Under the pieces are notes generated by a model, which searched no databases, had not been told where the DNA came from, and worked only from the letters and a program-made list of their open reading frames with translations. Positions 1 through 64,000 of a stretch of DNA of 64,000 nt are shown piece by piece. Source of the stretch: Byssovorax sp. (lineage in GTDB: Bacteria > Myxococcota_A > Polyangia > Polyangiales > Polyangiaceae); the NCBI GenBank assembly GCA_025362495.1, contig JANYGI010000126.1, positions 32,001 to 96,000 of the forward strand, written 5' to 3'. How positions within the stretch are numbered: position 1 is the stretch's first letter; each line of letters starts with the position of its first letter. The translations under genes were made by a program, and so were the position numbers.

Positions 1-852
1 GGATCGCCCGAGGCGCTGCGTCGCGAGCTCGAGGACGGCGGCGCGAGGATCGCGGACCCGGTAGATGCGATGACCCATTCCCATGATCCGGCGGCCGGCG
101 AGGAGCTCGCCCTCGATCCAGGCAGCCGCCGCTTCCGGGGTGCCGATGGCGTCGAGCATGTCGAGCACGGGGCCCGGGGCGCCGCCGTGGAGAGGGCCTT
201 TGAGCGTGCCAATCGCCGCGACGACGGCAGAGACCATGTCGGAGCCCGTCGACGTGACGACGCGCGCGGCGAAGGTCGAGGCGTTCATGCCATGGTCGGA
301 GACCGTGACGAGGTAGGTGTCGAGGGCGAAGGCGCGGGCGGCAGACGGCGCCTCGCCGTCGATCATGCGCAGGTAATCCGCGGCGTGCGAGAGCGAGGGA
401 TCGGGGGCGATGGGAGCTTTGCCGGCCCGGCCGCGCGCCCAGGCCGCGGCGAAGACGGCGACAGCGCCGGCGAGGCGTTCGGGGGTGGCGAAGGACTCGT
501 CGAGGTGGGCTGTGGCGGCGCGGAGCGCGTCCATCCCGTCGGGACGATCGAGGGCGTCGCCGAGCCCGCCGAGCCGCGCGAAGGCGAGGACGCGGCCCTC
601 GGCGATGGCGCGGTGGATGATCGGATCGCCCACGGTGCTGCCGCCGAGGAGGGCGACGACGTCTTCAAACGCGATCTCCCCCGCGAGGCGCTCGACGTCG
701 TGTCCGGCGATCACCAGGCGGCCCCGCTCGCCGTCGACCTCGCCCAGGCGGGTCTCGGCCGCCACCACGCCTTCGAGCCCGCTGGCCGAAGGGACCCTGT
801 TCGCCGAAGGCTCCCTGGGGGGAGCAGAAATGCCGCTGTGAATCGCTTCCAT
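1..852 (-). CDS. Citrate synthase family protein, 3' end outside window
   Basis: Condenses acetyl-CoA (or a related acyl-CoA) with oxaloacetate, in the cytoplasm. 284 codons are visible; the C-terminus lies beyond the left edge. The family's first catalytic histidine is in GPLHGG (His about 222) and the second in GMGHRIYRVRDPR (His about 261); SDHGMN (His about 187) is the substrate-binding region. The catalytic aspartate would be outside the window. The start is the ATG whose upstream minus-strand sequence has a strong GAGGAGGT ribosome site. The gene is divergent from a second citrate synthase with only about 31 bases between the starts. Citrate and 2-methylcitrate synthases cannot be told apart from this fragment. 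Confidence 0.9.
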   Translation of the reverse strand, partial: MEAIHSGISAPPREPSANRVPSASGLEGVVAAETRLGEVDGERGRLVIAGHDVERLAGEIAFEDVVALLGGSTVGDPIIHRAIAEGRVLAFARLGGLGDALDRPDGMDALRAATAHLDESFATPERLAGAVAVFAAAWARGRAGKAPIAPDPSLSHAADYLRMIDGEAPSAARAFALDTYLVTVSDHGMNASTFAARVVTSTGSDMVSAVVAAIGTLKGPLHGGAPGPVLDMLDAIGTPEAAAAWIEGELLAGRRIMGMGHRIYRVRDPRAAVLELATQRLGRS

Positions 853-883
853 CGTCGACCTCCTCGGGCGCTACTCTTGGGGC

Positions 884-2179
884 GTGGTGAACATTGATCA
901 ACGTGGATTCGTGAATCAACGTTCGACGTTCCTCGGCGGGCGCGACGCGGCGGCGTTCCTCGGCGTGAAGCGGGAGACGCTGTATGCGTACGCGAGCCGC
1001 GGGCTCGTGCGGAGCGAGCCGGGCGAGAGCGGGCGAGAGCGTCGGTATCATCGCGAGGATCTGGAGCGGCTCAAGGTGCGGCACGACGCGCGGTCGGGCC
1101 ACGGCGCGGTGGCGGCCGGAGCGATGCGCTGGGGCGAGCCGGTGCTGGAGTCGGCGCTGACCGGGATCACGAGCGAAGGGCCCGTGTACCGGGGGATGCT
1201 CGCCGTGGCGCTGGCGCGGCAGAAGACGCCCTTCGAGGCGGTGGCCGAGATGCTGTGGGCGAGCGATGCGCCGCGCGCCGACGCGACGAAGCTCGAGGAC
1301 GCGCCGCGATGGAAGGCCCGTGGCTTTGGCCTGCGCGTGCCCGCGTTGACGGCGCTGCTGCCGGCGGAGGCGCGGCCCGTGGTGGCGCTCGCCGTCGCGG
1401 TGCCGGCGATGGGCGCGGTGGATCCCGAGCGGTTCGAGGCCGTCGCCGAGGTCGATCGCGCGCGGGGGCGGGTGCTCGTGCTGCGGCTCGCCGCGCTGAC
1501 GGGGATCGCGGCCGATCGCGCGCGGGCGCTCGCCGCGCTCAAGGCCGAGAGCGTGGCGCGAGCGCTCTTGATCTCGCTCGGAGCGCGCGGGGGCGAGAAG
1601 GCCGAGGTGGCCGTGAATCGAGCGCTGGTGGTCTCGGCGGATCACGAGCTCAACCCGTCGACGTTCGCCGTGCGGATCGCGGCGTCGACGCAGGCCGATC
1701 TCTACGCGTGCGTGAGCGCGGGGCTCGCGACGCTGTCGGGGCCGAGGCATGGCGGGGAGTGCGATCGCGTGGAGACCTTCGTGCAGGAGGTGGGGAGTCC
1801 CGAGCGGGCCAGAGCGGCGATCCAGGATCGCGCGCGGCGCGCGGAGCGGATGCCGGGGTTCGGGCACTCGCTCTATCCCGGCGGGGATCCGCGCGCGCTG
1901 GTGCTGATCGAGGCGGCGCTCGCGCTCGCGAGCCGCAGCGTCGCGCTGAAGACGGCGCTTTCGCTGGTCGAGGCGATGGGCGAGTCGGGGCGAGGCTTGC
2001 CGACGCTCGATCTCGGCCTCGTGGCGGTCGCGTCGGCGCTGGGGTTGCCGCCCGGATCGGCGGCGGCGCTGTTCGCGGTGGGGCGCTCGGCCGGGTGGAT
2101 CGCGCACGTTCTGGAGCAGCGCTCCGCCGGCTTCCTGCTGCGGCCGCGGGCGCGTTACACCGGGCCGATGATCAGGTGA
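884..2179 (+). CDS. Citrate synthase with N-terminal MerR/excisionase-like DNA-binding domain
   Basis: 431 residues. Residues about 16-60 (FLGGRDAAAFLGVKRETLYAY...) form a helix-turn-helix of the MerR/excisionase type, followed by a full citrate synthase fold. Catalytic residues appear intact: His289 (GPRHGG), His328 (FGHSLYPGGDPR) and Asp376 (LPTLDLGL). The C-terminal RPRARYTGP is typical of the family. It is divergent from a plain citrate synthase. The protein may be an enzyme whose DNA-binding domain links flux to expression, or a regulator derived from an enzyme. The start is uncertain: GTG 884, 887 or 911; the helix-turn-helix is complete with any of them. Confidence 0.88.
   Translation: MVNIDQRGFVNQRSTFLGGRDAAAFLGVKRETLYAYASRGLVRSEPGESGRERRYHREDLERLKVRHDARSGHGAVAAGAMRWGEPVLESALTGITSEGPVYRGMLAVALARQKTPFEAVAEMLWASDAPRADATKLEDAPRWKARGFGLRVPALTALLPAEARPVVALAVAVPAMGAVDPERFEAVAEVDRARGRVLVLRLAALTGIAADRARALAALKAESVARALLISLGARGGEKAEVAVNRALVVSADHELNPSTFAVRIAASTQADLYACVSAGLATLSGPRHGGECDRVETFVQEVGSPERARAAIQDRARRAERMPGFGHSLYPGGDPRALVLIEAALALASRSVALKTALSLVEAMGESGRGLPTLDLGLVAVASALGLPPGSAAALFAVGRSAGWIAHVLEQRSAGFLLRPRARYTGPMIR
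900..923. promoter_or_regulatory. 24-bp inverted repeat at the start of the DNA-binding citrate synthase
   Basis: Two 11-base arms, AACGTGGATTC and GAATCAACGTT, surround a GT centre and match as an inverted repeat at 10 of 11 positions. The site overlaps the first codons if the GTG at 884 is the start, and its centre holds another in-frame GTG (911). The length and symmetry resemble operators of MerR-type winged-helix proteins, and the adjacent gene encodes such a domain, so autoregulation plus control of the divergent citrate synthase is a reasonable inference. No binding is shown. Confidence 0.45.
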
Positions 2180-2810
2180 GAAGCCTTGATTTCAAGGCTT
2201 CGGCGACGAAGCCGGGGCCCCACTCGGTGAGGGCGGCGCGGTGCTCGGCCGCGCCTTCGCCGCGCACGTCGAACGCGCGCACGACGAAGCCGCCGCCTTC
2301 GCCGCCCGTGAGCTCGAGCAGCCGCGCCGCGACCTGGGTCGTCGACGCGTAGCCCGCGGTGCGCACGTCGGAGTGGCCGAGCCAGAAGGTCTTCGCGCCG
2401 TCCTTCGCCTGCGCCGCGAAGGCCACGAAGCCCGCGAGCTCGGCCGCGTCGGCCACGCCGTCGACGAGATCGGCGTGGATGGAGTCGATGGCGATGTACG
2501 CGTCGAGCGCGTCGCGATCGGCTTCGCCGACGAGGATTTCGCGCGCGAGGGCGTAGCCGGCCGAGTAGGTGATGAGCGTGAGCGTGGCGTACGCGTCGTC
2601 GGGCTCGGGCGCGGGGAAACGCGCTCGCAGCGCGGGGAGAATGCGCCCGTCGTCGTCGCGCAGATCGGACCCGAGCTGCGCGTAGACCGACGAGCGCCCC
2701 TCGAGGCGCACGAGGACGATATCGACGTCGCCCGCGGGCGCGAGCGCGGCTGCATAGGCCGGGAGCGCGGTGGTCTCGCCGTGGGCGAAGTACACGAGGT
2801 GACGGCTCAT
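2172..2810 (-). CDS. Hypothetical protein, alpha/beta-hydrolase-like
   Basis: 212 residues, no signal peptide. The segment TLITYSAGYALAREIL resembles the nucleophile elbow of alpha/beta hydrolases (x-S-A-G in place of the usual G-x-S-x-G), and LVYFAHGE near the N-terminus fits the first strand and oxyanion region. No complete catalytic triad can be assigned by eye. It lies 7 bases after the nucleotide cyclase gene on the same strand, so the two are probably cotranscribed. Its stop overlaps the convergent citrate synthase end by 8 bases. Function unknown. Confidence 0.7.
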   Translation of the reverse strand: MSRHLVYFAHGETTALPAYAAALAPAGDVDIVLVRLEGRSSVYAQLGSDLRDDDGRILPALRARFPAPEPDDAYATLTLITYSAGYALAREILVGEADRDALDAYIAIDSIHADLVDGVADAAELAGFVAFAAQAKDGAKTFWLGHSDVRTAGYASTTQVAARLLELTGGEGGGFVVRAFDVRGEGAAEHRAALTEWGPGFVAEALKSRLLT

Positions 2811-2817
2811 CGAGCGC

Positions 2818-4251
2818 TCATCCCGCGCTCCGCGCGAGCCGGACCACGGCCACGTCGCCGGAGATCCCGCGCAGCGACACGCTCGACGCCATCGCCACGA
2901 GGCCCGCGGCGGCGACGACGTCGCGCACGCCGGGAGCGGCGTAGACGAGATCGGTGCAGACGATCTCGCCGGCCCCGGCGAGGCCCTGGACGCGCGCGGC
3001 GATGTTCACCGTGCGCCCGAAATAGTCGAGCCGCTCGTTGAGCTCGACGGCGATGCACGGGCCGCTGTTGAGGCCGATCTTCAGCAGCAGCTCGCCCTCG
3101 CCGAGCGCGGCGATCTCGGCGGCCATCCGCACCGCGGCGCGCATGGCCCAGAGCGGATCGGAGAAGCTCGCCATCACCGCGTCGCCGATGGTCTTGACGA
3201 TCGCGCCGCCCTCGGAGGCCGCGATCGTGCGCAGCGCCGCGAAGTGGCGGCGGACGAGGTCGTAGGCGCGGAGATCGCCGACGCGCTCGTAGATCGCCGT
3301 GGATCCCTGGAGATCGGTGAACAGGACGGTGACGGCCTTGAGCTCGAGGCCGCCGTCCGAAGGGATGCTCTCGCTGCGAAAGAGATCGCGGAACGTCTGC
3401 GTCGAGATCAGCCTTTGCCCGGTGAGGTACGGCCGGAACTCGAGCGTGAGCGGAGCGCCCGGCGCGGCCGGCATGGGCCAGAGCCCGGTGCCCGCAGGGC
3501 TGACGATGTACCCCACCGGCTGCGAGGTGCGGTTGTGAATGCGGAGCGCGATCGGGCCGACGGCGACGTCGAACGCGTCGGGGATCGCGTGCCCGTCGAG
3601 GAGATCGATCGACACGACGCGGGCTTGATTCTGCGGCGCGGCGCGCAGGTACACCACGGCATGGCTGGTGGGCGTGAGCAGCACCGTCTCGCCCTCGGCC
3701 ACCGTGAGCTCGGCCTCGTGGATCGCGCCCGGGAGCGCCCGTCCGGCGAGGAGGATCTGCCGCTTCAACGCCTCGTGAGGCGCGGACTCGGGCGCGAGGC
3801 TGGTCGAGAAATAAAGCCGGATCCCGTCTTCGCGGAGGTCGAGCGTCTCCGGCGTGTGGTAGCGGATGCGCCGCACGGTGGGCGCGACCGTGAAGGCGAC
3901 CTCGACCCGATCATCGATCGATCCTTCGATATCGATGTTGCAGAAATTGCAGTGCTTCTTCCGGTCGAGCGAGCGCAGGCCGCCTGGCGTCGTCAGGAAC
4001 GCGAGGCAACCCGGGCAGAGCACGCCCCACGCGAACTCGAGGATGCCGGCGTGGGTGGCGTGGAGGAAGAGATCAATCCCCTGCTGCTCCGTGTGGCATT
4101 GATCCGCCGCGTAGCGCAGCGGGCTCATGCGGAAGAGCGCCTCGTCGGGCGCGCTGTGGAGGAAGGCCTTGAAGGCGTCGAGGAGCACGCTCGAGAGTCC
4201 GTCTTTCGCGCGGAGCGCGTCGAGGCGCAGATCGAGATCGGCAGAGATCAT
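2818..4251 (-). CDS. DUF5939-type adenylate/guanylate cyclase with zinc-ribbon insert
   Basis: 477 residues. The C-terminal part is a class III nucleotide cyclase catalytic domain: LFTDLQGST (metal ligand Asp313), VKTIGDAVMASF (second metal Asp357) and LDYFGRTVNIAAR, the transition-state and adenine-binding segment. The N-terminal 300 residues match the layout of the DUF5939 sensory region found ahead of such cyclases, with two Cys pairs (Cys79/82 and Cys101/104) that look like a zinc ribbon. Product is probably cAMP, but substrate specificity cannot be fixed by eye. No membrane segments, so cytoplasmic. First gene of a likely two-gene operon. Confidence 0.85.
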   Translation of the reverse strand: MISADLDLRLDALRAKDGLSSVLLDAFKAFLHSAPDEALFRMSPLRYAADQCHTEQQGIDLFLHATHAGILEFAWGVLCPGCLAFLTTPGGLRSLDRKKHCNFCNIDIEGSIDDRVEVAFTVAPTVRRIRYHTPETLDLREDGIRLYFSTSLAPESAPHEALKRQILLAGRALPGAIHEAELTVAEGETVLLTPTSHAVVYLRAAPQNQARVVSIDLLDGHAIPDAFDVAVGPIALRIHNRTSQPVGYIVSPAGTGLWPMPAAPGAPLTLEFRPYLTGQRLISTQTFRDLFRSESIPSDGGLELKAVTVLFTDLQGSTAIYERVGDLRAYDLVRRHFAALRTIAASEGGAIVKTIGDAVMASFSDPLWAMRAAVRMAAEIAALGEGELLLKIGLNSGPCIAVELNERLDYFGRTVNIAARVQGLAGAGEIVCTDLVYAAPGVRDVVAAAGLVAMASSVSLRGISGDVAVVRLARSAG

Positions 4252-4352
4252 GAGGCCTGGATCCTATCATGAGGACGAGCGCCGTCGGCGGCGCCGGCGC
4301 CGCGCGCGAAATCATCGTGATCACCCCGGCGAGCACCGCGGTAGGGTGCGGC

Positions 4353-4970
4353 GTGGCCCGCAAGAAATCCCTCGATCGCCTCCTCACCGCCCTCCAGAGC
4401 CCCACGCCCGACGAGCGCAGCGACGCGCTGAGCTGGTTTCACGGGTTCGACTGGCGGAGCACCAAGCCCTCACGCAAGCAGCGCGATCAGGCGTTCCACG
4501 CGCTCTCGGCGCTGCTGGCGCGCGATCCCGATCAGAAGGTGCGCGTCGAGGCGGCGCACGTGCTGACGTTCTGGTTCGAGCCGCGCGCGACCGAGGCGCT
4601 GCTGCTCGCCGCGGACCGCGACGGAGAGAGCGCCCTCGTGCGCGGTCAAGCGATCGAGGGGATCGGGAACACGCTCCAGGGCTCGGCGTCGAGCAAGCGC
4701 CGCGCGCGAGTGATCCCGAAGCTGCTCGGCTGGCTGCGCGATCCGGCGGTGGAGGTGCGGTTCTGGAGCATCTACGCCGTCGGCGTGCTCGAGGTGAAGG
4801 AGGCGCGCCCGATCCTCGAAGAGCTGGCGCGCACCGACGACGCGATGTTCGAGAACTGGTGGCGAGTCCGCGACGAGGCCTCGGACGCGCTGGCGTCGTG
4901 GGATCACGGCGAGTGGCCCGATCGCGATCCGGCGTGGCTGACGCAGGCCGCGCCCGGCGCGTCGAGCTGA
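4353..4970 (+). CDS. HEAT-repeat protein
   Basis: 205 residues from the GTG at 4353, which follows a TAGGGT ribosome-site-like stretch; an upstream in-frame ATG at 4269 would add 28 residues of poorly conserved look. The body is helical repeats of PBS-lyase/HEAT type, for example RDPDQKVRVEAAHVLTFWF and LRDPAVEVRFWSIYAVGVL, spaced about 35-40 residues. Such proteins act as protein-binding scaffolds; no catalytic motif is visible. Transcribed divergently from the cyclase gene. Partner unknown. Confidence 0.8.
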   Translation: MARKKSLDRLLTALQSPTPDERSDALSWFHGFDWRSTKPSRKQRDQAFHALSALLARDPDQKVRVEAAHVLTFWFEPRATEALLLAADRDGESALVRGQAIEGIGNTLQGSASSKRRARVIPKLLGWLRDPAVEVRFWSIYAVGVLEVKEARPILEELARTDDAMFENWWRVRDEASDALASWDHGEWPDRDPAWLTQAAPGASS

Positions 4971-4980
4971 CTCTCGGTCT

Positions 4981-6330
4981 TCAGACCCGCTGTCCCGTCG
5001 GCTCTTGAAACGTGGTGTCGTCGACGCGGTACTCGATCGCCCGACCGTTGCGCTCGCGGGTGCACGCGCCCGTGGCGGCGAGGGCTTCGAGCGCCGCCTG
5101 GGCGCTGCGGAGCGGGAGGCCGAGCTGCTGCGAGGTGTCCTTCGCCGACATGCGGCCGCACCGCGCGACGAGCTGGAGCACGCGATCGTCGTCGTGCGGG
5201 GCGCAGCGCGGATCGACGAGGAGCAGCGGCGCGGGGACGGTGAGGGCGAGCGCGCTGCGGCTGCGCGTGATCTCGCCGGCGCGGCCGAGGTGGGCGCGCG
5301 CGCGGTGCAAGAGCACGTCGAGCACCCCGCCATGAACGTTGTGCGAGAACGCGAATCCATAGGCCGCTCGGAACAGCTGATCTTCGGTCAAGCCCTCTTC
5401 GCCGGCGAGCGCCAGCACGGCGAGGGCGGTGTCGGTGCGGCCCTGCCGCCGCTGTGTCTGCGGTAGTCGCGCGGCGCCCGCGGCCTCGACGAGCGGCGCG
5501 TCCGGGCCGAGGAGACGCGCTCCGGGGGCCCCCTTGCGGGCCAGCACGAAGACGGGCACGTCGCCGGGATCGGCCGAGGTCGTGAGGCCGAGGAGGCCGC
5601 GCGGACCGTCGTCGTCGAGGCCCCGGCGCCAGCGCGCGAGCGGCGCGTCGACGGGGCCCGCGTCGGCGTCGGGATCGATGGCGATCCGCGCCGCGTCGAG
5701 GTCGGCGAGGTGGCCGACGAGGCCGCCCATCCGCGCGCGCGCGTGCGCCGTCGCGTGTTCAAATCCGCTTCGATCGCCGAGACGCGCGAGCTCGATCATC
5801 CGCGCGAGCGATCGCGCCGCGTCGTCGTCGCCGGGGGCGCCGTCGGCGAGCGCGCCGCTCGCCATCGTGTGCTCCCAGTCGATCCACGGACGCCACGCGG
5901 GCGACGCGAAGCGCGCGAGGGCGCCGAGGATCCGCGTCGCCAGGAAGGGCCTTCCGGTGAGCCGTCGCACCCGCGCGAGCACGAGGTTGGCGAGCGTCTC
6001 CGGCTCGTGCAGCGCCTCGGTGCGCTACATCATCGAGGCGCGGCGCGCGAGCTCCGTCGCGCCCTCGAGGTCGCCCGCGGTCGCCGTCGCCAGCGCGCGG
6101 ATCGACGCCGCATCGCACACGGCGGCCGACGATCGCGCCGCGGTCCCCAGCGCGCGCGTCGCGGTAGCCTCGCGCAGCGCCTCGTCGGTGCGTCCGAGGA
6201 GCGCCTTCGCCAGCGCCGCGAGCACCTGCGCTTCGAGGTCCGCGTCGGCGGGCGCGGCGCTCACGAGGGCCGTCAGCGCCTCGCCGCGAAACGACTGGAT
6301 TGCCGCTCGAAAACGCGCGATCTGCACCAC
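4981..6330 (-). pseudogene. Helical regulator-like gene interrupted by an in-frame amber codon
   Basis: From the GTG at 6330 a reading frame runs 101 codons to a TAG at 6025-6027, then continues in the same frame for 348 codons to a stop at 4981. The first part (QIARFRAAIQSFRGEALTAL, then Ala/Arg-rich helices) looks like helical repeats. The C-terminal part contains a winged-helix-like segment (MSAKDTSQQLGLPLRSAQAALEAL). Both halves have similar composition, and the next in-frame start (GTG 5982) has no clear ribosome site. A single nonsense change in one gene of about 450 codons is the simplest reading. Two separate genes are possible. I do not recognise the family. Confidence 0.55.
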
Positions 6331-6387
6331 CCGACTATACGCCAACGGCCGCCGGCGAGGCCGGATCCGTGATAACTCTGGTGGCGA

Positions 6388-7642
6388 ATGCCGACGAGCA
6401 CCTCGCCGCCGCGCGGGTTCAACGGGCGCCGTCCTGGCCTCGTGAAGCTGCTCGACCTCGCCAGGGGCGGCATGGGCACGGTCGAGCTCGGGCTGCGGCG
6501 CGAGGGTGGGTTTCGCCGCCTCTACGCGGTGAAGCGGCTCCATCCCCACCTCCTCGACGACGAGGATCTCCGCGCCATGTTCGTCGACGAGGCGCGCATC
6601 GCGGGCCTGCTGCGCCACGCCAATGTCGTCTCGGTCCTCGACGTCGGCGAGGACGAGCAGGGCCCGTTCCTGGTGATGGACTACGTCGACGGCGTCACCC
6701 TCTCGACGATCATCCAGCGCCACGCGACGCACGGAAAGCTCCTCCCCGTGCAGCTCTGCGCGCGCATCGGCGTGGAGATCGCGCGCGGGCTCGCCGTCGC
6801 GCACGAGCTGGTCGGGCACGACGGCGCGCTGCTCAACATCGTGCATCGCGACGTCTCTCCGCAGAACGTGCTCGTGGGCTTCGACGGGCAGGTTCGCCTC
6901 GCCGACTTCGGGATCGCGCGCGCGCTCGGCCGCAGCTCGAAGCTGACGGAGTCGGGGGTGATCAAGGGCAAGCTCGGCTACCAGGCGCCGGAGCAGCTCC
7001 GCTTCGAGGAGCCGAGCGCGCGATCGGATCTCTTCGCGCTCGGCGTCGTGCTCTACGAGCTGCTGAGCGGCAAGCGCCTCTACAGGAGCACGCCCGAGCA
7101 ATCGGCCCCGATCCGCATCCTCAACGAGCCTCCGCCCGACATCGCCGACGAGCGAGCCGACGTGCCGCCCGCGCGCACCGCGTCGTCGCCGCCGCGCGCG
7201 ATCACGAGACCGTCGATCGCGCCGTCGACGTGGGGCGCGGCGCGTCGCCCACCGTCGCGCTCGCGCTCCGCCCCGCGCGCGACGAGCGCCCGAGCCACGT
7301 GATCCTCGAGTGCGCCGACGCGACGGCGACGATCACCGTGGAAACAAGGGCTCCGCGCTCGGTCGGCTCGAGCGCGATCTCCCGCCGGGCGAGTACACCG
7401 TCCTCGTCCAGTGCAGCGCCGGCGAGCGCAATGTGCGGCTCGAGGTGCCGTCGGGCCGCGCGCTCAAGCTCGTCCTCGATCCGCCGACACGATCGATCGT
7501 CCAGCGGCCGTGGTTCTGGGTCGTCACCGGCGTCGTCGTCGCCGGCGGCGTCACCACCGCGATCCTCGCGACGCGGCCTCGCCAGGCGGATCCCGTGACC
7601 GACGCGTTCTGGGGCGTCACCTCGACGGCGTTCCGGTTCTGA
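6388..7642 (+). pseudogene. Ser/Thr kinase with PEGA-like tail, broken by a deletion and a frameshift
   Basis: Residues 1 to about 260 are a eukaryote-type kinase: ARGGMG glycine loop, Lys49, HRDVSPQN (Asp155), DFG 173-175, PEQ at 201-203. The frame then departs from kinase sequence at about 7165, before the last kinase helices. A PEGA-like domain is readable in another frame (DHETVDRAVDVGRG to CADATATITV, about 7175-7340). A third frame then carries PPGEYTVLVQCSAGE and a membrane-spanning segment (WFWVVTGVVVAGGVTTAIL) to a stop at 7642. The second shift looks like a one-base loss; the first probably removed the end of the kinase domain and a linker. The ancestral product was likely a membrane kinase, or a kinase fused to a neighbour by deletion. 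Confidence 0.65.
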
Positions 7643-7717
7643 TGCGCGTGGTCTCGCCCCCCATCCGCGTACGTTCGGTAATTCGCCGGTCCTCCACGCT
7701 GAGCTAATCGGCTTCCC

Positions 7718-9869
7718 ATGCACCGCGCCCCGCTCCTCGGCTCTCTCGTCGTCCTGCTCGCGTGCTCGACCCTCGTGCCCTCCGAGGTGATCGTCCACAT
7801 CGACGCCGACTCCATCAGCCGCGCGCGCGCGTCAGCTCCACGTGCGCGTCGTCAGCCAGGAGGGCGTCACGCGGCTCGATCGACTCGCCTCGCTCTTCGG
7901 CGATCCCCCGGAGATCAAGCTCCCCACCACGGTACCCGTCGTCCCCCAGGACGGCGACAGCGCGCGCACGTTCACCGTCTTTGCCGAGCTCACCGATCAA
8001 GCGAACGTCGCTTTCAACAAGAAGGCAGCCACGCTCTCGTTCGCGGACAGCACGCTCGTCGACGTCGATCTCTACTTTTCGGATCTCTGCATTGGAATCG
8101 ATTGTCCCACCGGGCAAACGTGCTCCGACGGCGCGTGCGTAGATATCAAGGCGCCGCCGCACGGCGCGAGCGGGCCCCTCGCGACCGACGCGCAGCCCGC
8201 CTATTGTGACGGCAGCCTGTGCTGGGAAGAGCCCCGCACCGGCGGCCAGGGCGCGAAGGCCGCTTGCCTCTGGGCGCCCGACGCCGGCCTCGTCGTCGAC
8301 AATGGCTGGGCGATGGAGCTGAGGGGCGGGCTCTGGATCTCCGAGCCGCTCCCACCGGGCGTGTACCCCGAGTCGGTCGCTTGCTGGAGCGGCGGTGAGG
8401 CCATCGCCACGATCGGGACTTCGATCCTCGAACGCTCGGCGTCCGGATGGAAGCCGCTCGCCCTCGGGGGGACGGCGCTTCATGGCATCTGGGGTAGCGA
8501 CGCCAGCGACGTGTGGGCGGTGGCCGACGGCGGCGGGATCTGGCGCCGGAAGAACCATGGCTCCTGGGCCAAGGTCAGCTCCGGTGTCTCGACGGATCTC
8601 GTGGGCATCTTCGGCCTGGCGTCCGATGACATCTACGTCGTCGGCTCGCAAAGCACCCTCCTGCACTACGATGGCAACGCCTTCTCGGCCGTGCCCGGCC
8701 CCGCGGCGGCCGATCCCGGGTTCACCCACGTCGCCGCGACGTCGAAGAGCGATCTCCACGTCAAGGCCGGCGCCAGCGTCTGGTCCTTCGACGGCAAGGC
8801 CTGGTCCGAATACGCACCGTACCTCGGGGTGGTATCGTTGACGGGTGGCCCATCTGGCTTGATGATCGCGGGTGGAACGCGCGGAACGGCTCATTTTCGC
8901 GGTAAAATCGGCGCGCCCTGGGGCGTCAGCCCGGTCGGATTTCCCTTCGATGGGCCGGGGCTCCAGGCCGTCGCGGTCTCCGGGCAGAGCGCCATTGTCG
9001 GCGGCGAGGCCGGCGGCCTCTCGCACTGGTCGGGCACGACCTGGGACAGCACCGCTGCCTGGCTCACGCGCGGCTATCTCCACGGCGTCGCCAGTGATCC
9101 CGATCGCCCGTGGCACGCCGTCGCGGTCGGCGGCGGAGGCGTGCTGGAGCGCATCGAAGGGGGCGTGTGGCGCCGTCGAGTCGTCGGCGAAGGCCCCATG
9201 GTGAAGACTCTCGATCTGCGCGCCGTCTGGATGGGACACGCCTCCTTCATCGCGGTCGGCGCTGCGGGCGCGATCGCCGAGTCGACCACGGGATACGACT
9301 GGAGCGTGGTCCCGAGCGGGACGCCCCAGGATCTCGTGGCCATCGACTCTGCCGGCGGCAAGGTCCTCGCGGCGGGCGCCGCCGGCACGTTGCTCGAGCG
9401 AACCGGCGCGGGATGGATCCCGTTCGCGACGCCGATCCCCACGTCCTCCGATCTCACCGTGCTGCGCGGCGCCGCCGATGGTTCCTTCTTCGCGGGCGCG
9501 GCCGACGGCTCGGTCTGGAAGCTCGCCCCCGGGGGCGCGTGGACCGAGCTCGGAGCGACGCCCACCGCGGTGAACGATCTCGGGATCGACACCGGCGGAG
9601 GCGTCTGGGCCTGTGCGGACGGGGCCTGTCACCTCCAGGCGGGCGCCTTCGTCCAGCTTGCTTTGAGCACGAGTGGAGCTCCTCATCGACTCTTGATGGA
9701 CGGGGCCTCTCCGGGCTGGCTCGCTTCGGATGGTGGGGTGTACCGTCGCCAGGCCGACGGCACGTACGCCGGCTTAGGGCCGCCCGCGACTGCGATGAGC
9801 CTCGCGGTGGACGGCCGGTTCTTCATGGTCGGCAATTACGGGTGGATCCTCTCCGGGCCCTCCCCGTGA
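7718..9869 (+). pseudogene. Frameshifted lipoprotein with beta-propeller-like repeats
   Basis: The ATG at 7718 begins a lipoprotein signal (LLGSLVVLLACS) leading to VIVHIDADSISRAR. The frame then shifts inside a (CG)6 tract (7820-7831), and the rest reads from QLHVRVVSQEGVTRLDR to 9869, about 680 residues. The body has a Cys-rich motif (CIGIDCPTGQTCSDGAC), then repeats of the kind GIWGSDASDVWAVADGGGIWRR typical of myxobacterial surface beta-propellers. Adding one CG unit or losing two would restore the frame. The downstream part is otherwise clean, so the gene may be recently inactivated, phase-variable, or a sequencing artefact. Confidence 0.7.
7820..7831. repeat. (CG)6 dinucleotide tract at the frameshift
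   Basis: Six CG units in a row mark the point where the lipoprotein gene changes frame. Slippage by one unit would switch the downstream 680 codons on or off. Confidence 0.7.
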
Positions 9870-9945
9870 GCGGCAGCTCGCTCCGGCCCGTGCGTGAGGA
9901 AGAGCGCCCCTTTACGCTGCGGGCCCAGGGGACCAAGACCTGCTC

Positions 9946-10329
9946 ATGACGCTGTCTCGCCCCCGCTCGTTCGTGGTATTTGCCGCCCTCTCCGCGCTCG
10001 TCCCTGCTTGCGGGATGACGACGCCCGAGGCCGCGCGCCAGCCGCCCGACGGCTCCACGACGGTGTCAATCGCGTCCGCCGCTGACATCCCGCCGGCTCC
10101 GTCGGCGCCGACGGGCGAGCTCGTCATGAGTCAGGATCTCTGTCAATCCGACGCGGACTGCAGCCCCGCCGCGTGTTGCCACGCCTCGGCGTGCATGAGC
10201 CGAGACAGGGCCAAGCCGTGCAATGTGATGTGCACGCAGATGTGCCAGCCCGGCACGATCGACTGCGGAGGGACCTGCCTTTGCCAGGCCGGGCGCTGCG
10301 CGGCGAGGCTGGGAAACGGCGGCAAATAG
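9946..10329 (+). CDS. Small Cys-rich lipoprotein
   Basis: 127 residues. Signal peptide with lipobox LVPACG (Cys at about 22), then a low-complexity linker, then a compact Cys-rich region from about residue 65 (CQSDADCSPAACCHASAC, CNVMCTQMC, CGGTCLCQAGRC), presumably disulphide-bonded. Outer-membrane or periplasmic anchoring is expected. It is intact, unlike the genes on either side. No enzymatic motif; function unknown. Confidence 0.75.
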   Translation: MTLSRPRSFVVFAALSALVPACGMTTPEAARQPPDGSTTVSIASAADIPPAPSAPTGELVMSQDLCQSDADCSPAACCHASACMSRDRAKPCNVMCTQMCQPGTIDCGGTCLCQAGRCAARLGNGGK

Positions 10330-10397
10330 TGCCGCGTCCCGGGTTCGCGCAGGCTTCGTAAGCGCGCTCGTGGCCCCCTCGTGCGAGGGTTGGCCGC

Positions 10398-11859
10398 ATG
10401 ATGCTCCGCTCCACAATCGCGCTCCTGGCCGCGGGTACTCTGGCGCTCGGCACTCTCCACTGCGGCGGAGAGTCTCCTGGAAGCGGCGGCGCGACGAGCT
10501 CGACCGGCGCGTCGGGCGGCGCCGCGCCCGCGGGCTCGGGAGGCGGGATGGCGGCTGATCCGTGCTCGCCGGCGCCCGCGAAGGCTCCCGCCGCGCCCTC
10601 GTCGCTCGTGGCCGAGAGCGTGACTTCCTACGAGGTCGCGCTCACCTGGGCGCCGTCGCTCGATCCTGCGGTGAAGCATTATCGGGTCCTTCGCGGCGCG
10701 GCTCAGGTCGGGCTCGTCGATGCGCCTCGCTTCGCGCATCGCCCCGTCGTCCCCGGCGAGACGTACGTTTACACGGTCACGGCGCTGGGCGCGGACGGCG
10801 CCGAGAGCCTCCCGACGAGCGAGTCAGCGTGACGATTCCAGCCCAGTTGAAGGGGCCAATCGACGCACTGGCTCCCGGGAGCTGGTACGAAGTACCGGGC
10901 TCGAAGCTCTCCGACACCGCCCTCACCGCCAAGGATTATCCGTGGCTCGGCCAGGGCGAGGGGCTGAGCGGGCTCATGAACGACTGGTCGAGCGGAGCGC
11001 TCGATACGCAGCGCTACGGCTTCGATCTCCGCAAGCTCGGCTGGGCGCGCCTGACCGATCCCGATCCGCTGTCCGCGCCCGGGGCGGAGTGCCCCGACAA
11101 GTCGCTCGGCGTCCCCTGCGCGACGCAGACCTACGATGGCCTGGAGTACCTGCCGCCGCCGTTCGATCGCTTCCTCGTGGTGGGGTGGGACGGGTGGCCG
11201 CAAACGACGCTCGATCTCGACACCAACTCCTGCGCAACGTCACATGCGAGGCGGCGTGGAGCGTGGAGGAAGGGTCGATTGCCACGGTGAGCGGCGCCTC
11301 GCTCGACGGGCTCGCGATCGGATCGACCGTGGTCCACGCGCACCTCGCGACGTCCGACGCCAAGGCTTCGATTACCGTCGTGCCCGACGCGACTGCCCAG
11401 CTCATCGCCCTGAATTTCCAGCCGGCCGAGCCGCCGCTGGTGAAGGGTTGGGCGGTCGCCGACGGCGCACCGTTCGACGCCGCGCGCGGCTGGGGCTGGG
11501 AAGGCACCGCCGATCTCGCGACCCGCGACGATCGTTCGGGCGTGAACGATCTCCGGCTCGGCAGCTTCGTGGTGACCTCGAAGGGGCAGTTCCACCTGCA
11601 GGTGCCGGACGGGAGCTATCAAGTCGCCGCCGGGCTGGGCGACAACACCTTCGGCTCGGGGCTCCATCGTCTGGAGATCGCGGGAGCGGGGATCGTCTAC
11701 AACGTGGGTGGCGGCAACACGGCCGGCGTGGTGATCGCCGAGGCGAAGGGCGGCGCCGGGCTGGTGTTCGACGTCGTGGGGACCCTCGATTGGTTGGCCG
11801 TGATGCCCGTCAACGGGATGAGCTTCGACGCGGCGCTGGCCGCGGCGAAGAGCTGGTAG
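10398..11859 (+). pseudogene. Decayed multidomain lipoprotein: FnIII, Kelch-like, Ig-like and sugar-binding-like parts
   Basis: The protein is read in three frames. Part 1 (10398 to about 10825) has a lipobox (GTLHCGG), a Gly/Ser/Ala linker and a fibronectin III domain (PAAPSSLVAESVTSYEVALTW). Part 2 (about 10830-11210) continues with VSVTIPAQL and a Kelch/galactose-oxidase-like start (GSWYEVPGSKLSD). Compared with its downstream paralogue it lacks about 18 residues around the GGGHND motif. Part 3 (about 11225-11859) holds an Ig-like segment (CEAAWSVEEGSIATVSG) and a beta-sandwich with GWGWEGTADLATRDD like the N-terminal domains of some pectin-active enzymes. At least two frame changes and one internal deletion are visible. 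A former secreted carbohydrate-binding protein is inferred. Confidence 0.65.
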
Positions 11860-11888
11860 TCGGTGCGGTGAGCTTTCTGGAGGTCGAC

Positions 11889-12705
11889 TTGAACAGCGTA
11901 TATCGTTTCGTGGCAGCGCCGGTGGTGCTGGGCGCTCTCGCTCTGCCTGCGGTGGAGCCGGCGGCAGCGGCAGCAGCAGTGGTAGCGGAGGGAGCGGCGG
12001 AACCGGTGGAGCTGCGGCCCAGAGCGGGACCGCGACGGGGACGGGCGGGACGGCGATGGCCACCGCGACGAGCACCGGTGTGGGCGGGAGCAGCGGAGTC
12101 GTTCCGGGCCCCGTGGACGCCGTGATCGCCCTGATGCCGCCCGACTCGTGGAAAGAGCTGCCGGCCACGCCGATGGCCGACGTCTGCCCGACGCCGACTG
12201 ACCACTACGCGTGCGGCGCCGTCATGATCGCCTGGAGCGGAGGGGCCTACGACTCGTCCCGCGATCGCTTGGTCGTCTTCGGCGGGGGCCACAATGATTC
12301 GTGGTTCAACAACGTGTTCACGTTCGACCTCGCCAGCATGGCGTGGAAGCGGTGGACCGAGATGTCCAATGGTCTCACCGGCGATACGGTGCCGGAGATC
12401 TTTCGCGACAAGCGGATCGAGACGTGCGGGCTCTATCCGAGCGGGGCGACGCTCGATATTCCTGATGCCTGGCTCACCGCGACAGGCTATTTGATGCCCG
12501 GCAAATGCGACGATCCGAGAGCTTTCTCGATCCGACGACCTGGCACTGGACGACCACGGCGCCCACCGGCGACGATCCGGGCGCCGGGGCGAGCAATGGC
12601 ACGTACGTCCGCTTTCGCTACAGCAGCGCGCGCGGGGTCTTCATGGTCGTCAACAGCACCACGACCAACGTGTTTCTGTACAAGCCGCCGGTCGCCGCGC
12701 CCTGA
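11889..12705 (+). pseudogene. Decayed Kelch-like lipoprotein, paralogue of the preceding gene
   Basis: A TTG start at 11889 follows a strong GGAGGT site and begins a signal sequence (RFVAAPVVLGALAL). The lipobox cysteine and Gly/Ser linker (CGGAGGSGSSSGSGG) are in another frame, so there is an indel near 11945. The body (DSWKELPATPMAD, AWSGGAYDSSRDRLVVFGGGHNDSW) is a Kelch/galactose-oxidase-like propeller. A second shift or deletion near 12515 moves to the frame of FLDPTTWHWTTTAPTGDD, ending at 12705. The product would be about one propeller portion long, shorter than an intact family member. Function inferred only as a secreted surface protein. Confidence 0.65.
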
Positions 12706-12723
12706 GGGAGCATGGGAGTCTGG

Positions 12724-13036
12724 AGGCTTGTGTCGCAAGCGGGATTCCATGCGGCGGGCACGGAGGCCCGCCCCACACCGGAGGGGACCCGGACCGGAGC
12801 CAATCCACTGAGCTTGAAACACGGGAGCTGAGCTCGATCAAATCAGCTCAGCTCAACCCAGCTCAGCTCAGCTCAGCTCAGCTCAGCTCAGCTCAGCTCA
12901 GCTCAGCTCAGCTCAGCTCAAGCCAACTCAACTCAGTTGAGCTCAGCTCAAGCCAGCTCAGCTCAAGCCAGCTCAGGTCTGATGTGGGGCGGGCCTCCGT
13001 GCCCGCCACATGGAGTCCCGCTTGCCACACAGACCT
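12724..13036. repeat. 54-bp inverted repeats with internal hairpins, enclosing a pentanucleotide array
   Basis: The arms 12724-12777 and 12983-13036 are inverted copies matching at 49 of 54 positions. Each contains a GC hairpin, GGCGGGC ACGGAG GCCCGCC (12753-12772; reverse copy 12988-13007). The 205 bases between the arms carry the CAGCT/GCTCA array. A third copy of the hairpin lies at 47289-47308. The structure resembles REP/MITE-type non-autonomous elements; no transposase or target duplication was recognised. It separates the convergent ends of a broken lipoprotein gene and the DUF1552 gene and could act as a terminator in both directions. Confidence 0.75.
12829..12976. repeat. GCTCA pentanucleotide array
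   Basis: Twelve perfect GCTCA units run from 12861 to 12920, flanked on both sides by degenerate units (for example CAACC, AAGCC, CAACT). The overall tract is about 148 bases and occupies most of the space between the inverted repeats. GAGCTC/AGCT symmetry means both strands can form many small hairpins. It does not encode a protein. Confidence 0.9.
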
Positions 13037-13055
13037 TTTCGGCCCGGTTTCTTGA

Positions 13056-14399
13056 TCAGCCGGTGAGGCCGCTGAGGGGGCCGGTGCAGTAGGCCGGGTT
13101 GCCGAACGTGTCGACCGGCACGTCCATGGCCTGGCAGAGGGAGACCAGGAGGTTGTTGTGGGGATCGCCCTTGTAGTCGAGGTAGCGACCCGTCTTGAAG
13201 GCGCCGCCGCAGCTACCCGCGAGCAGGTAGCGCATGTCGTTGTGCGAGTGGGCGTTGCCGACCGCGAGCTCGTTGCACCAGAGGATGGTGGTGTTGTCGA
13301 ACATCGTGCCGGAGCCCTCGTGGATGGTCTTCATCTTGGCGATCAGATAGGCCAGCTGCTTCGCGTAGAAGGCGTCGATCTTGATGAGCGCGGCCTGCGA
13401 CGTCTGGTCGTCGGTCGGGTGGTGGGAGAGCTCGTGGTGACCTTCGGAGAGGCCGAACTGGCTGAAGGTGGTGTTGCCGACGCTCGTCGTCCACTGGAGG
13501 CTGGCGACGCGGGTGATGTCGCAGGCCATGGCCTGGACCATCAAGTCCATCTGGAGCTGGCCGACCTTCTCGTGATTGGCCTCGTCGTAGACGTCGCCGA
13601 TGTCGCCCAGGGCCGGGGGGAGCGAGCAGTCGCCGCCGATCGTCACCATCGTGTCGAGGTGCTTGTTGATGCCATCGAGCGAGCTGAGGTGCTGCTCGAG
13701 CTTGGCGCGGTCGCCGGCGCCGAGCTTGCCTTGTAGCTTCTTCGCGTCGCCCATCACCGAGGAGAGGACGAGGTGACGCTCGGCCGCGAGCCGCTTGGCG
13801 CCGGCCGGATCGGCGTTGAAATCGCCGAAGATGCGCGTGTACGCCTTCTTGGGATCGTCGACCGGGGGCATCGGGCTGCCCGGGGCCGAGAACGACATGC
13901 GCGACCAGCTGTTGGCCTCGTGGACGCTGACGCCAAACTCCATCGAAGCGAGCTTGGTCTGATTGCCAATCTTCTGCGCGATGGCCTGATCGATCGAGAT
14001 CCCGCCCGCGAAGCCGGCCGCAGGGCAGGTGTCGCAGCCGCCCTTGTCGGGGCCCGTCTGGAGCTCGGTGCCGGTGAGCATCGTCTCCATGCCGCGCTGG
14101 TGATCGTCGCCGGGGCCGTGGTGGGCGGCCTCGTTGTTGATGCCCGTGAGGACGATGAGGTCGTCCTTGTGGGCCTGCAGGGGCTGGAGGATCGGGCCGA
14201 GCGTGAAGTTCGTCTCGCTGCCCGACACCCACGCTCCGGGGATGGTACCGTCGGGGGTGAAGAAGATGACCAGCCGCTTCGGCAGCGGCGCGGCGTAGGC
14301 CTTCGGCCCCATCACCTCGAGCAGCGGAAGCCCGATCGCCGCGCCCGCGAGCCCGCGGAGGAGCGCGCGTCGGTTCAGCATGAATCGCCCTTTAGCCAT
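13056..14399 (-). CDS. DUF1552 secreted protein
   Basis: 447 residues from the ATG at 14399, chosen because AGGGAG lies six bases upstream; further upstream starts lack support. The N-terminus (LNRRALLRGLAGAAIGLPLLE) is a twin-arginine-type signal. The rest matches DUF1552: LVIFFTPDGTIPGAW, GDDHQRG, LQWTTSVGN, CNELAVGNAHSHNDMRYLLAG. These proteins are exported and nearly always found beside DUF1592-type proteins in myxobacteria and planctomycetes, as here. Biochemical role is not established; a relation to the sulfatase/phosphatase-like fold (DUF1501 relatives) has been suggested from sequence. Cotranscription with the upstream DUF1592 gene, about 190 bases away, is likely. Confidence 0.88.
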   Translation of the reverse strand: MAKGRFMLNRRALLRGLAGAAIGLPLLEVMGPKAYAAPLPKRLVIFFTPDGTIPGAWVSGSETNFTLGPILQPLQAHKDDLIVLTGINNEAAHHGPGDDHQRGMETMLTGTELQTGPDKGGCDTCPAAGFAGGISIDQAIAQKIGNQTKLASMEFGVSVHEANSWSRMSFSAPGSPMPPVDDPKKAYTRIFGDFNADPAGAKRLAAERHLVLSSVMGDAKKLQGKLGAGDRAKLEQHLSSLDGINKHLDTMVTIGGDCSLPPALGDIGDVYDEANHEKVGQLQMDLMVQAMACDITRVASLQWTTSVGNTTFSQFGLSEGHHELSHHPTDDQTSQAALIKIDAFYAKQLAYLIAKMKTIHEGSGTMFDNTTILWCNELAVGNAHSHNDMRYLLAGSCGGAFKTGRYLDYKGDPHNNLLVSLCQAMDVPVDTFGNPAYCTGPLSGLTG

Positions 14400-14589
14400 G
14401 TTCATCTCCCTCGGTGCGAAGCTGCCAAGAAGTCCAAGAGGCCCGAACAAAACCGGACCGAGCCGGCCACGGAGCCGCTAGCGCGCCAAGGCGCGAGGAT
14501 GAAGGCGTGCGAATGCACGTCGAATCCGAGCAACGCCGGCGCGCGACGCGGATCCGCCGGCCGGCGACGGGAAGTTTTGTGAGGGGCTC

Positions 14590-16266
14590 TCACTGACCGA
14601 CCGTGACAGGCTTCCTGTAGAGGAAGGCATCCGTCTGCGTCAGGCCGATGAGGAGCGCCTTCACGTCGTATTTGGCGGAGGCGAACGTGGTGCGGAGCTG
14701 CTGGATCGTGCAGCTGTCTTCCATGGTCGTCGTGCGGCCATGGCCGTAGTTGAACCATTGCGTCACGACGCAGGAGCGGACCTCTTCGCTCGTCGCGAGG
14801 CGGGCGGCGAGCTCGACCGCGCCGTGGAACTTGCCGTCGGCGTCCTTGCTGCCGACGATCTCGCCCGAGTCGTCGACGGGCTTGCCGGCCTCCGTCGAGA
14901 TGAACTGGCCGATCGCGTCGTAGCTCTCGAAGCCGAAGCCGATGGGGTCCATCAGCTTGTGGCAGGGGGAACAGGCCATGTCGTTGGAGTGCTGCGAGAA
15001 GCGCTCGCGCGTCGTGGCCTTGGGATCGACCGGCGGCGGAACGGCCTTGACGTTGGCCGGCGGCGGCGAGATCTGCTCGCAGAGCAGGCGCTCGCGCACG
15101 AACTTGCCACGATGCACCGGCGACGTCTGGTCGACGTGGGCGTTGAGCGCGAGGATGCTCGGCTGCGTGAGGAGCCCCGCGCGCTGCTTGGGATCGAGGT
15201 CGACGTGCTGGAACTTGCTCGTCTTCGGCCCGCCGCTGACGCCGTAGAAGGCCGCCGTGTCGGCGTTCATCATCGTGTACGGAGCGCTGAGGAGCGTGCC
15301 GAGATCGCCCGCGCCGTCGAGGACCACGTCGTCGACGAAGGCCAGTGTCTCGTCGTGCCAGGTGGTCTTGAGGGCCGGCGTGAAGATCGGGAATGCCGTC
15401 GCGTCCTTGTCGAGCGTGTCGAGCTTGGAGAGGCCGAGCCACTGCTCGTGGAAGTTCTCGATCACGCCGCGGGCGCGGTCGTCGCCGAGCATGCGGGTGG
15501 CCTGCGCCGAGATCTGCGCCGAGGTGTTGAGCTCGCCGACGTCGGCCGCGTCCATCAGCGTTTTGTCGGGCATCGAGCCCCAGAGCAGGTACGAGAGGCG
15601 CGAGGCCATCTCGTAGTCATCGAGCTTGACGACGCCGGGGGCCGTGGGCTGCGGCATCCCGAACTCGAGACGATAGATGAAGCGCGACGACTGGAGGGCC
15701 GTCTGGATCACGAGCCGGATCGCCGTCGGGTAATCCCACGTGGCGAGGGCCTGGGTGAAGACGCCCGTCAGCAGGGCGCGACCGTCGGTGTCGAGCGGCC
15801 GGCGAAAGGCGCGCTTGCCGAACGACTCGATGAATTGAGCGCCGCACTTCGCCTCGGAAGAGGCCTTGGGGTCGCAGCCGACGAGCTTGGTCAGGTCCTT
15901 CACGGCCGTGGCGGCGATGCCCTCCGAGGCTGTCATGTAGCCTTCGGCGAGGAGCTGGCTGACGACGAGGGTGTTGGCCTGGTTGTCGAAGATCCCCGAC
16001 ACCTCGTCGGCGGGGAACTGCGCCGAGGGGCTCGTCGTGTCGCCGAGCAGCTCGTGGACGGTGTTGTCGTACTCGAAGCGCGTCATCCGGCGGGCGGGGG
16101 AGTCGCCCGGGTGAATCGTCGAGCCGTCGCACACGAGCGGCGCCGTGACCTGGTTGGTCGAGTCGCCGCCCGGGCCGTCGCCGAGGTTGCCTACGCAGGA
16201 TGCAGCTCCGCCGGTCAGGATGACCGCCGGGAGCCAGACCCACCGTTGCCACGTGCTCGTCGCCAT
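14590..16266 (-). CDS. DUF1592 (DUF1587/1592/1588/1585) lipoprotein with c-type-like heme motif
   Basis: 558 residues from the ATG at 16266, preceded by GAGGG. Signal with lipobox GGAASC. Domain order typical of the family: ARRMTRFEYDNTVHELLGD (DUF1587), AFRRPLDTDGRALL and SRLSYLLWGSMPD (DUF1592), SPVHRGKFVRERLLCEQISPPP (DUF1588), then DVKALLIGLTQTDAFLYR (DUF1585). A C-x2-C-H motif (DMACSPCHKLMDP) is present as in homologues and may bind heme or stay structural. Secreted or periplasmic, acting with the DUF1552 partner. Biochemical role unknown. Confidence 0.88.
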   Translation of the reverse strand: MATSTWQRWVWLPAVILTGGAASCVGNLGDGPGGDSTNQVTAPLVCDGSTIHPGDSPARRMTRFEYDNTVHELLGDTTSPSAQFPADEVSGIFDNQANTLVVSQLLAEGYMTASEGIAATAVKDLTKLVGCDPKASSEAKCGAQFIESFGKRAFRRPLDTDGRALLTGVFTQALATWDYPTAIRLVIQTALQSSRFIYRLEFGMPQPTAPGVVKLDDYEMASRLSYLLWGSMPDKTLMDAADVGELNTSAQISAQATRMLGDDRARGVIENFHEQWLGLSKLDTLDKDATAFPIFTPALKTTWHDETLAFVDDVVLDGAGDLGTLLSAPYTMMNADTAAFYGVSGGPKTSKFQHVDLDPKQRAGLLTQPSILALNAHVDQTSPVHRGKFVRERLLCEQISPPPANVKAVPPPVDPKATTRERFSQHSNDMACSPCHKLMDPIGFGFESYDAIGQFISTEAGKPVDDSGEIVGSKDADGKFHGAVELAARLATSEEVRSCVVTQWFNYGHGRTTTMEDSCTIQQLRTTFASAKYDVKALLIGLTQTDAFLYRKPVTVGQ

Positions 16267-16482
16267 GATTGCCCTCGTGTGCGGTCCAGGTGTCCGGGTG
16301 GGGCCCAGATCTGACTTCGCCTGCAACGACGCTATCGAAGACGAGTCCCTCTGGATACTGGCGAATCACCCCGACTGGTCGGCTCGATGTCGATTTCGGG
16401 GCTCCGATGTGTGGATTTCCAGCGGAGGTTCAGCGATTGTGCCGAACAGCTGGATCTGGCCTGATCCTGGGGCTTGAAAGGT

Positions 16483-17220
16483 TCAGTGCTTGGCGGCGAG
16501 ATCGAGCTCCGGGTAGTGCCGGAAGATGCCTTGCTCGTTGAATGGCAAGCGACGCTCCGAGGCCAGGTACGCGGCGATCCGGGGCCGTTCAGTGACTCGA
16601 GTCGCCAGCGCGGTGAGCCGGGGCAGGGTCGGCGCGAGCTTCTTCAGGACGCGCGGGAAGGCGTATTCGAGACCGGACAGAACCTGGAAGAGCGCCAGAT
16701 CGACATACGATGTCGAAGCGCCAATCAGATGACGCTCGCGGCCCTTGGCGCGCTCGAGGATGCCCTCGAAGTAGCCGAGGAACTTCGGCATTCGCTCGGT
16801 CGTGAAGCCGTGGGCCCGCCGGGCGGCCTCGGGCTTCTGATCTTCGTAGTAGAGGCCAGTCGCCACCGGATGATGGGTATCGTGAACCTCGTTGACGAAG
16901 TCAGCCAGGGTGAGCATGAGCTGGTTCGCCGCGAGGCGCGCGCCCTCGTCGTCGGGGACGAGGCCATGGCGCGGAGCGAGGAAGTGGAGGATGTTGGCTG
17001 TCTGGGCGATCGTCAGCGCGCCGCTGACGAGGAACGGGGGAGCGAACGGGGGAATGCCGTGGGCTCCGCCGCCGAGGATTTTCATCATGGCAGCCATGCC
17101 GCCGGGGCCGCGCGCAACGTCGGTGTAGGGCGCGCCCGCCTCCTCGAGCGCGAGGCGGACAAACTCACCGCGGCCCTGGATGCTGGGCCAGTAATAGAGG
17201 TCGTAGGGGGCGTCCGTCAT
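16483..17220 (-). CDS. Glutathione S-transferase family protein
   Basis: 245 residues from the ATG at 17220. The N-terminal thioredoxin-like domain reads YDLYYWPSIQGRGEFVRLALEEAG, where an early Tyr is the usual activating residue and GRGEFVR forms the glutathione pocket; the helical C-terminal domain includes STSYVDLALFQVLSGLEYAFP. It conjugates glutathione or a similar thiol to electrophiles in the cytoplasm; the substrate is unknown. The next gene on the strand begins about 40 bases upstream of the start (stop at 17261), so it may form a tail to that operon. Confidence 0.88.
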   Translation of the reverse strand: MTDAPYDLYYWPSIQGRGEFVRLALEEAGAPYTDVARGPGGMAAMMKILGGGAHGIPPFAPPFLVSGALTIAQTANILHFLAPRHGLVPDDEGARLAANQLMLTLADFVNEVHDTHHPVATGLYYEDQKPEAARRAHGFTTERMPKFLGYFEGILERAKGRERHLIGASTSYVDLALFQVLSGLEYAFPRVLKKLAPTLPRLTALATRVTERPRIAAYLASERRLPFNEQGIFRHYPELDLAAKH

Positions 17221-17260
17221 GCGGCAGAGGGTTTGGCCGTTTCGCCCCGCCGTCAATTCA

Positions 17261-20200
17261 TCATCGCTTGAAGAACTTGCCGAACAGGCCACCACCGTCG
17301 GCGGGGCCGGAGGTGTCGGACTTCGCGGCGGCCGCCCCGCGCTTGCGCATGTCGTGCAAACGCACCTCGCGCACGGCGTCGATGTTCTTCGGGTTGAGCT
17401 CGACGGCCCTCTTGAAGTCGCGCATGGCCTTGTCGTGGCGGCCAGCGCGCTTGAGGAGGACGCCGCGGTAATAAATGGCCCGCTCGTAGCTCGGCTCTTT
17501 GGCGAGGACGCCGTCGAGCAGATGGATGAGATCGTCGAAGTGGGGGCTCGTCATCCCCTCGCGCATGCCCGGCGGATCGCCGCGGCGCTGGGCCTGGATC
17601 CACACCAGGAGCGCGAGGTACTCGGGCTGCTCGGGATCGGCGCGGACGCAGGCCGTGGCGAGGTGCTCGGCGCCGGCGAGATCGTTCTTCTTCAGGAGGA
17701 TCTCGGCCTTCTGGAACTCCATCGCGGCGTCGACGACGCGGGCGATCTTCTCGTCGTCGTCGTGGGCGGCGCCGCCGCCGGCCTGGAGGCGCTCGAGGTA
17801 CTCTTTGCGCTTGGTGGCGTCGTTGAGCGTCTGGAAGGCGTCGCTGATGCGGGCGAAGACGCGGGCGACGAGGGGCTTGACCTCGGCGAGCTCGGGCGGG
17901 ACGCGATCGGGGTGCCACGTCTTGGCGAGGGCGAAGTAGGCGTTGCGGATCTGATCGGGCGGTGTTTCGCGCGTGAGGCCGAGGATCTGGAACAGGTCTT
18001 CGCTGTCGATCGACGCCATGCGCCGCTCGATCTCGGCGCGACGCGCGGCGTGCTCGGGGCGAACGGCGCCGGGCGAGGTCGCGGTGATCGGCGCGGAGGG
18101 CGTCATCGGCGGGGGCGTGATCGGGCTCGCCGTGATCGACGGAGGCGGCGGTGTCGCCGCCGGGGCGCGGACCGAGGGCGGCTCGGGCGTGCGCGAGTAG
18201 GCGCCCGGGCTCGGCGGCGATCGGCTCGCGCCGCGCACGGACGAAGGATCCACGGGCTCGCGCGTGGACGCGGGCTCGACGTCGGGCACGTCGGTCGTCG
18301 GATCGAAGCCGGGCGTGGGCATCGAGACGCGCGGGAGCTTGGTGGTCGGGCGCGACGCCGGCGGACCGTCGAGCAGCGAGCCCGGGAGCGCTCCGAAGGG
18401 CAGGGGCCGTCGCGGCGGCGGCATGCGCGCCGGCGCCGGCTCGGGCGTCGGGACGGGCGTGCGCGGCGGCTCGACGATCTGCGGCGGCGGCGAGGCCGGA
18501 CCTGTCACGCGCGCCATGCGCGTCGTCGGGCGCGCGGCGGGCGGATCGAGCGAAACGCGGGGCGGGACCGGCGTTTCGATGCGCGGAGGATCGCCGGTGC
18601 GGTTGCGGGCGGAGGCCCCGGGCGGCGGCGGCGGCATGTTGCTGGGGACCTCGCTCGTGAGCGTGCCGGTGCGCTTGCGCGGCGGAGGAACCGTCGGCGC
18701 GGAGGCGCGCGCAGAGCCGGGATTCGGCGTGGCCTGCGGCGGCGCGGGCGTGGCGGCGGGCTGCTCGCGGATCGCGACCTGCGCGGCCTCGATCACCGCG
18801 GGGCGATCGCGGTTGATGCCGACCGGAGCGCGGCTGCCGGGCACCCCGAGATCGAGGTAGCGCGTGATCGCCAGGGCGTAGATCGTCAGGCGCACGACGC
18901 GCTCTTGCGCGACGCCGGCGTCGAGGATCTCGGCGAGCGTCATCCGGCGCGCGCGCAGGAGATCGACCACGCTGCGCTCGTCGCGCTGGAGCTGGAGGCG
19001 GCGGAGCTCGGCGTCGATGTGGAGCGCGAGGGGCCGGCCCGCGATGCGGAGGAGCGTCGCGTCGACCATCGGGTCGCTCGCGCGGAGGCGGACGCCGGCC
19101 ATGATCGCCGCGAGCGGCTCGCACGGGGTGAGCTCGGGGCCGCCGTAGCTCGTGAGCAGGTTGGTGTTCTTGTAGTAGGCGTAGCGCGTCTCGGGCGGGA
19201 GCTCGAAGAGGTACGTCGTCTTGCGCATCACCTGGAGGCGGAGCGCGTCGATGATCTTCTCGCGATCGAGCAGGCCCTTCATCACGAGGTGGCGCCCGTG
19301 GAGGATCTGCTTCTTCGAGATCTCCATCAGCGTGCCGCGGAGCGTGGGCTCGTCGAGCAGGCCCATCTCGAGGAGGACGCGATCGAGCGGCGCGACCGTG
19401 GTCCCGGTGCGGACCTTCGCGGGCCCGCCGTCGTGGAAGTAGATCGCGTGCGCGAGCCCGTCGGGAGCCTGGAACACCGTCGTCCCGGTGAGGCGCTGAT
19501 CGAGCATGTAGATCAGCAGGTGCGCGAGCGGCGTCTTGTTGAAGGTGCCCTCCGCCGTCGGCGGCGGCAGCGGCGCTTCGACCAGCGGCGCGGGGAGGCT
19601 CGACGCGCGCTCGCCGGCGATGAGGTTCTCTTGCTCCTCCCACGAGACGGAGCGCGTGCTCTGGCTCTCGTCGACGCCGTCGTCGTCGGGCTCGTCGACG
19701 TAGTGCGGCAGATCGATCGCCGAGGGCTGCCGCGGCGGCGGCGGCGCGTGCATCACCTGGACGTCGATCGGACGCTTGGGCGCGGCGGGCATCGTCGAGT
19801 CGCGGCGCGCGTACTGCGACTCGAGGGTCGGGATCCACGGCGAGCGCGGGCCCGGCGTCTGGAGGATGTTGATCGACGAGGGCGGCGGCGTGGCCGGCGC
19901 GATCGACGGCGAGGGCGAGCGCTGCTCTTTTCCGCTGCTGCCGAGCATCATGCTCGGGGCGCCCGCCTCGGCGATCGGGGCGTACGTGGCGGCGAAATCG
20001 CGCAGCGACGCGGCGTTGGGATCGTCGCCCGTGGCGACCACGCGGCGCACGTGGCGCGCGGGCTCGCCCCGGCGCTTCTGCGCGAGATCGACCTCGATCG
20101 GCCGAGCGAGCCAGCCCCCCGAGGCGTCGAGGACGACGCGCACGCGCGGCTGCGAGTAGAGCGAAGGGCTCTCCGGCGTGTGGACGACGAGCGCCGTCTC

Positions 20201-21535
20201 GCCCGACGAGAGCTCGACGATCGTGCCCGTGGGGAAGAGCCCGAGCGCGCCGACGAGCAGGCGGATCGCCGTGCGATCGGCGGGCTCGGTGGCCTCCTTT
20301 TCGAGACGCGCGATCGCCTCGTCCGCAGGCAGCGGCGACATGCCCGGCGTGGGCGTGAGCAGATCGTTGAAGGTGCGCGCGACGGAGATGATCCGCGACT
20401 GCATGCTCGGCTGGCGGAGGCCGCGGTAGAGCGGGCCGAGGCGATCTTTGCGCCGGACCCAGTGCGCTTCGTACCCGATGACGGTGCGCATTACGCTGGG
20501 CTCGTTGACGCGGCCGAGCGCGGTGAGCACGACGGCGGTGCTCGCGGGCGCCTCCATCTCCTGCTGCTCGCTGAGCTGGGGCATGATCCCGGGCGCGCCC
20601 TTGCCGACCACGCCGGCGATGCGCGCGCGCGCCGTGTCGAAGAGCAGCGCGGCCATCGCCACGCGCGAGAGCAGCACCATGTCGGTGGTGATCTGCCGCG
20701 TCATCGCCAGGCTCAAAATAGCGGTGTTCACCGCGCGCCCGGCCTGATCGTGGTTGGCGTTGCGCGCGGCGGTGACGCCGAGGAAGGCCGGCGTCTCGCC
20801 CGTGGAGAGATCGACGAGGCGCTGGGCGACGCGCTTGACGCGCTGGGGGAGCTCGTACTTTCCGCGGCGCAGCTCCTCGAAGAAGCGGCGCATGATCACC
20901 ACGGCCGAGGCGTAGGTGCGCGCGACCTGGAGGGCGGGATCGAGGCGCTCTTCGAGCTGGATCTCGCGGTTGAGGGCCACGGCGTTGATGCCGCGGAGCC
21001 GGATCTTCGGCGAGGGCCGATCGATGCGCGGGGGCTTGGCGCTGCGAAGCGCGTCGGCGAGCGCAGAGACGAACGCGTAGAAATCGTTCTCGCGCGCGTC
21101 GCGCATGATCCCGATCTCGGCCGCGCCGACCTTGTGGAGGATGGTGCCGAGCTCGAGCGCGCCCTCGTAGATGCCGCGGTTGGCGCGGAGCAGCAGGCCT
21201 CCGACGAAGACCGAGCCGTGCGCGAAGAGGATCGAGACGTTGTGCTCGGTGCGTTGGCCGTAGTCGTTGACGAGCGCGACCGTCTCCTCGACCTGCCGCT
21301 TCATGGCCTGGTTGTCGAGCGAGTGCAGCGTCGAGAGCTTCACCAGGCGAAAGAGCGCCGTCACGATCGACGCGGCGAGGTCGCGCGTCTGGACGCGGCG
21401 AGCCATCTCGCCGGCGTTCTGCGTGAGGACGTCGAGCCCGCCCGACGGCGCGCGGCCGAGGTCGAGGCTGGGCGGCCCCACGGGCGCCACGGAGGCGATC
21501 GGCCCCGGGCCGGAGCCAGGTCCACGCGTGCTCAC
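17261..21535 (-). CDS. Degenerate HD domain, DUF4388 (PATAN) and DnaJ domain fusion
   Basis: 1424 residues. Residues about 40-420 look like an HD/HD-GYP helical domain whose metal motif is degenerate (NHDQAGRAVNTAILSLAM; LLFDTARARI where the family has HD). A Pro/Ser linker follows. Residues about 650-800 (FNKTPLAHLLIYMLDQRLTG, YFHDGGPAKVRTG) match DUF4388/PATAN. Another long Pro/Arg-rich linker leads to a J domain with HPD at 1208-1210 (DLFQILGLTRETPPDQIRNAY) and C-terminal TPR-like repeats. The J domain should recruit a DnaK-type chaperone. The start overlaps the end of a kinase gene by four bases (ATGA), indicating translational coupling, so it may be the kinase's substrate or effector. 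Confidence 0.85.
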   Translation of the reverse strand: MSTRGPGSGPGPIASVAPVGPPSLDLGRAPSGGLDVLTQNAGEMARRVQTRDLAASIVTALFRLVKLSTLHSLDNQAMKRQVEETVALVNDYGQRTEHNVSILFAHGSVFVGGLLLRANRGIYEGALELGTILHKVGAAEIGIMRDARENDFYAFVSALADALRSAKPPRIDRPSPKIRLRGINAVALNREIQLEERLDPALQVARTYASAVVIMRRFFEELRRGKYELPQRVKRVAQRLVDLSTGETPAFLGVTAARNANHDQAGRAVNTAILSLAMTRQITTDMVLLSRVAMAALLFDTARARIAGVVGKGAPGIMPQLSEQQEMEAPASTAVVLTALGRVNEPSVMRTVIGYEAHWVRRKDRLGPLYRGLRQPSMQSRIISVARTFNDLLTPTPGMSPLPADEAIARLEKEATEPADRTAIRLLVGALGLFPTGTIVELSSGETALVVHTPESPSLYSQPRVRVVLDASGGWLARPIEVDLAQKRRGEPARHVRRVVATGDDPNAASLRDFAATYAPIAEAGAPSMMLGSSGKEQRSPSPSIAPATPPPSSINILQTPGPRSPWIPTLESQYARRDSTMPAAPKRPIDVQVMHAPPPPRQPSAIDLPHYVDEPDDDGVDESQSTRSVSWEEQENLIAGERASSLPAPLVEAPLPPPTAEGTFNKTPLAHLLIYMLDQRLTGTTVFQAPDGLAHAIYFHDGGPAKVRTGTTVAPLDRVLLEMGLLDEPTLRGTLMEISKKQILHGRHLVMKGLLDREKIIDALRLQVMRKTTYLFELPPETRYAYYKNTNLLTSYGGPELTPCEPLAAIMAGVRLRASDPMVDATLLRIAGRPLALHIDAELRRLQLQRDERSVVDLLRARRMTLAEILDAGVAQERVVRLTIYALAITRYLDLGVPGSRAPVGINRDRPAVIEAAQVAIREQPAATPAPPQATPNPGSARASAPTVPPPRKRTGTLTSEVPSNMPPPPPGASARNRTGDPPRIETPVPPRVSLDPPAARPTTRMARVTGPASPPPQIVEPPRTPVPTPEPAPARMPPPRRPLPFGALPGSLLDGPPASRPTTKLPRVSMPTPGFDPTTDVPDVEPASTREPVDPSSVRGASRSPPSPGAYSRTPEPPSVRAPAATPPPPSITASPITPPPMTPSAPITATSPGAVRPEHAARRAEIERRMASIDSEDLFQILGLTRETPPDQIRNAYFALAKTWHPDRVPPELAEVKPLVARVFARISDAFQTLNDATKRKEYLERLQAGGGAAHDDDEKIARVVDAAMEFQKAEILLKKNDLAGAEHLATACVRADPEQPEYLALLVWIQAQRRGDPPGMREGMTSPHFDDLIHLLDGVLAKEPSYERAIYYRGVLLKRAGRHDKAMRDFKRAVELNPKNIDAVREVRLHDMRKRGAAAAKSDTSGPADGGGLFGKFFKR

Positions 21536-24366
21536 TGGATGTCTCCGCTGTCGGTGATGCGACGGCCGAGCTTGCCGGCGATGAGCTCGGCCGCGGCGCT
21601 CGTCTTCTCGCGCAGCTGCGGGCTGTTGCCCCAGCGTCGACGACCCTCTTTCACCAGGGCCTGCAGCACTTCCATCGATCGCGACTCGCGGCCGAGGAGC
21701 TCGGCGGCGACGACGCGCGTCTGCTCGACGGCCTCATCGGTGCTGAAAATACCGCGCTTCTCGAGGATCTCGAGCGACAGCTGCTCGGCGCGGAGCGGGT
21801 GCAGCGTGTAGAGCGCGCCGAGGATCTCCTTGCGCTCTTCGACGCCGAGCTGATGAAACGTCACGTCTTGCACGCGGCGCACGAGGAGCGGCCCGGCCGG
21901 CTTGACCTGATGGTGCGCGAGCGTCCGCAGCGCCGCGATGCGGAGATCGGGCGCGCCCGTCTCGGCGAGCTGCGCGAGCTCGTCCTTGAGCTGCTCGGGC
22001 GACGTGGAGAGCAGCGCTATCGCCTCGCAGCGGAGCATCGGGATCGAGCAGCCCGCGAGCCGCCGCAACGCCTCGGTGGCGCCGGGCTTCTTCACGGCGG
22101 CGAGGATCCTCAAGATCGGCCGCGCGACGTCGATGTCCAGCGTCATCACGCGATCGACGACCTCGGCCTCGCGGCCCGGGAGGATGCGCTCGAGGTAGCC
22201 GAAGAGCACCTTGCGCAAGCCCTCGTGCGGCATCGATCCGACGAGATCGAACACCACGTCGAGGTGGGCCGGGCCGAGCGCCGAGACCACCGGCATGAGG
22301 TCGCGCGCGAGGGCGTCGAGGTCGACCGCGACGAAGCCGTCAGAGGCCTGCATGCCCATCGGCGCAACGCGGATGGCCTCCTTCATCGCCAGGCGGAACG
22401 TCTCCGGCGAGAACATGCCGCGAGAGACCTCGGCCTTGATCGCGGCGACCTCGCTCCGCGGCGCGTAGGCCTCGAGCGCCTTGGCCACCGCGTCGAACAT
22501 CTGGAAGACGATGTCGAAGCGCCGCTGCAGCACGAGGTCGCGCGTCGAGGCGTCGAGCGGCTCGTAGATCAGCTCGGTGTCCTTGAAGCGGCGCGCGTTG
22601 AGGATCGCCTCGGTCAGCACGTCGACGTAGCGCTCGCTCCAGCGCTCCGGCGTCATCGAGAGCTGCACGCCGAGGGCCTTCTTGGCGACGGGATCGAGCG
22701 CGAGCGCGCCCGCCGCGAGGCGCGCTGCTTTGATGGCAGCCTGATCTGTCTCGATCACCATGGCCGCGGCCTCGGCGCGGTTGGCCTTCTCTTCGGTGGC
22801 GCGGCGGGCTTCTTCCTCGACGTCGTCGGCCTCGGCCCAGAAGGCCTCGCGATCGGCGGCGTCGCCCTCGGCGAAGACGTTGATCACGTCGTAGTGGACG
22901 TGATCGAGGCGCTTCTCCCAGAGCGCGGCGGCGACGTCGTCTTCCGGCGCGAGGTCGGTCGTCGGATCGAGGAGCATCACCTCGCAGACCGCGCGCAGCT
23001 CTTCCTCGGAGAAGCCGGGCGAGAGCCGGATCTTGCGAATGCCGGCCGCGAAGAGGTGATACGGCACGGCGTCGAGCGGCGCCGTGGGCTCCCAGATCGT
23101 CTGCCCGCGGTGGGTGAACGAGTACGGCGAGAGCTTCCAGTGCACGGCGCTGGGGTCAGCGCGCAGCGCCTCGATCAAGCCCTGGTACGTCGCGCGCAGC
23201 TTGTTGTCCGTCTCGGGGTGCTTCCACCCGTAGTGGCGGATCGTCGGCAGCAGGCGCTCCCAGCGGCGGAACACGTCGACGAGGCTGACGACCGAGGGCT
23301 CGCTTTCGTCGGCGTCCTCCGCGTCGGCATCGTTCATCTCCTCGACGATGGGCATCGCCGCGGCTTCGGCCTTGCGCTGGCGGTCTTCCTGGCGGCGGCT
23401 CTCCTGCTCGTCGAAGCGCCGTTGCTCGGGCTTCTTCGGGGCGATGCTGCTGCCGCCGAGGTCGTCCGAGATGCGGCGACACTCGTCGCGCATGGCGTTG
23501 GCCGACTCGAAGCGGTTCCGTTGATCCCACGCGAGGGCCTTGTCGACGAGCGAGATCACCTCGATCGGCAGGTCGGGCGCGACGCGCGCGAGCGACGGCG
23601 CCGGCGTCGTCGCGGCGAGGATGAAGGCCTCGTTGTCGGTGCGACCCTGATGCAGGCGCTGCCCGCTCAGCATCGCGTAGAGCATCGCGCCGACCGAGAA
23701 CACGTCGGCGCGGCCGTCGACGCCGTCCTTCAGGCCCATCGCCTGCTCGGGCGCCATGAACGACGGCGTGCCGAGCGCGGTGCCGGCGCGGGTGTGATCG
23801 CCGCCGGCCTCGCGCATGCGGGCGACGCCGAAGTCGAGGACCTTCACCACGCCCTCGCGCGTGACGAAGATGTTGGCGGGCTTGATGTCGCGGTGGACGA
23901 TCCCGAGGACGTGGAAGCCCTCGAGCGCGTCGAGCACCTCGGCCGCGATCCACAGGGCCTCGGCGGGCGGGACCTTGCGGTGCTTGCGCTTCCAGAGCTG
24001 CTGCGCCGTCTCGCCCTCGAGCAGCTCCATCACCAGGAACGGCTCGTCTTGCTCGGTGACGTCGTCGTCCTGGATCGCGACGCGGCCGCGGTGCTCGACC
24101 TTGTTGGCGACGTAGCCTTCGCGGAGGAAGCGATCGCGGATGCCAGGGTCGCGCGCGAACTCGGTGTGCAGGATCTTCAGCGCGGCGCGGGAGCCGTTGC
24201 GGTGCGTCGCCGCGTACACCGAGGCCATGCCTCCAACACCGAGCAGCGAGTCGAGCCGCCACTTGTTGTTGATGGTGAGCCCGATGCGAGCGCGGGCGCG
24301 CGTCTTCTCGTCTCCCGGGCTGATGGCGGAAGGCTGAGATGCCGGAGCTTCGACTCGGGAATTCAT
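21532..24366 (-). CDS. Ser/Thr protein kinase with C-terminal HEAT-like repeats
   Basis: 944 residues. Kinase domain at about 34-315: GVGGMASVYAA loop, catalytic Lys64, HRDIKPAN (Asp160), DFG 178-180, APEQ about 205-208. No membrane segment is visible, so it is cytoplasmic. After an acidic/Gln-rich linker (about 320-370) the remaining 550 residues are helical, ending in HEAT-like repeats (PGATEALRRLAGCSIPMLRCEAIALL, GAPDLRIAALRTLAHHQ). Such repeats usually bind partners. It is coupled to the downstream HD/DUF4388/DnaJ gene. The long non-kinase region is conserved-looking and without frame breaks. Confidence 0.9.
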   Translation of the reverse strand: MNSRVEAPASQPSAISPGDEKTRARARIGLTINNKWRLDSLLGVGGMASVYAATHRNGSRAALKILHTEFARDPGIRDRFLREGYVANKVEHRGRVAIQDDDVTEQDEPFLVMELLEGETAQQLWKRKHRKVPPAEALWIAAEVLDALEGFHVLGIVHRDIKPANIFVTREGVVKVLDFGVARMREAGGDHTRAGTALGTPSFMAPEQAMGLKDGVDGRADVFSVGAMLYAMLSGQRLHQGRTDNEAFILAATTPAPSLARVAPDLPIEVISLVDKALAWDQRNRFESANAMRDECRRISDDLGGSSIAPKKPEQRRFDEQESRRQEDRQRKAEAAAMPIVEEMNDADAEDADESEPSVVSLVDVFRRWERLLPTIRHYGWKHPETDNKLRATYQGLIEALRADPSAVHWKLSPYSFTHRGQTIWEPTAPLDAVPYHLFAAGIRKIRLSPGFSEEELRAVCEVMLLDPTTDLAPEDDVAAALWEKRLDHVHYDVINVFAEGDAADREAFWAEADDVEEEARRATEEKANRAEAAAMVIETDQAAIKAARLAAGALALDPVAKKALGVQLSMTPERWSERYVDVLTEAILNARRFKDTELIYEPLDASTRDLVLQRRFDIVFQMFDAVAKALEAYAPRSEVAAIKAEVSRGMFSPETFRLAMKEAIRVAPMGMQASDGFVAVDLDALARDLMPVVSALGPAHLDVVFDLVGSMPHEGLRKVLFGYLERILPGREAEVVDRVMTLDIDVARPILRILAAVKKPGATEALRRLAGCSIPMLRCEAIALLSTSPEQLKDELAQLAETGAPDLRIAALRTLAHHQVKPAGPLLVRRVQDVTFHQLGVEERKEILGALYTLHPLRAEQLSLEILEKRGIFSTDEAVEQTRVVAAELLGRESRSMEVLQALVKEGRRRWGNSPQLREKTSAAAELIAGKLGRRITDSGDIQ

Positions 24367-24576
24367 CGCGACAGGAACGGAAAAGGTAACACTATCAGCC
24401 CATGTTGGGCGCCCTTTCGCGTCGCGTCCGCGGGCTCCGTCACGTGTGGACTTCGTGCGAAGCCGAACTTGCCACGACAGGACCGCTCTCCGCGACTACG
24501 GGCCCCGGGCGAGGCCGCGCGATGGTAGAGGAATCGGTCAACGAGGCGCCATGCAACGCGAGGCCGACGAGCGCGG

Positions 24577-25455
24577 ATGAAGATCGCGCGGATCATCCAC
24601 GAGAGCAGTCCGTTCCCGGTGATCGCGCTGGAGCGAGACGGCGCGCTCTACGACGTGACGGAGCTCGACAGTCGCTTCGCCACGGCGCGAACGCGGGAGC
24701 TCGTCGGCGGCGCGTGCGATTTTTTTTCGCGGATCATCGCCCTCGGCGGGGCGGGCCTCGACGAGCTCGATCAGCGCCTCGCGGCCGGTTATCGCCCGAC
24801 CGAGGCGCGCCTCGCCCCGGGATCGTTCCTGTGGCTCGCGCCCTGCGATCCCGATCGCGCGCTCCTCGTGCACGTCACGCGCGATCGCGACGGCGAGCTC
24901 GCGGTGCGCCTCGGCAACGCCCGCGCGGCCCTCGGCAACGACACGAGGACCCCGTTCCCGCACGGCGAAACCAGGCCCGCGCTCGCGCTGGGGATAGCGG
25001 CGATCCTCGGCGACGAGCTGCGCCGCGCGACGGTGTCGTCGGCGCGACGGGCGATCCTCGGCGCGGCGATCGTCAACGATTGGGCGGCTCGCGATCTGGA
25101 AGAGCGCGGCCTCGGAGCCTTGCATTGCCGGGATTTCGCGACGCAGCTCGGCCCCGCGCTGGTGACGATCGACGCGCTCGTCGGCGTGCCGGCCGTGCGC
25201 GCGCAGGTCCGCGTGGGCGGGGTGATCGTCGCCGAGGGCGCGCTGCCCGAGCCGCTCGACGCGCTGGCCGAGGCCGTCGCCTGCGCGAGCCAGCTCGTCG
25301 AGCTCCACGCGGGCGACGTCGTCACGCTCGCGACGCCGCTCGGCCCGATCGATCCCGTCGCCTACGGCGCGCCGATCGAGCTGCTGGTCGAGCGCCTCGG
25401 CAAGCTCAGCGGGGTCGCCGTCCGCGGCCCCGCGCTCGCCCCGTGGCGCCGCTAG
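24577..25455 (+). CDS. Fumarylacetoacetate hydrolase family protein
   Basis: 292 residues. The fold is suggested by GAAIVNDWAARDLEERGLG, corresponding to the family's NDxSARD segment, and by the C-terminal LHAGDVVTLATPLG (usually GDxxxTGTPxG). The N-terminal MKIARI and ETRPALALGIAAILG fit the rest of the fold. Several positions differ from well-studied C-C hydrolases and decarboxylases, so the reaction is unknown and activity may be altered. A T8 run (24720-24727) in the coding sequence, rare in this GC-rich DNA, encodes Phe-Phe and could slip. Divergent from the kinase operon. Confidence 0.8.
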   Translation: MKIARIIHESSPFPVIALERDGALYDVTELDSRFATARTRELVGGACDFFSRIIALGGAGLDELDQRLAAGYRPTEARLAPGSFLWLAPCDPDRALLVHVTRDRDGELAVRLGNARAALGNDTRTPFPHGETRPALALGIAAILGDELRRATVSSARRAILGAAIVNDWAARDLEERGLGALHCRDFATQLGPALVTIDALVGVPAVRAQVRVGGVIVAEGALPEPLDALAEAVACASQLVELHAGDVVTLATPLGPIDPVAYGAPIELLVERLGKLSGVAVRGPALAPWRR

Positions 25456-25473
25456 ATCGGCTTCAAATCAAGC

Positions 25474-25971
25474 TCAGAACGAGCCGACGAAGCCGATGCC
25501 GGTGACGCTGCCGCCGACGAGCGGCGTCGGCCGGATCGTGAACGCGGCGGCCTTCTTCGGCGGCGATGAGTCGGTCTTCATGAAGATGCCCTCGGCGATC
25601 AGCCCGAGGCCGCCGATCTGCGCGAGGCCGTCGATCACGAGGAAGAAGCCGCGCAGCACGACCTTGGCGCCGCAGCCCGGATCGTCGGTCGCGCACCCGC
25701 TCTTGCCGAGCGCGAGCCACGGCCCGACGACGGGGATCTTCAGCTCGGTCGTGCCCGGAACCTCGGGGAAATTCGAGGCCATCGCGTACGAGAACGCGTA
25801 CGCGCCGCCGGCCACCGCGACGCCGCCGAGCGCCAGCTTGAGGCGCACCGACGACGGCGGGAGCGCAGCTTCCTTCGAGGGCGTCGTCGCGACGACGTCG
25901 TCGGCGGCGCGAGCCGTCCCCGTCGCGGTGATCGCGAGCACGAGCAGCGAGAGCGGGAGCAGGAGCTTCAT
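25474..25971 (-). CDS. Hypothetical exported/envelope protein
   Basis: 165 residues with a clear signal peptide (LLLPLSLLVLAITATGTARA). The mature part has Gly/Ala-rich hydrophobic segments (LALGGVAVAGGAYAFSYAM, FFLVIDGLAQIGGLGLIAEGIF) resembling myxobacterial envelope proteins of unknown role, plus a Cys-x6-Cys pair (CATDDPGC). It begins three bases after the stop of the AgmX/PglI-type gene, so the two form an operon. No family recognised. Confidence 0.7.
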   Translation of the reverse strand: MKLLLPLSLLVLAITATGTARAADDVVATTPSKEAALPPSSVRLKLALGGVAVAGGAYAFSYAMASNFPEVPGTTELKIPVVGPWLALGKSGCATDDPGCGAKVVLRGFFLVIDGLAQIGGLGLIAEGIFMKTDSSPPKKAAAFTIRPTPLVGGSVTGIGFVGSF

Positions 25972-25974
25972 CGA

Positions 25975-26493
25975 TTACTTCTTCGGCGCGGGCTTGGCTG
26001 CGGGCTTCGCGCCCGGCTTCGTCTTCCCCGGTTCCTCGGGTTTCGCAGGCAATTTCACGGTGTACGGCACCTCGAGCTCGCCGTCGAACGGGACGATGAT
26101 CTCGCCCACGAAGGAGCGTTTGATGCACGACTCCGTCTCGGTCCCGGCCCACGGAGCGCCCACGCTCACGTCGGTGGCGCGGCCCTTCTTGCCGTCGAAC
26201 GTGACCTTGACCTCGCCCTCGCCGCGCACGCTCTCGGGGACGACCTTGGCGCAGTTCGCAGCCTTTTCTCCGCCGCGGCGCAGCGCAATTTCCATCTGCG
26301 CTTTCTGATCGGGCGTGAGCTCGTCCTCGGCCGGCGGCTTCACCTCGGCGGCCGGCGTGTCAGCGGTCGCGGCCGGCGCCTCGGGCTGGATGAAGGTCCC
26401 CTCGACCTGGGCCGGTGCGCCACCGCACCCGGCGAGGGCCGCTGCTGCGACGAGCGAGGCGAGAAACAGGCTGCGTTCACGTCGATGGGCCAC
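25975..26493 (-). CDS. AgmX/PglI C-terminal domain lipoprotein
   Basis: 172 residues from the GTG at 26493, preceded by GGAGGATCTC; longer upstream frames read through non-coding sequence. Lipobox LAGCGG. The core (CAKVVPESVRGEGEVKVTFD to CIKRSFVGEIIVPFDGELEV) is the TonB-C-like AgmX/PglI domain common in myxobacteria, named after gliding-motility proteins, with its two conserved cysteines. The tail is Lys/Pro/Ala-rich. Expected in the periplasm, anchored to a membrane. A motility role is not implied by the domain alone. Confidence 0.82.
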   Translation of the reverse strand: MAHRRERSLFLASLVAAAALAGCGGAPAQVEGTFIQPEAPAATADTPAAEVKPPAEDELTPDQKAQMEIALRRGGEKAANCAKVVPESVRGEGEVKVTFDGKKGRATDVSVGAPWAGTETESCIKRSFVGEIIVPFDGELEVPYTVKLPAKPEEPGKTKPGAKPAAKPAPKK

Positions 26494-26632
26494 GAGATCC
26501 TCCGATTCGGGGCACCCTAGCAGGTTGTCGGCTTCGACGGGATCCGTGAGGCGCACTCCCGGACTTTGCCGCCTGCGCACGGCGTTTTCGTCGCTTGCCC
26601 GGCCGCGCCCCGGCCGGTGTAGGTGATCCGGC

Positions 26633-28150
26633 ATGCGGGGATTCATCAGGAACGTTCGCTTCGCGCCGGCGATCGCTGCGCTGATCGGCCTCGCGACGCT
26701 GGCCCGCCCCTGCGAAAGCCAGCCCGAGCCCAGGCCCGTCGAGATGACCGCGCCTGCCGCATCGCCGAAGCGATCGATCGATCCCGCGGCGATCGAAGCC
26801 GCGATGAGCAAGCTCGCGGCCGACGTGAAGGGCTGGGGCGGCGTCGTCGGCGTCTCGGTGATCGACGTGAGCAGCGGCGCGGTGATCGCCGCGTCGAGCG
26901 AGCACGCGCCGCTCAACCCTGCCTCGAACGCCAAGCTCGCGACGGCCGCGGCGGCGATCCGTTTGCTCGGCCCGCAGCACCGCTTTCTCACGGGCCTCTA
27001 CGGCAAGATCCACGGCGAAGGCGTGGACGAGCTGGTGATCCGCGGCGACGGCGATCCTTCGCTCTCGACCCGTGATCTGTGGGTGATGGCGGCCGAGCTC
27101 CGCGCCGCGGGCGTGCGCCACGTGCGATCGATCCTCGTCGATCAAGCCTGGTTCGACGACGCGTACGTGCCCCCCGCGTTCGAGCAGCAGCCCGCCGAAT
27201 GGGCTCCTTTTCGCGCGCCGATCGCCGCCGTGTCGCTCAACGAGAACACGGTGCTCTTCCAGATCCGCGCGACGAAGGACGGCGCTGACGCTCTCGTCGA
27301 CGTCGATCCGCCGGGCTTCGTCGATCTCACCGGCAGCGTGGGCACGTCGAAGAAATCCGATCCCGAGAAGGTCGTCCTCGGCCTCGAAGCGAAGGGCGCG
27401 CGCCTCGCCGGCAAGCTCGGCGGCACGTTGCCCGAGGGCAGCCGGTTGCTGCGCGTGGCGAAGCGCGTCGAGGATCCGCGGCTGCTCGCGGGCTACGCGC
27501 TGCGGGCGGTGCTGAAGCAGCTCGGCGCCGACGTGCCCGCCGAGGTGAAGGCCGGCGGATCGAAGCAGAAGGCGCTCCTCGTCGCGCATCGATCCGACGA
27601 GCTCGCGCAGCTCGCGTTCGCGCTCGGAAAAGAGAGCGACAACTTCTACGCGGAGATGCTGTTCAAGGCGATCGGCGCGCAGGCCAAGGGGCAACCGGCC
27701 ACCACGGAGGCCGCCGCGGCGGCCGTGACGACGTACCTCGACGGCGCGGGCGCGATGGACGCCGGCATCGTCGTGAAGAACGGATCGGGCCTCTTCGACG
27801 CCAACCGCGTCACGGCGTCGTCGACGACTTCGCTGCTCCGCGCCGCGTACCGCGATCCCCGCGTGGGCCCGGATTTTCTGGCGCAGCTCTCGATCGGCGG
27901 CGTCGATGGAACGATGCGCGGCCGCTTCAAAGAGTGGTCGAAGTCGCGCGCGATCCGCGCCAAGACCGGCACGCTCGACGCCGTCGCCGCGCTCTCGGGC
28001 TACGTGCTCCCGCCGCCTGGCCGCGCGCCCATCGCGTTCAGCCTCGTGGTGAACGGTATCCCTGGGAAGGTCAGCGCCGCGCGCGGCTCGATGGACGATG
28101 TGGTGAAGGCCATCGCCGCGGAGCTCTGGAAGGGCGCTGATCGCAACTGA
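26633..28150 (+). CDS. dacB: D-alanyl-D-alanine carboxypeptidase/endopeptidase, PBP4 type
   Basis: 505 residues, peptidase family S13. It trims D-Ala from peptidoglycan pentapeptides and/or cuts cross-links in the periplasm. The three penicillin-binding motifs are present: SNAK (Ser98, Lys101), SDN (from Ser335) and KTG (from Lys444). The long insert between the first two motifs is typical of PBP4. N-terminal export signal; the Cys near residue 27 lacks a good lipobox. AGGTGATC precedes the ATG. Divergent from the AgmX/PglI gene; the following hairpin terminator serves the opposite strand. Confidence 0.92.
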   Translation: MRGFIRNVRFAPAIAALIGLATLARPCESQPEPRPVEMTAPAASPKRSIDPAAIEAAMSKLAADVKGWGGVVGVSVIDVSSGAVIAASSEHAPLNPASNAKLATAAAAIRLLGPQHRFLTGLYGKIHGEGVDELVIRGDGDPSLSTRDLWVMAAELRAAGVRHVRSILVDQAWFDDAYVPPAFEQQPAEWAPFRAPIAAVSLNENTVLFQIRATKDGADALVDVDPPGFVDLTGSVGTSKKSDPEKVVLGLEAKGARLAGKLGGTLPEGSRLLRVAKRVEDPRLLAGYALRAVLKQLGADVPAEVKAGGSKQKALLVAHRSDELAQLAFALGKESDNFYAEMLFKAIGAQAKGQPATTEAAAAAVTTYLDGAGAMDAGIVVKNGSGLFDANRVTASSTTSLLRAAYRDPRVGPDFLAQLSIGGVDGTMRGRFKEWSKSRAIRAKTGTLDAVAALSGYVLPPPGRAPIAFSLVVNGIPGKVSAARGSMDDVVKAIAAELWKGADRN

Positions 28151-28215
28151 TCAATCGTCGCGCCCCGATCGAGGACTCGAGTCCTCATGGGCATGACACG
28201 CGCGCCGTGGCCGGT

Positions 28216-28255
28216 ACAAAAACGCCACGGCCGCCCGGGTAATGGGGCGGCCGTG
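28216..28255 (-). terminator. Rho-independent terminator of the sigma factor gene
   Basis: An 11-base perfect stem (28226-28236 with 28245-28255; CACGGCCGCCC) with an 8-base loop is followed on the minus strand by GCG and five T residues. It lies about 50 bases after the sigma factor stop codon. The stem alone could also slow transcription from dacB on the plus strand, but there is no T-run on that side. Confidence 0.85.
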
Positions 28256-28307
28256 AGCGACGCTCGCTCCCGGCGCGTTCGAGGCGCCGAGAGCGACGTC
28301 CACGCGA

Positions 28308-29807
<1,500 letters not shown>

Positions 29808-30728
29808 GGTGGGCTCCTGCGCCGCGTGGCGCGGAGGGGATGCGTTGGGTTGATCATTCGCTCCCGCGGTGGCCCGGGCGACCGTGCGGGGATTGGACCG
29901 AGCGTCAGCGCGACCGAGCGGGGCAACCTCGCGCCCACGCGGCCCATTGGACGGAGCAGCAGCGCCTCGGTTCGCTCCGCCCTGTGCCGGATTCTTGGAT
30001 GCCGCGGAGCGAGCGGAGGTGCCCGGGCGCTTCTCGGACTGGGGGGGAGTTTCGTGGCGGCGAGCGGTCGAGGTATTCATAATCGGTCTTTTCGGTGGGG
30101 TGGATGCTCGGTCGTTCACTTCTACGCGGGCCGTGTTTCGAGGTTGCAACCCGCCTCCCTTTTTTTGGGGCCCAGCAGAGGGCAATGGAAGGCGTTCGGA
30201 AGCGGGTCTCGCCGGAGGCGAAAGATCCCCCCGGCGGGCAGGGGATTGCGACTGCGATCGGGCCTTTTGGCCCTTGTTCGGCTGGACAAATCAGCCGGCT
30301 GGTGCAACTGTCGAGTCCTGCCGTTGATTCCTGCGAATTCGTCCGTCCAGAAGTTGCGACGGGTGTCGTTCGCGGAAGCAAACGAGCTTGATTGTCCAAA
30401 TTCACTTGCAAAAATGATGCCTCGTTTGCCTTACCCTCCTGCTCCTTCCTTTTGAGGTTCGAGACGGTACGTACGTTCCGGGTTTCCCCGGCTTTGTACG
30501 GAGAGGTGGCCGACGAGTCGAAGTACGGCGTATCCAGGGGCAGCCTTACGCAAACTTCATCCGCGTGAAGCTTCCGGGCGAAGTCCCGCGCAGCCTGTAG
30601 GGTAGGGTTCGGCGGTTGCCGAGCCCCTGAACGACGCCTTTCGCACCCGTCGACGCCGGCGGGCTGCTGCAGGCCACGTTTCGGCCCCTACAGAGGCTTC
30701 GCCGCAGCTGGCTGGATTCTTCAAGACG
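29808..30728. other. Long upstream region between sigma factor and ABC exporter
   Basis: Divergent promoters must lie here. 29808-30080 is open in the sigma factor frame and could encode a disordered N-terminal extension. 30081-30728 shows no convincing gene. It has a small hairpin GGGCC-TTTT-GGCCC at 30260-30273 and a less GC-rich stretch around 30380-30470, a plausible promoter area, but no promoter could be assigned with confidence. Confidence 0.5.
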
Positions 30729-32438
30729 ATGTTGCCGGCCAGTCGATCTGTTCCTGCCGATTTTCATGCCCGGGTGTGGGGCTTGTTGCGGGCGGGAAAA
30801 CGGCCGGGGCGCCACATGGCGCTTTTGATCGCGGCAGTTGCCGCGCAGGCGGGAGCGAACGGGGTGATGGCGACGTGTGCTGGCCTGCTTGGCCAGGCGC
30901 TCGTGGCCGGTCCACAATCTGGGTTCTCCGGCGCGGTTGTCGACACCCGGACTCTCAACTTTCCTCCGCTGCAGCTTTGTTTTCTGGGATTCGCTGCGGC
31001 GATCGTGAAGACGGGGGCGGGCGCCTTTTCTGTCTACGGCCAGAAGCGCGCCGTGTTTGAGGCTGGAAACGCCGTCCGTCACGAAATCACCGACGCCATC
31101 CTGCGCTGTGGGCAGCCGCCCAGCGCCGTCGCGGACATGAACGCCGCGCTCGTGGTGCGTTTGCGCGAGGTCGAGCGCGGGATCGACGAAGGAGTCTTCG
31201 CGGGGCTGCGGGCGGCCGCGAACCTCGTTCCCCTGGTGATCGCGCTCGTGGTGCTGTCGTCGTCGCTGGCGCTCGCTGCGCTCGGGGTGCTCGTGCCGTT
31301 CGCGCTGGCGCTGGCCTTCGTTCGTCGGCGTTTTCGCCGCGGGCACGCCCGCGCTACCCGGCTCGCCGAGGAGCTGCACTCGGGCGTCGACGAGCTGGTG
31401 CGGCACCTGGATCTCTGGCGCACCTACGGCGCGGGCGATCGCGTTCAGCGCGCGCTGGCGGCCGCCGGGGACGAGGCGGCTCGCGCCTCGGCGCGCGCTG
31501 ACGCAGGCAGGACAGCGCTGTCAGGGGCCAACGAGGCGCTCGCGGCCGGTGCGCTCCTCGTGGCCGTCGCGCTGGTCGAGCGCGGCGGCCTCGCGCTCGG
31601 GAGGGGATCGCTGGTGGCGTTCGCGGCCGTGTTCTTCCTGATGTACCGACCCCTGCGGGATCTCGGGGATGCCCGCACCGCGGTCGAGCGCGGCGCGGAC
31701 GCCCTCGGCGCGCTCGACCGCGTCCGCGTCGATCTCGAGGTCAGGAGCGCTCACCTGCGCATCCGCGCCTCGGGGCCCGACGACGCGAGCACATCGCGCA
31801 CATACGGGTGGGACGCGCAGCGGCTCATCGTGCGCGGCCTCTCCGTCGCGCGCGGAGCTTGGTCGACGCCCGTAACCGACCTGCACGCCGAGCCCGGCGA
31901 GATCGTCGCGCTCGTCGGCCCAACGGGCAGCGGCAAGACGACGCTGCTGCGCGCGCTCCTCGGTCTCGAGCCAGACGCGCAGGGCACCGTCCACTACGGC
32001 GATCGCGATCTCTCCGCCGCGGGCGTCGGCCCGCGCGAGCGGCCGTTTGCGTGGGTCCCCCAGGAGGCGGCCGTGATCTCGGGGACGCTCGCCGACAACG
32101 TCACGCTGGGCGCGCCCGCGCCGCTGGAGAGCGCCGCGCAGAGCACGCTGCAGAGCCTCGGCGCGCAGTCGCTGCTCGATCGGGCGGGCGAGGCGCGTCT
32201 CCACGCTGGCGGGCCCGAGCTCTCGGGTGGCGAGCGCCAGTGGGTGGCGATCGCGCGGGCCCTCGCGAGCGGGCTGCCGGTGCTGCTCCTCGACGAGCCC
32301 ACGTCGGGCCTCGACGCCGACTCGCAAGATCGCGTCCTCGCCACGCTGGCGACGCTGCGCGGGCGCCGCACCGTGATCGTGGTGACGCACCGGCCCGAGC
32401 CGCTGGCGATCGCCGATCGCGTGGTGCGGCTCCGCTAG
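30729..32438 (+). CDS. ABC transporter, fused permease and ATPase
   Basis: 569 residues, half-transporter that would work as a dimer in the inner membrane. The N-terminal permease has about six hydrophobic segments (for example LLIAAVAAQAGANGVMATCAG, VPLVIALVVLSSSLALAALG). ATPase domain: Walker A GPTGSGKTT (about 401-409), LSGGERQ signature, Walker B VLLLDEPTSGLD, switch His in VVTHRPE. The substrate cannot be predicted; this layout is typical of exporters of lipids, peptides or drugs. The gene is convergent with pheS and their stop codons share a CTAG. Confidence 0.88.
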   Translation: MLPASRSVPADFHARVWGLLRAGKRPGRHMALLIAAVAAQAGANGVMATCAGLLGQALVAGPQSGFSGAVVDTRTLNFPPLQLCFLGFAAAIVKTGAGAFSVYGQKRAVFEAGNAVRHEITDAILRCGQPPSAVADMNAALVVRLREVERGIDEGVFAGLRAAANLVPLVIALVVLSSSLALAALGVLVPFALALAFVRRRFRRGHARATRLAEELHSGVDELVRHLDLWRTYGAGDRVQRALAAAGDEAARASARADAGRTALSGANEALAAGALLVAVALVERGGLALGRGSLVAFAAVFFLMYRPLRDLGDARTAVERGADALGALDRVRVDLEVRSAHLRIRASGPDDASTSRTYGWDAQRLIVRGLSVARGAWSTPVTDLHAEPGEIVALVGPTGSGKTTLLRALLGLEPDAQGTVHYGDRDLSAAGVGPRERPFAWVPQEAAVISGTLADNVTLGAPAPLESAAQSTLQSLGAQSLLDRAGEARLHAGGPELSGGERQWVAIARALASGLPVLLLDEPTSGLDADSQDRVLATLATLRGRRTVIVVTHRPEPLAIADRVVRLR

Positions 32439-33520
32439 AACTGCGACAGAAAGCGCGGATCGCTCTCGAACATCAGGCGGATGTTGGGCACGCCGTACTT
32501 GAGCATCGCCACGCGATCGATGCCCATTCCGAAGGCGAATCCCGTGTATTTCTCGCTGTCGATGTCGCAGTGGCGGAAGACCTCGGGGTGGATCATCCCG
32601 GCGCCGAGGACTTCGAGCCAGCCGCTCTGCTTGCAAACCCGACAGCCGGCGTAGCTGCCGTCGGCTTTCCGACAGAAGACGCAGCCGACGTCGACCTCCA
32701 CGCCCGGCTCGACGAAGGGGAAGAAGCTCGGGCGAAAGCGCACCGGGGTTCCGGGGCCGTAGAGGCGCTCGACGAAGGCCGTGAGCACGCCGCGGAGATC
32801 GGCCAGGCTCACGCCCTCGTCGACGAGGAAGCCCTCGATCTGGTGGAACATCGGCGAGTGGGTGAGATCGTCGTCGCGGCGGAAGACGCGCCCCGCGCTG
32901 ACCACGGCGAGCGGCGGCGCGTGGGTGCTCATCTCGCGCACCTGCATGTTGCTGGTGTGCGTGCGGAGCAGGACGCGCGCGCCCTCGGCGGAGGCCAGCC
33001 AGAAGCTGTCCTGCATGTCGGTCGCGGGGTGGTCGGGCGGGAAGTTGAGCTTGGTGAAGTTGTTCTCTTCGAGCTCGACCTCGGGGCCCTCGGCGATGGC
33101 GAAGCCCAGCTCGCGGAAGATGCCGAGCAGCTCGTCGCGGACCTGGTGGATCGGGTGCGCGTGGCCGCGGCCGAGCTCGGTGCGGCCGGGGAGCGAGAGA
33201 TCGTACGGCCGCGCGTTGAGCTCGGCGTCGCGAACGGCCCGCGTGATCGCGTGGAGGCGCGCCGCGAACGCGGACTCGACCTGTTCGCGGAAGGCGTTCA
33301 CGGCGGCGCCGGCGCGGGGCCGCTCGGCCGGCGCCACGTTGCGCATCAGCGCGAGGACCGCGGTGAGATCGCCCTTCTTTCCAAGGACTTTCGCGTACTC
33401 GAGGCGCAGCGCTTGCTCGGTCGGCGCGGACGCGAAGGCGTCGCGGAAGCTCGTCCCGAGGCGCGCGAGGCCTTCTTCGATGGCCTGGACAGCGCCTTCG
33501 GGAGCGGAGGTCGTGCTCAT
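32435..33520 (-). CDS. pheS: Phenylalanine--tRNA ligase alpha subunit
   Basis: 361 residues from the ATG at 33520. Charges tRNA-Phe with phenylalanine as an alpha2-beta2 enzyme. Class II motifs: motif 1 region HPIHQVRDELLGIFRELGF, motif 2 VVSAGRVFRRDDDLTHSPMFHQIEG, motif 3 near the end GFAFGMGIDRVAMLKYG. A Cys4 insert (CVFC...CRVC) is common in bacterial PheS. It follows rplT by about 128 bases as in the usual infC-rpmI-rplT-pheS-pheT cluster, but pheT does not follow, so the beta subunit must be encoded elsewhere. Confidence 0.96.
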   Translation of the reverse strand: MSTTSAPEGAVQAIEEGLARLGTSFRDAFASAPTEQALRLEYAKVLGKKGDLTAVLALMRNVAPAERPRAGAAVNAFREQVESAFAARLHAITRAVRDAELNARPYDLSLPGRTELGRGHAHPIHQVRDELLGIFRELGFAIAEGPEVELEENNFTKLNFPPDHPATDMQDSFWLASAEGARVLLRTHTSNMQVREMSTHAPPLAVVSAGRVFRRDDDLTHSPMFHQIEGFLVDEGVSLADLRGVLTAFVERLYGPGTPVRFRPSFFPFVEPGVEVDVGCVFCRKADGSYAGCRVCKQSGWLEVLGAGMIHPEVFRHCDIDSEKYTGFAFGMGIDRVAMLKYGVPNIRLMFESDPRFLSQF

Positions 33521-33648
33521 GGCGGCCTTCTTAGCAGAAGGCGACGCCGCCGGGCAGCGCGGCGATCGCGTGATTGGAGGTGAGGGGAGGCGTGAACGAG
33601 ACATCGATCGAGGCCCGCATCACGGCGCCTCGATCGACGGGGGCAGCC

Positions 33649-33999
33649 CTACTTGGCCGTCGCGAGGCGGGCCACGGCGGCGAACGAGGGCGCGTCGTGG
33701 ATGGCGATCTCGGAGAGGACCTTGCGGTCGAGGCCAATGGCGGCCTTCTTGAGGCCCGACACCAGACGCGAGTAGCTCGTCCCGTTGATGCGGGCGGCGG
33801 CGTTGATGCGGGTGATCCACAGGCGGCGGAAGTCGCGCTTCTTCAGCTTGCGGCTGATGTACGCGTACTCCCAGGCGTGGCGGAGAACCTCCACGGCCTG
33901 GCGGAAGCGGTTCTTCCGGCCGAGGAAGTAGCCCTCGGTCTGGTTTAGAACCCGGTTGCGGCGACGGCGAGCTTTGAAACCACGTTTTACGCGAGCCAT
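33649..33999 (-). CDS. rplT: 50S ribosomal protein L20
   Basis: 116 residues, full length for bL20. Binds 23S rRNA early in large-subunit assembly. The sequence from [18 protein letters not shown] through [14 protein letters not shown] and [10 protein letters not shown] is highly conserved. Lies 15 bases downstream of rpmI. In several bacteria L20 represses its own operon through an mRNA leader; the short leader here (about 88 bases) does not show an obvious L20-binding fold to me. Confidence 0.98.
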
Positions 34000-34014
34000 G
34001 TCTGGTGCCTCCGA

Positions 34015-34212
34015 TCAGCCGTAGGGAAGCATCAGCTTGATGCGCTTCTGGAACGACTTGTCGACCATGTCGTTCTTGCGGAGACGACGCAGACGCTTGC
34101 GGCTCTTCTCCTGCATCATGTGGTTACATCCGGCCTTGCTCCGGCGGATCCTTCCGGATCCGGTGATCCGAAACCGCTTCGCAGCGGCTCGGTTCGTCTT
34201 CATCTTCGGCAC
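34015..34212 (-). CDS. rpmI: 50S ribosomal protein L35
   Basis: 65 residues, standard length for bL35. MPKMKTNRAAAKRFRITGSGRIRRSKAG and the basic tail KRLRRLRKNDMVD are diagnostic. GTG start with GAGG six bases upstream. First gene of the rpmI-rplT-pheS operon; infC, normally upstream, is absent, and the divergent gene there encodes a small lipoprotein. Confidence 0.97.
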   Translation of the reverse strand: MPKMKTNRAAAKRFRITGSGRIRRSKAGCNHMMQEKSRKRLRRLRKNDMVDKSFQKRIKLMLPYG

Positions 34213-34307
34213 GGGTAGCCTCGAGGTTGGACGGCTTGCGCTCCCACCGGCCGCGCCCCGACCGTCGGGGTGCTGTTTTCGCCGTGTAGGATGCGGAAGG
34301 GGCGCGC

Positions 34308-34336
34308 TTTATGACGGACCGTCCCGCGCGTGTCAA
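34308..34336 (-). promoter_or_regulatory. Sigma-70 type promoter of rpmI-rplT-pheS
   Basis: On the minus strand a perfect TTGACA (34331-34336) is separated by exactly 17 bases from CATAAA (34308-34313), which matches four of six -10 positions. Transcription would begin near 34300, leaving a leader of about 88 bases before rpmI. The leader contains a CCCCGA/TCGGGG hairpin. Confidence 0.65.
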
Positions 34337-34509
34337 GCGTCACACCCGATTCGAGGGCGATCCAGCCCCGAAAACGGTCGGCTTTCAAAGTTGAATTGTT
34401 GCTCTCCAGCCGCGCGGCTCGTGATACGACCGCCCGCGACGTCCGCCGTGGCGTCGCCCGAGCCTTGGGGCTCGGGGGGTCGGGGTTTTTGCTTCGCTCT
34501 GGAGGATCC

Positions 34510-34707
34510 ATGAAAGTCGTTACGCTGATCGTCGCGGGCGCGGTGGCCATCGCCACCTCGGGGTGTGCCGCTCGTGTGGCCGTCGTCTCCCAGGAGAAGA
34601 ACGCGTACGTCGTGAAGACGGGCCTCTTTGGCCTCACCTCGACGATGTACCACTGCAAGGCGGACGGCGCGAAGCCGGTCTGCACGCAGGTCGAAGAGGT
34701 CGAGTGA
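34510..34707 (+). CDS. Small lipoprotein, tandem copy 1
   Basis: 65 residues from the ATG at 34510, eight bases after a perfect GGAGG. Signal peptide with lipobox TSGC (Cys19), leaving a 47-residue mature part that ends in YHCKADGAKPVCTQVEEVE, with two cysteines likely bonded. The next gene encodes a related protein. Probably an abundant small envelope lipoprotein; function unknown. Confidence 0.8.
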   Translation: MKVVTLIVAGAVAIATSGCAARVAVVSQEKNAYVVKTGLFGLTSTMYHCKADGAKPVCTQVEEVE

Positions 34708-34772
34708 GCGTCTTTCCGGCCGCTTTTTTGCGCCGGATCCACGAACTTTTTTTCCAGGGAGAACGAGCCATC

Positions 34773-34985
34773 ATGAAGACGGTTTTCGGATTTGTACTGC
34801 TCGCCGGCGCGCTCACCGGCTGCGCCAACGTTTCCTCCGCGATGCCCGGCATGAGCCCCGCCACGGGCGAGGCCTGGTACAGCAAGGACACCACCCTCGG
34901 TGCCCTGCCCCTCAGCTCGAACATCTACTACTGCAGCAAGGAGACCCCCGGGAAGTGCACCAAGGCCGAGATGGTCTCGAAGTAG
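34773..34985 (+). CDS. Small lipoprotein, tandem copy 2
   Basis: 70 residues, CAGGGAGAACGAGCCATC before the ATG. Lipobox LTGC (Cys17). The mature part ends in IYYCSKETPGKCTKAEMVSK, aligning with the YHCKADGAKPVCTQVEE end of the gene 66 bases upstream: aromatic-x-C, about 8-10 residues, C-T. The pair arose by duplication and has diverged strongly. Function unknown. Confidence 0.8.
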   Translation: MKTVFGFVLLAGALTGCANVSSAMPGMSPATGEAWYSKDTTLGALPLSSNIYYCSKETPGKCTKAEMVSK

Positions 34986-35203
34986 CTTTCCGCGGGTAGC
35001 AGGGATCCGGGGCAGCGCAGGGCAGCGCGGGGCGTCTTCGCCGCGATGACTGCCGCGCCCCGGATTTTCGGCGTTTGTGGGCTTGATTCGAGCACGGAGA
35101 GCCCCGCGCTGTCGATGGGTTGGCTCGTCTCCCCGCCTGCTGAACCGGGGCGGCGAGTCGTCGTCGAGAGAGGCAATCGCCGGAGGCGGCGAGGAGGTTT
35201 TGC

Positions 35204-36046
35204 GTGCGTTTTCATCCTGCGTTTGGAATCACCTTGATCGGTATGGCGCTGATCGCGGGCGCGAGGACGGCACGCGCCGAGGGCGAAGAAAAGGGCAGCG
35301 AGAAGATGCCTCTCCCGCTCGCGGAGCGACCGCTCACGCTCCCGAAGATGACCCTCGCGCCGGAGCTCGGGTTCGGCGTGAGCCACTTCAACTTCGACGG
35401 CTTCGACCTCGGGACGAGCGTCGGCCTCGACCTCGGCGCGCACTTCGGGATCCTCGATGATCTCGAGGTCGGCGCAGTGGTCCTGCCCGTCCGGCTCTCG
35501 CCCGATTTCGGTTACGAGAACCCGCAGCTCGAGGCCACGTTTCGCTTCCTCAAAGGCAAGATCGAGCTCGGCGCGCGGGTGCGCACGCTCTTCGTCACCG
35601 AGCAGAAGGTCGGCGGCGTGGTGGTCGAGGCCGGCGTGCCGGTGCTCATTCACGTGAGCGAGGCGGCGCGCATCGACACCGGCGCCTTCGCGTTGATGAG
35701 CTTCGGCAGCGGCGTCTCGTTCGGCGGCGAGTTCAAGGGCGGCAAGACTGCCGTCGCGCTGCGCATCCCGTTTCAGTTCATCTACGACGTGATCCCGCCA
35801 CTCCACGTCGGCGTGCAGACCGGGTTCGCGATCGCCGATTTCAGCGACGCCGGGCACAAGATCTACGTGCCGCTCGGCTTCGTCGCGGGGTACGCGATCG
35901 GCAACGAGAAGGGGCCGCTCGTCGACATCGATCCGTACTTCACGTTCCCGTACTTCGCGACGCCGGGCGTGCCTTCGCCGGGCGACAAGATCAACGCGGG
36001 CGCCTTCCAGACGGGCCTCGCGGCGACGGTGTTCCTCTACCTCTGA
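35204..36046 (+). CDS. Outer-membrane beta-barrel-like protein
   Basis: 280 residues. GTG start six bases after GAGGAGG. Signal peptide (ITLIGMALIAGARTARA). The mature part alternates hydrophobic and polar residues in strands (LAPELGFGVSHFNFDGFDLG, IELGARVRTLFVTEQKVGGVVVEAGV, VALRIPFQFIYDVIPPLHVGVQTGF) and ends in FLYL, with a terminal hydrophobic residue as in many outer-membrane barrels. No transport family recognised. Its end overlaps the convergent 92-residue gene by ten bases. Confidence 0.75.
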   Translation: MRFHPAFGITLIGMALIAGARTARAEGEEKGSEKMPLPLAERPLTLPKMTLAPELGFGVSHFNFDGFDLGTSVGLDLGAHFGILDDLEVGAVVLPVRLSPDFGYENPQLEATFRFLKGKIELGARVRTLFVTEQKVGGVVVEAGVPVLIHVSEAARIDTGAFALMSFGSGVSFGGEFKGGKTAVALRIPFQFIYDVIPPLHVGVQTGFAIADFSDAGHKIYVPLGFVAGYAIGNEKGPLVDIDPYFTFPYFATPGVPSPGDKINAGAFQTGLAATVFLYL

Positions 36047-36315
36047 GCGGCGGGCGGCGGGGCCGGCGGGGCCGGCGGATCGTCGCCGGCCTCGGCGGCT
36101 GCTGCGGATCCCGGATCGCGGGGAGGGAACGCGGCCGCGAGCGCCACGGCGAGCGCGCCGACGATCACGCTCCCGTAGAAGAGCACGTCGATCGCGCTGC
36201 CAGCCGACGAGCAGTTCGCGCCCGGGCCGAGGCGCACGCGGAGCACGCCCTCGGGCAGCGTCGGCGCGGGGGCGACGGCAGGCTCGGCCGCGGGCGAGGC
36301 GGCCGGCTCGGTCAC
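36037..36315 (-). CDS. Small single-pass membrane protein
   Basis: 92 residues. GTG start overlapping the stop of the upstream transglutaminase-type gene (GTGA, four bases), a sign of translational coupling. Pro/Ala-rich N-terminus, then LRVRLGPGANCSSAGSAID, one membrane segment (VLFYGSVIVGALAVALAAAF) and a Pro/Ala/Asp-rich tail. It has no recognised family; the coupling suggests it acts with or anchors its upstream partner. Confidence 0.7.
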   Translation of the reverse strand: MTEPAASPAAEPAVAPAPTLPEGVLRVRLGPGANCSSAGSAIDVLFYGSVIVGALAVALAAAFPPRDPGSAAAAEAGDDPPAPPAPPPAAQR

Positions 36316-39300
36316 TTGCCCACCGTCATGCGCTGACCGAAGGCGCGGTCCGCGGCCTCGCAGAAGGTGCGGAACGCCGGGTACTCGGCCGGCGTGATCC
36401 GAGCCTTTTTGAAGGCCAGCGACGTCTTCACGACCACCTTGCCGGCGCTCTCCTCGAAGGCGATCGAGAAGCGGCCGAAGGGCGAGTCGAGCTGCGACGC
36501 GACGGGCGCGCGCAGCACCTTCATGCCCGCGGGCACGTGGATCGTCCACTCGTCCTCGCGCAGGCTGAGCGCCCGCAGATCGATGTCGAGGGCGCGCGTC
36601 GAGAGCGAGGCGTAGTCGGCGACGAGATCGTGCGTGGGGCCGGCGGGCACCGAGATCGTGTCGCCCTCGCGCCGCGCGAACGAGAGCGCCTTGCCGCGCG
36701 CGTGGAGCTTCACGGGCTGCTCCTGGTCCTCGAGATCGTTGACCTCGACGCCGGGCTTGCCCGCGGTGAGCTCGACCGATCCGAGATCGCGGCCAAGGTC
36801 GCGGCCCGCGCGCTCGCGGCGCGTGCCCTCGGCGAGGTAGCGCTGCCGCCAGTCGGGCGCGAACGCGCCGGTGACGTTCATATCGAGCGCGAACAGCGCC
36901 GTCCCATCCGCGGCGACGGTCACGTCGATCTTGCGCTTCGTCGTCGAGGCCTCCGGCGGCGCCTGCGGCAAGCGCACGAGCCTGGCCTTGCCCTCGTTGA
37001 TCTGCAGCCCCACCGCGTCGCGATCCATCACCGGGAGCTCGGTAGAGCCGGTGTGCTCGGCGGTGCCGTCGAGGTACAGATCGAGCGACGGGACGTACGC
37101 GATGGCGTGATCGAAGGGCGCGAGGCTCGCCGGATCGCCCTCGATCTTGCCGCGCATCCCGGTGCGTACGAGCACGATCGTCGAGGGGATCCCCGCCTCG
37201 CGCAGCATCGTCACGATCAGCGTCGCCTTGTCTTTGCAGTCGCCCCAGCCGCGCGCGAGCGTCTGCGCGCAGCGGCGCGGGCGGATGCCTTCGAGGCCGA
37301 ACTCGAGCGCCACGTAGCGCGTCTCGGTCGCGTACTTGTAGATGGCGCGGATCTTCGCGGGGTCGTCGGTGAGGCCCTTGGTGATCTCCTTCACGCGGCG
37401 GCGCACCTCGTCGTCGACGTCGAACTGATCGCGCGCGAGGCCCCAGTACCAGGCCCCGACCTGGTCCCAGGTCTTGAACGTGGAGACGTGCACGTGCGGG
37501 AGGATCTCGGCCCACGCGGGCATCACCGGCTCGGCGGCGATCGGCGCGAGGTTGTCGGCGAGGAAGCGATCGATGTGGCGATCGCCGTCGTCCGTCGTCT
37601 CACGCTTGAGGCCGGGGACGCTCGACGCGTTGATGTTGAACGTGCGCGCCTTCGGGGTGATCAGCACGTACTCGGTACTGGCGACGGGCTCGTCCGAGCC
37701 GAGATACTCGACCTCGCCGAAGTAGTCGGCCATCTCGTTGCGCGGCGACACGTCTTCGACGCGGTAGCGCAGCTCGACGACGTCGCCCGCGTTGAGCCGC
37801 GGGAAGTGCACGTAGAAGGTGCGCGTCGACGTGTACATGGCGATGGCGGGGTTGTTCGCGGCGCCCTCGCCGCTCTCGACGGCCTCGTCGATCTTGCCGC
37901 CCTCGCGGTAGACCTTGGCGGCGCGCAGCGTGACGGTCTGGCGATCGCCCTGGTACTCGAAGGCGAACTCGCGGCCCGCGGCGGCGGCCTCGTCGGTGAG
38001 CGGCTGGAACACGACCTGGCGGAAGCGGCTCGCGAGGCCGTTGGGGAACACCGTCGTCACGGTGAGGTTGCGCAGCGTGCGCTTGGGGTAGCGCTTGTCG
38101 GCCCCGGTGCGCATCGGCAAGAAGCGATCGGGCGCCCAGGCGTAGGCCTCGTCGGCGCGCGGCTTCGGCGGCTCGATGTGCTCCACGTACTCGCGCACGT
38201 CCTTCGCTTGCGGCGTGATCGCCAGGATCTGGCGCAGCAGCTTGAGCTGGTCTTCGCGCTTGTCCTGGGCGCCGTAGAGATCGCTGAGCGCGCGCAGCGT
38301 GCCCACGTCTTCGGGGGCGAGCGCGAGGGCGCGCTGGTACGCCGCGAGCGCGCGATCGCCTTGTCCCAGCGAGCGATACGTGCGCGCCGCGAGGCTGCGC
38401 GACCACGACGAGTCGGGCTCGCTGCGGAGGAAGCGCGCGAGCCACCGCTCGGCGCCGGCGGTGTCGCGGCGCGCGATCGAGAGCTCGACCTGCTGGCTCA
38501 GGAACGCGGAGTCGTCGAAGCGCAGCGACGCATAGCGCCCCTCGACCTCGGAGGCCTCGGTGTCGCGTCCGAGCGCGCGGAGCTGCGCCGCGTACACCCG
38601 CAAGAGCGCGACGCTGTTGGGCTCGCGCGACACCGCGTGCTCCAGCGTCGTCAGCGCCGTGCGCTTCAGCCCGGCCTCGATGTAGAGCTCGACCAGGCCG
38701 AGCGTCGCGCTGACGTCATCGGGATCGATCGCCCTCATCTTCTCGAAGATCGGCACCGCGTCGCGCCAGTTGGTGCTCTCCCGCGCGAGCTGCGCCTCGG
38801 CGAGCAGCACGTCGAGATCGCGGTGCCCCGCGCCCGCGAGCGCCGAGGCCTTCTCGACCCAGACGCGCTGCTGGTTGCGATCTTCGGCGAGCTGCCCCGC
38901 GAGGAGCAGCCGCTTCACGGTGGGCTCGATCTCCGCCGCGCGCCGCGCCAGATCGCGCGCCTTGTGCTCGGGCTTCGAGTCGCCGCCGGTCGTCGAGAGG
39001 TAGCGCGCGAACGCCTCGAGCTCCGACGGGCTCGCCCTGGGATCGCTGGTGCGCCGCTCGAGCTCCTGCATCGGGCCCTCGATCGCAGCCTTTTTCAGGG
39101 GCGCCGGCGCCGGCGTCGCCTTCGCGGCGGGCTTGCTCTTCACCGGCGCGCGGTCCTTCCCCTTCACGGCGGGGCGGTCCGAGAGCTTCGCCTCGCCGGG
39201 CGTGGGCAGGATCGCGGAGGGGTCGGCGATCACGTCGACGCCGAGGTCCGGCGCGCCCTTTTCATCGCCGAGGCGCAGCGCGAACTTGGGCGACTCTTCG

Positions 39301-40097
39301 TCGCCGCAGACCTTCATCGTGACGCGGTTCGGCCCCGGCTGGAGCGTGACGATCGTCGCGAAGCGGTCGGCGTCGAGATCGCGATATCCGGCGTCTTCGA
39401 GGGCATTTTCGCCGTTCCAGTAGAGCCTGAAGGCGCCTGACGTCCCGATCCACACCGAGACCTTGCGCGGGGTCTTCGTGCCCTCCTTCGCGCGGAGGAA
39501 CGTCGTGGCGTAGGCGCACATGTTCTCGCGCGGCCGCATCAGCTCGCCGAAGTCGAACCAGCCGTAGGCCGAGGCCTCGGGCGGCGTCCGCCAGCGCACC
39601 TGACGCTCCTTGCCGTCGTACGATCGGCCGAGCTCGATCGGCGCCGTGAGCTCCGCTTCGGGCGCGAAATCCCGCGTGAATCCGGCCTTGTTCTCGTTGT
39701 CGAAGGGCCCGAGCGTCAGCCATCGGCCGATGAAGCCGAGCGACTCGATCGTCTTCACGGAGCCGTCGAGATCGCCGCGGCGCCTGCGGGCGTACGCGGT
39801 GAGGAGCTTGGCGTAGGCCTTCACCGGCGCGGGCTGCGCGGCGCTGTCGGCCACGGAGCGCAGCGCCTCCTCGACCTGGGTCGGATCCGCGCGATCCCAC
39901 GTCCGCCAGATCTCCCGCAGCGACGCGTAGATCTCCGCGCCCTTCGCCGTCCGCGCGTTCGCGGTGGCCTTCGCGAGGCCGGGATGAATCGCCCCGACCT
40001 CCGCGCCGGCGTGACCCGGGCCGAGGACCACCGCCCCGACCGTCAGCGTTGCCACCCCGAAACCCCGGACGCCCCGGTTTGATCCGCGCGATCTCAT
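36312..40097 (-). CDS. TPR, DUF3857 and transglutaminase-like exported protein
   Basis: 1261 residues. N-terminal export signal (VATLTVGAVVLGPGHAGA), then a beta region with PA14-like features (GRWLTLGPFDNENKAGF), a Lys/Pro/Ala linker, about eight TPR-like repeats (about 350-650), a DUF3857 domain (DVVELRYRVEDVSPRNEMADYFGE) and a transglutaminase-like core. The papain-type triad is complete: Cys954 (GWGDCKDKA), His997 (FDHAIAY), Asp1010 (YLDGTAEHTG). Such proteins act in the periplasm or at the surface as proteases or cross-linkers; the substrate is unknown. Coupled to the small membrane protein downstream. Confidence 0.88.
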   Translation of the reverse strand: MRSRGSNRGVRGFGVATLTVGAVVLGPGHAGAEVGAIHPGLAKATANARTAKGAEIYASLREIWRTWDRADPTQVEEALRSVADSAAQPAPVKAYAKLLTAYARRRRGDLDGSVKTIESLGFIGRWLTLGPFDNENKAGFTRDFAPEAELTAPIELGRSYDGKERQVRWRTPPEASAYGWFDFGELMRPRENMCAYATTFLRAKEGTKTPRKVSVWIGTSGAFRLYWNGENALEDAGYRDLDADRFATIVTLQPGPNRVTMKVCGDEESPKFALRLGDEKGAPDLGVDVIADPSAILPTPGEAKLSDRPAVKGKDRAPVKSKPAAKATPAPAPLKKAAIEGPMQELERRTSDPRASPSELEAFARYLSTTGGDSKPEHKARDLARRAAEIEPTVKRLLLAGQLAEDRNQQRVWVEKASALAGAGHRDLDVLLAEAQLARESTNWRDAVPIFEKMRAIDPDDVSATLGLVELYIEAGLKRTALTTLEHAVSREPNSVALLRVYAAQLRALGRDTEASEVEGRYASLRFDDSAFLSQQVELSIARRDTAGAERWLARFLRSEPDSSWSRSLAARTYRSLGQGDRALAAYQRALALAPEDVGTLRALSDLYGAQDKREDQLKLLRQILAITPQAKDVREYVEHIEPPKPRADEAYAWAPDRFLPMRTGADKRYPKRTLRNLTVTTVFPNGLASRFRQVVFQPLTDEAAAAGREFAFEYQGDRQTVTLRAAKVYREGGKIDEAVESGEGAANNPAIAMYTSTRTFYVHFPRLNAGDVVELRYRVEDVSPRNEMADYFGEVEYLGSDEPVASTEYVLITPKARTFNINASSVPGLKRETTDDGDRHIDRFLADNLAPIAAEPVMPAWAEILPHVHVSTFKTWDQVGAWYWGLARDQFDVDDEVRRRVKEITKGLTDDPAKIRAIYKYATETRYVALEFGLEGIRPRRCAQTLARGWGDCKDKATLIVTMLREAGIPSTIVLVRTGMRGKIEGDPASLAPFDHAIAYVPSLDLYLDGTAEHTGSTELPVMDRDAVGLQINEGKARLVRLPQAPPEASTTKRKIDVTVAADGTALFALDMNVTGAFAPDWRQRYLAEGTRRERAGRDLGRDLGSVELTAGKPGVEVNDLEDQEQPVKLHARGKALSFARREGDTISVPAGPTHDLVADYASLSTRALDIDLRALSLREDEWTIHVPAGMKVLRAPVASQLDSPFGRFSIAFEESAGKVVVKTSLAFKKARITPAEYPAFRTFCEAADRAFGQRMTVGK

Positions 40098-40215
40098 CGG
40101 CCGGGGATATCCCGTGGCAGCCCCCGACGGTCAAGCTACCGCGCGAGCGCCGAGGCTCCGACCTGCGCTAAGATGCGCTCCCGAAGGTGGCCCTGCGCCG
40201 CCCCCGGACAACCCC

Positions 40216-40800
40216 ATGGGTATATTTTTCGTCTTCATGCTCCCCCTCGTGGCGGGCTTCGGGCTGATCTTCCTCATCGCCCGCTTCTCGCCCAACGTGC
40301 CGCGCACCGAGAGCCTCAAGGCCGGGCAGCGGCTCGACGATCGCCCGGAGATCACGGCCGACGAGTTCATCGACACCATCAAGGAGCTGCTCGAAGCCCT
40401 GGGGTTAGAGACGGTGTTCTCTTCGGCGGGCACCGGCGGGGTCTTCGACGTGACGGCCCGCGATCCGAAGCCTCTTTCGGGGGGTCGCATCCTCCTCCAC
40501 GCCACGCCGGTCCTCAGCGGACAGGTCGACGCTGTGGATGTGCTCTCGTTCGCCGAGGGCGTCCGCGGTGACATGGGCGCTTTGAAGGGGATTTACATCG
40601 CCCTCTCCGGCTTCACGGAGGAGGCCCACGCGGGCATTCGATCGAGCCCGGCGCCGGTCGATCTCATCGACGGCGGGCGCCTCCTCGAGCTGGTTCGCGA
40701 GCACATCCCAGGCCGCGCCGAGCTCCTCGAAGGGTACCGGGGCTTCGATCTCGTCTCCCGCCGCCACGCTCGCGCTGGCCGTGAGCTGGCTCAATCCTGA
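40216..40800 (+). CDS. Membrane-anchored Mrr-like endonuclease-fold protein, catalytic site degenerate
   Basis: 194 residues from the ATG at 40216. One N-terminal membrane segment (IFFVFMLPLVAGFGLIFLIA), then a PD-(D/E)xK fold like Mrr: GGVFDVTARDPKPLSGGRILLHATP, then VDAVDVLSFAEGVRGDMGALKGIYIALSGFTEEA, where Mrr has the strand with the conserved Gln/Glu-x-Lys. Here LLHATP replaces that motif, so cleavage is unlikely. A binding or regulatory role is more likely. It is upstream of mglBA on the same strand, with about 270 bases between. Confidence 0.75.
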   Translation: MGIFFVFMLPLVAGFGLIFLIARFSPNVPRTESLKAGQRLDDRPEITADEFIDTIKELLEALGLETVFSSAGTGGVFDVTARDPKPLSGGRILLHATPVLSGQVDAVDVLSFAEGVRGDMGALKGIYIALSGFTEEAHAGIRSSPAPVDLIDGGRLLELVREHIPGRAELLEGYRGFDLVSRRHARAGRELAQS

Positions 40801-41068
40801 GCGGTCGCCGCGCCTTCCATCCCCGGGCCGACCGAAGTCCTCGCTTCACCCCGGGCTCCGGTTCGGATAGAACCGTTTGCGGGTGCCCCGGGGCCTCACG
40901 ATTTGGTGAGCAACTCGTCGCCTGACTTTCTCGAAGCGAAACGAACAGCGAGCGCAAGGGTCCCAGCACTTCGCTGGAGCCAGATCCACATCGGGATCGG
41001 GCCGTACGCGGCCTGAAATCCAAGGAACGGCTGGCTCACCTCTCGGGGGACGCGCTGGCGGAGGAACG

Positions 41069-41551
41069 ATGGTCAACCCGCAGATGGTGATGTACGAGGA
41101 GGAGTTCAATCAGATCCAGAACGTCGTGGATCGCCTCGTCAAGGACGCCAACGCCAAGGTCGTCTTCATCGTCGACAAGAACGGCCAGCTCATCGCCGCG
41201 AGCGGCGACGTCGACAACCTCGACACGACGTCGCTCGCGTCGCTCACGGCCGGCAACATCGCCGCGACGGGCGGCATGGCGAAGCTCCTCAAGGAGAACG
41301 AGTTCGCCACGCAGTTTCACGAGGGCGAGAAGGCGAACATCCACATTCAGCTCGTCGGCAACCGGGTGATCCTGGTCGTCATCTTCGACTCGAAGTCGAG
41401 CCTCGGCCTCGTGCGCCTCCGCGTGCGCAAGGCCAGCGAAGAGCTGAACCACATCTTCGAAGCGCTGCTGAAGAAGGTGCAGGAGCCGGGCGCCGACTCG
41501 CCGTTCGCCGAGATCACCGACGAAGACATCGACAACCTCTTCAACGATTAG
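41069..41551 (+). CDS. mglB: Roadblock/LC7 protein MglB, GTPase-activating partner of MglA
   Basis: 160 residues with a GGAGG ribosome site. Single Roadblock/LC7 domain: DANAKVVFIVDKNGQLIAASG, LTAGNIAATGGMAKLLKE, RVILVVIFDSKSSLGLVRLRV. In Myxococcus MglB dimers stimulate GTP hydrolysis by MglA and mark the lagging pole, setting cell polarity during gliding. Ten bases separate it from mglA. The C-terminal ITDEDIDNLF acidic tail is typical of the family. Confidence 0.95.
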   Translation: MVNPQMVMYEEEFNQIQNVVDRLVKDANAKVVFIVDKNGQLIAASGDVDNLDTTSLASLTAGNIAATGGMAKLLKENEFATQFHEGEKANIHIQLVGNRVILVVIFDSKSSLGLVRLRVRKASEELNHIFEALLKKVQEPGADSPFAEITDEDIDNLFND

Positions 41552-41560
41552 GAGCGCGCG

Positions 41561-42151
41561 ATGAGCTTCATCAATTACATGGCGCGCGAGATCAACTGCA
41601 AGATCGTCTACTACGGGCCCGGCCTCTGCGGGAAAACGACGAATCTTCAGTACATCTACGAGCGCACCAACCCGGACGCGAAGGGGAAGATGATCTCCCT
41701 CGCGACCGAGACGGACCGCACGCTCTTCTTCGATTTCCTCCCGCTCGCGCTCGGTGAGATCCGCGGCTTCAAGACGCGCTTTCACCTCTACACGGTGCCG
41801 GGTCAGGTCTTCTACGACGCCAGCCGCAAGCTGATCTTGAAGGGCGTCGACGGCGTGGTCTTCGTCGCCGACTCGCAGGTGGGCCGCATCGAGGCCAACC
41901 AGGAGTCGGTCGAGAACCTTCGCACCAACCTCGCCGAGCAGGGCTACTCGCTCGACAAGGTCCCGTACGTCGTCCAGTACAACAAGCGCGATCTGCCGGA
42001 GATCGCCACGGTCGAAGAGCTGCGCGAGCTGCTCAACCCGACCAACGTCCCCGACTTCGAGGGCGTCGCGCGCACCGGCGTCGGCGTGTTCGACACGCTG
42101 AAGGCCGTCGCCAAGCTGGTGCTCACGGAGCTGAAAAAAGGCGGCCCGTAG
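41561..42151 (+). CDS. mglA: Ras-like GTPase MglA, gliding motility and polarity switch
   Basis: 196 residues. P-loop GPGLCGKTT (19-27), PM3-like TVPGQ (77-81) where Ras has DTAGQ, and NKRD (140-143) for guanine recognition. The [18 protein letters not shown] segment is diagnostic for MglA. It binds the leading pole and motility machinery when GTP-bound; MglB, encoded just upstream, inactivates it. The sequence is nearly canonical, indicating an organism with MglA-dependent motility. Confidence 0.97.
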
Positions 42152-42274
42152 GGCGCCTGGCGCTTTTTGCCGATCTGGGCGCGCTGCCGTCCTTGTCGTC
42201 GTCACCGTACGTTCGTACGGCTCCTCCTCCGCCCAGGCAGCACGCCCAGCTCGACAAAAATCGCTGGCGGCGCG

Positions 42275-42302
42275 CGAGCTGGCATCGAGAGATGCCAGCT
42301 CG
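42275..42302. other. Perfect 12-bp hairpin with GAGA loop after mglA
   Basis: CGAGCTGGCATC and its exact complement flank a GAGA tetraloop (a GNRA-type loop, very stable in RNA). It lies 124 bases after mglA on the plus strand, where it may end or protect the mglBA transcript; only a weak T-poor tail follows. On the minus strand a TTTTT run lies 18 bases further on. Confidence 0.6.
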
Positions 42303-42307
42303 TCGTC

Positions 42308-42368
42308 GTTTCAAAACGCGAAAAGCCGCTCGAAACAGGGGCCTCTCGGCGCCTCGTTTCAGAGCGGC
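42308..42368 (-). terminator. Terminator of the small basic protein gene
   Basis: Minus-strand stem GCCGCTC-GAAAC pairs across 42325-42336 and 42356-42368 with one bulged base. It is followed by TTTT, CGCG, TTTT. It begins about 50 bases after the stop codon of the small basic gene, supporting that gene as a real transcription unit. Confidence 0.75.
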
Positions 42369-42420
42369 TCAGCGTGGCGTAGCGGCATGCGGAGCACATG
42401 CCCCCAGCACGCGGCTCGGC

Positions 42421-42540
42421 TCAGGAGCGGACGTAGATCCGGTTACGGCGCGAGCGGTTCTTCGCCTTGTGCTTGGCGCGAAGGCGCTTCGTCTTCGTGC
42501 GGTTCGTCTTTCGGGGGCTCTTCGACAGCATCAGGAACAT
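42421..42540 (-). CDS. 39-residue strongly basic protein
   Basis: Reads MFLMLSKSPRKTNRTKTKRL in the first 20 residues, then RAKHKAKNRSRRNRIYVRS. Sixteen of 39 residues are Lys or Arg. A GGAG site lies nine bases before the ATG; an internal ATG at 42531 would give 36 residues. A clear terminator follows. The composition resembles very small ribosomal proteins or nucleic-acid-binding peptides, but I do not recognise the family. It is transcribed away from the kinase gene and falls below usual gene-calling length limits. Confidence 0.7.
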   Translation of the reverse strand: MFLMLSKSPRKTNRTKTKRLRAKHKAKNRSRRNRIYVRS

Positions 42541-42673
42541 AAACCGGGCTCCGGTGGAAAGGGGCGCGGAGCCTACGAGATCCCTCGGCGAAGATCAACC
42601 AGCGCGGACGCTCACTCGTAGGTGTGCTCGGGGCGCCGCGGATGTAACCTTACGTAATAAGCCGACGCATTCC

Positions 42674-43996
42674 ATGAAAAGCTCCTCCGCCGCCTCGATG
42701 TCCAGCTCCGAGCCTTTCATCATCAGCCGCCCTCCGCCCGAGGGAGGCCGCTTCGCTGCGGGCATGATCATCGCCAGTCGCTACCGGCTCGATCATTACC
42801 TGGCGCGCGGTGGAATGGCCGAGGTGTGGGCCGCGCGGCACGAGGGGCTGCGCTCCGACGTGGCGATCAAGTTCGTCGACGAGAGCCTCGCGAGGGACGC
42901 GCTCACCGCGCCGTACGCGCTCGAGCGCTTCCGCTTCGAGGCGCAGATCTCCGCGAAGATCTCCGCGCGGACGCGCCATGTCGTCGCGGTGCACGACGCC
43001 GGCGAGAACGAGGGCGTGCCGTACCTCGTGATGGAGCTCGTCAACGGCCACACCCTCGAGGACGAGGTCGAGCGCCACGGCGCGCTGCCGATGGCGCGCC
43101 TCGCCGAGGTGCTCGATCAGGTGGCCGACGCGCTCTCGGCGGCGCACGAGCTCGGCATCGTCCACCGCGACATCAAGCCCTCAAACGTGATGCTCGTCGA
43201 CGAGCCGAGCGGCGAGCTCGTCGTCAAGGTGGCCGACTTCGGCGTCGCCAAATCGCTGCGATCGGACCTCGCGCTCGATCGGCCGCGCGAGACGGCGGTG
43301 GGCGAGCTCGTCGGCTCGCCGGCGTTCATGAGCCCCGAGCAGATCATCGGCGACATGGCTGTCGACGCGCGCAGCGATCTCTGGTCGCTCGGCGTCGTCA
43401 CGTACGAGGCGGTGACGGGCGCGTCGTGCTTCGAAGGCGCGAACGTGCCGCAGCTGATGATGTCGATCGGCAGGGGGATTTACCGGCCGGCCTCGCAGGT
43501 GAAGGCCGATCTCCCGCGCGGCATCGACGCCTTCTTCGCGCGCGCGCTCGCGGCTCGCGCCGACGAGCGCTTCGCTTCGGCGCGGGAGTTCGCGTCGGCG
43601 TTCCGCGCGCTGATCGAGCCGGCCCCGCGGAGGCCGCGCGGTCTCCTGATTGGCGTGATCGCGACCCTCGTGGTCGTGGCGTGCGTGGGGCTGTTCGCGC
43701 TGCGTCGATCGCCGCCCGCGAAGGCGCCGGCGCCGGCTCCGTCGGGCGCGCTGATCATCGCGCCGCCGAACGACACGCCGCCCGTGATCGAGCCGCCGCC
43801 GAGCGCCGCGCCCACGTCGAATGTCGCGCCCACCGCGCGCGTGACGACCACGTCGCGCGTGAAGCCCACCGCGAGCGCGGCGCCCCCTTTGCCGGTGGTG
43901 ACTCCGGCCATCACGACCGCGATCGCGTCGACCCCGCCGCCGAAGGTGGATCCGCCGCGACCCAAGAAGAGGATCGATCCCAGTGAGATCCAGTAG
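42674..43996 (+). CDS. Transmembrane Ser/Thr protein kinase
   Basis: 440 residues from the ATG at 42674, which lacks a clear ribosome site. Kinase domain about 36-315: ARGGMAEVWAA loop, Lys66, HRDIKPSN (Asp166), DFG 188-190, SPEQ 220-223. One membrane segment (about 323-343, GLLIGVIATLVVVACVGLFAL) is followed by a Pro/Thr/Ala-rich outer tail of about 95 residues with no obvious sensor fold. An 8-base palindrome TTACGTAA lies just upstream (42650-42657). The end overlaps the next gene by 14 bases, so kinase, TPR protein and MopE-type lipoprotein are an operon. Confidence 0.9.
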   Translation: MKSSSAASMSSSEPFIISRPPPEGGRFAAGMIIASRYRLDHYLARGGMAEVWAARHEGLRSDVAIKFVDESLARDALTAPYALERFRFEAQISAKISARTRHVVAVHDAGENEGVPYLVMELVNGHTLEDEVERHGALPMARLAEVLDQVADALSAAHELGIVHRDIKPSNVMLVDEPSGELVVKVADFGVAKSLRSDLALDRPRETAVGELVGSPAFMSPEQIIGDMAVDARSDLWSLGVVTYEAVTGASCFEGANVPQLMMSIGRGIYRPASQVKADLPRGIDAFFARALAARADERFASAREFASAFRALIEPAPRRPRGLLIGVIATLVVVACVGLFALRRSPPAKAPAPAPSGALIIAPPNDTPPVIEPPPSAAPTSNVAPTARVTTTSRVKPTASAAPPLPVVTPAITTAIASTPPPKVDPPRPKKRIDPSEIQ

Positions 43997-45008
43997 CCGA
44001 GCCGCGCTCTTGTTTGCAGCCGTCCTGCTCGCCGCCGCGCCCGCGCGCGCTGACAACCAGGACTCCGAGACCTTCTTCGCCCAGGGCCGCCAGCTCCGTC
44101 AGGGCGGCGATTGCGTGGGCGCCGTCGTGGCGTTCCGTCGCGCGCTCGAGATCAAGCCCGAGGGGATCGGCGCGCTCCGCAACGTCGCCGAGTGCGAGGA
44201 GCAGCTCGGCCAGTTCGCGTCGGCGCGCAACGACTGGTGGAACCTCCGCCGCGCCGTGCTCCAGAGCAGCAACCCCAGCTACGACGGCTGGGACAAGGAC
44301 GCCGAGGGCGCGTACACCCGGCTCGCCAGCAAGGTCGCGCGGATCACGGTGCGCATCACCGGCGAGTCGCTCGAGCGCGTGCGCGTGAGCATCGACGGCA
44401 AGCCGCTCGATCCGCGTCTGCTCGGCGTGGAGCTCGAGCGCGATCTCGGCCTGCACACCATCGAGGCCGCGTACGGCGGGGCCGCGTCGGTCGTGGCCAA
44501 GCAGGCGCTCGTCGCGGGCGCGACCGAGACGGTGACGCTGGTGATCCCTTCACCGAAGGCCACGGACACGCCGGTGGCGCCGCTCGGATCGGCGACGACG
44601 CCTCCGCCGGTGACGCCGCCTCCCGTCGCCCCTCCGCCGGACAACACCGGCCTGCGTCGCGCGGGCATCGCGGCGCTCGGCGTCGGCGGCCTCGGCGTCG
44701 TGGGCACCGTCGTCGCGATCGTCGTGCGCGGCTCGGCGCTCTCGTCCGTCGAGATGAGCTGCAAGGCCACCGACTGCAAGGCCTCGCAAGGCGTCGCCGA
44801 CGCGTACTCGCGCGGCCAGACGTTCTCGCTCCTCGCCAACGTCTTCGGCGGCGTGGGCATCGCGGGGATCGGCGCGGGCGTCGCGATGCTGGTCGTCAGC
44901 GGACAACCGAGCGCAGCGGCGGCCGCGCCCGTGAGCGCCGTGAAGGTGGACGGCGGGATCTCCCCGCTGCCCGGGGGCGGCCGTGTCTGGGCCGAGGTGA
45001 GGTTCTGA
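43983..45008 (+). CDS. TPR/PEGA-type envelope protein
   Basis: 341 residues, GTG start inside the kinase gene end. Signal peptide (LLFAAVLLAAAPARA), two TPR-like repeats (ETFFAQGRQLRQGGDCVGAV, GALRNVAECEEQLGQFASA), a PEGA-like beta domain (VRVSIDGKPLDPRLLGVEL), a Pro/Thr linker, and two membrane-type Gly-rich helices (about 226-250 and 280-305). A widespread myxobacterial architecture often found beside kinases. Probably a periplasmic partner or target of the upstream kinase. A related N-terminus begins the broken gene at 45706. Confidence 0.8.
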   Translation: MRSSSRAALLFAAVLLAAAPARADNQDSETFFAQGRQLRQGGDCVGAVVAFRRALEIKPEGIGALRNVAECEEQLGQFASARNDWWNLRRAVLQSSNPSYDGWDKDAEGAYTRLASKVARITVRITGESLERVRVSIDGKPLDPRLLGVELERDLGLHTIEAAYGGAASVVAKQALVAGATETVTLVIPSPKATDTPVAPLGSATTPPPVTPPPVAPPPDNTGLRRAGIAALGVGGLGVVGTVVAIVVRGSALSSVEMSCKATDCKASQGVADAYSRGQTFSLLANVFGGVGIAGIGAGVAMLVVSGQPSAAAAAPVSAVKVDGGISPLPGGGRVWAEVRF

Positions 45009-45649
45009 TGATCAAGCGAAGCATCGGAGTGACGGTCGTGGGCGGCGTCGTGGTGATCGCGGCAGGCGTCGCGTCGTGCAGCTTCCCCACATACAACATC
45101 ATCGTGACGGGCGGCGCCGGCGGCGGGGCGACGACCACGAGCGCGAGCGCCGCGGCATCGACGGGGGCGGTCGGCGGCGGAGAGGCCACGTCGAGCGGCT
45201 CGGCCGGCGGAAGCGGCGGCGCGAGCGCGTCCACCAGCTCGGCGGGCGGCGCCTCGAGCACGAGCACGGCCACCGGCACGACGACGAGCACGAGCTCGGG
45301 ACCGTGCAGCACCGACGCAGACGCCGACGGCGCGATCTCCTGGCAGTGCGGTGGGACCGACTGCGCCGATCAAGATTCGCGCGCGCACCCGGGCGCGGAC
45401 TTCACCATCGGCGCGGCGATCAACGGGCTGCGATCGCCGGGCACGCTGCCCTACGACTTCAACTGCGATCTCGCGGAGACGAAGAAGATCCCCACGCTCG
45501 CGTGCAACGGGAGCTGCCTCATCCCGTCGGGGATCTCGGGCTACAAGACCGATGTCCTCTGCGGCGCATCGGGCATCGTCGGCCACTGCGAGGGCGCGGT
45601 CTGCGGCTGGGTTTCGGACAGCACCAACAAGATCGAGACCTGCAAGTGA
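45008..45649 (+). CDS. Lipoprotein with MopE-like metal-binding motif
   Basis: 213 residues. ATG overlaps the preceding stop (TGATG). Lipobox region AAGVASCSF, then about 70 residues of Gly/Ser/Thr/Ala repeat linker, then CSTDADADGAISWQCGGTDC and DQDSRAHPGADF, which fits the MopE-type putative metal-binding motif (D-x-D-x-D-G, Cys, DCxD, HPGA). A Cys-rich C-terminus follows. Surface exposure is expected. A close homologue of this C-terminal domain is in the broken locus just downstream. Confidence 0.82.
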   Translation: MIKRSIGVTVVGGVVVIAAGVASCSFPTYNIIVTGGAGGGATTTSASAAASTGAVGGGEATSSGSAGGSGGASASTSSAGGASSTSTATGTTTSTSSGPCSTDADADGAISWQCGGTDCADQDSRAHPGADFTIGAAINGLRSPGTLPYDFNCDLAETKKIPTLACNGSCLIPSGISGYKTDVLCGASGIVGHCEGAVCGWVSDSTNKIETCK

Positions 45650-45705
45650 TCACCTTCGGACGCCGTTCCCCGCGCGTCCGCTCGTCACGATAAGCTCGGC
45701 TCTCC

Positions 45706-46616
45706 ATGCGCCGATCGACCTCGTTCCTCGCGACCGCGTCGCTCGTCTCCGCGTCGGCGCTGCGCGCCTCGTCAGCCTTCGCGCAGCCGATCGACGCGCG
45801 CACGATGGCGACGGCGCAGGCGCTGCACGATCAGGGGCTGAAGGCGCTCGACGCGAAGGACTACGCGACAGCGTGCCCGAAGCTCGAAGAGGTGGTCCGA
45901 CTCGTCCCCGACGGGCTCGGCGCGCGGCTCTCGCTCGCCGAGTGCTACGAGGGCGCCGATCGCCTCGCCAGCGCCTGGACGGTGTACCTCTTCGTCGAGA
46001 GCGCCGCGGCGCGTACGCACCAGACCTCGGGACCACGCCCGGCAGGCCCGAGGGCAAGGGCGCCGCCGGCGGCGCGGGCGGCGCGTCGTCGAGCCTGAGC
46101 GGCGGCGGCGCGGAGATCATCGCCTCGGCGAACGCGGGCACCGACGTGGCCGCGTCCGTGGGCGCGGGCGGCGCGACCAGCAGCGCGTCGAGCAGCAGCG
46201 CGAGCGCGTCGAGCGGCTCCACGGGCGGCAGCGACGCCACGAGCACGAGCACGGGATCGGGAGCGTGCACCACCGACGCAGACAACGACGGCGCGATCTC
46301 GTGGCAGTGCGCAGGCGGAAACGACTGCGCGGATCAAGACGCGCGCGCGCACCCGGGGGCCACCTTCGCCACGGGCGGTGCGATCCAGGGGCCGAAATCG
46401 CCGGGCACGCTGCCCTACGACTTCAACTGCGATCAGGTCGAGACGACGAAGACGCTCACGCTCGAGTGCACGGGGATGCCCTGCTCGACGCCGTCGTCGG
46501 TACACGGCTTCCAGCAGGCCGTGAGCTGCGGCTCGACCGGTATGCTCGGCCACTGCGGTGGCTTGCCGTGCGAGTGGATCTCGGAGGGCATCACGATCAC
46601 GCAAGCCTGCAAATGA
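45706..46616 (+). pseudogene. Deleted second copy of the TPR plus MopE-lipoprotein pair
   Basis: The ATG at 45706 starts a signal peptide and TPR segment (DQGLKALDAKDYATACPKLEEV, LAECYEGADRLASAW) homologous to the upstream TPR gene. At about 46015 homology stops. In another frame a Gly/Ser/Ala linker and MopE-like domain (CTTDADNDGAISWQCAGG, HPGATF, LPYDFNCDQVETTK) run to 46616, closely matching the C-terminus of the upstream lipoprotein. The PEGA part of one gene and the signal of the next are missing. A deletion between the two members of a duplicated pair, joined out of frame, explains this. Confidence 0.75.
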
Positions 46617-46672
46617 GCCGGCGCCGACGCGATCCCCCCGGCCTCAGTCCTTCGCGCTAGACTCGGCCTCAC

Positions 46673-47230
46673 GTGCGTCGAGCCTCTTCTTCTCTTCCCC
46701 GGGTCCTCGCGGCGGCCCTCCTCGGGCTCGGCCTCGTGTCGTGCGGCGCCAGCCTCCAGGCCGTGTACGAGGGCGACGTGCGCTTCGAGCACTGCATGGC
46801 GCTCGACGCGCAGCCCGAGGTCAAGCCGACGATCCGCCGCGCCTGCTGGGAAGAGTGGCGGAGGTTCTACACCTTCGGCCAGACGCGCGATCGCACCGAG
46901 TACGCGGCTTTGCGCGAGCGTCAGCTCAGCGTCGCCAGCGATTTCGACGAGGGCGACGCGCAGCTCGCGAAGGCCGGCGGGCCGTCCGGCGTCGATCCCA
47001 CGAGCGCCCTCGCGCCGCCGCCGCGGCTGATCGCGGCCGTCGACGCCGACGCGGCCGACGCGCTCGCCGATGCGCCGCCCGACGCCGACGTCGACGCTGC
47101 GGCGCCCGGGGCCGCGTGCAGCGCCGACTGCGAGCAAGCGCGGAGCGTCTGTCGCGGCGACTGCAAGGGCGCCTCCTGCGAGAAGGCCTGCTCCAGCAAG
47201 TACAAGCGCTGCATGAAGCGCTGTTTTTGA
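46673..47230 (+). CDS. Cys-rich lipoprotein
   Basis: 185 residues, GTG start. Lipobox LVSCG. The central region (FEHCMALDAQPEVKPTIRRACWEEWRRFYTFGQTRDR) resembles a conserved myxobacterial secreted motif with two cysteines. An Ala/Asp-rich linker leads to a basic Cys-rich end (CSADCEQARSVCRGDCKGASC, then CSSKYKRCMKRCF). Intact, in contrast to the broken locus upstream. Function unknown. Confidence 0.75.
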   Translation: MRRASSSLPRVLAAALLGLGLVSCGASLQAVYEGDVRFEHCMALDAQPEVKPTIRRACWEEWRRFYTFGQTRDRTEYAALRERQLSVASDFDEGDAQLAKAGGPSGVDPTSALAPPPRLIAAVDADAADALADAPPDADVDAAAPGAACSADCEQARSVCRGDCKGASCEKACSSKYKRCMKRCF

Positions 47231-47288
47231 TTGATTTGCGGCGGGGTTTTGCGGCTGTTGATTGAGCTGCGGCGGCTCTGCTGCGATC

Positions 47289-47308
47289 CGCGGGCACGGA
47301 GGCCCGCG
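47289..47308. repeat. Third copy of the GC hairpin element
   Basis: CGCGGGC ACGGAG GCCCGCG has the same loop and nearly the same stem as the hairpins inside the 12.7-13.0 kb inverted repeats. A second hairpin, GACTCC-ACAC-GGAGTC (47317-47332), follows, echoing the GGAGTCC next to the other copies. It lies between a lipoprotein gene and alr. Confidence 0.7.
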
Positions 47309-47372
47309 CCACAACGGACTCCACACGGAGTCAGCGCTTGACGGTGCTTCCTGCGCGAGGCTAAGCCGGGCC

Positions 47373-48677
47373 ATGTCTCCGAGCGCACCCCCGGGCCGTC
47401 GGGCCGCGGACTCCGCGCCTGGGCCTGCTGCCCCCGCGCCCGTCTCCGAAGGCGGATCGCCTCGCGTCCAGAAGCCGCGCCGCGCCGCGCCCGAGGGCGC
47501 CGTTCGCCCCACGCGCGCCGAGGTCAACCTCGCGCACCTGCGGCACAACCTCCGCGCCCTCGAGCGATCGCTGGGCGCGGGGCTCACCGCGGGGGCCGCC
47601 GTCCCCACGAAGATCTGGGGCGTCCTCAAGGCCGACGGCTACGGACACGGCGCGCCCGCCGCCGCGCGAACGCTGGAGCGCGCCGGGATAACCGGCCTCT
47701 GCGTCGCCTTGCTCGAAGAGGCGGTGGAGCTCCGCGACGCGGGCATTCACGTGCCGATCCTGGTGATGGGCGGCTACTACGGGAGCCGCCTCGACGGCCT
47801 CGAAGAGATCCTCGAAAACGATCTGCTCCCCGTGATCTACGACGCTGGGCAGATCGAGCGCATCGCGGCCTTCGTGCGCGCCGAGGGCCGGGCGCGGGTC
47901 AACGTGCACGTCAAGGTCGACACCGGCATGGGCCGCCTCGGCGTCTCGCCTGCCGATCTCGAAGGCGTGTTCGAGGCGCTCGCGAACCACCCCGAGGTGC
48001 GCCTCGATGGCTTGATGACCCACTTCGCCTGCGCCGACGCCGACGATCTCGGCACCACACGCGCGCAGCTCCAGGCCTTCCGGGCGATCGAGAAGCGCGC
48101 CGCCGAGCTCGGCCTCACGCCGCGGGTCCGCCACGCCGCCAACAGCGCGGCGATGCTGCGCTTGCCCGAAGCGCGCTTCGACCTGGTTCGCCCGGGGATC
48201 GCGCTCTTCGGCGTCTCGCCGCTCGACGCCGCCGCGTCCGAGGCCGCGGGCTTCCCCGAGCTCAAGCCGGTGATGCGCGTCCGCACCGAGATCGTGGCGA
48301 TGCGGTCGATCCCGACGGGGCAGCGCATCGGCTATGGCCACACCTGGCAGGCCGATCGGCCGAGCCTGATTGCCACTGTCCCGATGGGCTATGCCGATGG
48401 GCTGAGTCGGCTGCTCTCCAATCGTGGCCACATGCTGGTGCGCGGGCGCCGGGCCCCCATCGCAGGTACGGTGTCGATGGACATGACCATGATCGACGTC
48501 ACCGATGTTCCGGGCGCGAAGCTCGGTGACGACGTCGTCGTCCTGGGCGCGCAGGAAGGCCCGCTCGGCAAGGACGTGATCGGCGCGGAGGAGATTGCCA
48601 GTCACACCGGATCGATCCCCTGGGAGGTGCTCACCAGCATCTCGCGGCGCGTGCCGCGGTTCTACCGGGAGCCGTAG
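47373..48677 (+). CDS. alr: Alanine racemase
   Basis: 434 residues from the ATG at 47373. Interconverts L- and D-alanine for peptidoglycan. The PLP lysine is Lys86 in VLKADGYGHG, and the opposite catalytic Tyr is Tyr321 in RIGYGHTW. Other family motifs: KVDTGMGRLG, RHAANSAAML, FDLVRPGIALFG, MGYADGLSR, AGTVSMDMTMIDVTD. The first 45 residues are Pro/Ala/Arg-rich and unlike the family core; a shorter start is possible. Confidence 0.94.
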   Translation: MSPSAPPGRRAADSAPGPAAPAPVSEGGSPRVQKPRRAAPEGAVRPTRAEVNLAHLRHNLRALERSLGAGLTAGAAVPTKIWGVLKADGYGHGAPAAARTLERAGITGLCVALLEEAVELRDAGIHVPILVMGGYYGSRLDGLEEILENDLLPVIYDAGQIERIAAFVRAEGRARVNVHVKVDTGMGRLGVSPADLEGVFEALANHPEVRLDGLMTHFACADADDLGTTRAQLQAFRAIEKRAAELGLTPRVRHAANSAAMLRLPEARFDLVRPGIALFGVSPLDAAASEAAGFPELKPVMRVRTEIVAMRSIPTGQRIGYGHTWQADRPSLIATVPMGYADGLSRLLSNRGHMLVRGRRAPIAGTVSMDMTMIDVTDVPGAKLGDDVVVLGAQEGPLGKDVIGAEEIASHTGSIPWEVLTSISRRVPRFYREP

Positions 48678-48717
48678 GGCGAGTATCGAGCTGGCATACG
48701 CGGGGGAGCAGGCCTGT

Positions 48718-50256
48718 TCACCGGCCGCGCAGGTCGGCTGCCAGCTGCTGGGGCGAGAGAGCGTAGTTGTAGACGCGGACCTCGTCGATGACGCCGTTCC
48801 AGTCGCCTGGCGCGATTGACCCGCTCCAGCAGTGGGACTCGTGGTCGCTGCCGAAGCGAAGATACACGGGAGACGCGGGCGCGCTGCGGTGACGCTGGGC
48901 GGCCGAGTTCGGCGCCGCCGCCGCCGCGAGCACGCCGTTGACATAGAGTCGAACGCCGTCGGCGGCGCTCCACGTCATCGCGAGATGAGCCCACGTGCTC
49001 AACGGCAGCACCGGGCCCGTGGCAACGAGGAAAGCCTTCGGATCCTGGGCATAGCTCACCTCCGCGACGAGGCGTCCGCTCGCGTCGTGACCGAGGAGCG
49101 GATTGCACCAGCCGTCGCCGCCGCCGGCGTTCCTCGACGCGTGCACGATCACCTTGGCGACCCCGAGCGGCCTGGCCCAGAGCGCGATCGAGAACGGTGA
49201 ATCGGGGACGCCGAGATCGGCGAAGCCGTCGGCGCGCAGCGATGAGCCGCCGAGCACCTTCACCGCGGAGCCATGGTGACCCGTCGTCCAGAGCGCGCCG
49301 TCCATGAGCGAGCCGATGTGCGAGCGGCCGCTGCGATCGACCGCGTTCGTCCCGGCGTCCTCGTCGAGCGCGAAGCTCCCGTCGAGCGAGCGATCGTAGC
49401 TCGCCTCGGGCAGAGCCGTGACGAGCGGGCCGTAGAGATCATCGAACGATTTCCCCGCGGCGACGGCGTCGATCAGCGCCACGAGCGCGGGCTTGCCGCG
49501 ACGCTCGGTCCACGCGGAGATCTCGTCGCGCGCCTGGCAATAGGCGCCGTCGATCCGGCCGGTCATGCTGGTGACGCCTTCCCACGCGAACGACGCGTCG
49601 AGGCGGCGGAGATCATCGACGGCGCGCTTCGTCGCGGGAGAGCAGCGCGCGTTGTCGCCGACGAACGTCGCGACGCCTTCATTGAACCAGGTGGGGAGCG
49701 CTCCGGCAGGCGTTTTACCGAGCCGCCGCGCGATCTCCACGTGCACCATCTCGTGGAGCATCGTGCCTTCGGTCAGCGGCCCCAGGCCGTTGATCACCAC
49801 GACGGGGCGCGGCGCCGCGCCGAGGATCGCGCGCGATCGGCGGCTCGGGCCCGAGAAATGGAGCGCGCACGCGTCGGTCGCGCAGGAGATGACGACCGGC
49901 GGATCGGTCGTCGCGGCGCCGAACACGCTCGCGAGGGCGAGGAGCGATTCGCCGTACCAGCGAGCGAGGGCGCGACGATCTTCGAGGCTCGTGGCGGGAT
50001 CGGCGTGGAGGCCGCGGCACAGCGCGACGAGCGGCGCGCCGTTCAGCGCGATGGGTGGATCGCGATCGTCGGGCGCGGCGCACGCGGGCGTGTCGGCGAC
50101 GCGGGGCGAGGAGGAAGGGGCGGAGAGGGGCGGCAGCGCCGGCGCGGCGGTCGGCGTCGAAGGGCACGTCGGCGGTGCGTCGCGCGGAGCGGCGCATGCG
50201 GAGGCGATCGCGCTGGTGGCGATCAGGGCGAGCGACGCGGCGATGGATCGTTTCAT
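48718..50256 (-). CDS. Lipoprotein with MA-type metallopeptidase and LamG domain
   Basis: 512 residues. Lipobox IASAC. Residues about 70-290 look like a gluzincin (peptidase MA) domain: zinc motif HEMVH with downstream Glu in WFNEGVATFVGD. Residues about 310-505 form a concanavalin/LamG domain (FSIALWARPLGVAKVIVHASRN, WAHLAMTWSAADGVRLYVNGVL, GVIDEVRVYNYALS). Expected at the cell surface, perhaps cutting or binding glycan-decorated prey or matrix material. The fusion supports a secreted enzyme with a binding module; substrate unknown. Convergent with alr, 40 bases apart. Confidence 0.82.
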   Translation of the reverse strand: MKRSIAASLALIATSAIASACAAPRDAPPTCPSTPTAAPALPPLSAPSSSPRVADTPACAAPDDRDPPIALNGAPLVALCRGLHADPATSLEDRRALARWYGESLLALASVFGAATTDPPVVISCATDACALHFSGPSRRSRAILGAAPRPVVVINGLGPLTEGTMLHEMVHVEIARRLGKTPAGALPTWFNEGVATFVGDNARCSPATKRAVDDLRRLDASFAWEGVTSMTGRIDGAYCQARDEISAWTERRGKPALVALIDAVAAGKSFDDLYGPLVTALPEASYDRSLDGSFALDEDAGTNAVDRSGRSHIGSLMDGALWTTGHHGSAVKVLGGSSLRADGFADLGVPDSPFSIALWARPLGVAKVIVHASRNAGGGDGWCNPLLGHDASGRLVAEVSYAQDPKAFLVATGPVLPLSTWAHLAMTWSAADGVRLYVNGVLAAAAAPNSAAQRHRSAPASPVYLRFGSDHESHCWSGSIAPGDWNGVIDEVRVYNYALSPQQLAADLRGR

Positions 50257-50495
50257 CGGACCTCGGACCCCCGGCAGCGCCGACGATTGGCCGCAGGATG
50301 CGACGTCGCGGCTTCGACATCAACGGGGCTGAACGCCATCGCTCGATGTCCCCGCGCTCGATCGCTCCTTCGCACGGGCCGCATGGGTTACCTCAGGTGG
50401 TGACTCGCTGGTAACCGAGGGCCGTCGGCAGCCCTTCCGCCTCGCTGTACACCGTGCCTTCTCGCATGGCACTTCGCTTGCTCAGGCAAGAGGCC

Positions 50496-51414
50496 ATGAA
50501 CCTGCTTCGACTGCTTCTCGCCTCATCGACGCTTGCCCTCCTGCCCGCGTGCATGGAGCCCGTCACGCCTCCGCTCGCGAACCCCGCGCCCCCCGGCAAA
50601 CCCGGTCTCACCGCGACCTGGAAGCCGGCGCCGGGCGTGGGCTTCTCGCAGCTCGCGGCGACCTCGGCGGGAGAGGAAGGCGCGATTGCCTATCGCGAGT
50701 ACGACAGGACGACAGATCCGGCGAACCCCCGGAGTCGCGTCATGCTCCAGCGCCTCGACGCTTCTGGCATCGTCAAAGGGCCCGTGGTCGAGATGAGCAG
50801 TACGGACTCGCCGACGCTCGATTCCCTGGCGCTCGCCAGCGATGGATCGAAGTACCTCGCGTGCTGGGAGCAGGCCGGGCAGACCTCGTGCGCGACCGCG
50901 CCTGTCGGCGAAGGCCCGGCGACGGCGGCGCTCACCGTGGCCGGGAGCTCACCCGCGCTCGCGCACGGGCCGGCCGGATTCGCGCTCGCGTACGGTGTCA
51001 GTGGCCACGTGGCGTTCGCGCGCTTGAGCAGCGATGGCCTCCTCCTCGGTGCTCCGGTGCTCGTCGCGGTGGACACCGATGCTGCTGCGCCGCTCCAGCT
51101 CGCGGCTAACAAGGGTGGTTTTGCGCTGCTGCGCGGTTGGGTCGACCAGGAGGCGGCCGCAACGCACCTGCACGCGCTCGACAGCGCCTTTGCGCCGGTC
51201 GGAGAGCCGCTCGATCTCGGCAACCCCTTCGCGCGACGCGGGGTCCTCGTGAGCGCCGGGACCGGGTTTGCCGACAGACGTGGAGGAAGGGGAGCTCGGC
51301 CGCTTCGACGATGGCTTTCTCGCGGCCCTGGTGCTTCATGGCAATATGTTCGTCGCCGCGACGGGGGGTTACCCGGACGAGGCGATCGTGGTCGCGCGGG
51401 TGGCGCGGCCGTAG
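50496..51414 (+). pseudogene. Secreted lipoprotein gene with out-of-frame internal junction
   Basis: ATG 50496 after AAGAGG. Lipobox LLPACM. About 260 residues of propeller-like repeats (FARLSSDGLLLGAPVLVAVD, ALDSAFAPVGEPLDLG) run to about 51270, where the frame leaves sense. In another frame a typical C-terminus is present (VEEGELGRFDDGFLAAL, VAATGGYPDEAIVVARVARP) ending at 51414. A deletion of several repeats plus a frame change is the likely cause. Homologues of this kind carry many more repeats. Confidence 0.65.
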
Positions 51415-51488
51415 GGGAGCGATGGGGGGAGTCATCCGCGGCAGGCTCAGCCGGCTCTCGCTTACCCACCTCGCCGGAGGGGGCGACG

Positions 51489-51653
51489 ATGCGAGCAGCG
51501 ACGGCATTGGCGATGATGGCGTTTGGATGTGGAGGGTGCGCGCTCGACGCAAGCGAGACGGGCGACGACGAGCCGGCGATCGAGGCGGTCGAGGAGGCGG
51601 TCGCGAGCCGATCGCGCTCTCGCGGACGCCGCGGTGCTCAGGCATCGCGTTGA
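51489..51653 (+). pseudogene. Remnant N-terminus of a secreted lipoprotein
   Basis: A GGAGGGGG site and ATG 51489 give MRAATALAMMAFGCGGCALD, then ASETGDDEPAIEAVEEAVAS, typical of exported myxobacterial enzymes with an acidic prosegment. The frame then becomes Arg/Ser-rich and stops after 54 codons. No continuation was found before the PIN gene (stop 51700, opposite strand), so most of the gene has been lost. Confidence 0.5.
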
Positions 51654-51699
51654 TGTGCCGTGCGGCGCGCGCTCGAGGTCCGCCTTGCGTAGGCGTTGC

Positions 51700-52170
51700 T
51701 CATTCGCTCGGGGTCGCGGTGCCGAAGGGCGGCTTCGAGGAGATGTGGATACGGTTGATGACGTCCCGAGGCAGGGCGTCGAAATCGGTGTCCAGGGTGA
51801 GCAAGGTTGCGCCTGTTGCGCGGGTTGCCGCAGCAATCCACATATCATTCTCCCCTACGTTGGCGCGTGAGCCCTTCGGGTGCTTCCTCAATGACTCATA
51901 AATCACGGCATAGCTCTCGATGACAACCTCGTCGCTGATATCGACGGCCACCAGCGAATCGAGCATCATGTCGATGTTCTCACGCTGGGCGTCGGTGAAG
52001 CCATGCACGCGGCTGAGCGCCGCCAGCTCGCCGTGGGTGACGATGCAGACGCAGGCATTGCTCAGCTTCGTGCTGAGCCCATAGGTTGTCGCGATGTGGG
52101 TGCCGAGCGCCTTCCCCTTGTCGAGTACAACCAGGATGTTCGTATCGAGAAGATAAAGTTCGCCAGGCAT
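51700..52170 (-). CDS. PIN-domain ribonuclease, putative toxin (VapC-like)
   Basis: 156 residues. PIN fold: LLDTNILVVLD with Asp9, HGELAAL with Glu48, GENDMWIAAATRATGATLLTLD with Asp109, and TDFD with Asp129. These acidic residues fit the metal site that cuts RNA, often tRNA or rRNA in VapC toxins. It follows its upstream partner by nine bases on the same strand. The partner is not a short VapB-type protein, so assignment as a toxin rests on the pairing. A GC content slightly lower than neighbouring genes hints at transfer. Confidence 0.88.
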   Translation of the reverse strand: MPGELYLLDTNILVVLDKGKALGTHIATTYGLSTKLSNACVCIVTHGELAALSRVHGFTDAQRENIDMMLDSLVAVDISDEVVIESYAVIYESLRKHPKGSRANVGENDMWIAAATRATGATLLTLDTDFDALPRDVINRIHISSKPPFGTATPSE

Positions 52171-52179
52171 CGGGATGAC

Positions 52180-53130
52180 TCAGCTCATCTCGGCGAGCAA
52201 CGCGAGGAGCTCTTCCTCGGTCTCGGGCCCAGGCCACTTCCCGAAGAAGGCGTTGACCCCCGAGCTCGCTGTCTGCGGCTTTCGGTAGTCGGCCGCGGCT
52301 CGCGCCGGTCGAAGGAGAGGACGTGGAACCTTCGACCAGATCGACGGTTGACCCGCGCCCGCTTCGACGCTGTCTGCGTCCAGGCGGAGCACGCGACCCG
52401 AGGGTCGGTACACCGCGCGACCGAGGACGAGCACCCGCTCGTTCACCAGCGCGCACAGGGCGATGGCATTGCCGTCGGTGAGAACGCCCCTCACTTCGTT
52501 GCCGTCGTCGAGATGGATCGCGAAGGACTGCGTGCTCATCCGCAACATATCGAGCCGGCCGACGACGCGCACTTGGCGGCTCTTCGGCGTTGCCTCGCTG
52601 AGCCGTCGCGCGATCTCGACGGTGGCCTGGTCGAGCACGGCTTCGCCGGGCTTCCCGCTGCGATGCTCCTCGATACCTACCCGGTCAAAGTCGCCTTCGA
52701 GTAGCCGGCGGAAGTGCGCGATGTGCTGAAGTAAAGGCCGGTCGAAGCGCTCGCTGTCCTCGTCGCCCGCGCCGACATCCTGGAGAACGCCTGCCAGCGC
52801 ATCGAAGCCCGTCCACTCCGGAGGCGGTCGTGTCGTCCACATCTCGGTCTGGCGGTAGAGCTCGCCCGCAGCCTCGCCGAACGTAGGGGCCTCGAAATGG
52901 AGGAGGGTCTCCTCGTCGCCGTCCATCCCCAGAAAGCGGACGTCGCACGCGGAGTTGAACCACGCGCGCGGTCGTCCGGTGGCCACGCTCCGCCCCTCGA
53001 ACGCCATCAGCACCGAGCGCCTCACGCCTGTCTCGACCTGCTGGAGCGCCAGGCCCACCGAGGACGGCGGAACATGCTTGCCGAAGCGCTTCGGACCGGA
53101 AAGGCGGACGGTGTGGTGGACGGACTGCAC
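52180..53130 (-). CDS. Unrecognised partner of PIN protein, candidate large antitoxin
   Basis: 316 residues from the GTG at 53130, chosen for AAGGAG eight bases upstream. N-terminal region (VRLSGPKRFGKHVPPSSVGLALQQVETGVRRSV) is unlike known antitoxin DNA-binding domains. A beta-rich OB-like stretch lies at about 185-258 (VRVVGRLDMLRMSTQSFAIHL, VLVLGRAVYRPSGRVLRLD). The last 25 residues include FFGKWPGPETEEELLALL, resembling the toxin-wrapping tails of VapB/Phd-type antitoxins. Its position just upstream of a PIN gene supports an antitoxin role; a nuclease accessory or RNA-binding role is also possible. I do not recognise the family. Confidence 0.75.
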   Translation of the reverse strand: MQSVHHTVRLSGPKRFGKHVPPSSVGLALQQVETGVRRSVLMAFEGRSVATGRPRAWFNSACDVRFLGMDGDEETLLHFEAPTFGEAAGELYRQTEMWTTRPPPEWTGFDALAGVLQDVGAGDEDSERFDRPLLQHIAHFRRLLEGDFDRVGIEEHRSGKPGEAVLDQATVEIARRLSEATPKSRQVRVVGRLDMLRMSTQSFAIHLDDGNEVRGVLTDGNAIALCALVNERVLVLGRAVYRPSGRVLRLDADSVEAGAGQPSIWSKVPRPLLRPARAAADYRKPQTASSGVNAFFGKWPGPETEEELLALLAEMS

Positions 53131-53440
53131 AGGCGTTGCTCCTTGGACCGGCGAGGTCTCTACGGTAGCGCAAGGCGGACACGACGGGGCGTTCACGAGC
53201 GTCGCGTGACTTACCCCCGTATGCACCGGAGCAACGTCAACCGAGCAAGCGAAGGATCTCCTGGTCGAGATGCGCTTCCTCTGCAGGCTCGAAGATAGAC
53301 CGCGTCACGGGGGCAGCGCAGCCTCGATTCGACGACGTGTCTTCGTTCCCGAGGTGCGCAACAGGAGCCAAGGTGCGACAGCGATCGGTGCAATCGCGTT
53401 ACATTGACGACGGCTCTCCTCGTCCCTTAGTCTCGCTTGT
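53131..53440. other. Divergent upstream region of the PIN pair and the 279-residue protein
   Basis: About 310 bases with no convincing gene. It must hold the promoter of the PIN operon on the minus strand and that of the next gene on the plus strand. A slightly less GC-rich area (53385-53440) precedes the plus-strand ATG. I could not identify an operator dyad by eye. Confidence 0.45.
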
Positions 53441-54280
53441 ATGCGCTCCTACCGACTACTCAACCTCTCCGATCTGAAGCTGGGTCTCGACGACCTCCAC
53501 GACAAACGCCACAAATCGCTCATCAGCTCGACCACGGGGAAGAGCTACGAGCCGATGCTGGCCAACCGGCGGATTGCCGTCAACGCGCTGCCTGCGGCGC
53601 TCACCGGAGGTAAGCCGCTCGCGAGCGAGCTTGCTGAAGCTGACGCCCTCCACGATGGAATCGGCATCTCGGCCTGGCACATGACCGAGAGCTACTTCCG
53701 GAACCCCAACACACCTGCCGAGCAGCTCGACGCCGCCAGGCGCATTCGCGCGGCCTTCATCCCCACTCTGCTGGAGCTCAGCGCCAGCTACGCCACCGAG
53801 GCTGAAGCCGCGATCAAGCGTCAGCCACTCCTCAAGACCCTCAAGGCCGATCTCCAGATGTTCCCCATCGCCGGCGGACTCACGATGTTCGACTGGGTGA
53901 GTGACTTTCTCGCTGCCGGCCAGTCCCTGCACGGGATGCTGAGCGAGCGCGCCGACGTCGACGACACCGGACGCAAAGACGCTCACACGCTCCGCACGAG
54001 CACGATAGGCCTCCTGAACCGCTGCCGCGCCGCCCTCGCCGACGAGATGGACGACAACGCGAAGTTGCCGCGGAACCTCGATCAGCAGGTGTTCGCTTAC
54101 TTCGATGAGCTGGAGACGATGCGAGTCACCGCGGCTGCCGCGTCCAGGGCTGCCGCGAAGGCCGCAAAGGCGACGAAGGAGGCCAAGGACGCAAAGGGCA
54201 CCAAGGACGCGAAGGACGCCGAGCCGGCGAAGCCCGAGGCGGCGGTGCCCGTGGAGGCCACGAAGACCGAGCCCGCATGA
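53441..54280 (+). CDS. Hypothetical helical protein with Lys/Ala-rich tail
   Basis: 279 residues, no signal peptide. Residues 1-225 are mainly helical (LLNLSDLKLGLDDLHDKRH, LELSASYATEAEAAIKRQ); the layout is like some uncharacterised families but I cannot name one. Residues about 228-279 are an Ala/Lys tail with repeats (AKATKEAKDAKGTKDAKDAE), similar in composition to histone-H1-like tails, suggesting nucleic acid or acidic-polymer contact. Divergent from the PIN pair, so it may be part of the same unit. Confidence 0.75.
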   Translation: MRSYRLLNLSDLKLGLDDLHDKRHKSLISSTTGKSYEPMLANRRIAVNALPAALTGGKPLASELAEADALHDGIGISAWHMTESYFRNPNTPAEQLDAARRIRAAFIPTLLELSASYATEAEAAIKRQPLLKTLKADLQMFPIAGGLTMFDWVSDFLAAGQSLHGMLSERADVDDTGRKDAHTLRTSTIGLLNRCRAALADEMDDNAKLPRNLDQQVFAYFDELETMRVTAAAASRAAAKAAKATKEAKDAKGTKDAKDAEPAKPEAAVPVEATKTEPA

Positions 54281-54298
54281 AGCCGTGAGCGCTCTCTC

Positions 54299-54500
54299 GG
54301 GGCGCGGGGAGGATGCCGGTCACCCCCGAGGCTCTCCTCCTCCGGCGCGGAGCGGATGCCGGTCATCCTGGAGGGCAGCGGGTCGGCCCTCCCGGATGAT
54401 GCCGGTCACCGCGAAGGGCCTCGGGTAGGGGCGCGGAGATGATGCCGGTCATCCCGGAGGCCCGCAGGGAGGGGCGCGGAGATGATGCCGGTCATCTCGA
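54299..54500. repeat. Five-copy tandem repeat with exact 43-bp period
   Basis: The core GATGCCGGTCA(T/C)C begins at 54312, 54355, 54398, 54441 and 54484, each exactly 43 bases apart. Copies 1, 2, 4 and 5 share GGCGCGG upstream of the core; copies 4 and 5 are nearly identical over about 30 bases, and copy 3 is the most diverged. It starts 19 bases after the preceding gene and ends about 77 bases before the VWA lipoprotein ATG. The period is not a multiple of three, so it is not protein repeats. Confidence 0.85.
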
Positions 54501-54576
54501 CGGACCACCGGTCCCCTCGTGCGGCCCGCTCCCTCGGATCGCCGTCGCGCCGCGAAGTGATACGCTCTCCCGGACC

Positions 54577-55800
54577 ATGCGCGCCCAGCCATCCCCGCGG
54601 TCCAGGCGCTCTCTCCCGATCACGCGCTTGTTCTTCGCAGGCGCGCTCTTCGCCTCGATCGGCGCGGCGATCGCCTCGTGCAGCTCGCCGGAGAACCCGC
54701 CGGGGCTCAGCTCGGCCACGGCGTCCGCGAGCGGATCCGGCGGCGCAGGCGGCGACGATTTCCTCGCCGGCACCGGGGGAAACACGCCGCCGCCGCCCGA
54801 CGCGGGCGGCCTCTGCGGGCAGCTCATAACGCAGGTCCACAAGGATCCTCCCAACGTCTACTTCGTGCTCGATACGTCGGGCAGCATGGCAACCGGGGTC
54901 GGCACCTCGACGCGCTTCGGCCTCGTGCACGACGCGGCCGTGAGCCTCGTGCAGAACCTCGGCGCGCAGCTCAACGTCGGCGCGGCGCTCTTCCCGATGG
55001 CGACGTCGAACGAGGACTCGTGTCACGCGGGGGCCCAGGTCCTCCCCGTCACGCCGGGCGACACGCTCGACCTCACCACGTTCTCGCAGCTCACCGACGC
55101 CACGCCGTTTGGCGGCACGCCCACGGCGGCCACGCTCGAGGCGCTCTACCCCACGCTGACGGCGCTCCCCGGTCGCACCATCGTCGTGCTCGCCACCGAC
55201 GGCGGCCCCAACTGCGACGCCGACGCGGCGTGCACGGCCGCCGACTGCATGGACAACATCGAGAGCGCCTGCAACGGGAGCGTGTGCTGCACGCCCGACG
55301 GGCCCAACTGCTGCGGCGCCGACACCAAGCAAGGGCCGCTCAACTGCATCGATCGGAAGGCCTCGATCGACGCCGTCGCCAAGCTCGCGGCGGCGGGCAT
55401 CCGCGTCTACGTCGTCGGCGTCCCCGGCAGCGAGATCTACGCCGCCGTGCTCGATCAGATGGCCCTCGTGAGCGGCGCCCCGCAGATCGCGCCGCCCTTC
55501 TATTACAAGGTCGAGGACTACTCGAGCCTCTCGGGCACGCTTTCCTCCATCGCCGCGATCGAGGTCTCGTGCGACTTCGATCTGGTGACGCCGCCGCCCG
55601 ATCCCACGCGCGTGAACGTGTACCTCGACGACGACGTCATCCTGCAAGATCCCGCCAACGGGTGGGTCTGGGGCCTCGTCGCGTACATGGAGCCTCCGCA
55701 TGTCGTGCAGCTCCGCGGCGAGGCCTGCAAGCGCCTCAAGAGCGGCGCCGTGAAGCAGGTGCAGATCGCCGCCGGATGCCCCACGATGGCCACGAAATGA
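54577..55800 (+). CDS. VWA-domain lipoprotein
   Basis: 407 residues from the ATG at 54577. Lipobox AIASC, then a Gly/Ser linker. The von Willebrand A domain has its metal motif DTSGSM with later Thr/Asp positions (FGGTPTAATLEAL, VVLATDGGPNC). Inserted Cys-rich stretches (CDADAACTAADCMDNIESAC, CCTPDGPNCCG) are frequent in myxobacterial paralogues. Likely a surface adhesion or binding protein. Overlaps the acetyltransferase gene by four bases (ATGA). Its upstream region holds the 43-bp array, a possible regulator. Confidence 0.87.
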   Translation: MRAQPSPRSRRSLPITRLFFAGALFASIGAAIASCSSPENPPGLSSATASASGSGGAGGDDFLAGTGGNTPPPPDAGGLCGQLITQVHKDPPNVYFVLDTSGSMATGVGTSTRFGLVHDAAVSLVQNLGAQLNVGAALFPMATSNEDSCHAGAQVLPVTPGDTLDLTTFSQLTDATPFGGTPTAATLEALYPTLTALPGRTIVVLATDGGPNCDADAACTAADCMDNIESACNGSVCCTPDGPNCCGADTKQGPLNCIDRKASIDAVAKLAAAGIRVYVVGVPGSEIYAAVLDQMALVSGAPQIAPPFYYKVEDYSSLSGTLSSIAAIEVSCDFDLVTPPPDPTRVNVYLDDDVILQDPANGWVWGLVAYMEPPHVVQLRGEACKRLKSGAVKQVQIAAGCPTMATK

Positions 55801-56336
55801 AGCGTTCCACCGAAGGCCGGCCGCCGCGCGAGGCGGTGGCGATCGAGCTCCTCCCGAACACCAGCTCGCCCGACGAGCTCGCCGCCGTCGACGCCATCGC
55901 GCGCGCGTGCTTCGAGAACGAAGCCTTCTCCGCGACCGAAGAGCTGTCGCGTCCGTGGGCTCGCCTCTGGGCCGCGCGTCCGAGCGAGGGCGCGCCGCTC
56001 GCGGGGTTCCTGATCGCGTGGCACGTCGCCGACGAGCTCCACGTGCTCAACGTGGCGACGCTGCCGCCGATGCGTCGCCGCGGCATCGCCCGCGCGCTGA
56101 TGGACGCGTCGCTGCGCTACTCGTCCGGGAACAAGATCCGCATCCTGCTGCTCGAGGTGCGCCGGTCGAACCGCGCGGCGATCAAGCTCTACCGCGACCT
56201 CGATTTCAAGGCCCTCGGCGTGCGCAAGGGCTACTACGCGGACACCGGGGAAGACGCGATCGAGATGATCCTCGCGCTCGATCCCGAGAGCGGAATGATC
56301 GTCCCCGGCCGCGACGAGTTCCCGATCGACGACTGA
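55797..56336 (+). CDS. rimI: Ribosomal-protein alanine acetyltransferase-like GNAT enzyme
   Basis: 179 residues. GNAT fold with acetyl-CoA motif MRRRGIARALMD (R-x-x-G-x-A) and the RimI-type end LYRDLDFKALGVRKGYYADTGEDAIEMIL. RimI acetylates the N-terminus of ribosomal protein S18; relatives act on other N-termini, so specificity is inferred. Translationally coupled to the VWA lipoprotein gene, though no functional link is obvious. Confidence 0.78.
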   Translation: MKRSTEGRPPREAVAIELLPNTSSPDELAAVDAIARACFENEAFSATEELSRPWARLWAARPSEGAPLAGFLIAWHVADELHVLNVATLPPMRRRGIARALMDASLRYSSGNKIRILLLEVRRSNRAAIKLYRDLDFKALGVRKGYYADTGEDAIEMILALDPESGMIVPGRDEFPIDD

Positions 56337-56361
56337 GCCGCTCGGGGCTAAGAGCTGCCGC

Positions 56362-57231
56362 GTGCATCCGAGCGATCTCTCCGTCGTCACGCCGCTCTCG
56401 TCCCCCGCGGCTCGCCGGCTCTGGACGCTGCCGCTGCTGCGGCGCGACGCCATCGGCCTCGCGTACCACGTGCTCACCTTCGAGGCGCCGGCCCCGATCG
56501 CCGCGTTGCCCGGCCAGTTCGCGATGATCCGCTCGGCGACGTGGGGCTCGGATCCGCTGCTGCCGCGGCCGATGAGCCTGCTCACCGCGGGCGCGCAGCC
56601 GTCGATCTTGATCAAGGTCGTGGGCCAGGGGACGCGCCGCATGGCCAGCGCGTCGAGCGGCGAGGTGTTCGAGCTGCTCGCGCCGCTCGGCCGCCCCTGG
56701 AGCGACTTCGACGTCGAGCGCGCGCCGAAAGCGGCGAGCGAGCGCCGGGCGATCCTCGTCGCGGGCGGCGTCGGCGTGGCGCCGCTGCTGTTCCTCGCGC
56801 GCGAGCTCGCGGCGCGCGATCCTTCGCGCAGGCCGCTGGCGCTCTACGGATCACGATCGATCGCCGATCTGCCGCTCGACGCCGATCTCGCGGCCGTGTC
56901 CGAGCTGCGGATCGCGACCGAGGATGGATCGCGCGGGACGAAGGGCCGCGTCACGGTGATCCTCGAAGAGGCGCTGCGCGAGCACGCCGCGGCGGGGACG
57001 CCTGTGAAGGTCTACACCTGCGGGCCCGAGGCGATGATGGCCGCCGTGGCGACGCTCTGCGCGTCGCTCGACGTGCCCTGCGAGGTCTCGCTCGAGACGC
57101 CGATGGCCTGCGGTTACGGCGTCTGCCTGGGCTGCCCCGTGCCCCGCAGCACCGAGGGCTACCTCTACGCGTGCACCGAGGGGCCATGCATCGACGCCCG
57201 CGCGATCGCCTGGAAAAGGAGCGCGAAGTGA
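56362..57231 (+). CDS. pyrK: Dihydroorotate dehydrogenase electron-transfer subunit
   Basis: 289 residues, GTG start. FAD-binding (LPRPMSLL), NAD-binding (ILVAGGVGVAPLLFLARE, YTCGPEAMM) and a C-terminal 2Fe-2S cluster with Cys250, Cys255, Cys258 and Cys271. It carries electrons from dihydroorotate, via FMN in PyrD, to NAD+. Overlaps pyrD by four bases (GTGA), as expected for subunits of the class 1B enzyme in pyrimidine synthesis. Confidence 0.93.
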   Translation: MHPSDLSVVTPLSSPAARRLWTLPLLRRDAIGLAYHVLTFEAPAPIAALPGQFAMIRSATWGSDPLLPRPMSLLTAGAQPSILIKVVGQGTRRMASASSGEVFELLAPLGRPWSDFDVERAPKAASERRAILVAGGVGVAPLLFLARELAARDPSRRPLALYGSRSIADLPLDADLAAVSELRIATEDGSRGTKGRVTVILEEALREHAAAGTPVKVYTCGPEAMMAAVATLCASLDVPCEVSLETPMACGYGVCLGCPVPRSTEGYLYACTEGPCIDARAIAWKRSAK

Positions 57232-58148
57232 GCGGCTCCCTGGTCGATCTCGCGGTCACGATCGGCGACGTCACGCTGAAGAACCCGATCCTCACGGCCT
57301 CGGGCACCTTCGGCTATGGCCTCGAGTACGACGACTTCTTCGACACGGCCGAGCTCGGCGGGATCTGCACCAAGGGGCTCAGCCTCCTGCCGCGCGCGGG
57401 CAATCCGCCCGATCGGATCTGCGAGACGGCGTCGGGCATGCTCAACGCGATCGGCCTCGCCAACGTCGGCGTCGAGGCCTTCTGCACCGAGAAGCTCCCG
57501 AAGCTCCGCGCCCGCGGCGTGACGGTGGTGGCGAACATCTTCGCGACGACCGAGGAAGACTTCGCTGCGCTGGCGATCCGCGTCAGCGCCGAGGCTGGAG
57601 TCGCGGCGCTCGAGCTCAACGTCTCGTGCCCCAACGTCGACAAGGGCGGCCTGCTCTTCGGCTGCGACGCCATCGCCGCGGCCCGCGTGACGGCCGCGGT
57701 GCGCGCCGTGACGACGCTGCCGATCTGGGTGAAAATGTCGCCGGAAGCAGGCGATTTGAAGGGCGTGGGCCTCGCCTGTCAGGAGGCCGGGGCCGACGCG
57801 CTCACGGCGATCAACACCATCCGCGGCCTCTCGATCGACGTGCGCACGAAGACGGCGCGCCTCGCCAACCGCACCGGCGGCCTCTCGGGGCCCGCGCTCA
57901 AGCCGCTCGCGCTCCGCATGGTGTGGGAGCTCGCGCGCGCCGTGACGATCCCGATCATCGGCATCGGCGGCATCGCCACGACGGACGACGCGATCGAGTT
58001 CCTCCTCGCCGGCGCGACCGCCGTGCAGGTGGGCACCGCGAGCTTCGCCGATCCGACGGCGTCGAAGCGCGTGCTCGACGGCCTCGCCGCGTACTGCGCC
58101 GCGGAGAAGATCGCCGCGCGAGATCTGATCGGGAAATTGCGGGCGTGA
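57228..58148 (+). CDS. pyrD: Dihydroorotate dehydrogenase catalytic subunit, class 1B
   Basis: 306 residues. Oxidises dihydroorotate to orotate. The catalytic base of class 1 enzymes is Cys134 in ELNVSCPN. Other motifs: NPILTASGTFGYGLEYDD, WVKMSPEAGDLKGVGLA, NTIRGLSID, IPIIGIGGIATTDDAIEFLLAGATAVQVGTA for FMN phosphate binding. Cytoplasmic alpha2-beta2 with PyrK. Confidence 0.95.
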   Translation: MSGSLVDLAVTIGDVTLKNPILTASGTFGYGLEYDDFFDTAELGGICTKGLSLLPRAGNPPDRICETASGMLNAIGLANVGVEAFCTEKLPKLRARGVTVVANIFATTEEDFAALAIRVSAEAGVAALELNVSCPNVDKGGLLFGCDAIAAARVTAAVRAVTTLPIWVKMSPEAGDLKGVGLACQEAGADALTAINTIRGLSIDVRTKTARLANRTGGLSGPALKPLALRMVWELARAVTIPIIGIGGIATTDDAIEFLLAGATAVQVGTASFADPTASKRVLDGLAAYCAAEKIAARDLIGKLRA

Positions 58149-58185
58149 CGCGCGAGGCAGGCCGTCGAGCCCGCCTCGTCGGCGG

Positions 58186-61152
58186 TCACCTGGGGCAGGG
58201 GATCTTGCCGTGCGGGCCGAAGCAGTTGCCGCCGGCCTTGGGCGCCGGGCCGGGGCGGAAGGCGCCGTTGGCGCTGCCCGGGAGCCGCACCGAGACGATG
58301 CGGAGCGGGTTCAGCAGCATCGGCGTGAGCAGCGTCTTCGCCTTGTCGTCGTAGGGCTGGAGCAGCGCCGTCACGTCGCGGGCCGCGTCGTCGAGGCTGT
58401 TGCTCACGAGGCGCGGATCGACGTTGGGGGTCGCGTCTTCGAGGCGCTTGAACTCGCCGCGCAGGGTGTCGAGCTTCGACAGGTACTTGGCGAGCGGCAC
58501 CTCGCTGCTCGGCGTGCTGCCGGTGGGGACGCCGAACTCCACCGTGCGCTTGAACGTGCCCGGCACCGCGCTGACCCGATCGCCGAGCTTCTTGATGTCG
58601 GGGATGTTGACGCGGATGCCGCCCGTCTTGCTCTGGATGGCCATCACCGCGCGCTGCTTGGACTCGCGCTCGAGCTCCTTCTCGATCTCCGACGGCGTCT
58701 TGCGCCACTGGGTGTGATCCTCGAGCAGGCGGAGGATCTTCGCGTAGGGGAACTCGGCGGTGTTGAGGACGACGTACATGTCGATCGCCTCTTTCACCGT
58801 CGCGGGGCTGCGCACCGTGATGTCGAGCAGCCAGTCGGTCCACTCGGCCAGATAAGCCTGATCGTAGTCGTCGGCGAGGCGCTTGATGTTGACGGGGATG
58901 CGCTGCGGCGTCTCTTCCTCGGTCAGCGGCACGACCCACTTCTCGCGCTCGAGGAGGCCGATCGAGTCGGTGATGTTCTTGACGACGGCGAAGTGGCCCT
59001 TCTCGGTGTACGGGCCGGCGACGAGCTTCCAGGCCTTCGACTTCTGGAACTGGGCGCTGGTGATCTTGTCGAGCACGTTCTGCCGGCCGGCGAAGATCTC
59101 GCCGAGCGAGAGCGGCGGGTAGATCTTCGTCTCGTTGTCGCCGTAGGTCTCGTCGATGATCGAGTTGATGAAGAGGTCGTAGTACCGCTTCTGCACCGGC
59201 ACGCTCATCAGCGTCTTGCGCGCGGCGGCGATCAGCGTCTGGTCGCCCGGGAGCGGCAGCGCGCGGTTGAGCTTCAGCAGCGTGAAGTAGTACGCCACGT
59301 GCGGGGCGAGCCGCTTGCGGAGGTCGTACTCGCTCATGTCCGACGAGAGCTTGAGGAGATCGGCCCAGAGCCGCGTGAAGCGCGTCGTGGCCCACTCGAC
59401 GTCGAGATGCTCGATGTCGCTGAGCATCAGGTACGCCTTCAGATCGGTGCGCTCGGTGATGTACGGATCGCCGTGGAAGCGCTTGAGCTTGTCCTCGAGC
59501 CGCTGCTTGCAAGGCAGCACGAAGCCCCGCTGCATGTTGTCGACGTAGGCCCGCGTGACGGCCGGGCGCACGTCGTCGCCCTGGTACATGCGCCAGCCCA
59601 TCGCCACCGGCGGGCCGTCGTCGTGGTTGTGATCGAAGTCGCCGTAGGGCCGCGTGCTGGCGTCGCCCTGGAGCTGCGCGAGCAGCGGATCGAGCGGCGC
59701 GAGCTTCTCCGAGACCGGGCGGTTCGAGCCCCAGTCGATGGCCGCCGCCGTCTTGACGATGGTCTCGGTCTCCTTGAGGAACGCGCGGTTCTTCGAGAAC
59801 GAGACGATGCCGGGGATGGCCAGGATCACCGCGAGCGTGGCCGCCGCGCCGCTGACGGCGAAGCGCATGATCTTCTGCCGTCGCATCTCGCTGGCGCTGC
59901 GGGCCGCGATGTCGCCGTCGGGGAAGACGACGTTCATGAACACGTCGTGGAGGAAGTAGCTCTTCGACTCGACGACGGGCGCGGCGGCCTGCTCCGGCGG
60001 GCGGATGCCCATCGCCTGGCCCATGCGGCCGAGGACGCGATCGAGCGGGCGCCCCTCCTGCGTGCCTGACGTGAAGTAGAAGCCGCGGAAGATTGGCGTC
60101 CCCTGGAACGAGTTCACCTGGAACGTGGCGCTGATGAGCTCGGAGAGGTTGCGCTTGATCCCCGAGAATTCGAGGGGAAACTGGAAGATCTTCTCGCGCG
60201 CTTCGCGGCTGCGCTCGGTGGCGAGGCGCTTCAACGCGCGGGCGTGGATCTGCGCGCAGAGCACGTCGAACTCGGCGTCGAAGATCTTGCCGGGCTCGTT
60301 CTTCACCATGTCGAGCTTGAGGGTGCTGCCCCAGGCGTGCGCGCGATCCTGCTTGCGGATGTCGCCGAAGAACTCGCTGAAGCCGGAGATCAGATCGATC
60401 TTCGTGAAGAGCACGTACACGGGGACGACCATCTGGAGCTGGGTCATCACCTCGTCGACGCGGGCGCGGAGCTTCTTCCCGAGGGCCTCGATCTGCTGCT
60501 CGTTGGCGTCGATCACGTCGGCCACGCTGATGGCGACGAGCACGCCGTTGATCGGCCGCTTGGCGCGATAACGCCGCAGCATCTGGAGGAAGGCGAGCCA
60601 CTCTTCGCGGTCGTCGGACTCGGTGGTGAACCTCCCAGCCGTGTCGAGGAGGATGGCCTCGTTGGTGAACCACCAGTCGCAGTTACGCGTGCCGCCGACG
60701 CCGCGGACGCCGCCGCCGCCGCCCGCGTCCTGGTGCGGGAAGATCAGGCCCGAGTGCTTGAGCGCGGTCGTCTTGCCGGCGCCGGGAGGCCCGATGATCA
60801 CGTACCAGGGGAGCGAGTAGAGCGCCGCGGCCCCGCTCCGCTTCCCCTTGCCGAGCTTCGAGGTCTTCAGCGCGTTGATGCCGCTGAGCATCTGCTTCTG
60901 CAGCTCGGTGATCTCGGCGCGCCGCTCCGGTCTAGCGTTGAGCGCCTGCTGCGCTCCTTGCGCCGCTATTGCTTTCTCCAGCGCGCCCGCCGCTCTCCCC
61001 ATGGAGATGCGCTGGTAGACGAAGAGGACGGCCATGAAGATCGCGATCACGATCGTCACGACCACGGGCACCCAGATGGTGAGCGCCGCCTGAAGGATGA
61101 GCTTCAGGGTCCAGATGATGAGGATGAGCAGCCCAGAGAGGATCCACCACAC
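58186..61152 (-). CDS. tssM: Type VI secretion TssM/IcmF-like protein, short form
   Basis: 988 residues. N-terminal membrane helices (about 3-45, WWILSGLLILIIWTLKLIL, VVTIVIAIFMAVLFVY), an NTPase domain with Walker A GPPGAGKTT (121-129) and ILLDTAGRF (Asp170), another membrane helix near 440 (FAVSGAAATLAVILAIPGI), then a large periplasmic region. TssM anchors the type VI baseplate to the envelope. This copy is short for TssM (usually about 1100-1300), ends in a Gly/Pro/Cys-rich tail, and no other tss genes are in the window. Confidence 0.85.
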   Translation of the reverse strand: MWWILSGLLILIIWTLKLILQAALTIWVPVVVTIVIAIFMAVLFVYQRISMGRAAGALEKAIAAQGAQQALNARPERRAEITELQKQMLSGINALKTSKLGKGKRSGAAALYSLPWYVIIGPPGAGKTTALKHSGLIFPHQDAGGGGGVRGVGGTRNCDWWFTNEAILLDTAGRFTTESDDREEWLAFLQMLRRYRAKRPINGVLVAISVADVIDANEQQIEALGKKLRARVDEVMTQLQMVVPVYVLFTKIDLISGFSEFFGDIRKQDRAHAWGSTLKLDMVKNEPGKIFDAEFDVLCAQIHARALKRLATERSREAREKIFQFPLEFSGIKRNLSELISATFQVNSFQGTPIFRGFYFTSGTQEGRPLDRVLGRMGQAMGIRPPEQAAAPVVESKSYFLHDVFMNVVFPDGDIAARSASEMRRQKIMRFAVSGAAATLAVILAIPGIVSFSKNRAFLKETETIVKTAAAIDWGSNRPVSEKLAPLDPLLAQLQGDASTRPYGDFDHNHDDGPPVAMGWRMYQGDDVRPAVTRAYVDNMQRGFVLPCKQRLEDKLKRFHGDPYITERTDLKAYLMLSDIEHLDVEWATTRFTRLWADLLKLSSDMSEYDLRKRLAPHVAYYFTLLKLNRALPLPGDQTLIAAARKTLMSVPVQKRYYDLFINSIIDETYGDNETKIYPPLSLGEIFAGRQNVLDKITSAQFQKSKAWKLVAGPYTEKGHFAVVKNITDSIGLLEREKWVVPLTEEETPQRIPVNIKRLADDYDQAYLAEWTDWLLDITVRSPATVKEAIDMYVVLNTAEFPYAKILRLLEDHTQWRKTPSEIEKELERESKQRAVMAIQSKTGGIRVNIPDIKKLGDRVSAVPGTFKRTVEFGVPTGSTPSSEVPLAKYLSKLDTLRGEFKRLEDATPNVDPRLVSNSLDDAARDVTALLQPYDDKAKTLLTPMLLNPLRIVSVRLPGSANGAFRPGPAPKAGGNCFGPHGKIPCPR

Positions 61153-61244
61153 CGGGCGACGATATCACCCTTGCCCCAGCGAGATCGATTTCGCGGGGAT
61201 CGCTGGAAAAGGTCCTGTGCGGGGCTGCTTCTCCCTGCACCGAT

Positions 61245-61955
61245 TCAGGTCGTCTCGTCGTAGTCCTCGGGCCGCAGGGCGTCGTCGGCCTGATCGCCGT
61301 CGCCCATGCGCCGCGCGCGGATGGCCTCGATCGCGATGTCGATCACCTCGAGGCGCGTCGACGGCGCGTAGAACTCGCGATCCGAGACGGGCGGTAGCTC
61401 GGCGAGGCGCTGGGCCACGGCGTCGCGGTCGTCCTCTTCCAGCTCGAGGCGCTCGCTCGGATCCTCTTCTTCTTTGCTCGCCTCTTCTTCTTCGGTTCGC
61501 TCCTTTCGAAGGAGGGCGTCGGCCATGAGCTGCACCGGGCTGAACGAGAGGTACGCCGACTCGAGCTCGATCCGGTAGAACGCCGGGTCGATGCCCTCGA
61601 CCCGCCACCACGAGGGGTGCCGTCGGCGGACGACCTCGCCGAAATAGGCACCGGCTGCGTGGGCCACGAGCGCGGCCGTCTCCGGCTTCTCGAGCGCGGC
61701 CTTGCGGCCCTCTTCCAGGTAGTGATCGAGGAGCGAGAGCGTCTCGGCCTGGTAGTCGAGCTTCACCCCGATCGCGCGCTCCACGAAGCGAACACATGCC
61801 TCCGCTAGCTCGCCCACGCGCTCGGGCGGCGGGCTCACGTCGGTCCCGCTCGATCCGTGGCTGGTGGTCGTTCCATTCTTCCCGACGCCGTTGGTCTGCA
61901 CGAGCGCACCCTTAGTCGTCCCGCGCCTGGCCGCAACGATCGCGGGGCTCTGCAA
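61245..61955 (-). CDS. Hypothetical acidic protein upstream of tssM
   Basis: 236 residues from a TTG start with GGAGGG close upstream. No signal peptide. Helical N-terminal part (LAEACVRFVERAIGVKLDYQ, LSLLDHYLEEGRKAAL), then YRIELESAYLSFSPVQLMADAL, then a very acidic stretch (TEEEEASKEEEDPSERLELEEDD). It precedes tssM by about 90 bases on the same strand, so it may be a cytoplasmic component of the same envelope complex. Family not recognised. Confidence 0.75.
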   Translation of the reverse strand: MQSPAIVAARRGTTKGALVQTNGVGKNGTTTSHGSSGTDVSPPPERVGELAEACVRFVERAIGVKLDYQAETLSLLDHYLEEGRKAALEKPETAALVAHAAGAYFGEVVRRRHPSWWRVEGIDPAFYRIELESAYLSFSPVQLMADALLRKERTEEEEASKEEEDPSERLELEEDDRDAVAQRLAELPPVSDREFYAPSTRLEVIDIAIEAIRARRMGDGDQADDALRPEDYDETT

Positions 61956-62024
61956 AATCCCTCCACGCGCGTTGCGAATTGCTTCCGTAGCGGCATAGGC
62001 CTCGTGCTACAGTCGCGCAATTCT

Positions 62025-62762
62025 ATGCGTCTGGGCATCTTCAGCGACACGCACGCCAACTATGAGGCGCTCAGCGCTGTGCTGGAGGCGTACCGCCGAG
62101 AACGAATCGACGTCTACTACTGCCTCGGTGACACCGTCGGCTACGGTGGGTCGCCGAACGAGTGCGCGGATCTCGTCCGCAAAATTGCGAAGAAGACGAT
62201 CCTGGGCAACCACGACGCGGCTGTCGCCGGACGCATGGACTACTCGTATTACTACGAGGCAGCTCGCCAGGCGCTCGACACCCACGCGGCGATGCTCACC
62301 GCCGAGAACGCCGCCTGGCTCAAGAGCCTGACGTACCAGGAGCGCCTGACGGACATCAACGTCGACCTCTGCCACGGCTCGCCGGTGCGCCTCGAAGAGT
62401 TCGAGTACATCTTCGCCCCCGAGCAAGCGCGCGAGTGCCTGCCGATGTGGAACGAGCTCGGCCACATCACGCTGATCGGCCACTCGCACCTCTGCAAGGT
62501 CTTCGCCCTCTCGCCCTCCACGGTGGAAGAGCTGGCTCCGCAAGACTTCACCCTCGAAGAGGGCCGCAAGTACATCGTGAGCGTCGGCTCCGTCGGCCAG
62601 CCCCGCGACTACGACAACCGCGCGAGCTACACGATCTACGACAGCGAAACGAAGCGCTTCGAGTTCAAGCGCATCGAGTACGACATCGAGACCGCGGCGG
62701 AAAAAGTCCTCCGCGCCAAGCTCGAGCGCAACTTCGCGCATCGACTTTACATCGGCGTTTGA
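62025..62762 (+). CDS. Metallophosphoesterase, YfcE/Mj0936-like
   Basis: 245 residues from the ATG at 62025. Calcineurin-like two-metal site: GIFSDTHANYEAL (Asp, His), YCLGDTVGYG (Asp), LGNHDAAV (Asn, His), DLCHGSP (His) and IGHSHLC (His). These enzymes hydrolyse phosphodiesters or phosphomonoesters; specific substrate unknown. Cytoplasmic. It ends near an inverted repeat that separates it from the convergent methyltransferase. Confidence 0.88.
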   Translation: MRLGIFSDTHANYEALSAVLEAYRRERIDVYYCLGDTVGYGGSPNECADLVRKIAKKTILGNHDAAVAGRMDYSYYYEAARQALDTHAAMLTAENAAWLKSLTYQERLTDINVDLCHGSPVRLEEFEYIFAPEQARECLPMWNELGHITLIGHSHLCKVFALSPSTVEELAPQDFTLEEGRKYIVSVGSVGQPRDYDNRASYTIYDSETKRFEFKRIEYDIETAAEKVLRAKLERNFAHRLYIGV

Positions 62763-62822
62763 GCCGCACGCTCTGAGCGTGCGACGTCCTTCCTCCCTGG
62801 CGCTGCCTCGGAGGGAGGAGAA

Positions 62823-62997
62823 TTCAACGCAATGGCGCCAGGGCGCAGAGGCGCAAAAAAATCGACGCGGCACCTCCGCGCGTCACCGTGGCTGCGTTCA
62901 GCACCGTGAATTCGATCCGGTGATTGATCTCCGTCGAAGCCTGGAAGCGTGACGTCGACTTTTTTGCGTCTCTGCGTCTCCGCGCCTTTGCGTTGAA
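62823..62997. repeat. 45-bp inverted repeat between convergent genes
   Basis: The arms 62823-62867 and 62953-62997 match at 38 of 45 positions. They carry the GCGTTGAA / AAAAAATCGACG-type sequence often scattered in myxobacterial and related genomes. Spacer is 85 bases. T-runs at the inner end of each arm could give bidirectional termination, but the arms may be a mobile-type repeat. Confidence 0.75.
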
Positions 62998-63019
62998 ATC
63001 CGGGTCCGCTCTGGATCCG

Positions 63020-63871
63020 CTATTTCCCGCGGCGTTTCCTGCAGTGCACGAGCATCGTCGCGGATGACGACTCGAGCGGGGCGCGGAAGAAGTCGCCGTA
63101 ACGCTCGGTGATCTCCAACCCGTTGTAGTGCAGCAGCATCTCCAGCTCTTGCGGGTAGAGCTGGCGGTGGGCGAGCGGCGTCATCCAGCTCTCGCTGCCG
63201 TCGACGGGGAGGAATTCCATCGCGACGAAGAGGATCTGGCGCAGGCCGTCGTAGTCGAAGCGCTCCGTGTAGCGGACCATCTTGCCCGGGCCGCCGTCCT
63301 CGTCGGGGTAGCGGAAGCGCGGCGCGTGGAAGGCGCGGCCGGGATCGCGCGACAGCTCCAGCGGCTGCGGGATCGACACGTCGAGGACGAGCTCGCCGCG
63401 CGGCGTGAGGTGCGTGAGGGCGCGGGCGAAGAAGCGCTCGAGATCATCGCGCGTGTAGAGGTGCAGGAGGGCGTTGAAAGGGCAAAACACCAGCGGAAAG
63501 CGCTGCGAAAGGCGGACCTTGCGCATGTCGCCGCGGTGCAGATGCACGCGCTCGCGCACGTCGGCCGGCTCGTCCTTCAGGCGGACGCGCAGATCGGCCA
63601 GCATTGTCGACGAGAGATCCACGCCGTGGACAGCGACGCCGCTCCGCCCGAGCGGGATGGTGATCCGTCCGTTGCCGCAGCCGTACTCCAGCGCCGGCCC
63701 GCCGCGCTCGACAGCCAGCTCGACGTAGTAGCGCACGTCCTCGACGCGGCTCCGGTACGTCTTGGTGTAGTACGCCGGATCTTCGTAGTGGGCCGCGGAT
63801 CCGGCCTCGAGCTCACGGTCGATCTTCTTCACGACGACGATTGCTCGGGGTCGACGCGGCGCTGCCGTCAC
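63020..63871 (-). CDS. SAM-dependent methyltransferase, class I
   Basis: 283 residues from a GTG start. Rossmann methyltransferase motifs: LEYGCGNGRITIPLG (SAM loop), VHGVDLSSTMLADLR (acidic residue for the ribose), LHRGDMRKVRL, and FPLVFCPFNALLHL for motif IV. Substrate cannot be assigned. Likely cytoplasmic. The gene is convergent with the phosphoesterase and ends just beyond the inverted repeat. Confidence 0.85.
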   Translation of the reverse strand: MTAAPRRPRAIVVVKKIDRELEAGSAAHYEDPAYYTKTYRSRVEDVRYYVELAVERGGPALEYGCGNGRITIPLGRSGVAVHGVDLSSTMLADLRVRLKDEPADVRERVHLHRGDMRKVRLSQRFPLVFCPFNALLHLYTRDDLERFFARALTHLTPRGELVLDVSIPQPLELSRDPGRAFHAPRFRYPDEDGGPGKMVRYTERFDYDGLRQILFVAMEFLPVDGSESWMTPLAHRQLYPQELEMLLHYNGLEITERYGDFFRAPLESSSATMLVHCRKRRGK

Positions 63872-63926
63872 GAACGCGCCGCCCGGTAGAAGGGAGCAGG
63901 CGCGTCCGTGCTTCAGCGTCGGCGGC

Positions 63927-64000
63927 TCAGCGCGGGTTGAGCGCGTGCTGCTGGGCGACCCACTCGTTCACGACTTCGTGGGTGTTGCGGTGAAAGTGGA
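63927..64000 (-). CDS. C-terminal fragment of an unidentified gene, cut by window edge
   Basis: A minus-strand frame enters at the right edge and ends at TGA (63927-63929), giving HFHRNTHEVVNEWVAQQHAL followed by NPR. Codon use fits this genome. Too short to identify. Confidence 0.5.
   Translation of the reverse strand, partial: HFHRNTHEVVNEWVAQQHALNPR

What the first reader, a model, noticed from the sequence alone, without database searches (positions are those of the whole stretch)
51700..53130. PIN nuclease paired with a large unknown partner: candidate new toxin-antitoxin system
Seen: a PIN protein with its four acidic residues starts nine bases after a 316-residue gene on the same strand. 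The partner's last residues (FFGKWPGPETEEEL) look like an antitoxin tail that fills a PIN active site, but the rest, including an OB-like beta stretch, is not a known VapB/Phd/AbrB domain and is three to four times their size. Inference: a toxin with an antitoxin that may also bind nucleic acid.
Basis: partly seen in the sequence, partly recalled or inferred. Interest (0 to 1): 0.66.

Follow-up and report, generated by a model that had tools for sequence, protein, structure and literature searches.

The report
PIN toxin with unusual OB-fold antitoxin
A myxobacterial gene pair looks like a toxin-antitoxin module in which a VapC-like RNA-cutting enzyme is paired with an antitoxin of an undescribed kind: a 316-residue protein with a single-strand-binding-like (OB) fold and a highly conserved tail that probably plugs the toxin.

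Summary
Window 52180-53130 (-) encodes a 316-aa protein with no family match; nine bases on, 51700-52170 (-) encodes a 156-aa PIN protein (Pfam PIN 8.5e-10). In Myxococcota genomes the pair is conserved: 27 places hold most of the partner gene, 23 have an intact PIN gene directly downstream, 20 of these overlapping by ATGA. Conversely, 20 of 21 PIN genes of this clade carry an intact or damaged partner; next-nearest PIN genes with a recognisable upstream partner follow small RHH/AbrB-like antitoxins, so the large protein sits in the antitoxin's slot. Distances of the two proteins correlate (r = 0.80). PIN acidic residues D9, E48, D109, D127 are invariant. The predicted partner (pLDDT 86) is an alpha/beta domain, an SSB/RPA/PriB-like OB fold, a variable linker and a tail (G-x-W-P-G-x-E, then a helix) that is its most conserved part. 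Best reading: a type II toxin-antitoxin pair with VapC-like toxin and a new antitoxin family. Not shown: toxicity, neutralisation, tail in the active site (a read-through model left it unresolved), nucleic-acid binding. Decay patterns do not prove direction: intact PIN occurs beside a broken partner at least twice. New variant of a known kind; interest about 0.5.

The parts
51700..52170 (-). PIN-domain (VapC-like) nuclease gene, 156 aa, putative toxin
   Evidence: PF01850 8.5e-10; D9, E48, D109, D127 invariant in 23 homologues; Foldseek of the modelled PIN half to VapC chains 5ed0, 5k8j at E 3.7e-6
52180..53130 (-). 316-aa partner gene, putative antitoxin of a family without a name; GTG start
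   Evidence: No family match; homologues start and end at the same places; 23 of 27 places have an intact PIN gene next door
52591..53130 (-). Codons 1-180: N-terminal alpha/beta domain, fold not identified
   Evidence: AF2 model of alignment A4
52351..52581 (-). Codons 184-260: OB fold with a conserved G-x-A-x-(Y/F)-R-x-S-G-type loop between the last two strands
   Evidence: AF2; Foldseek RPA14 E 3.1e-3, prob 1.00; VIA-align Z 8.0-8.2 to SSB and PriB chains; conserved columns
52261..52350 (-). Codons 261-290: variable linker
   Evidence: Highest column entropy of the protein, 2.29 bits; pLDDT about 60 from residue 271 on
52183..52260 (-). Codons 291-316: conserved C-terminal tail (G-x-W-P-G-x-E then helix), putative toxin-neutralising segment
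   Evidence: Lowest entropy of the protein, 1.38 bits, core 1.05; helix 305-315; profile search finds it almost only in this family
52171..52179 (-). Nine-base junction; in 20 of 23 intact pairs it is an ATGA overlap instead, in L002 and L031 a gap of 15 and 4 bases

Best explanation
A type II toxin-antitoxin module. The downstream PIN protein is a metal-dependent ribonuclease of the VapC kind (shown by sequence and fold; its RNA target is unknown). The upstream 316-aa protein is its antitoxin: the two are made together from coupled genes, and the conserved C-terminal tail (aromatic-Gly-x-Trp-Pro-Gly-x-Glu, then a short helix), joined by a flexible linker, docks on the PIN domain and blocks its acidic site (inferred). 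The body, an alpha/beta domain plus an SSB/RPA-like OB fold, takes the place of the DNA-binding domain of ordinary VapB proteins and probably binds nucleic acid, either the operon's own DNA or mRNA for autoregulation, or single-stranded nucleic acid as a trigger (inferred, weaker).
For: Pairing: 27 places with most of the partner, 23 with intact adjacent PIN on the same strand, 20 with ATGA overlap. Reverse: 21 PIN genes of this clade above 150 bits: 18 beside the partner, one split from it by an insertion, one beside a partner wrecked near an IS66-like end, one alone; the next hit drops to 73 bits. PIN genes outside the clade in the same class that have a recognisable upstream partner follow small antitoxin-like genes (RHH, AbrB-like) in the same gene order. 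Partner and PIN distances correlate, r = 0.80, none of 20,000 permutations reach it. PIN catalytic residues invariant; VapC structural match. Tail most conserved, linker least. Patchy presence, about a tenth of class genomes (34 of 317), and a G+C dip to 64-67% against 71-72% around fit a mobile module.
Against: No experiment. The single-chain ANT-PIN model did not raise confidence of the tail, so tail docking is unproven. The expected asymmetry (toxin lost first) is not clean: PIN is broken or lost beside a largely intact partner in four places (L035-L038; L035 also lacks its start), but PIN is intact with the partner frameshifted (L028) or replaced (L095), and there is an orphan PIN in the same genome, though with E48 changed to D (L113). 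The tail has no invariant Arg of the kind that fills the site in FitAB (own knowledge). No operator-like palindrome or promoter was recognised upstream.
Confidence: 0.78

Rival explanations
1. The pair is an anti-phage defence module rather than a plain addiction module: the OB-fold protein senses single-stranded nucleic acid or phage SSB-like structures and releases or directs the PIN nuclease.
For: OB fold matches SSB, PriB, RPA. Distant whole-length structural match to a DUF6575 phage protein (E 5.4e-8); DUF6575 occurs in a defence system found by selection in E. coli (PMC9519451). In Sorangium-like genomes the pair lies directly before a type I hsdM gene.
Against: PADLOC has no match. The window's own neighbourhood is ordinary chromosome (alanine racemase, dihydroorotate dehydrogenase, named from the translations). 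Sequence link to DUF6575 is not significant (hhalign probability 1.7%).
Confidence: 0.25
2. Not a toxin-antitoxin pair: the two proteins form an RNA- or DNA-processing enzyme, with the OB protein as substrate-binding subunit and the PIN protein as the nuclease; the tail is simply the subunit contact.
For: Tight pairing and co-variation would be the same; OB folds commonly present substrates; intact PIN beside a broken partner exists.
Against: Patchy, decaying, mobile-like distribution does not suit a housekeeping enzyme; antitoxin-first overlapping order and the VapC subclass fit TA; PIN genes outside the clade in the same class carry small antitoxin-like genes in the same slot.
Confidence: 0.15
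3. The 316-aa protein is a VapB-type antitoxin whose DNA-binding domain (RHH, AbrB, Phd, HTH) has diverged beyond profile recognition.
For: Antitoxins diverge fast; tail and gene order are antitoxin-like.
Against: AF2 model with pLDDT 86 shows an alpha/beta domain and an OB fold; no Pfam antitoxin match in any of 10 members, none in NCBIfam for the window protein.
Confidence: 0.04

Closest known systems
VapBC (PIN toxin with VapB antitoxin), including FitAB
   Same: PIN-fold toxin with four acidic residues, downstream of the partner in an overlapping operon; partner ends in a flexible tail with a short helix; modelled PIN superposes on VapC chains
   Different: Partner is 316 aa with alpha/beta and OB domains in place of a 70-100 aa protein with RHH/AbrB/Phd/HTH domain; the tail motif G-x-W-P-G-x-E has no credible match among PDB chains
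PIN-associated antitoxin families predicted by Makarova et al. 2009 (PMC2701414): DUF433/COG2442, AbrB-like, COG1753 RHH, MerR-like
   Same: New partner families found beside PIN genes by gene neighbourhood
   Different: The passages read name helical, AbrB, RHH and HTH families; the term OB-fold does not occur in that paper's main text
DUF6575 proteins (PF20215) and Leptospira phage LE1 protein Q6NE06
   Same: Whole-length Foldseek match of the partner model (E 5.4e-8 and 1.6e-6); the alignable part starts after the DUF6575 domain
   Different: Sequence comparison not significant; the partner lacks the N-terminal DUF6575 domain and adds the tail; DUF6575 loci seen here show no PIN gene beside them
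SSB, PriB, RPA14 OB-fold proteins
   Same: OB fold of residues 184-260, Z about 8, rmsd 2.2-3.4 A over 69-79 residues
   Different: Fold only, 13-24% identity; ssDNA-binding aromatic residues not examined

Membership tests
PIN-domain nucleases (VapC group) | Match to the PIN profile above its cut-off | tested here: met
   PF01850 39.7 bits against cut-off 23.6
PIN-domain nucleases (VapC group) | Conserved acidic active-site residues | tested here: met
   D9, E48, D109, D127 invariant in 23 of 23
PIN-domain nucleases (VapC group) | VapC fold | tested here: met
   Foldseek 5ed0 E 3.7e-6, TMt 0.82; predicted model
Type II toxin-antitoxin systems | Two adjacent co-oriented genes conserved together | tested here: met
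   23 of 27 places; reverse 20 of 21 with intact or damaged partner
Type II toxin-antitoxin systems | Toxin harms the cell and antitoxin neutralises it by direct binding | not testable with these tools
   Needs expression and binding tests; single-chain model did not resolve the contact
VapBC | Antitoxin with a VapB-type DNA-binding domain (RHH, AbrB, Phd, HTH) | tested here: not met
   No such domain in Pfam or NCBIfam scans; model shows other folds
VapBC | Antitoxin C-terminal segment in the PIN active site | tested here: inconclusive
   Tail conserved but unplaced in the model
DUF6575 (PF20215) | Match to the Pfam profile over its cut-off | tested here: not met
   No Pfam match at E <= 1; own-genome scan hits a different gene, C61:2119-2352
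OB-fold proteins | Five-stranded OB barrel with helix between strands 3 and 4 | tested here: met
   Predicted strands 185-197, 202-206, 212-217, helix 222-228, strands 232-241, 247-257; Z about 8; prediction only

The most novel reading that the evidence does not exclude
A family of antitoxins built on an OB fold that ties a VapC-type toxin to a single-stranded nucleic acid signal: binding of phage or stress-made ssDNA or RNA by the antitoxin body changes its hold on the toxin, so the body is a sensor and not only a repressor.
Probability: 0.2. Interest if true: 0.78.

Novelty: new variant of a known kind. Interest (0 to 1): 0.5.

Why it matters
PIN toxins are among the commonest toxins in prokaryotes, and their antitoxins are nearly always small transcription factors. 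A conserved PIN partner three to four times larger, with an OB fold, would be a new antitoxin family and suggests that these toxins can be wired to a nucleic acid signal. It can be tested directly with a two-gene clone, and the tail gives a short peptide that should neutralise the toxin on its own.

Tried and rejected
Direction from decay (antitoxin outlives toxin): dropped as evidence, since L028 and L095 keep PIN with a damaged partner. Tail as a general mobile degron or tag: a profile search of 306 class genomes found it almost only in this family; standalone or fused copies (L010, L011, L012, L013) look like recombination or deletion remnants. Tail against PDB antitoxins: no credible match. 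Plasmid, phage and viral-contig relatives: none, at the sensitivity of tblastn or short peptide patterns. The genome-contig scan found one further member. Body as DUF6575 member: no profile match; hhalign probability 1.7% although colinear. First fused alignment A5 was misaligned and not used; A6 replaced it. No VapB chains appeared for the partner model in pdb or pdb_via, but the lists were filled by the OB domain, so this is not a test of the N-terminal domain.

Full report
What is there. The minus strand holds two genes, 52180-53130 (316 aa, GTG start) and 51700-52170 (156 aa), nine bases apart. The second matches PF01850 PIN at 8.5e-10, with weak VapC matches in NCBIfam and PDB. The first matches nothing in Pfam, NCBIfam, PADLOC or PHROGs below E 0.5. 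The genome holds one copy of the 316-aa gene.

Conserved pairing. Searches of Myxococcota genomes and one scan of public genomes gave 27 places, the window included, that hold most of the gene. In 23 an intact PIN gene follows on the same strand; in 20 of these stop and start overlap as ATGA, in three (the window, L002, L031) they are 9, 15 and 4 bases apart. In four the PIN gene is broken, split off or deleted (L035-L038). Starting from the PIN side, a profile of 23 PIN proteins finds 21 strong members in 289 class genomes, then a drop from 150 to 73 bits. Of the 21, 18 lie beside the partner (in G467 frameshifted near its start, in G523 cut by the contig end); G579 has an insertion of about 1.5 kb between the two; G521 keeps only a frameshifted partner end next to an IS66-like transposase end; one in the window's own genome (C64, L113) is alone, with catalytic E48 changed to D. 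The next-nearest PIN genes were inspected one by one: where an upstream partner can be recognised it is a small RHH, AbrB-like or similar gene of about 60-110 aa in the same slot; some had no clear partner. Pairwise distances of partner and PIN correlate at 0.80 over 21 pairs; no permutation of 20,000 exceeded 0.58. Related sequences are not independent, so this shows joint inheritance, not contact.

Anatomy of the partner. AF2 with 23 sequences gives pLDDT 86, pTM 0.80: alpha/beta domain (1-180), OB fold (184-260), linker, tail with a helix at 305-315. The OB part matches RPA14 and SSB chains in Foldseek (best E 3.1e-3, prob 1.00) and SSB, Rim1 and PriB at Z 8.0-8.2, rmsd 2.2-3.4 A. Z near 8 is also a common level for unrelated folds, but here the top rows are nearly all OB proteins and cover the whole domain. 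Conserved residues cluster in the OB part (G191, L193, D194, G210, G237, R242, S244, G245) and the tail (G297, W299, P300, G301, E303). Column entropy is 1.93 bits in the N domain, 1.72 in the OB, 2.29 in the linker, 1.38 in the tail and 1.05 in its core. A conserved tail behind a variable linker is how toxin-binding segments of type II antitoxins look (own knowledge); it is not proof.

The complex. The two genes are in frame, and table 4 (TGA as Trp) reads the window as one 476-aa chain, as it does for L002. A model with an unpaired alignment (A6) has pLDDT 86 overall, but the tail stays at 46-61 and the junction below 50. Its PIN half matches VapC structures (5ed0, 5k8j, 3zvk). A four-residue linker and single-chain AF2 are a poor test, and I could not look at the coordinates. 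The placement of the tail is open.

Relatives of the body. The only whole-length structural matches are viral: A0A8S5QA00, named DUF6575 (E 5.4e-8), and Q6NE06 of Leptospira phage LE1 (E 1.6e-6), with low TM-scores of 0.3-0.4. DUF6575 is one of the domains in the E. coli defence systems found by functional selection (PMC9519451). Against four DUF6575 proteins the family profile aligns colinearly from the end of the DUF6575 domain on, but without significance. I therefore treat DUF6575 as a structural lead, not as membership.

Mobility. The family is patchy: 34 of 317 class genomes including fragments. G+C falls to 64-67% over 51-54 kb against 71-72% on both sides. Several copies are decayed.

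Conclusion. A type II toxin-antitoxin pair is the best reading (0.78). Shown: pairing, order, fold and active site of the toxin, sequence novelty of the partner, predicted OB fold, conserved tail. Inferred: toxicity, neutralisation by the tail, nucleic-acid binding. By its toxin it works like VapBC; it is not VapBC by its antitoxin. The literature search found no description of an OB-fold antitoxin of a PIN toxin, in an open-access library only.

Noticed in passing
L013:1492-2142 (-): A DUF4411 PIN-fold protein (PF14367, 6.6e-52) carries this antitoxin family's tail fused to its own C-terminus, behind an M78/ImmA-type peptidase gene: a toxin joined to a foreign antitoxin tail, possibly by recombination.
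   Followed up: partly
L010:1483-1680 (+) and L012:1501-1599 (+): Small open frames holding only the tail follow a wHTH plus nucleotidyltransferase pair that resembles AbiEi/AbiEii; in L012 the start is lost. Probably remnants.
   Followed up: partly
L113 (G000:C64:81107-81508, -): Orphan PIN gene of the same clade in the same genome, without partner, catalytic Glu replaced by Asp, beside a remnant of a type I hsdM gene.
   Followed up: partly
L076 (G000:C61:2119-2352, -), L115, L116: Two-gene loci of an unknown protein of roughly 130-150 aa followed by a DUF6575 protein; one lies about 82 kb from the finding on the same contig. DUF6575 is known from an E. coli defence system.
   Followed up: partly
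L033:2838-3897 (+), L036, L038: In Sorangium-like genomes the toxin-antitoxin pair lies immediately before a type I restriction hsdM gene; the PIN gene is frameshifted or deleted in some species while the hsdM start stays.
   Followed up: partly
window 53441-54280 (+): Divergent neighbour, 279 aa with an Ala/Lys/Glu-rich end, belongs to an unnamed family with up to six copies per genome in the same family of bacteria.
   Followed up: no
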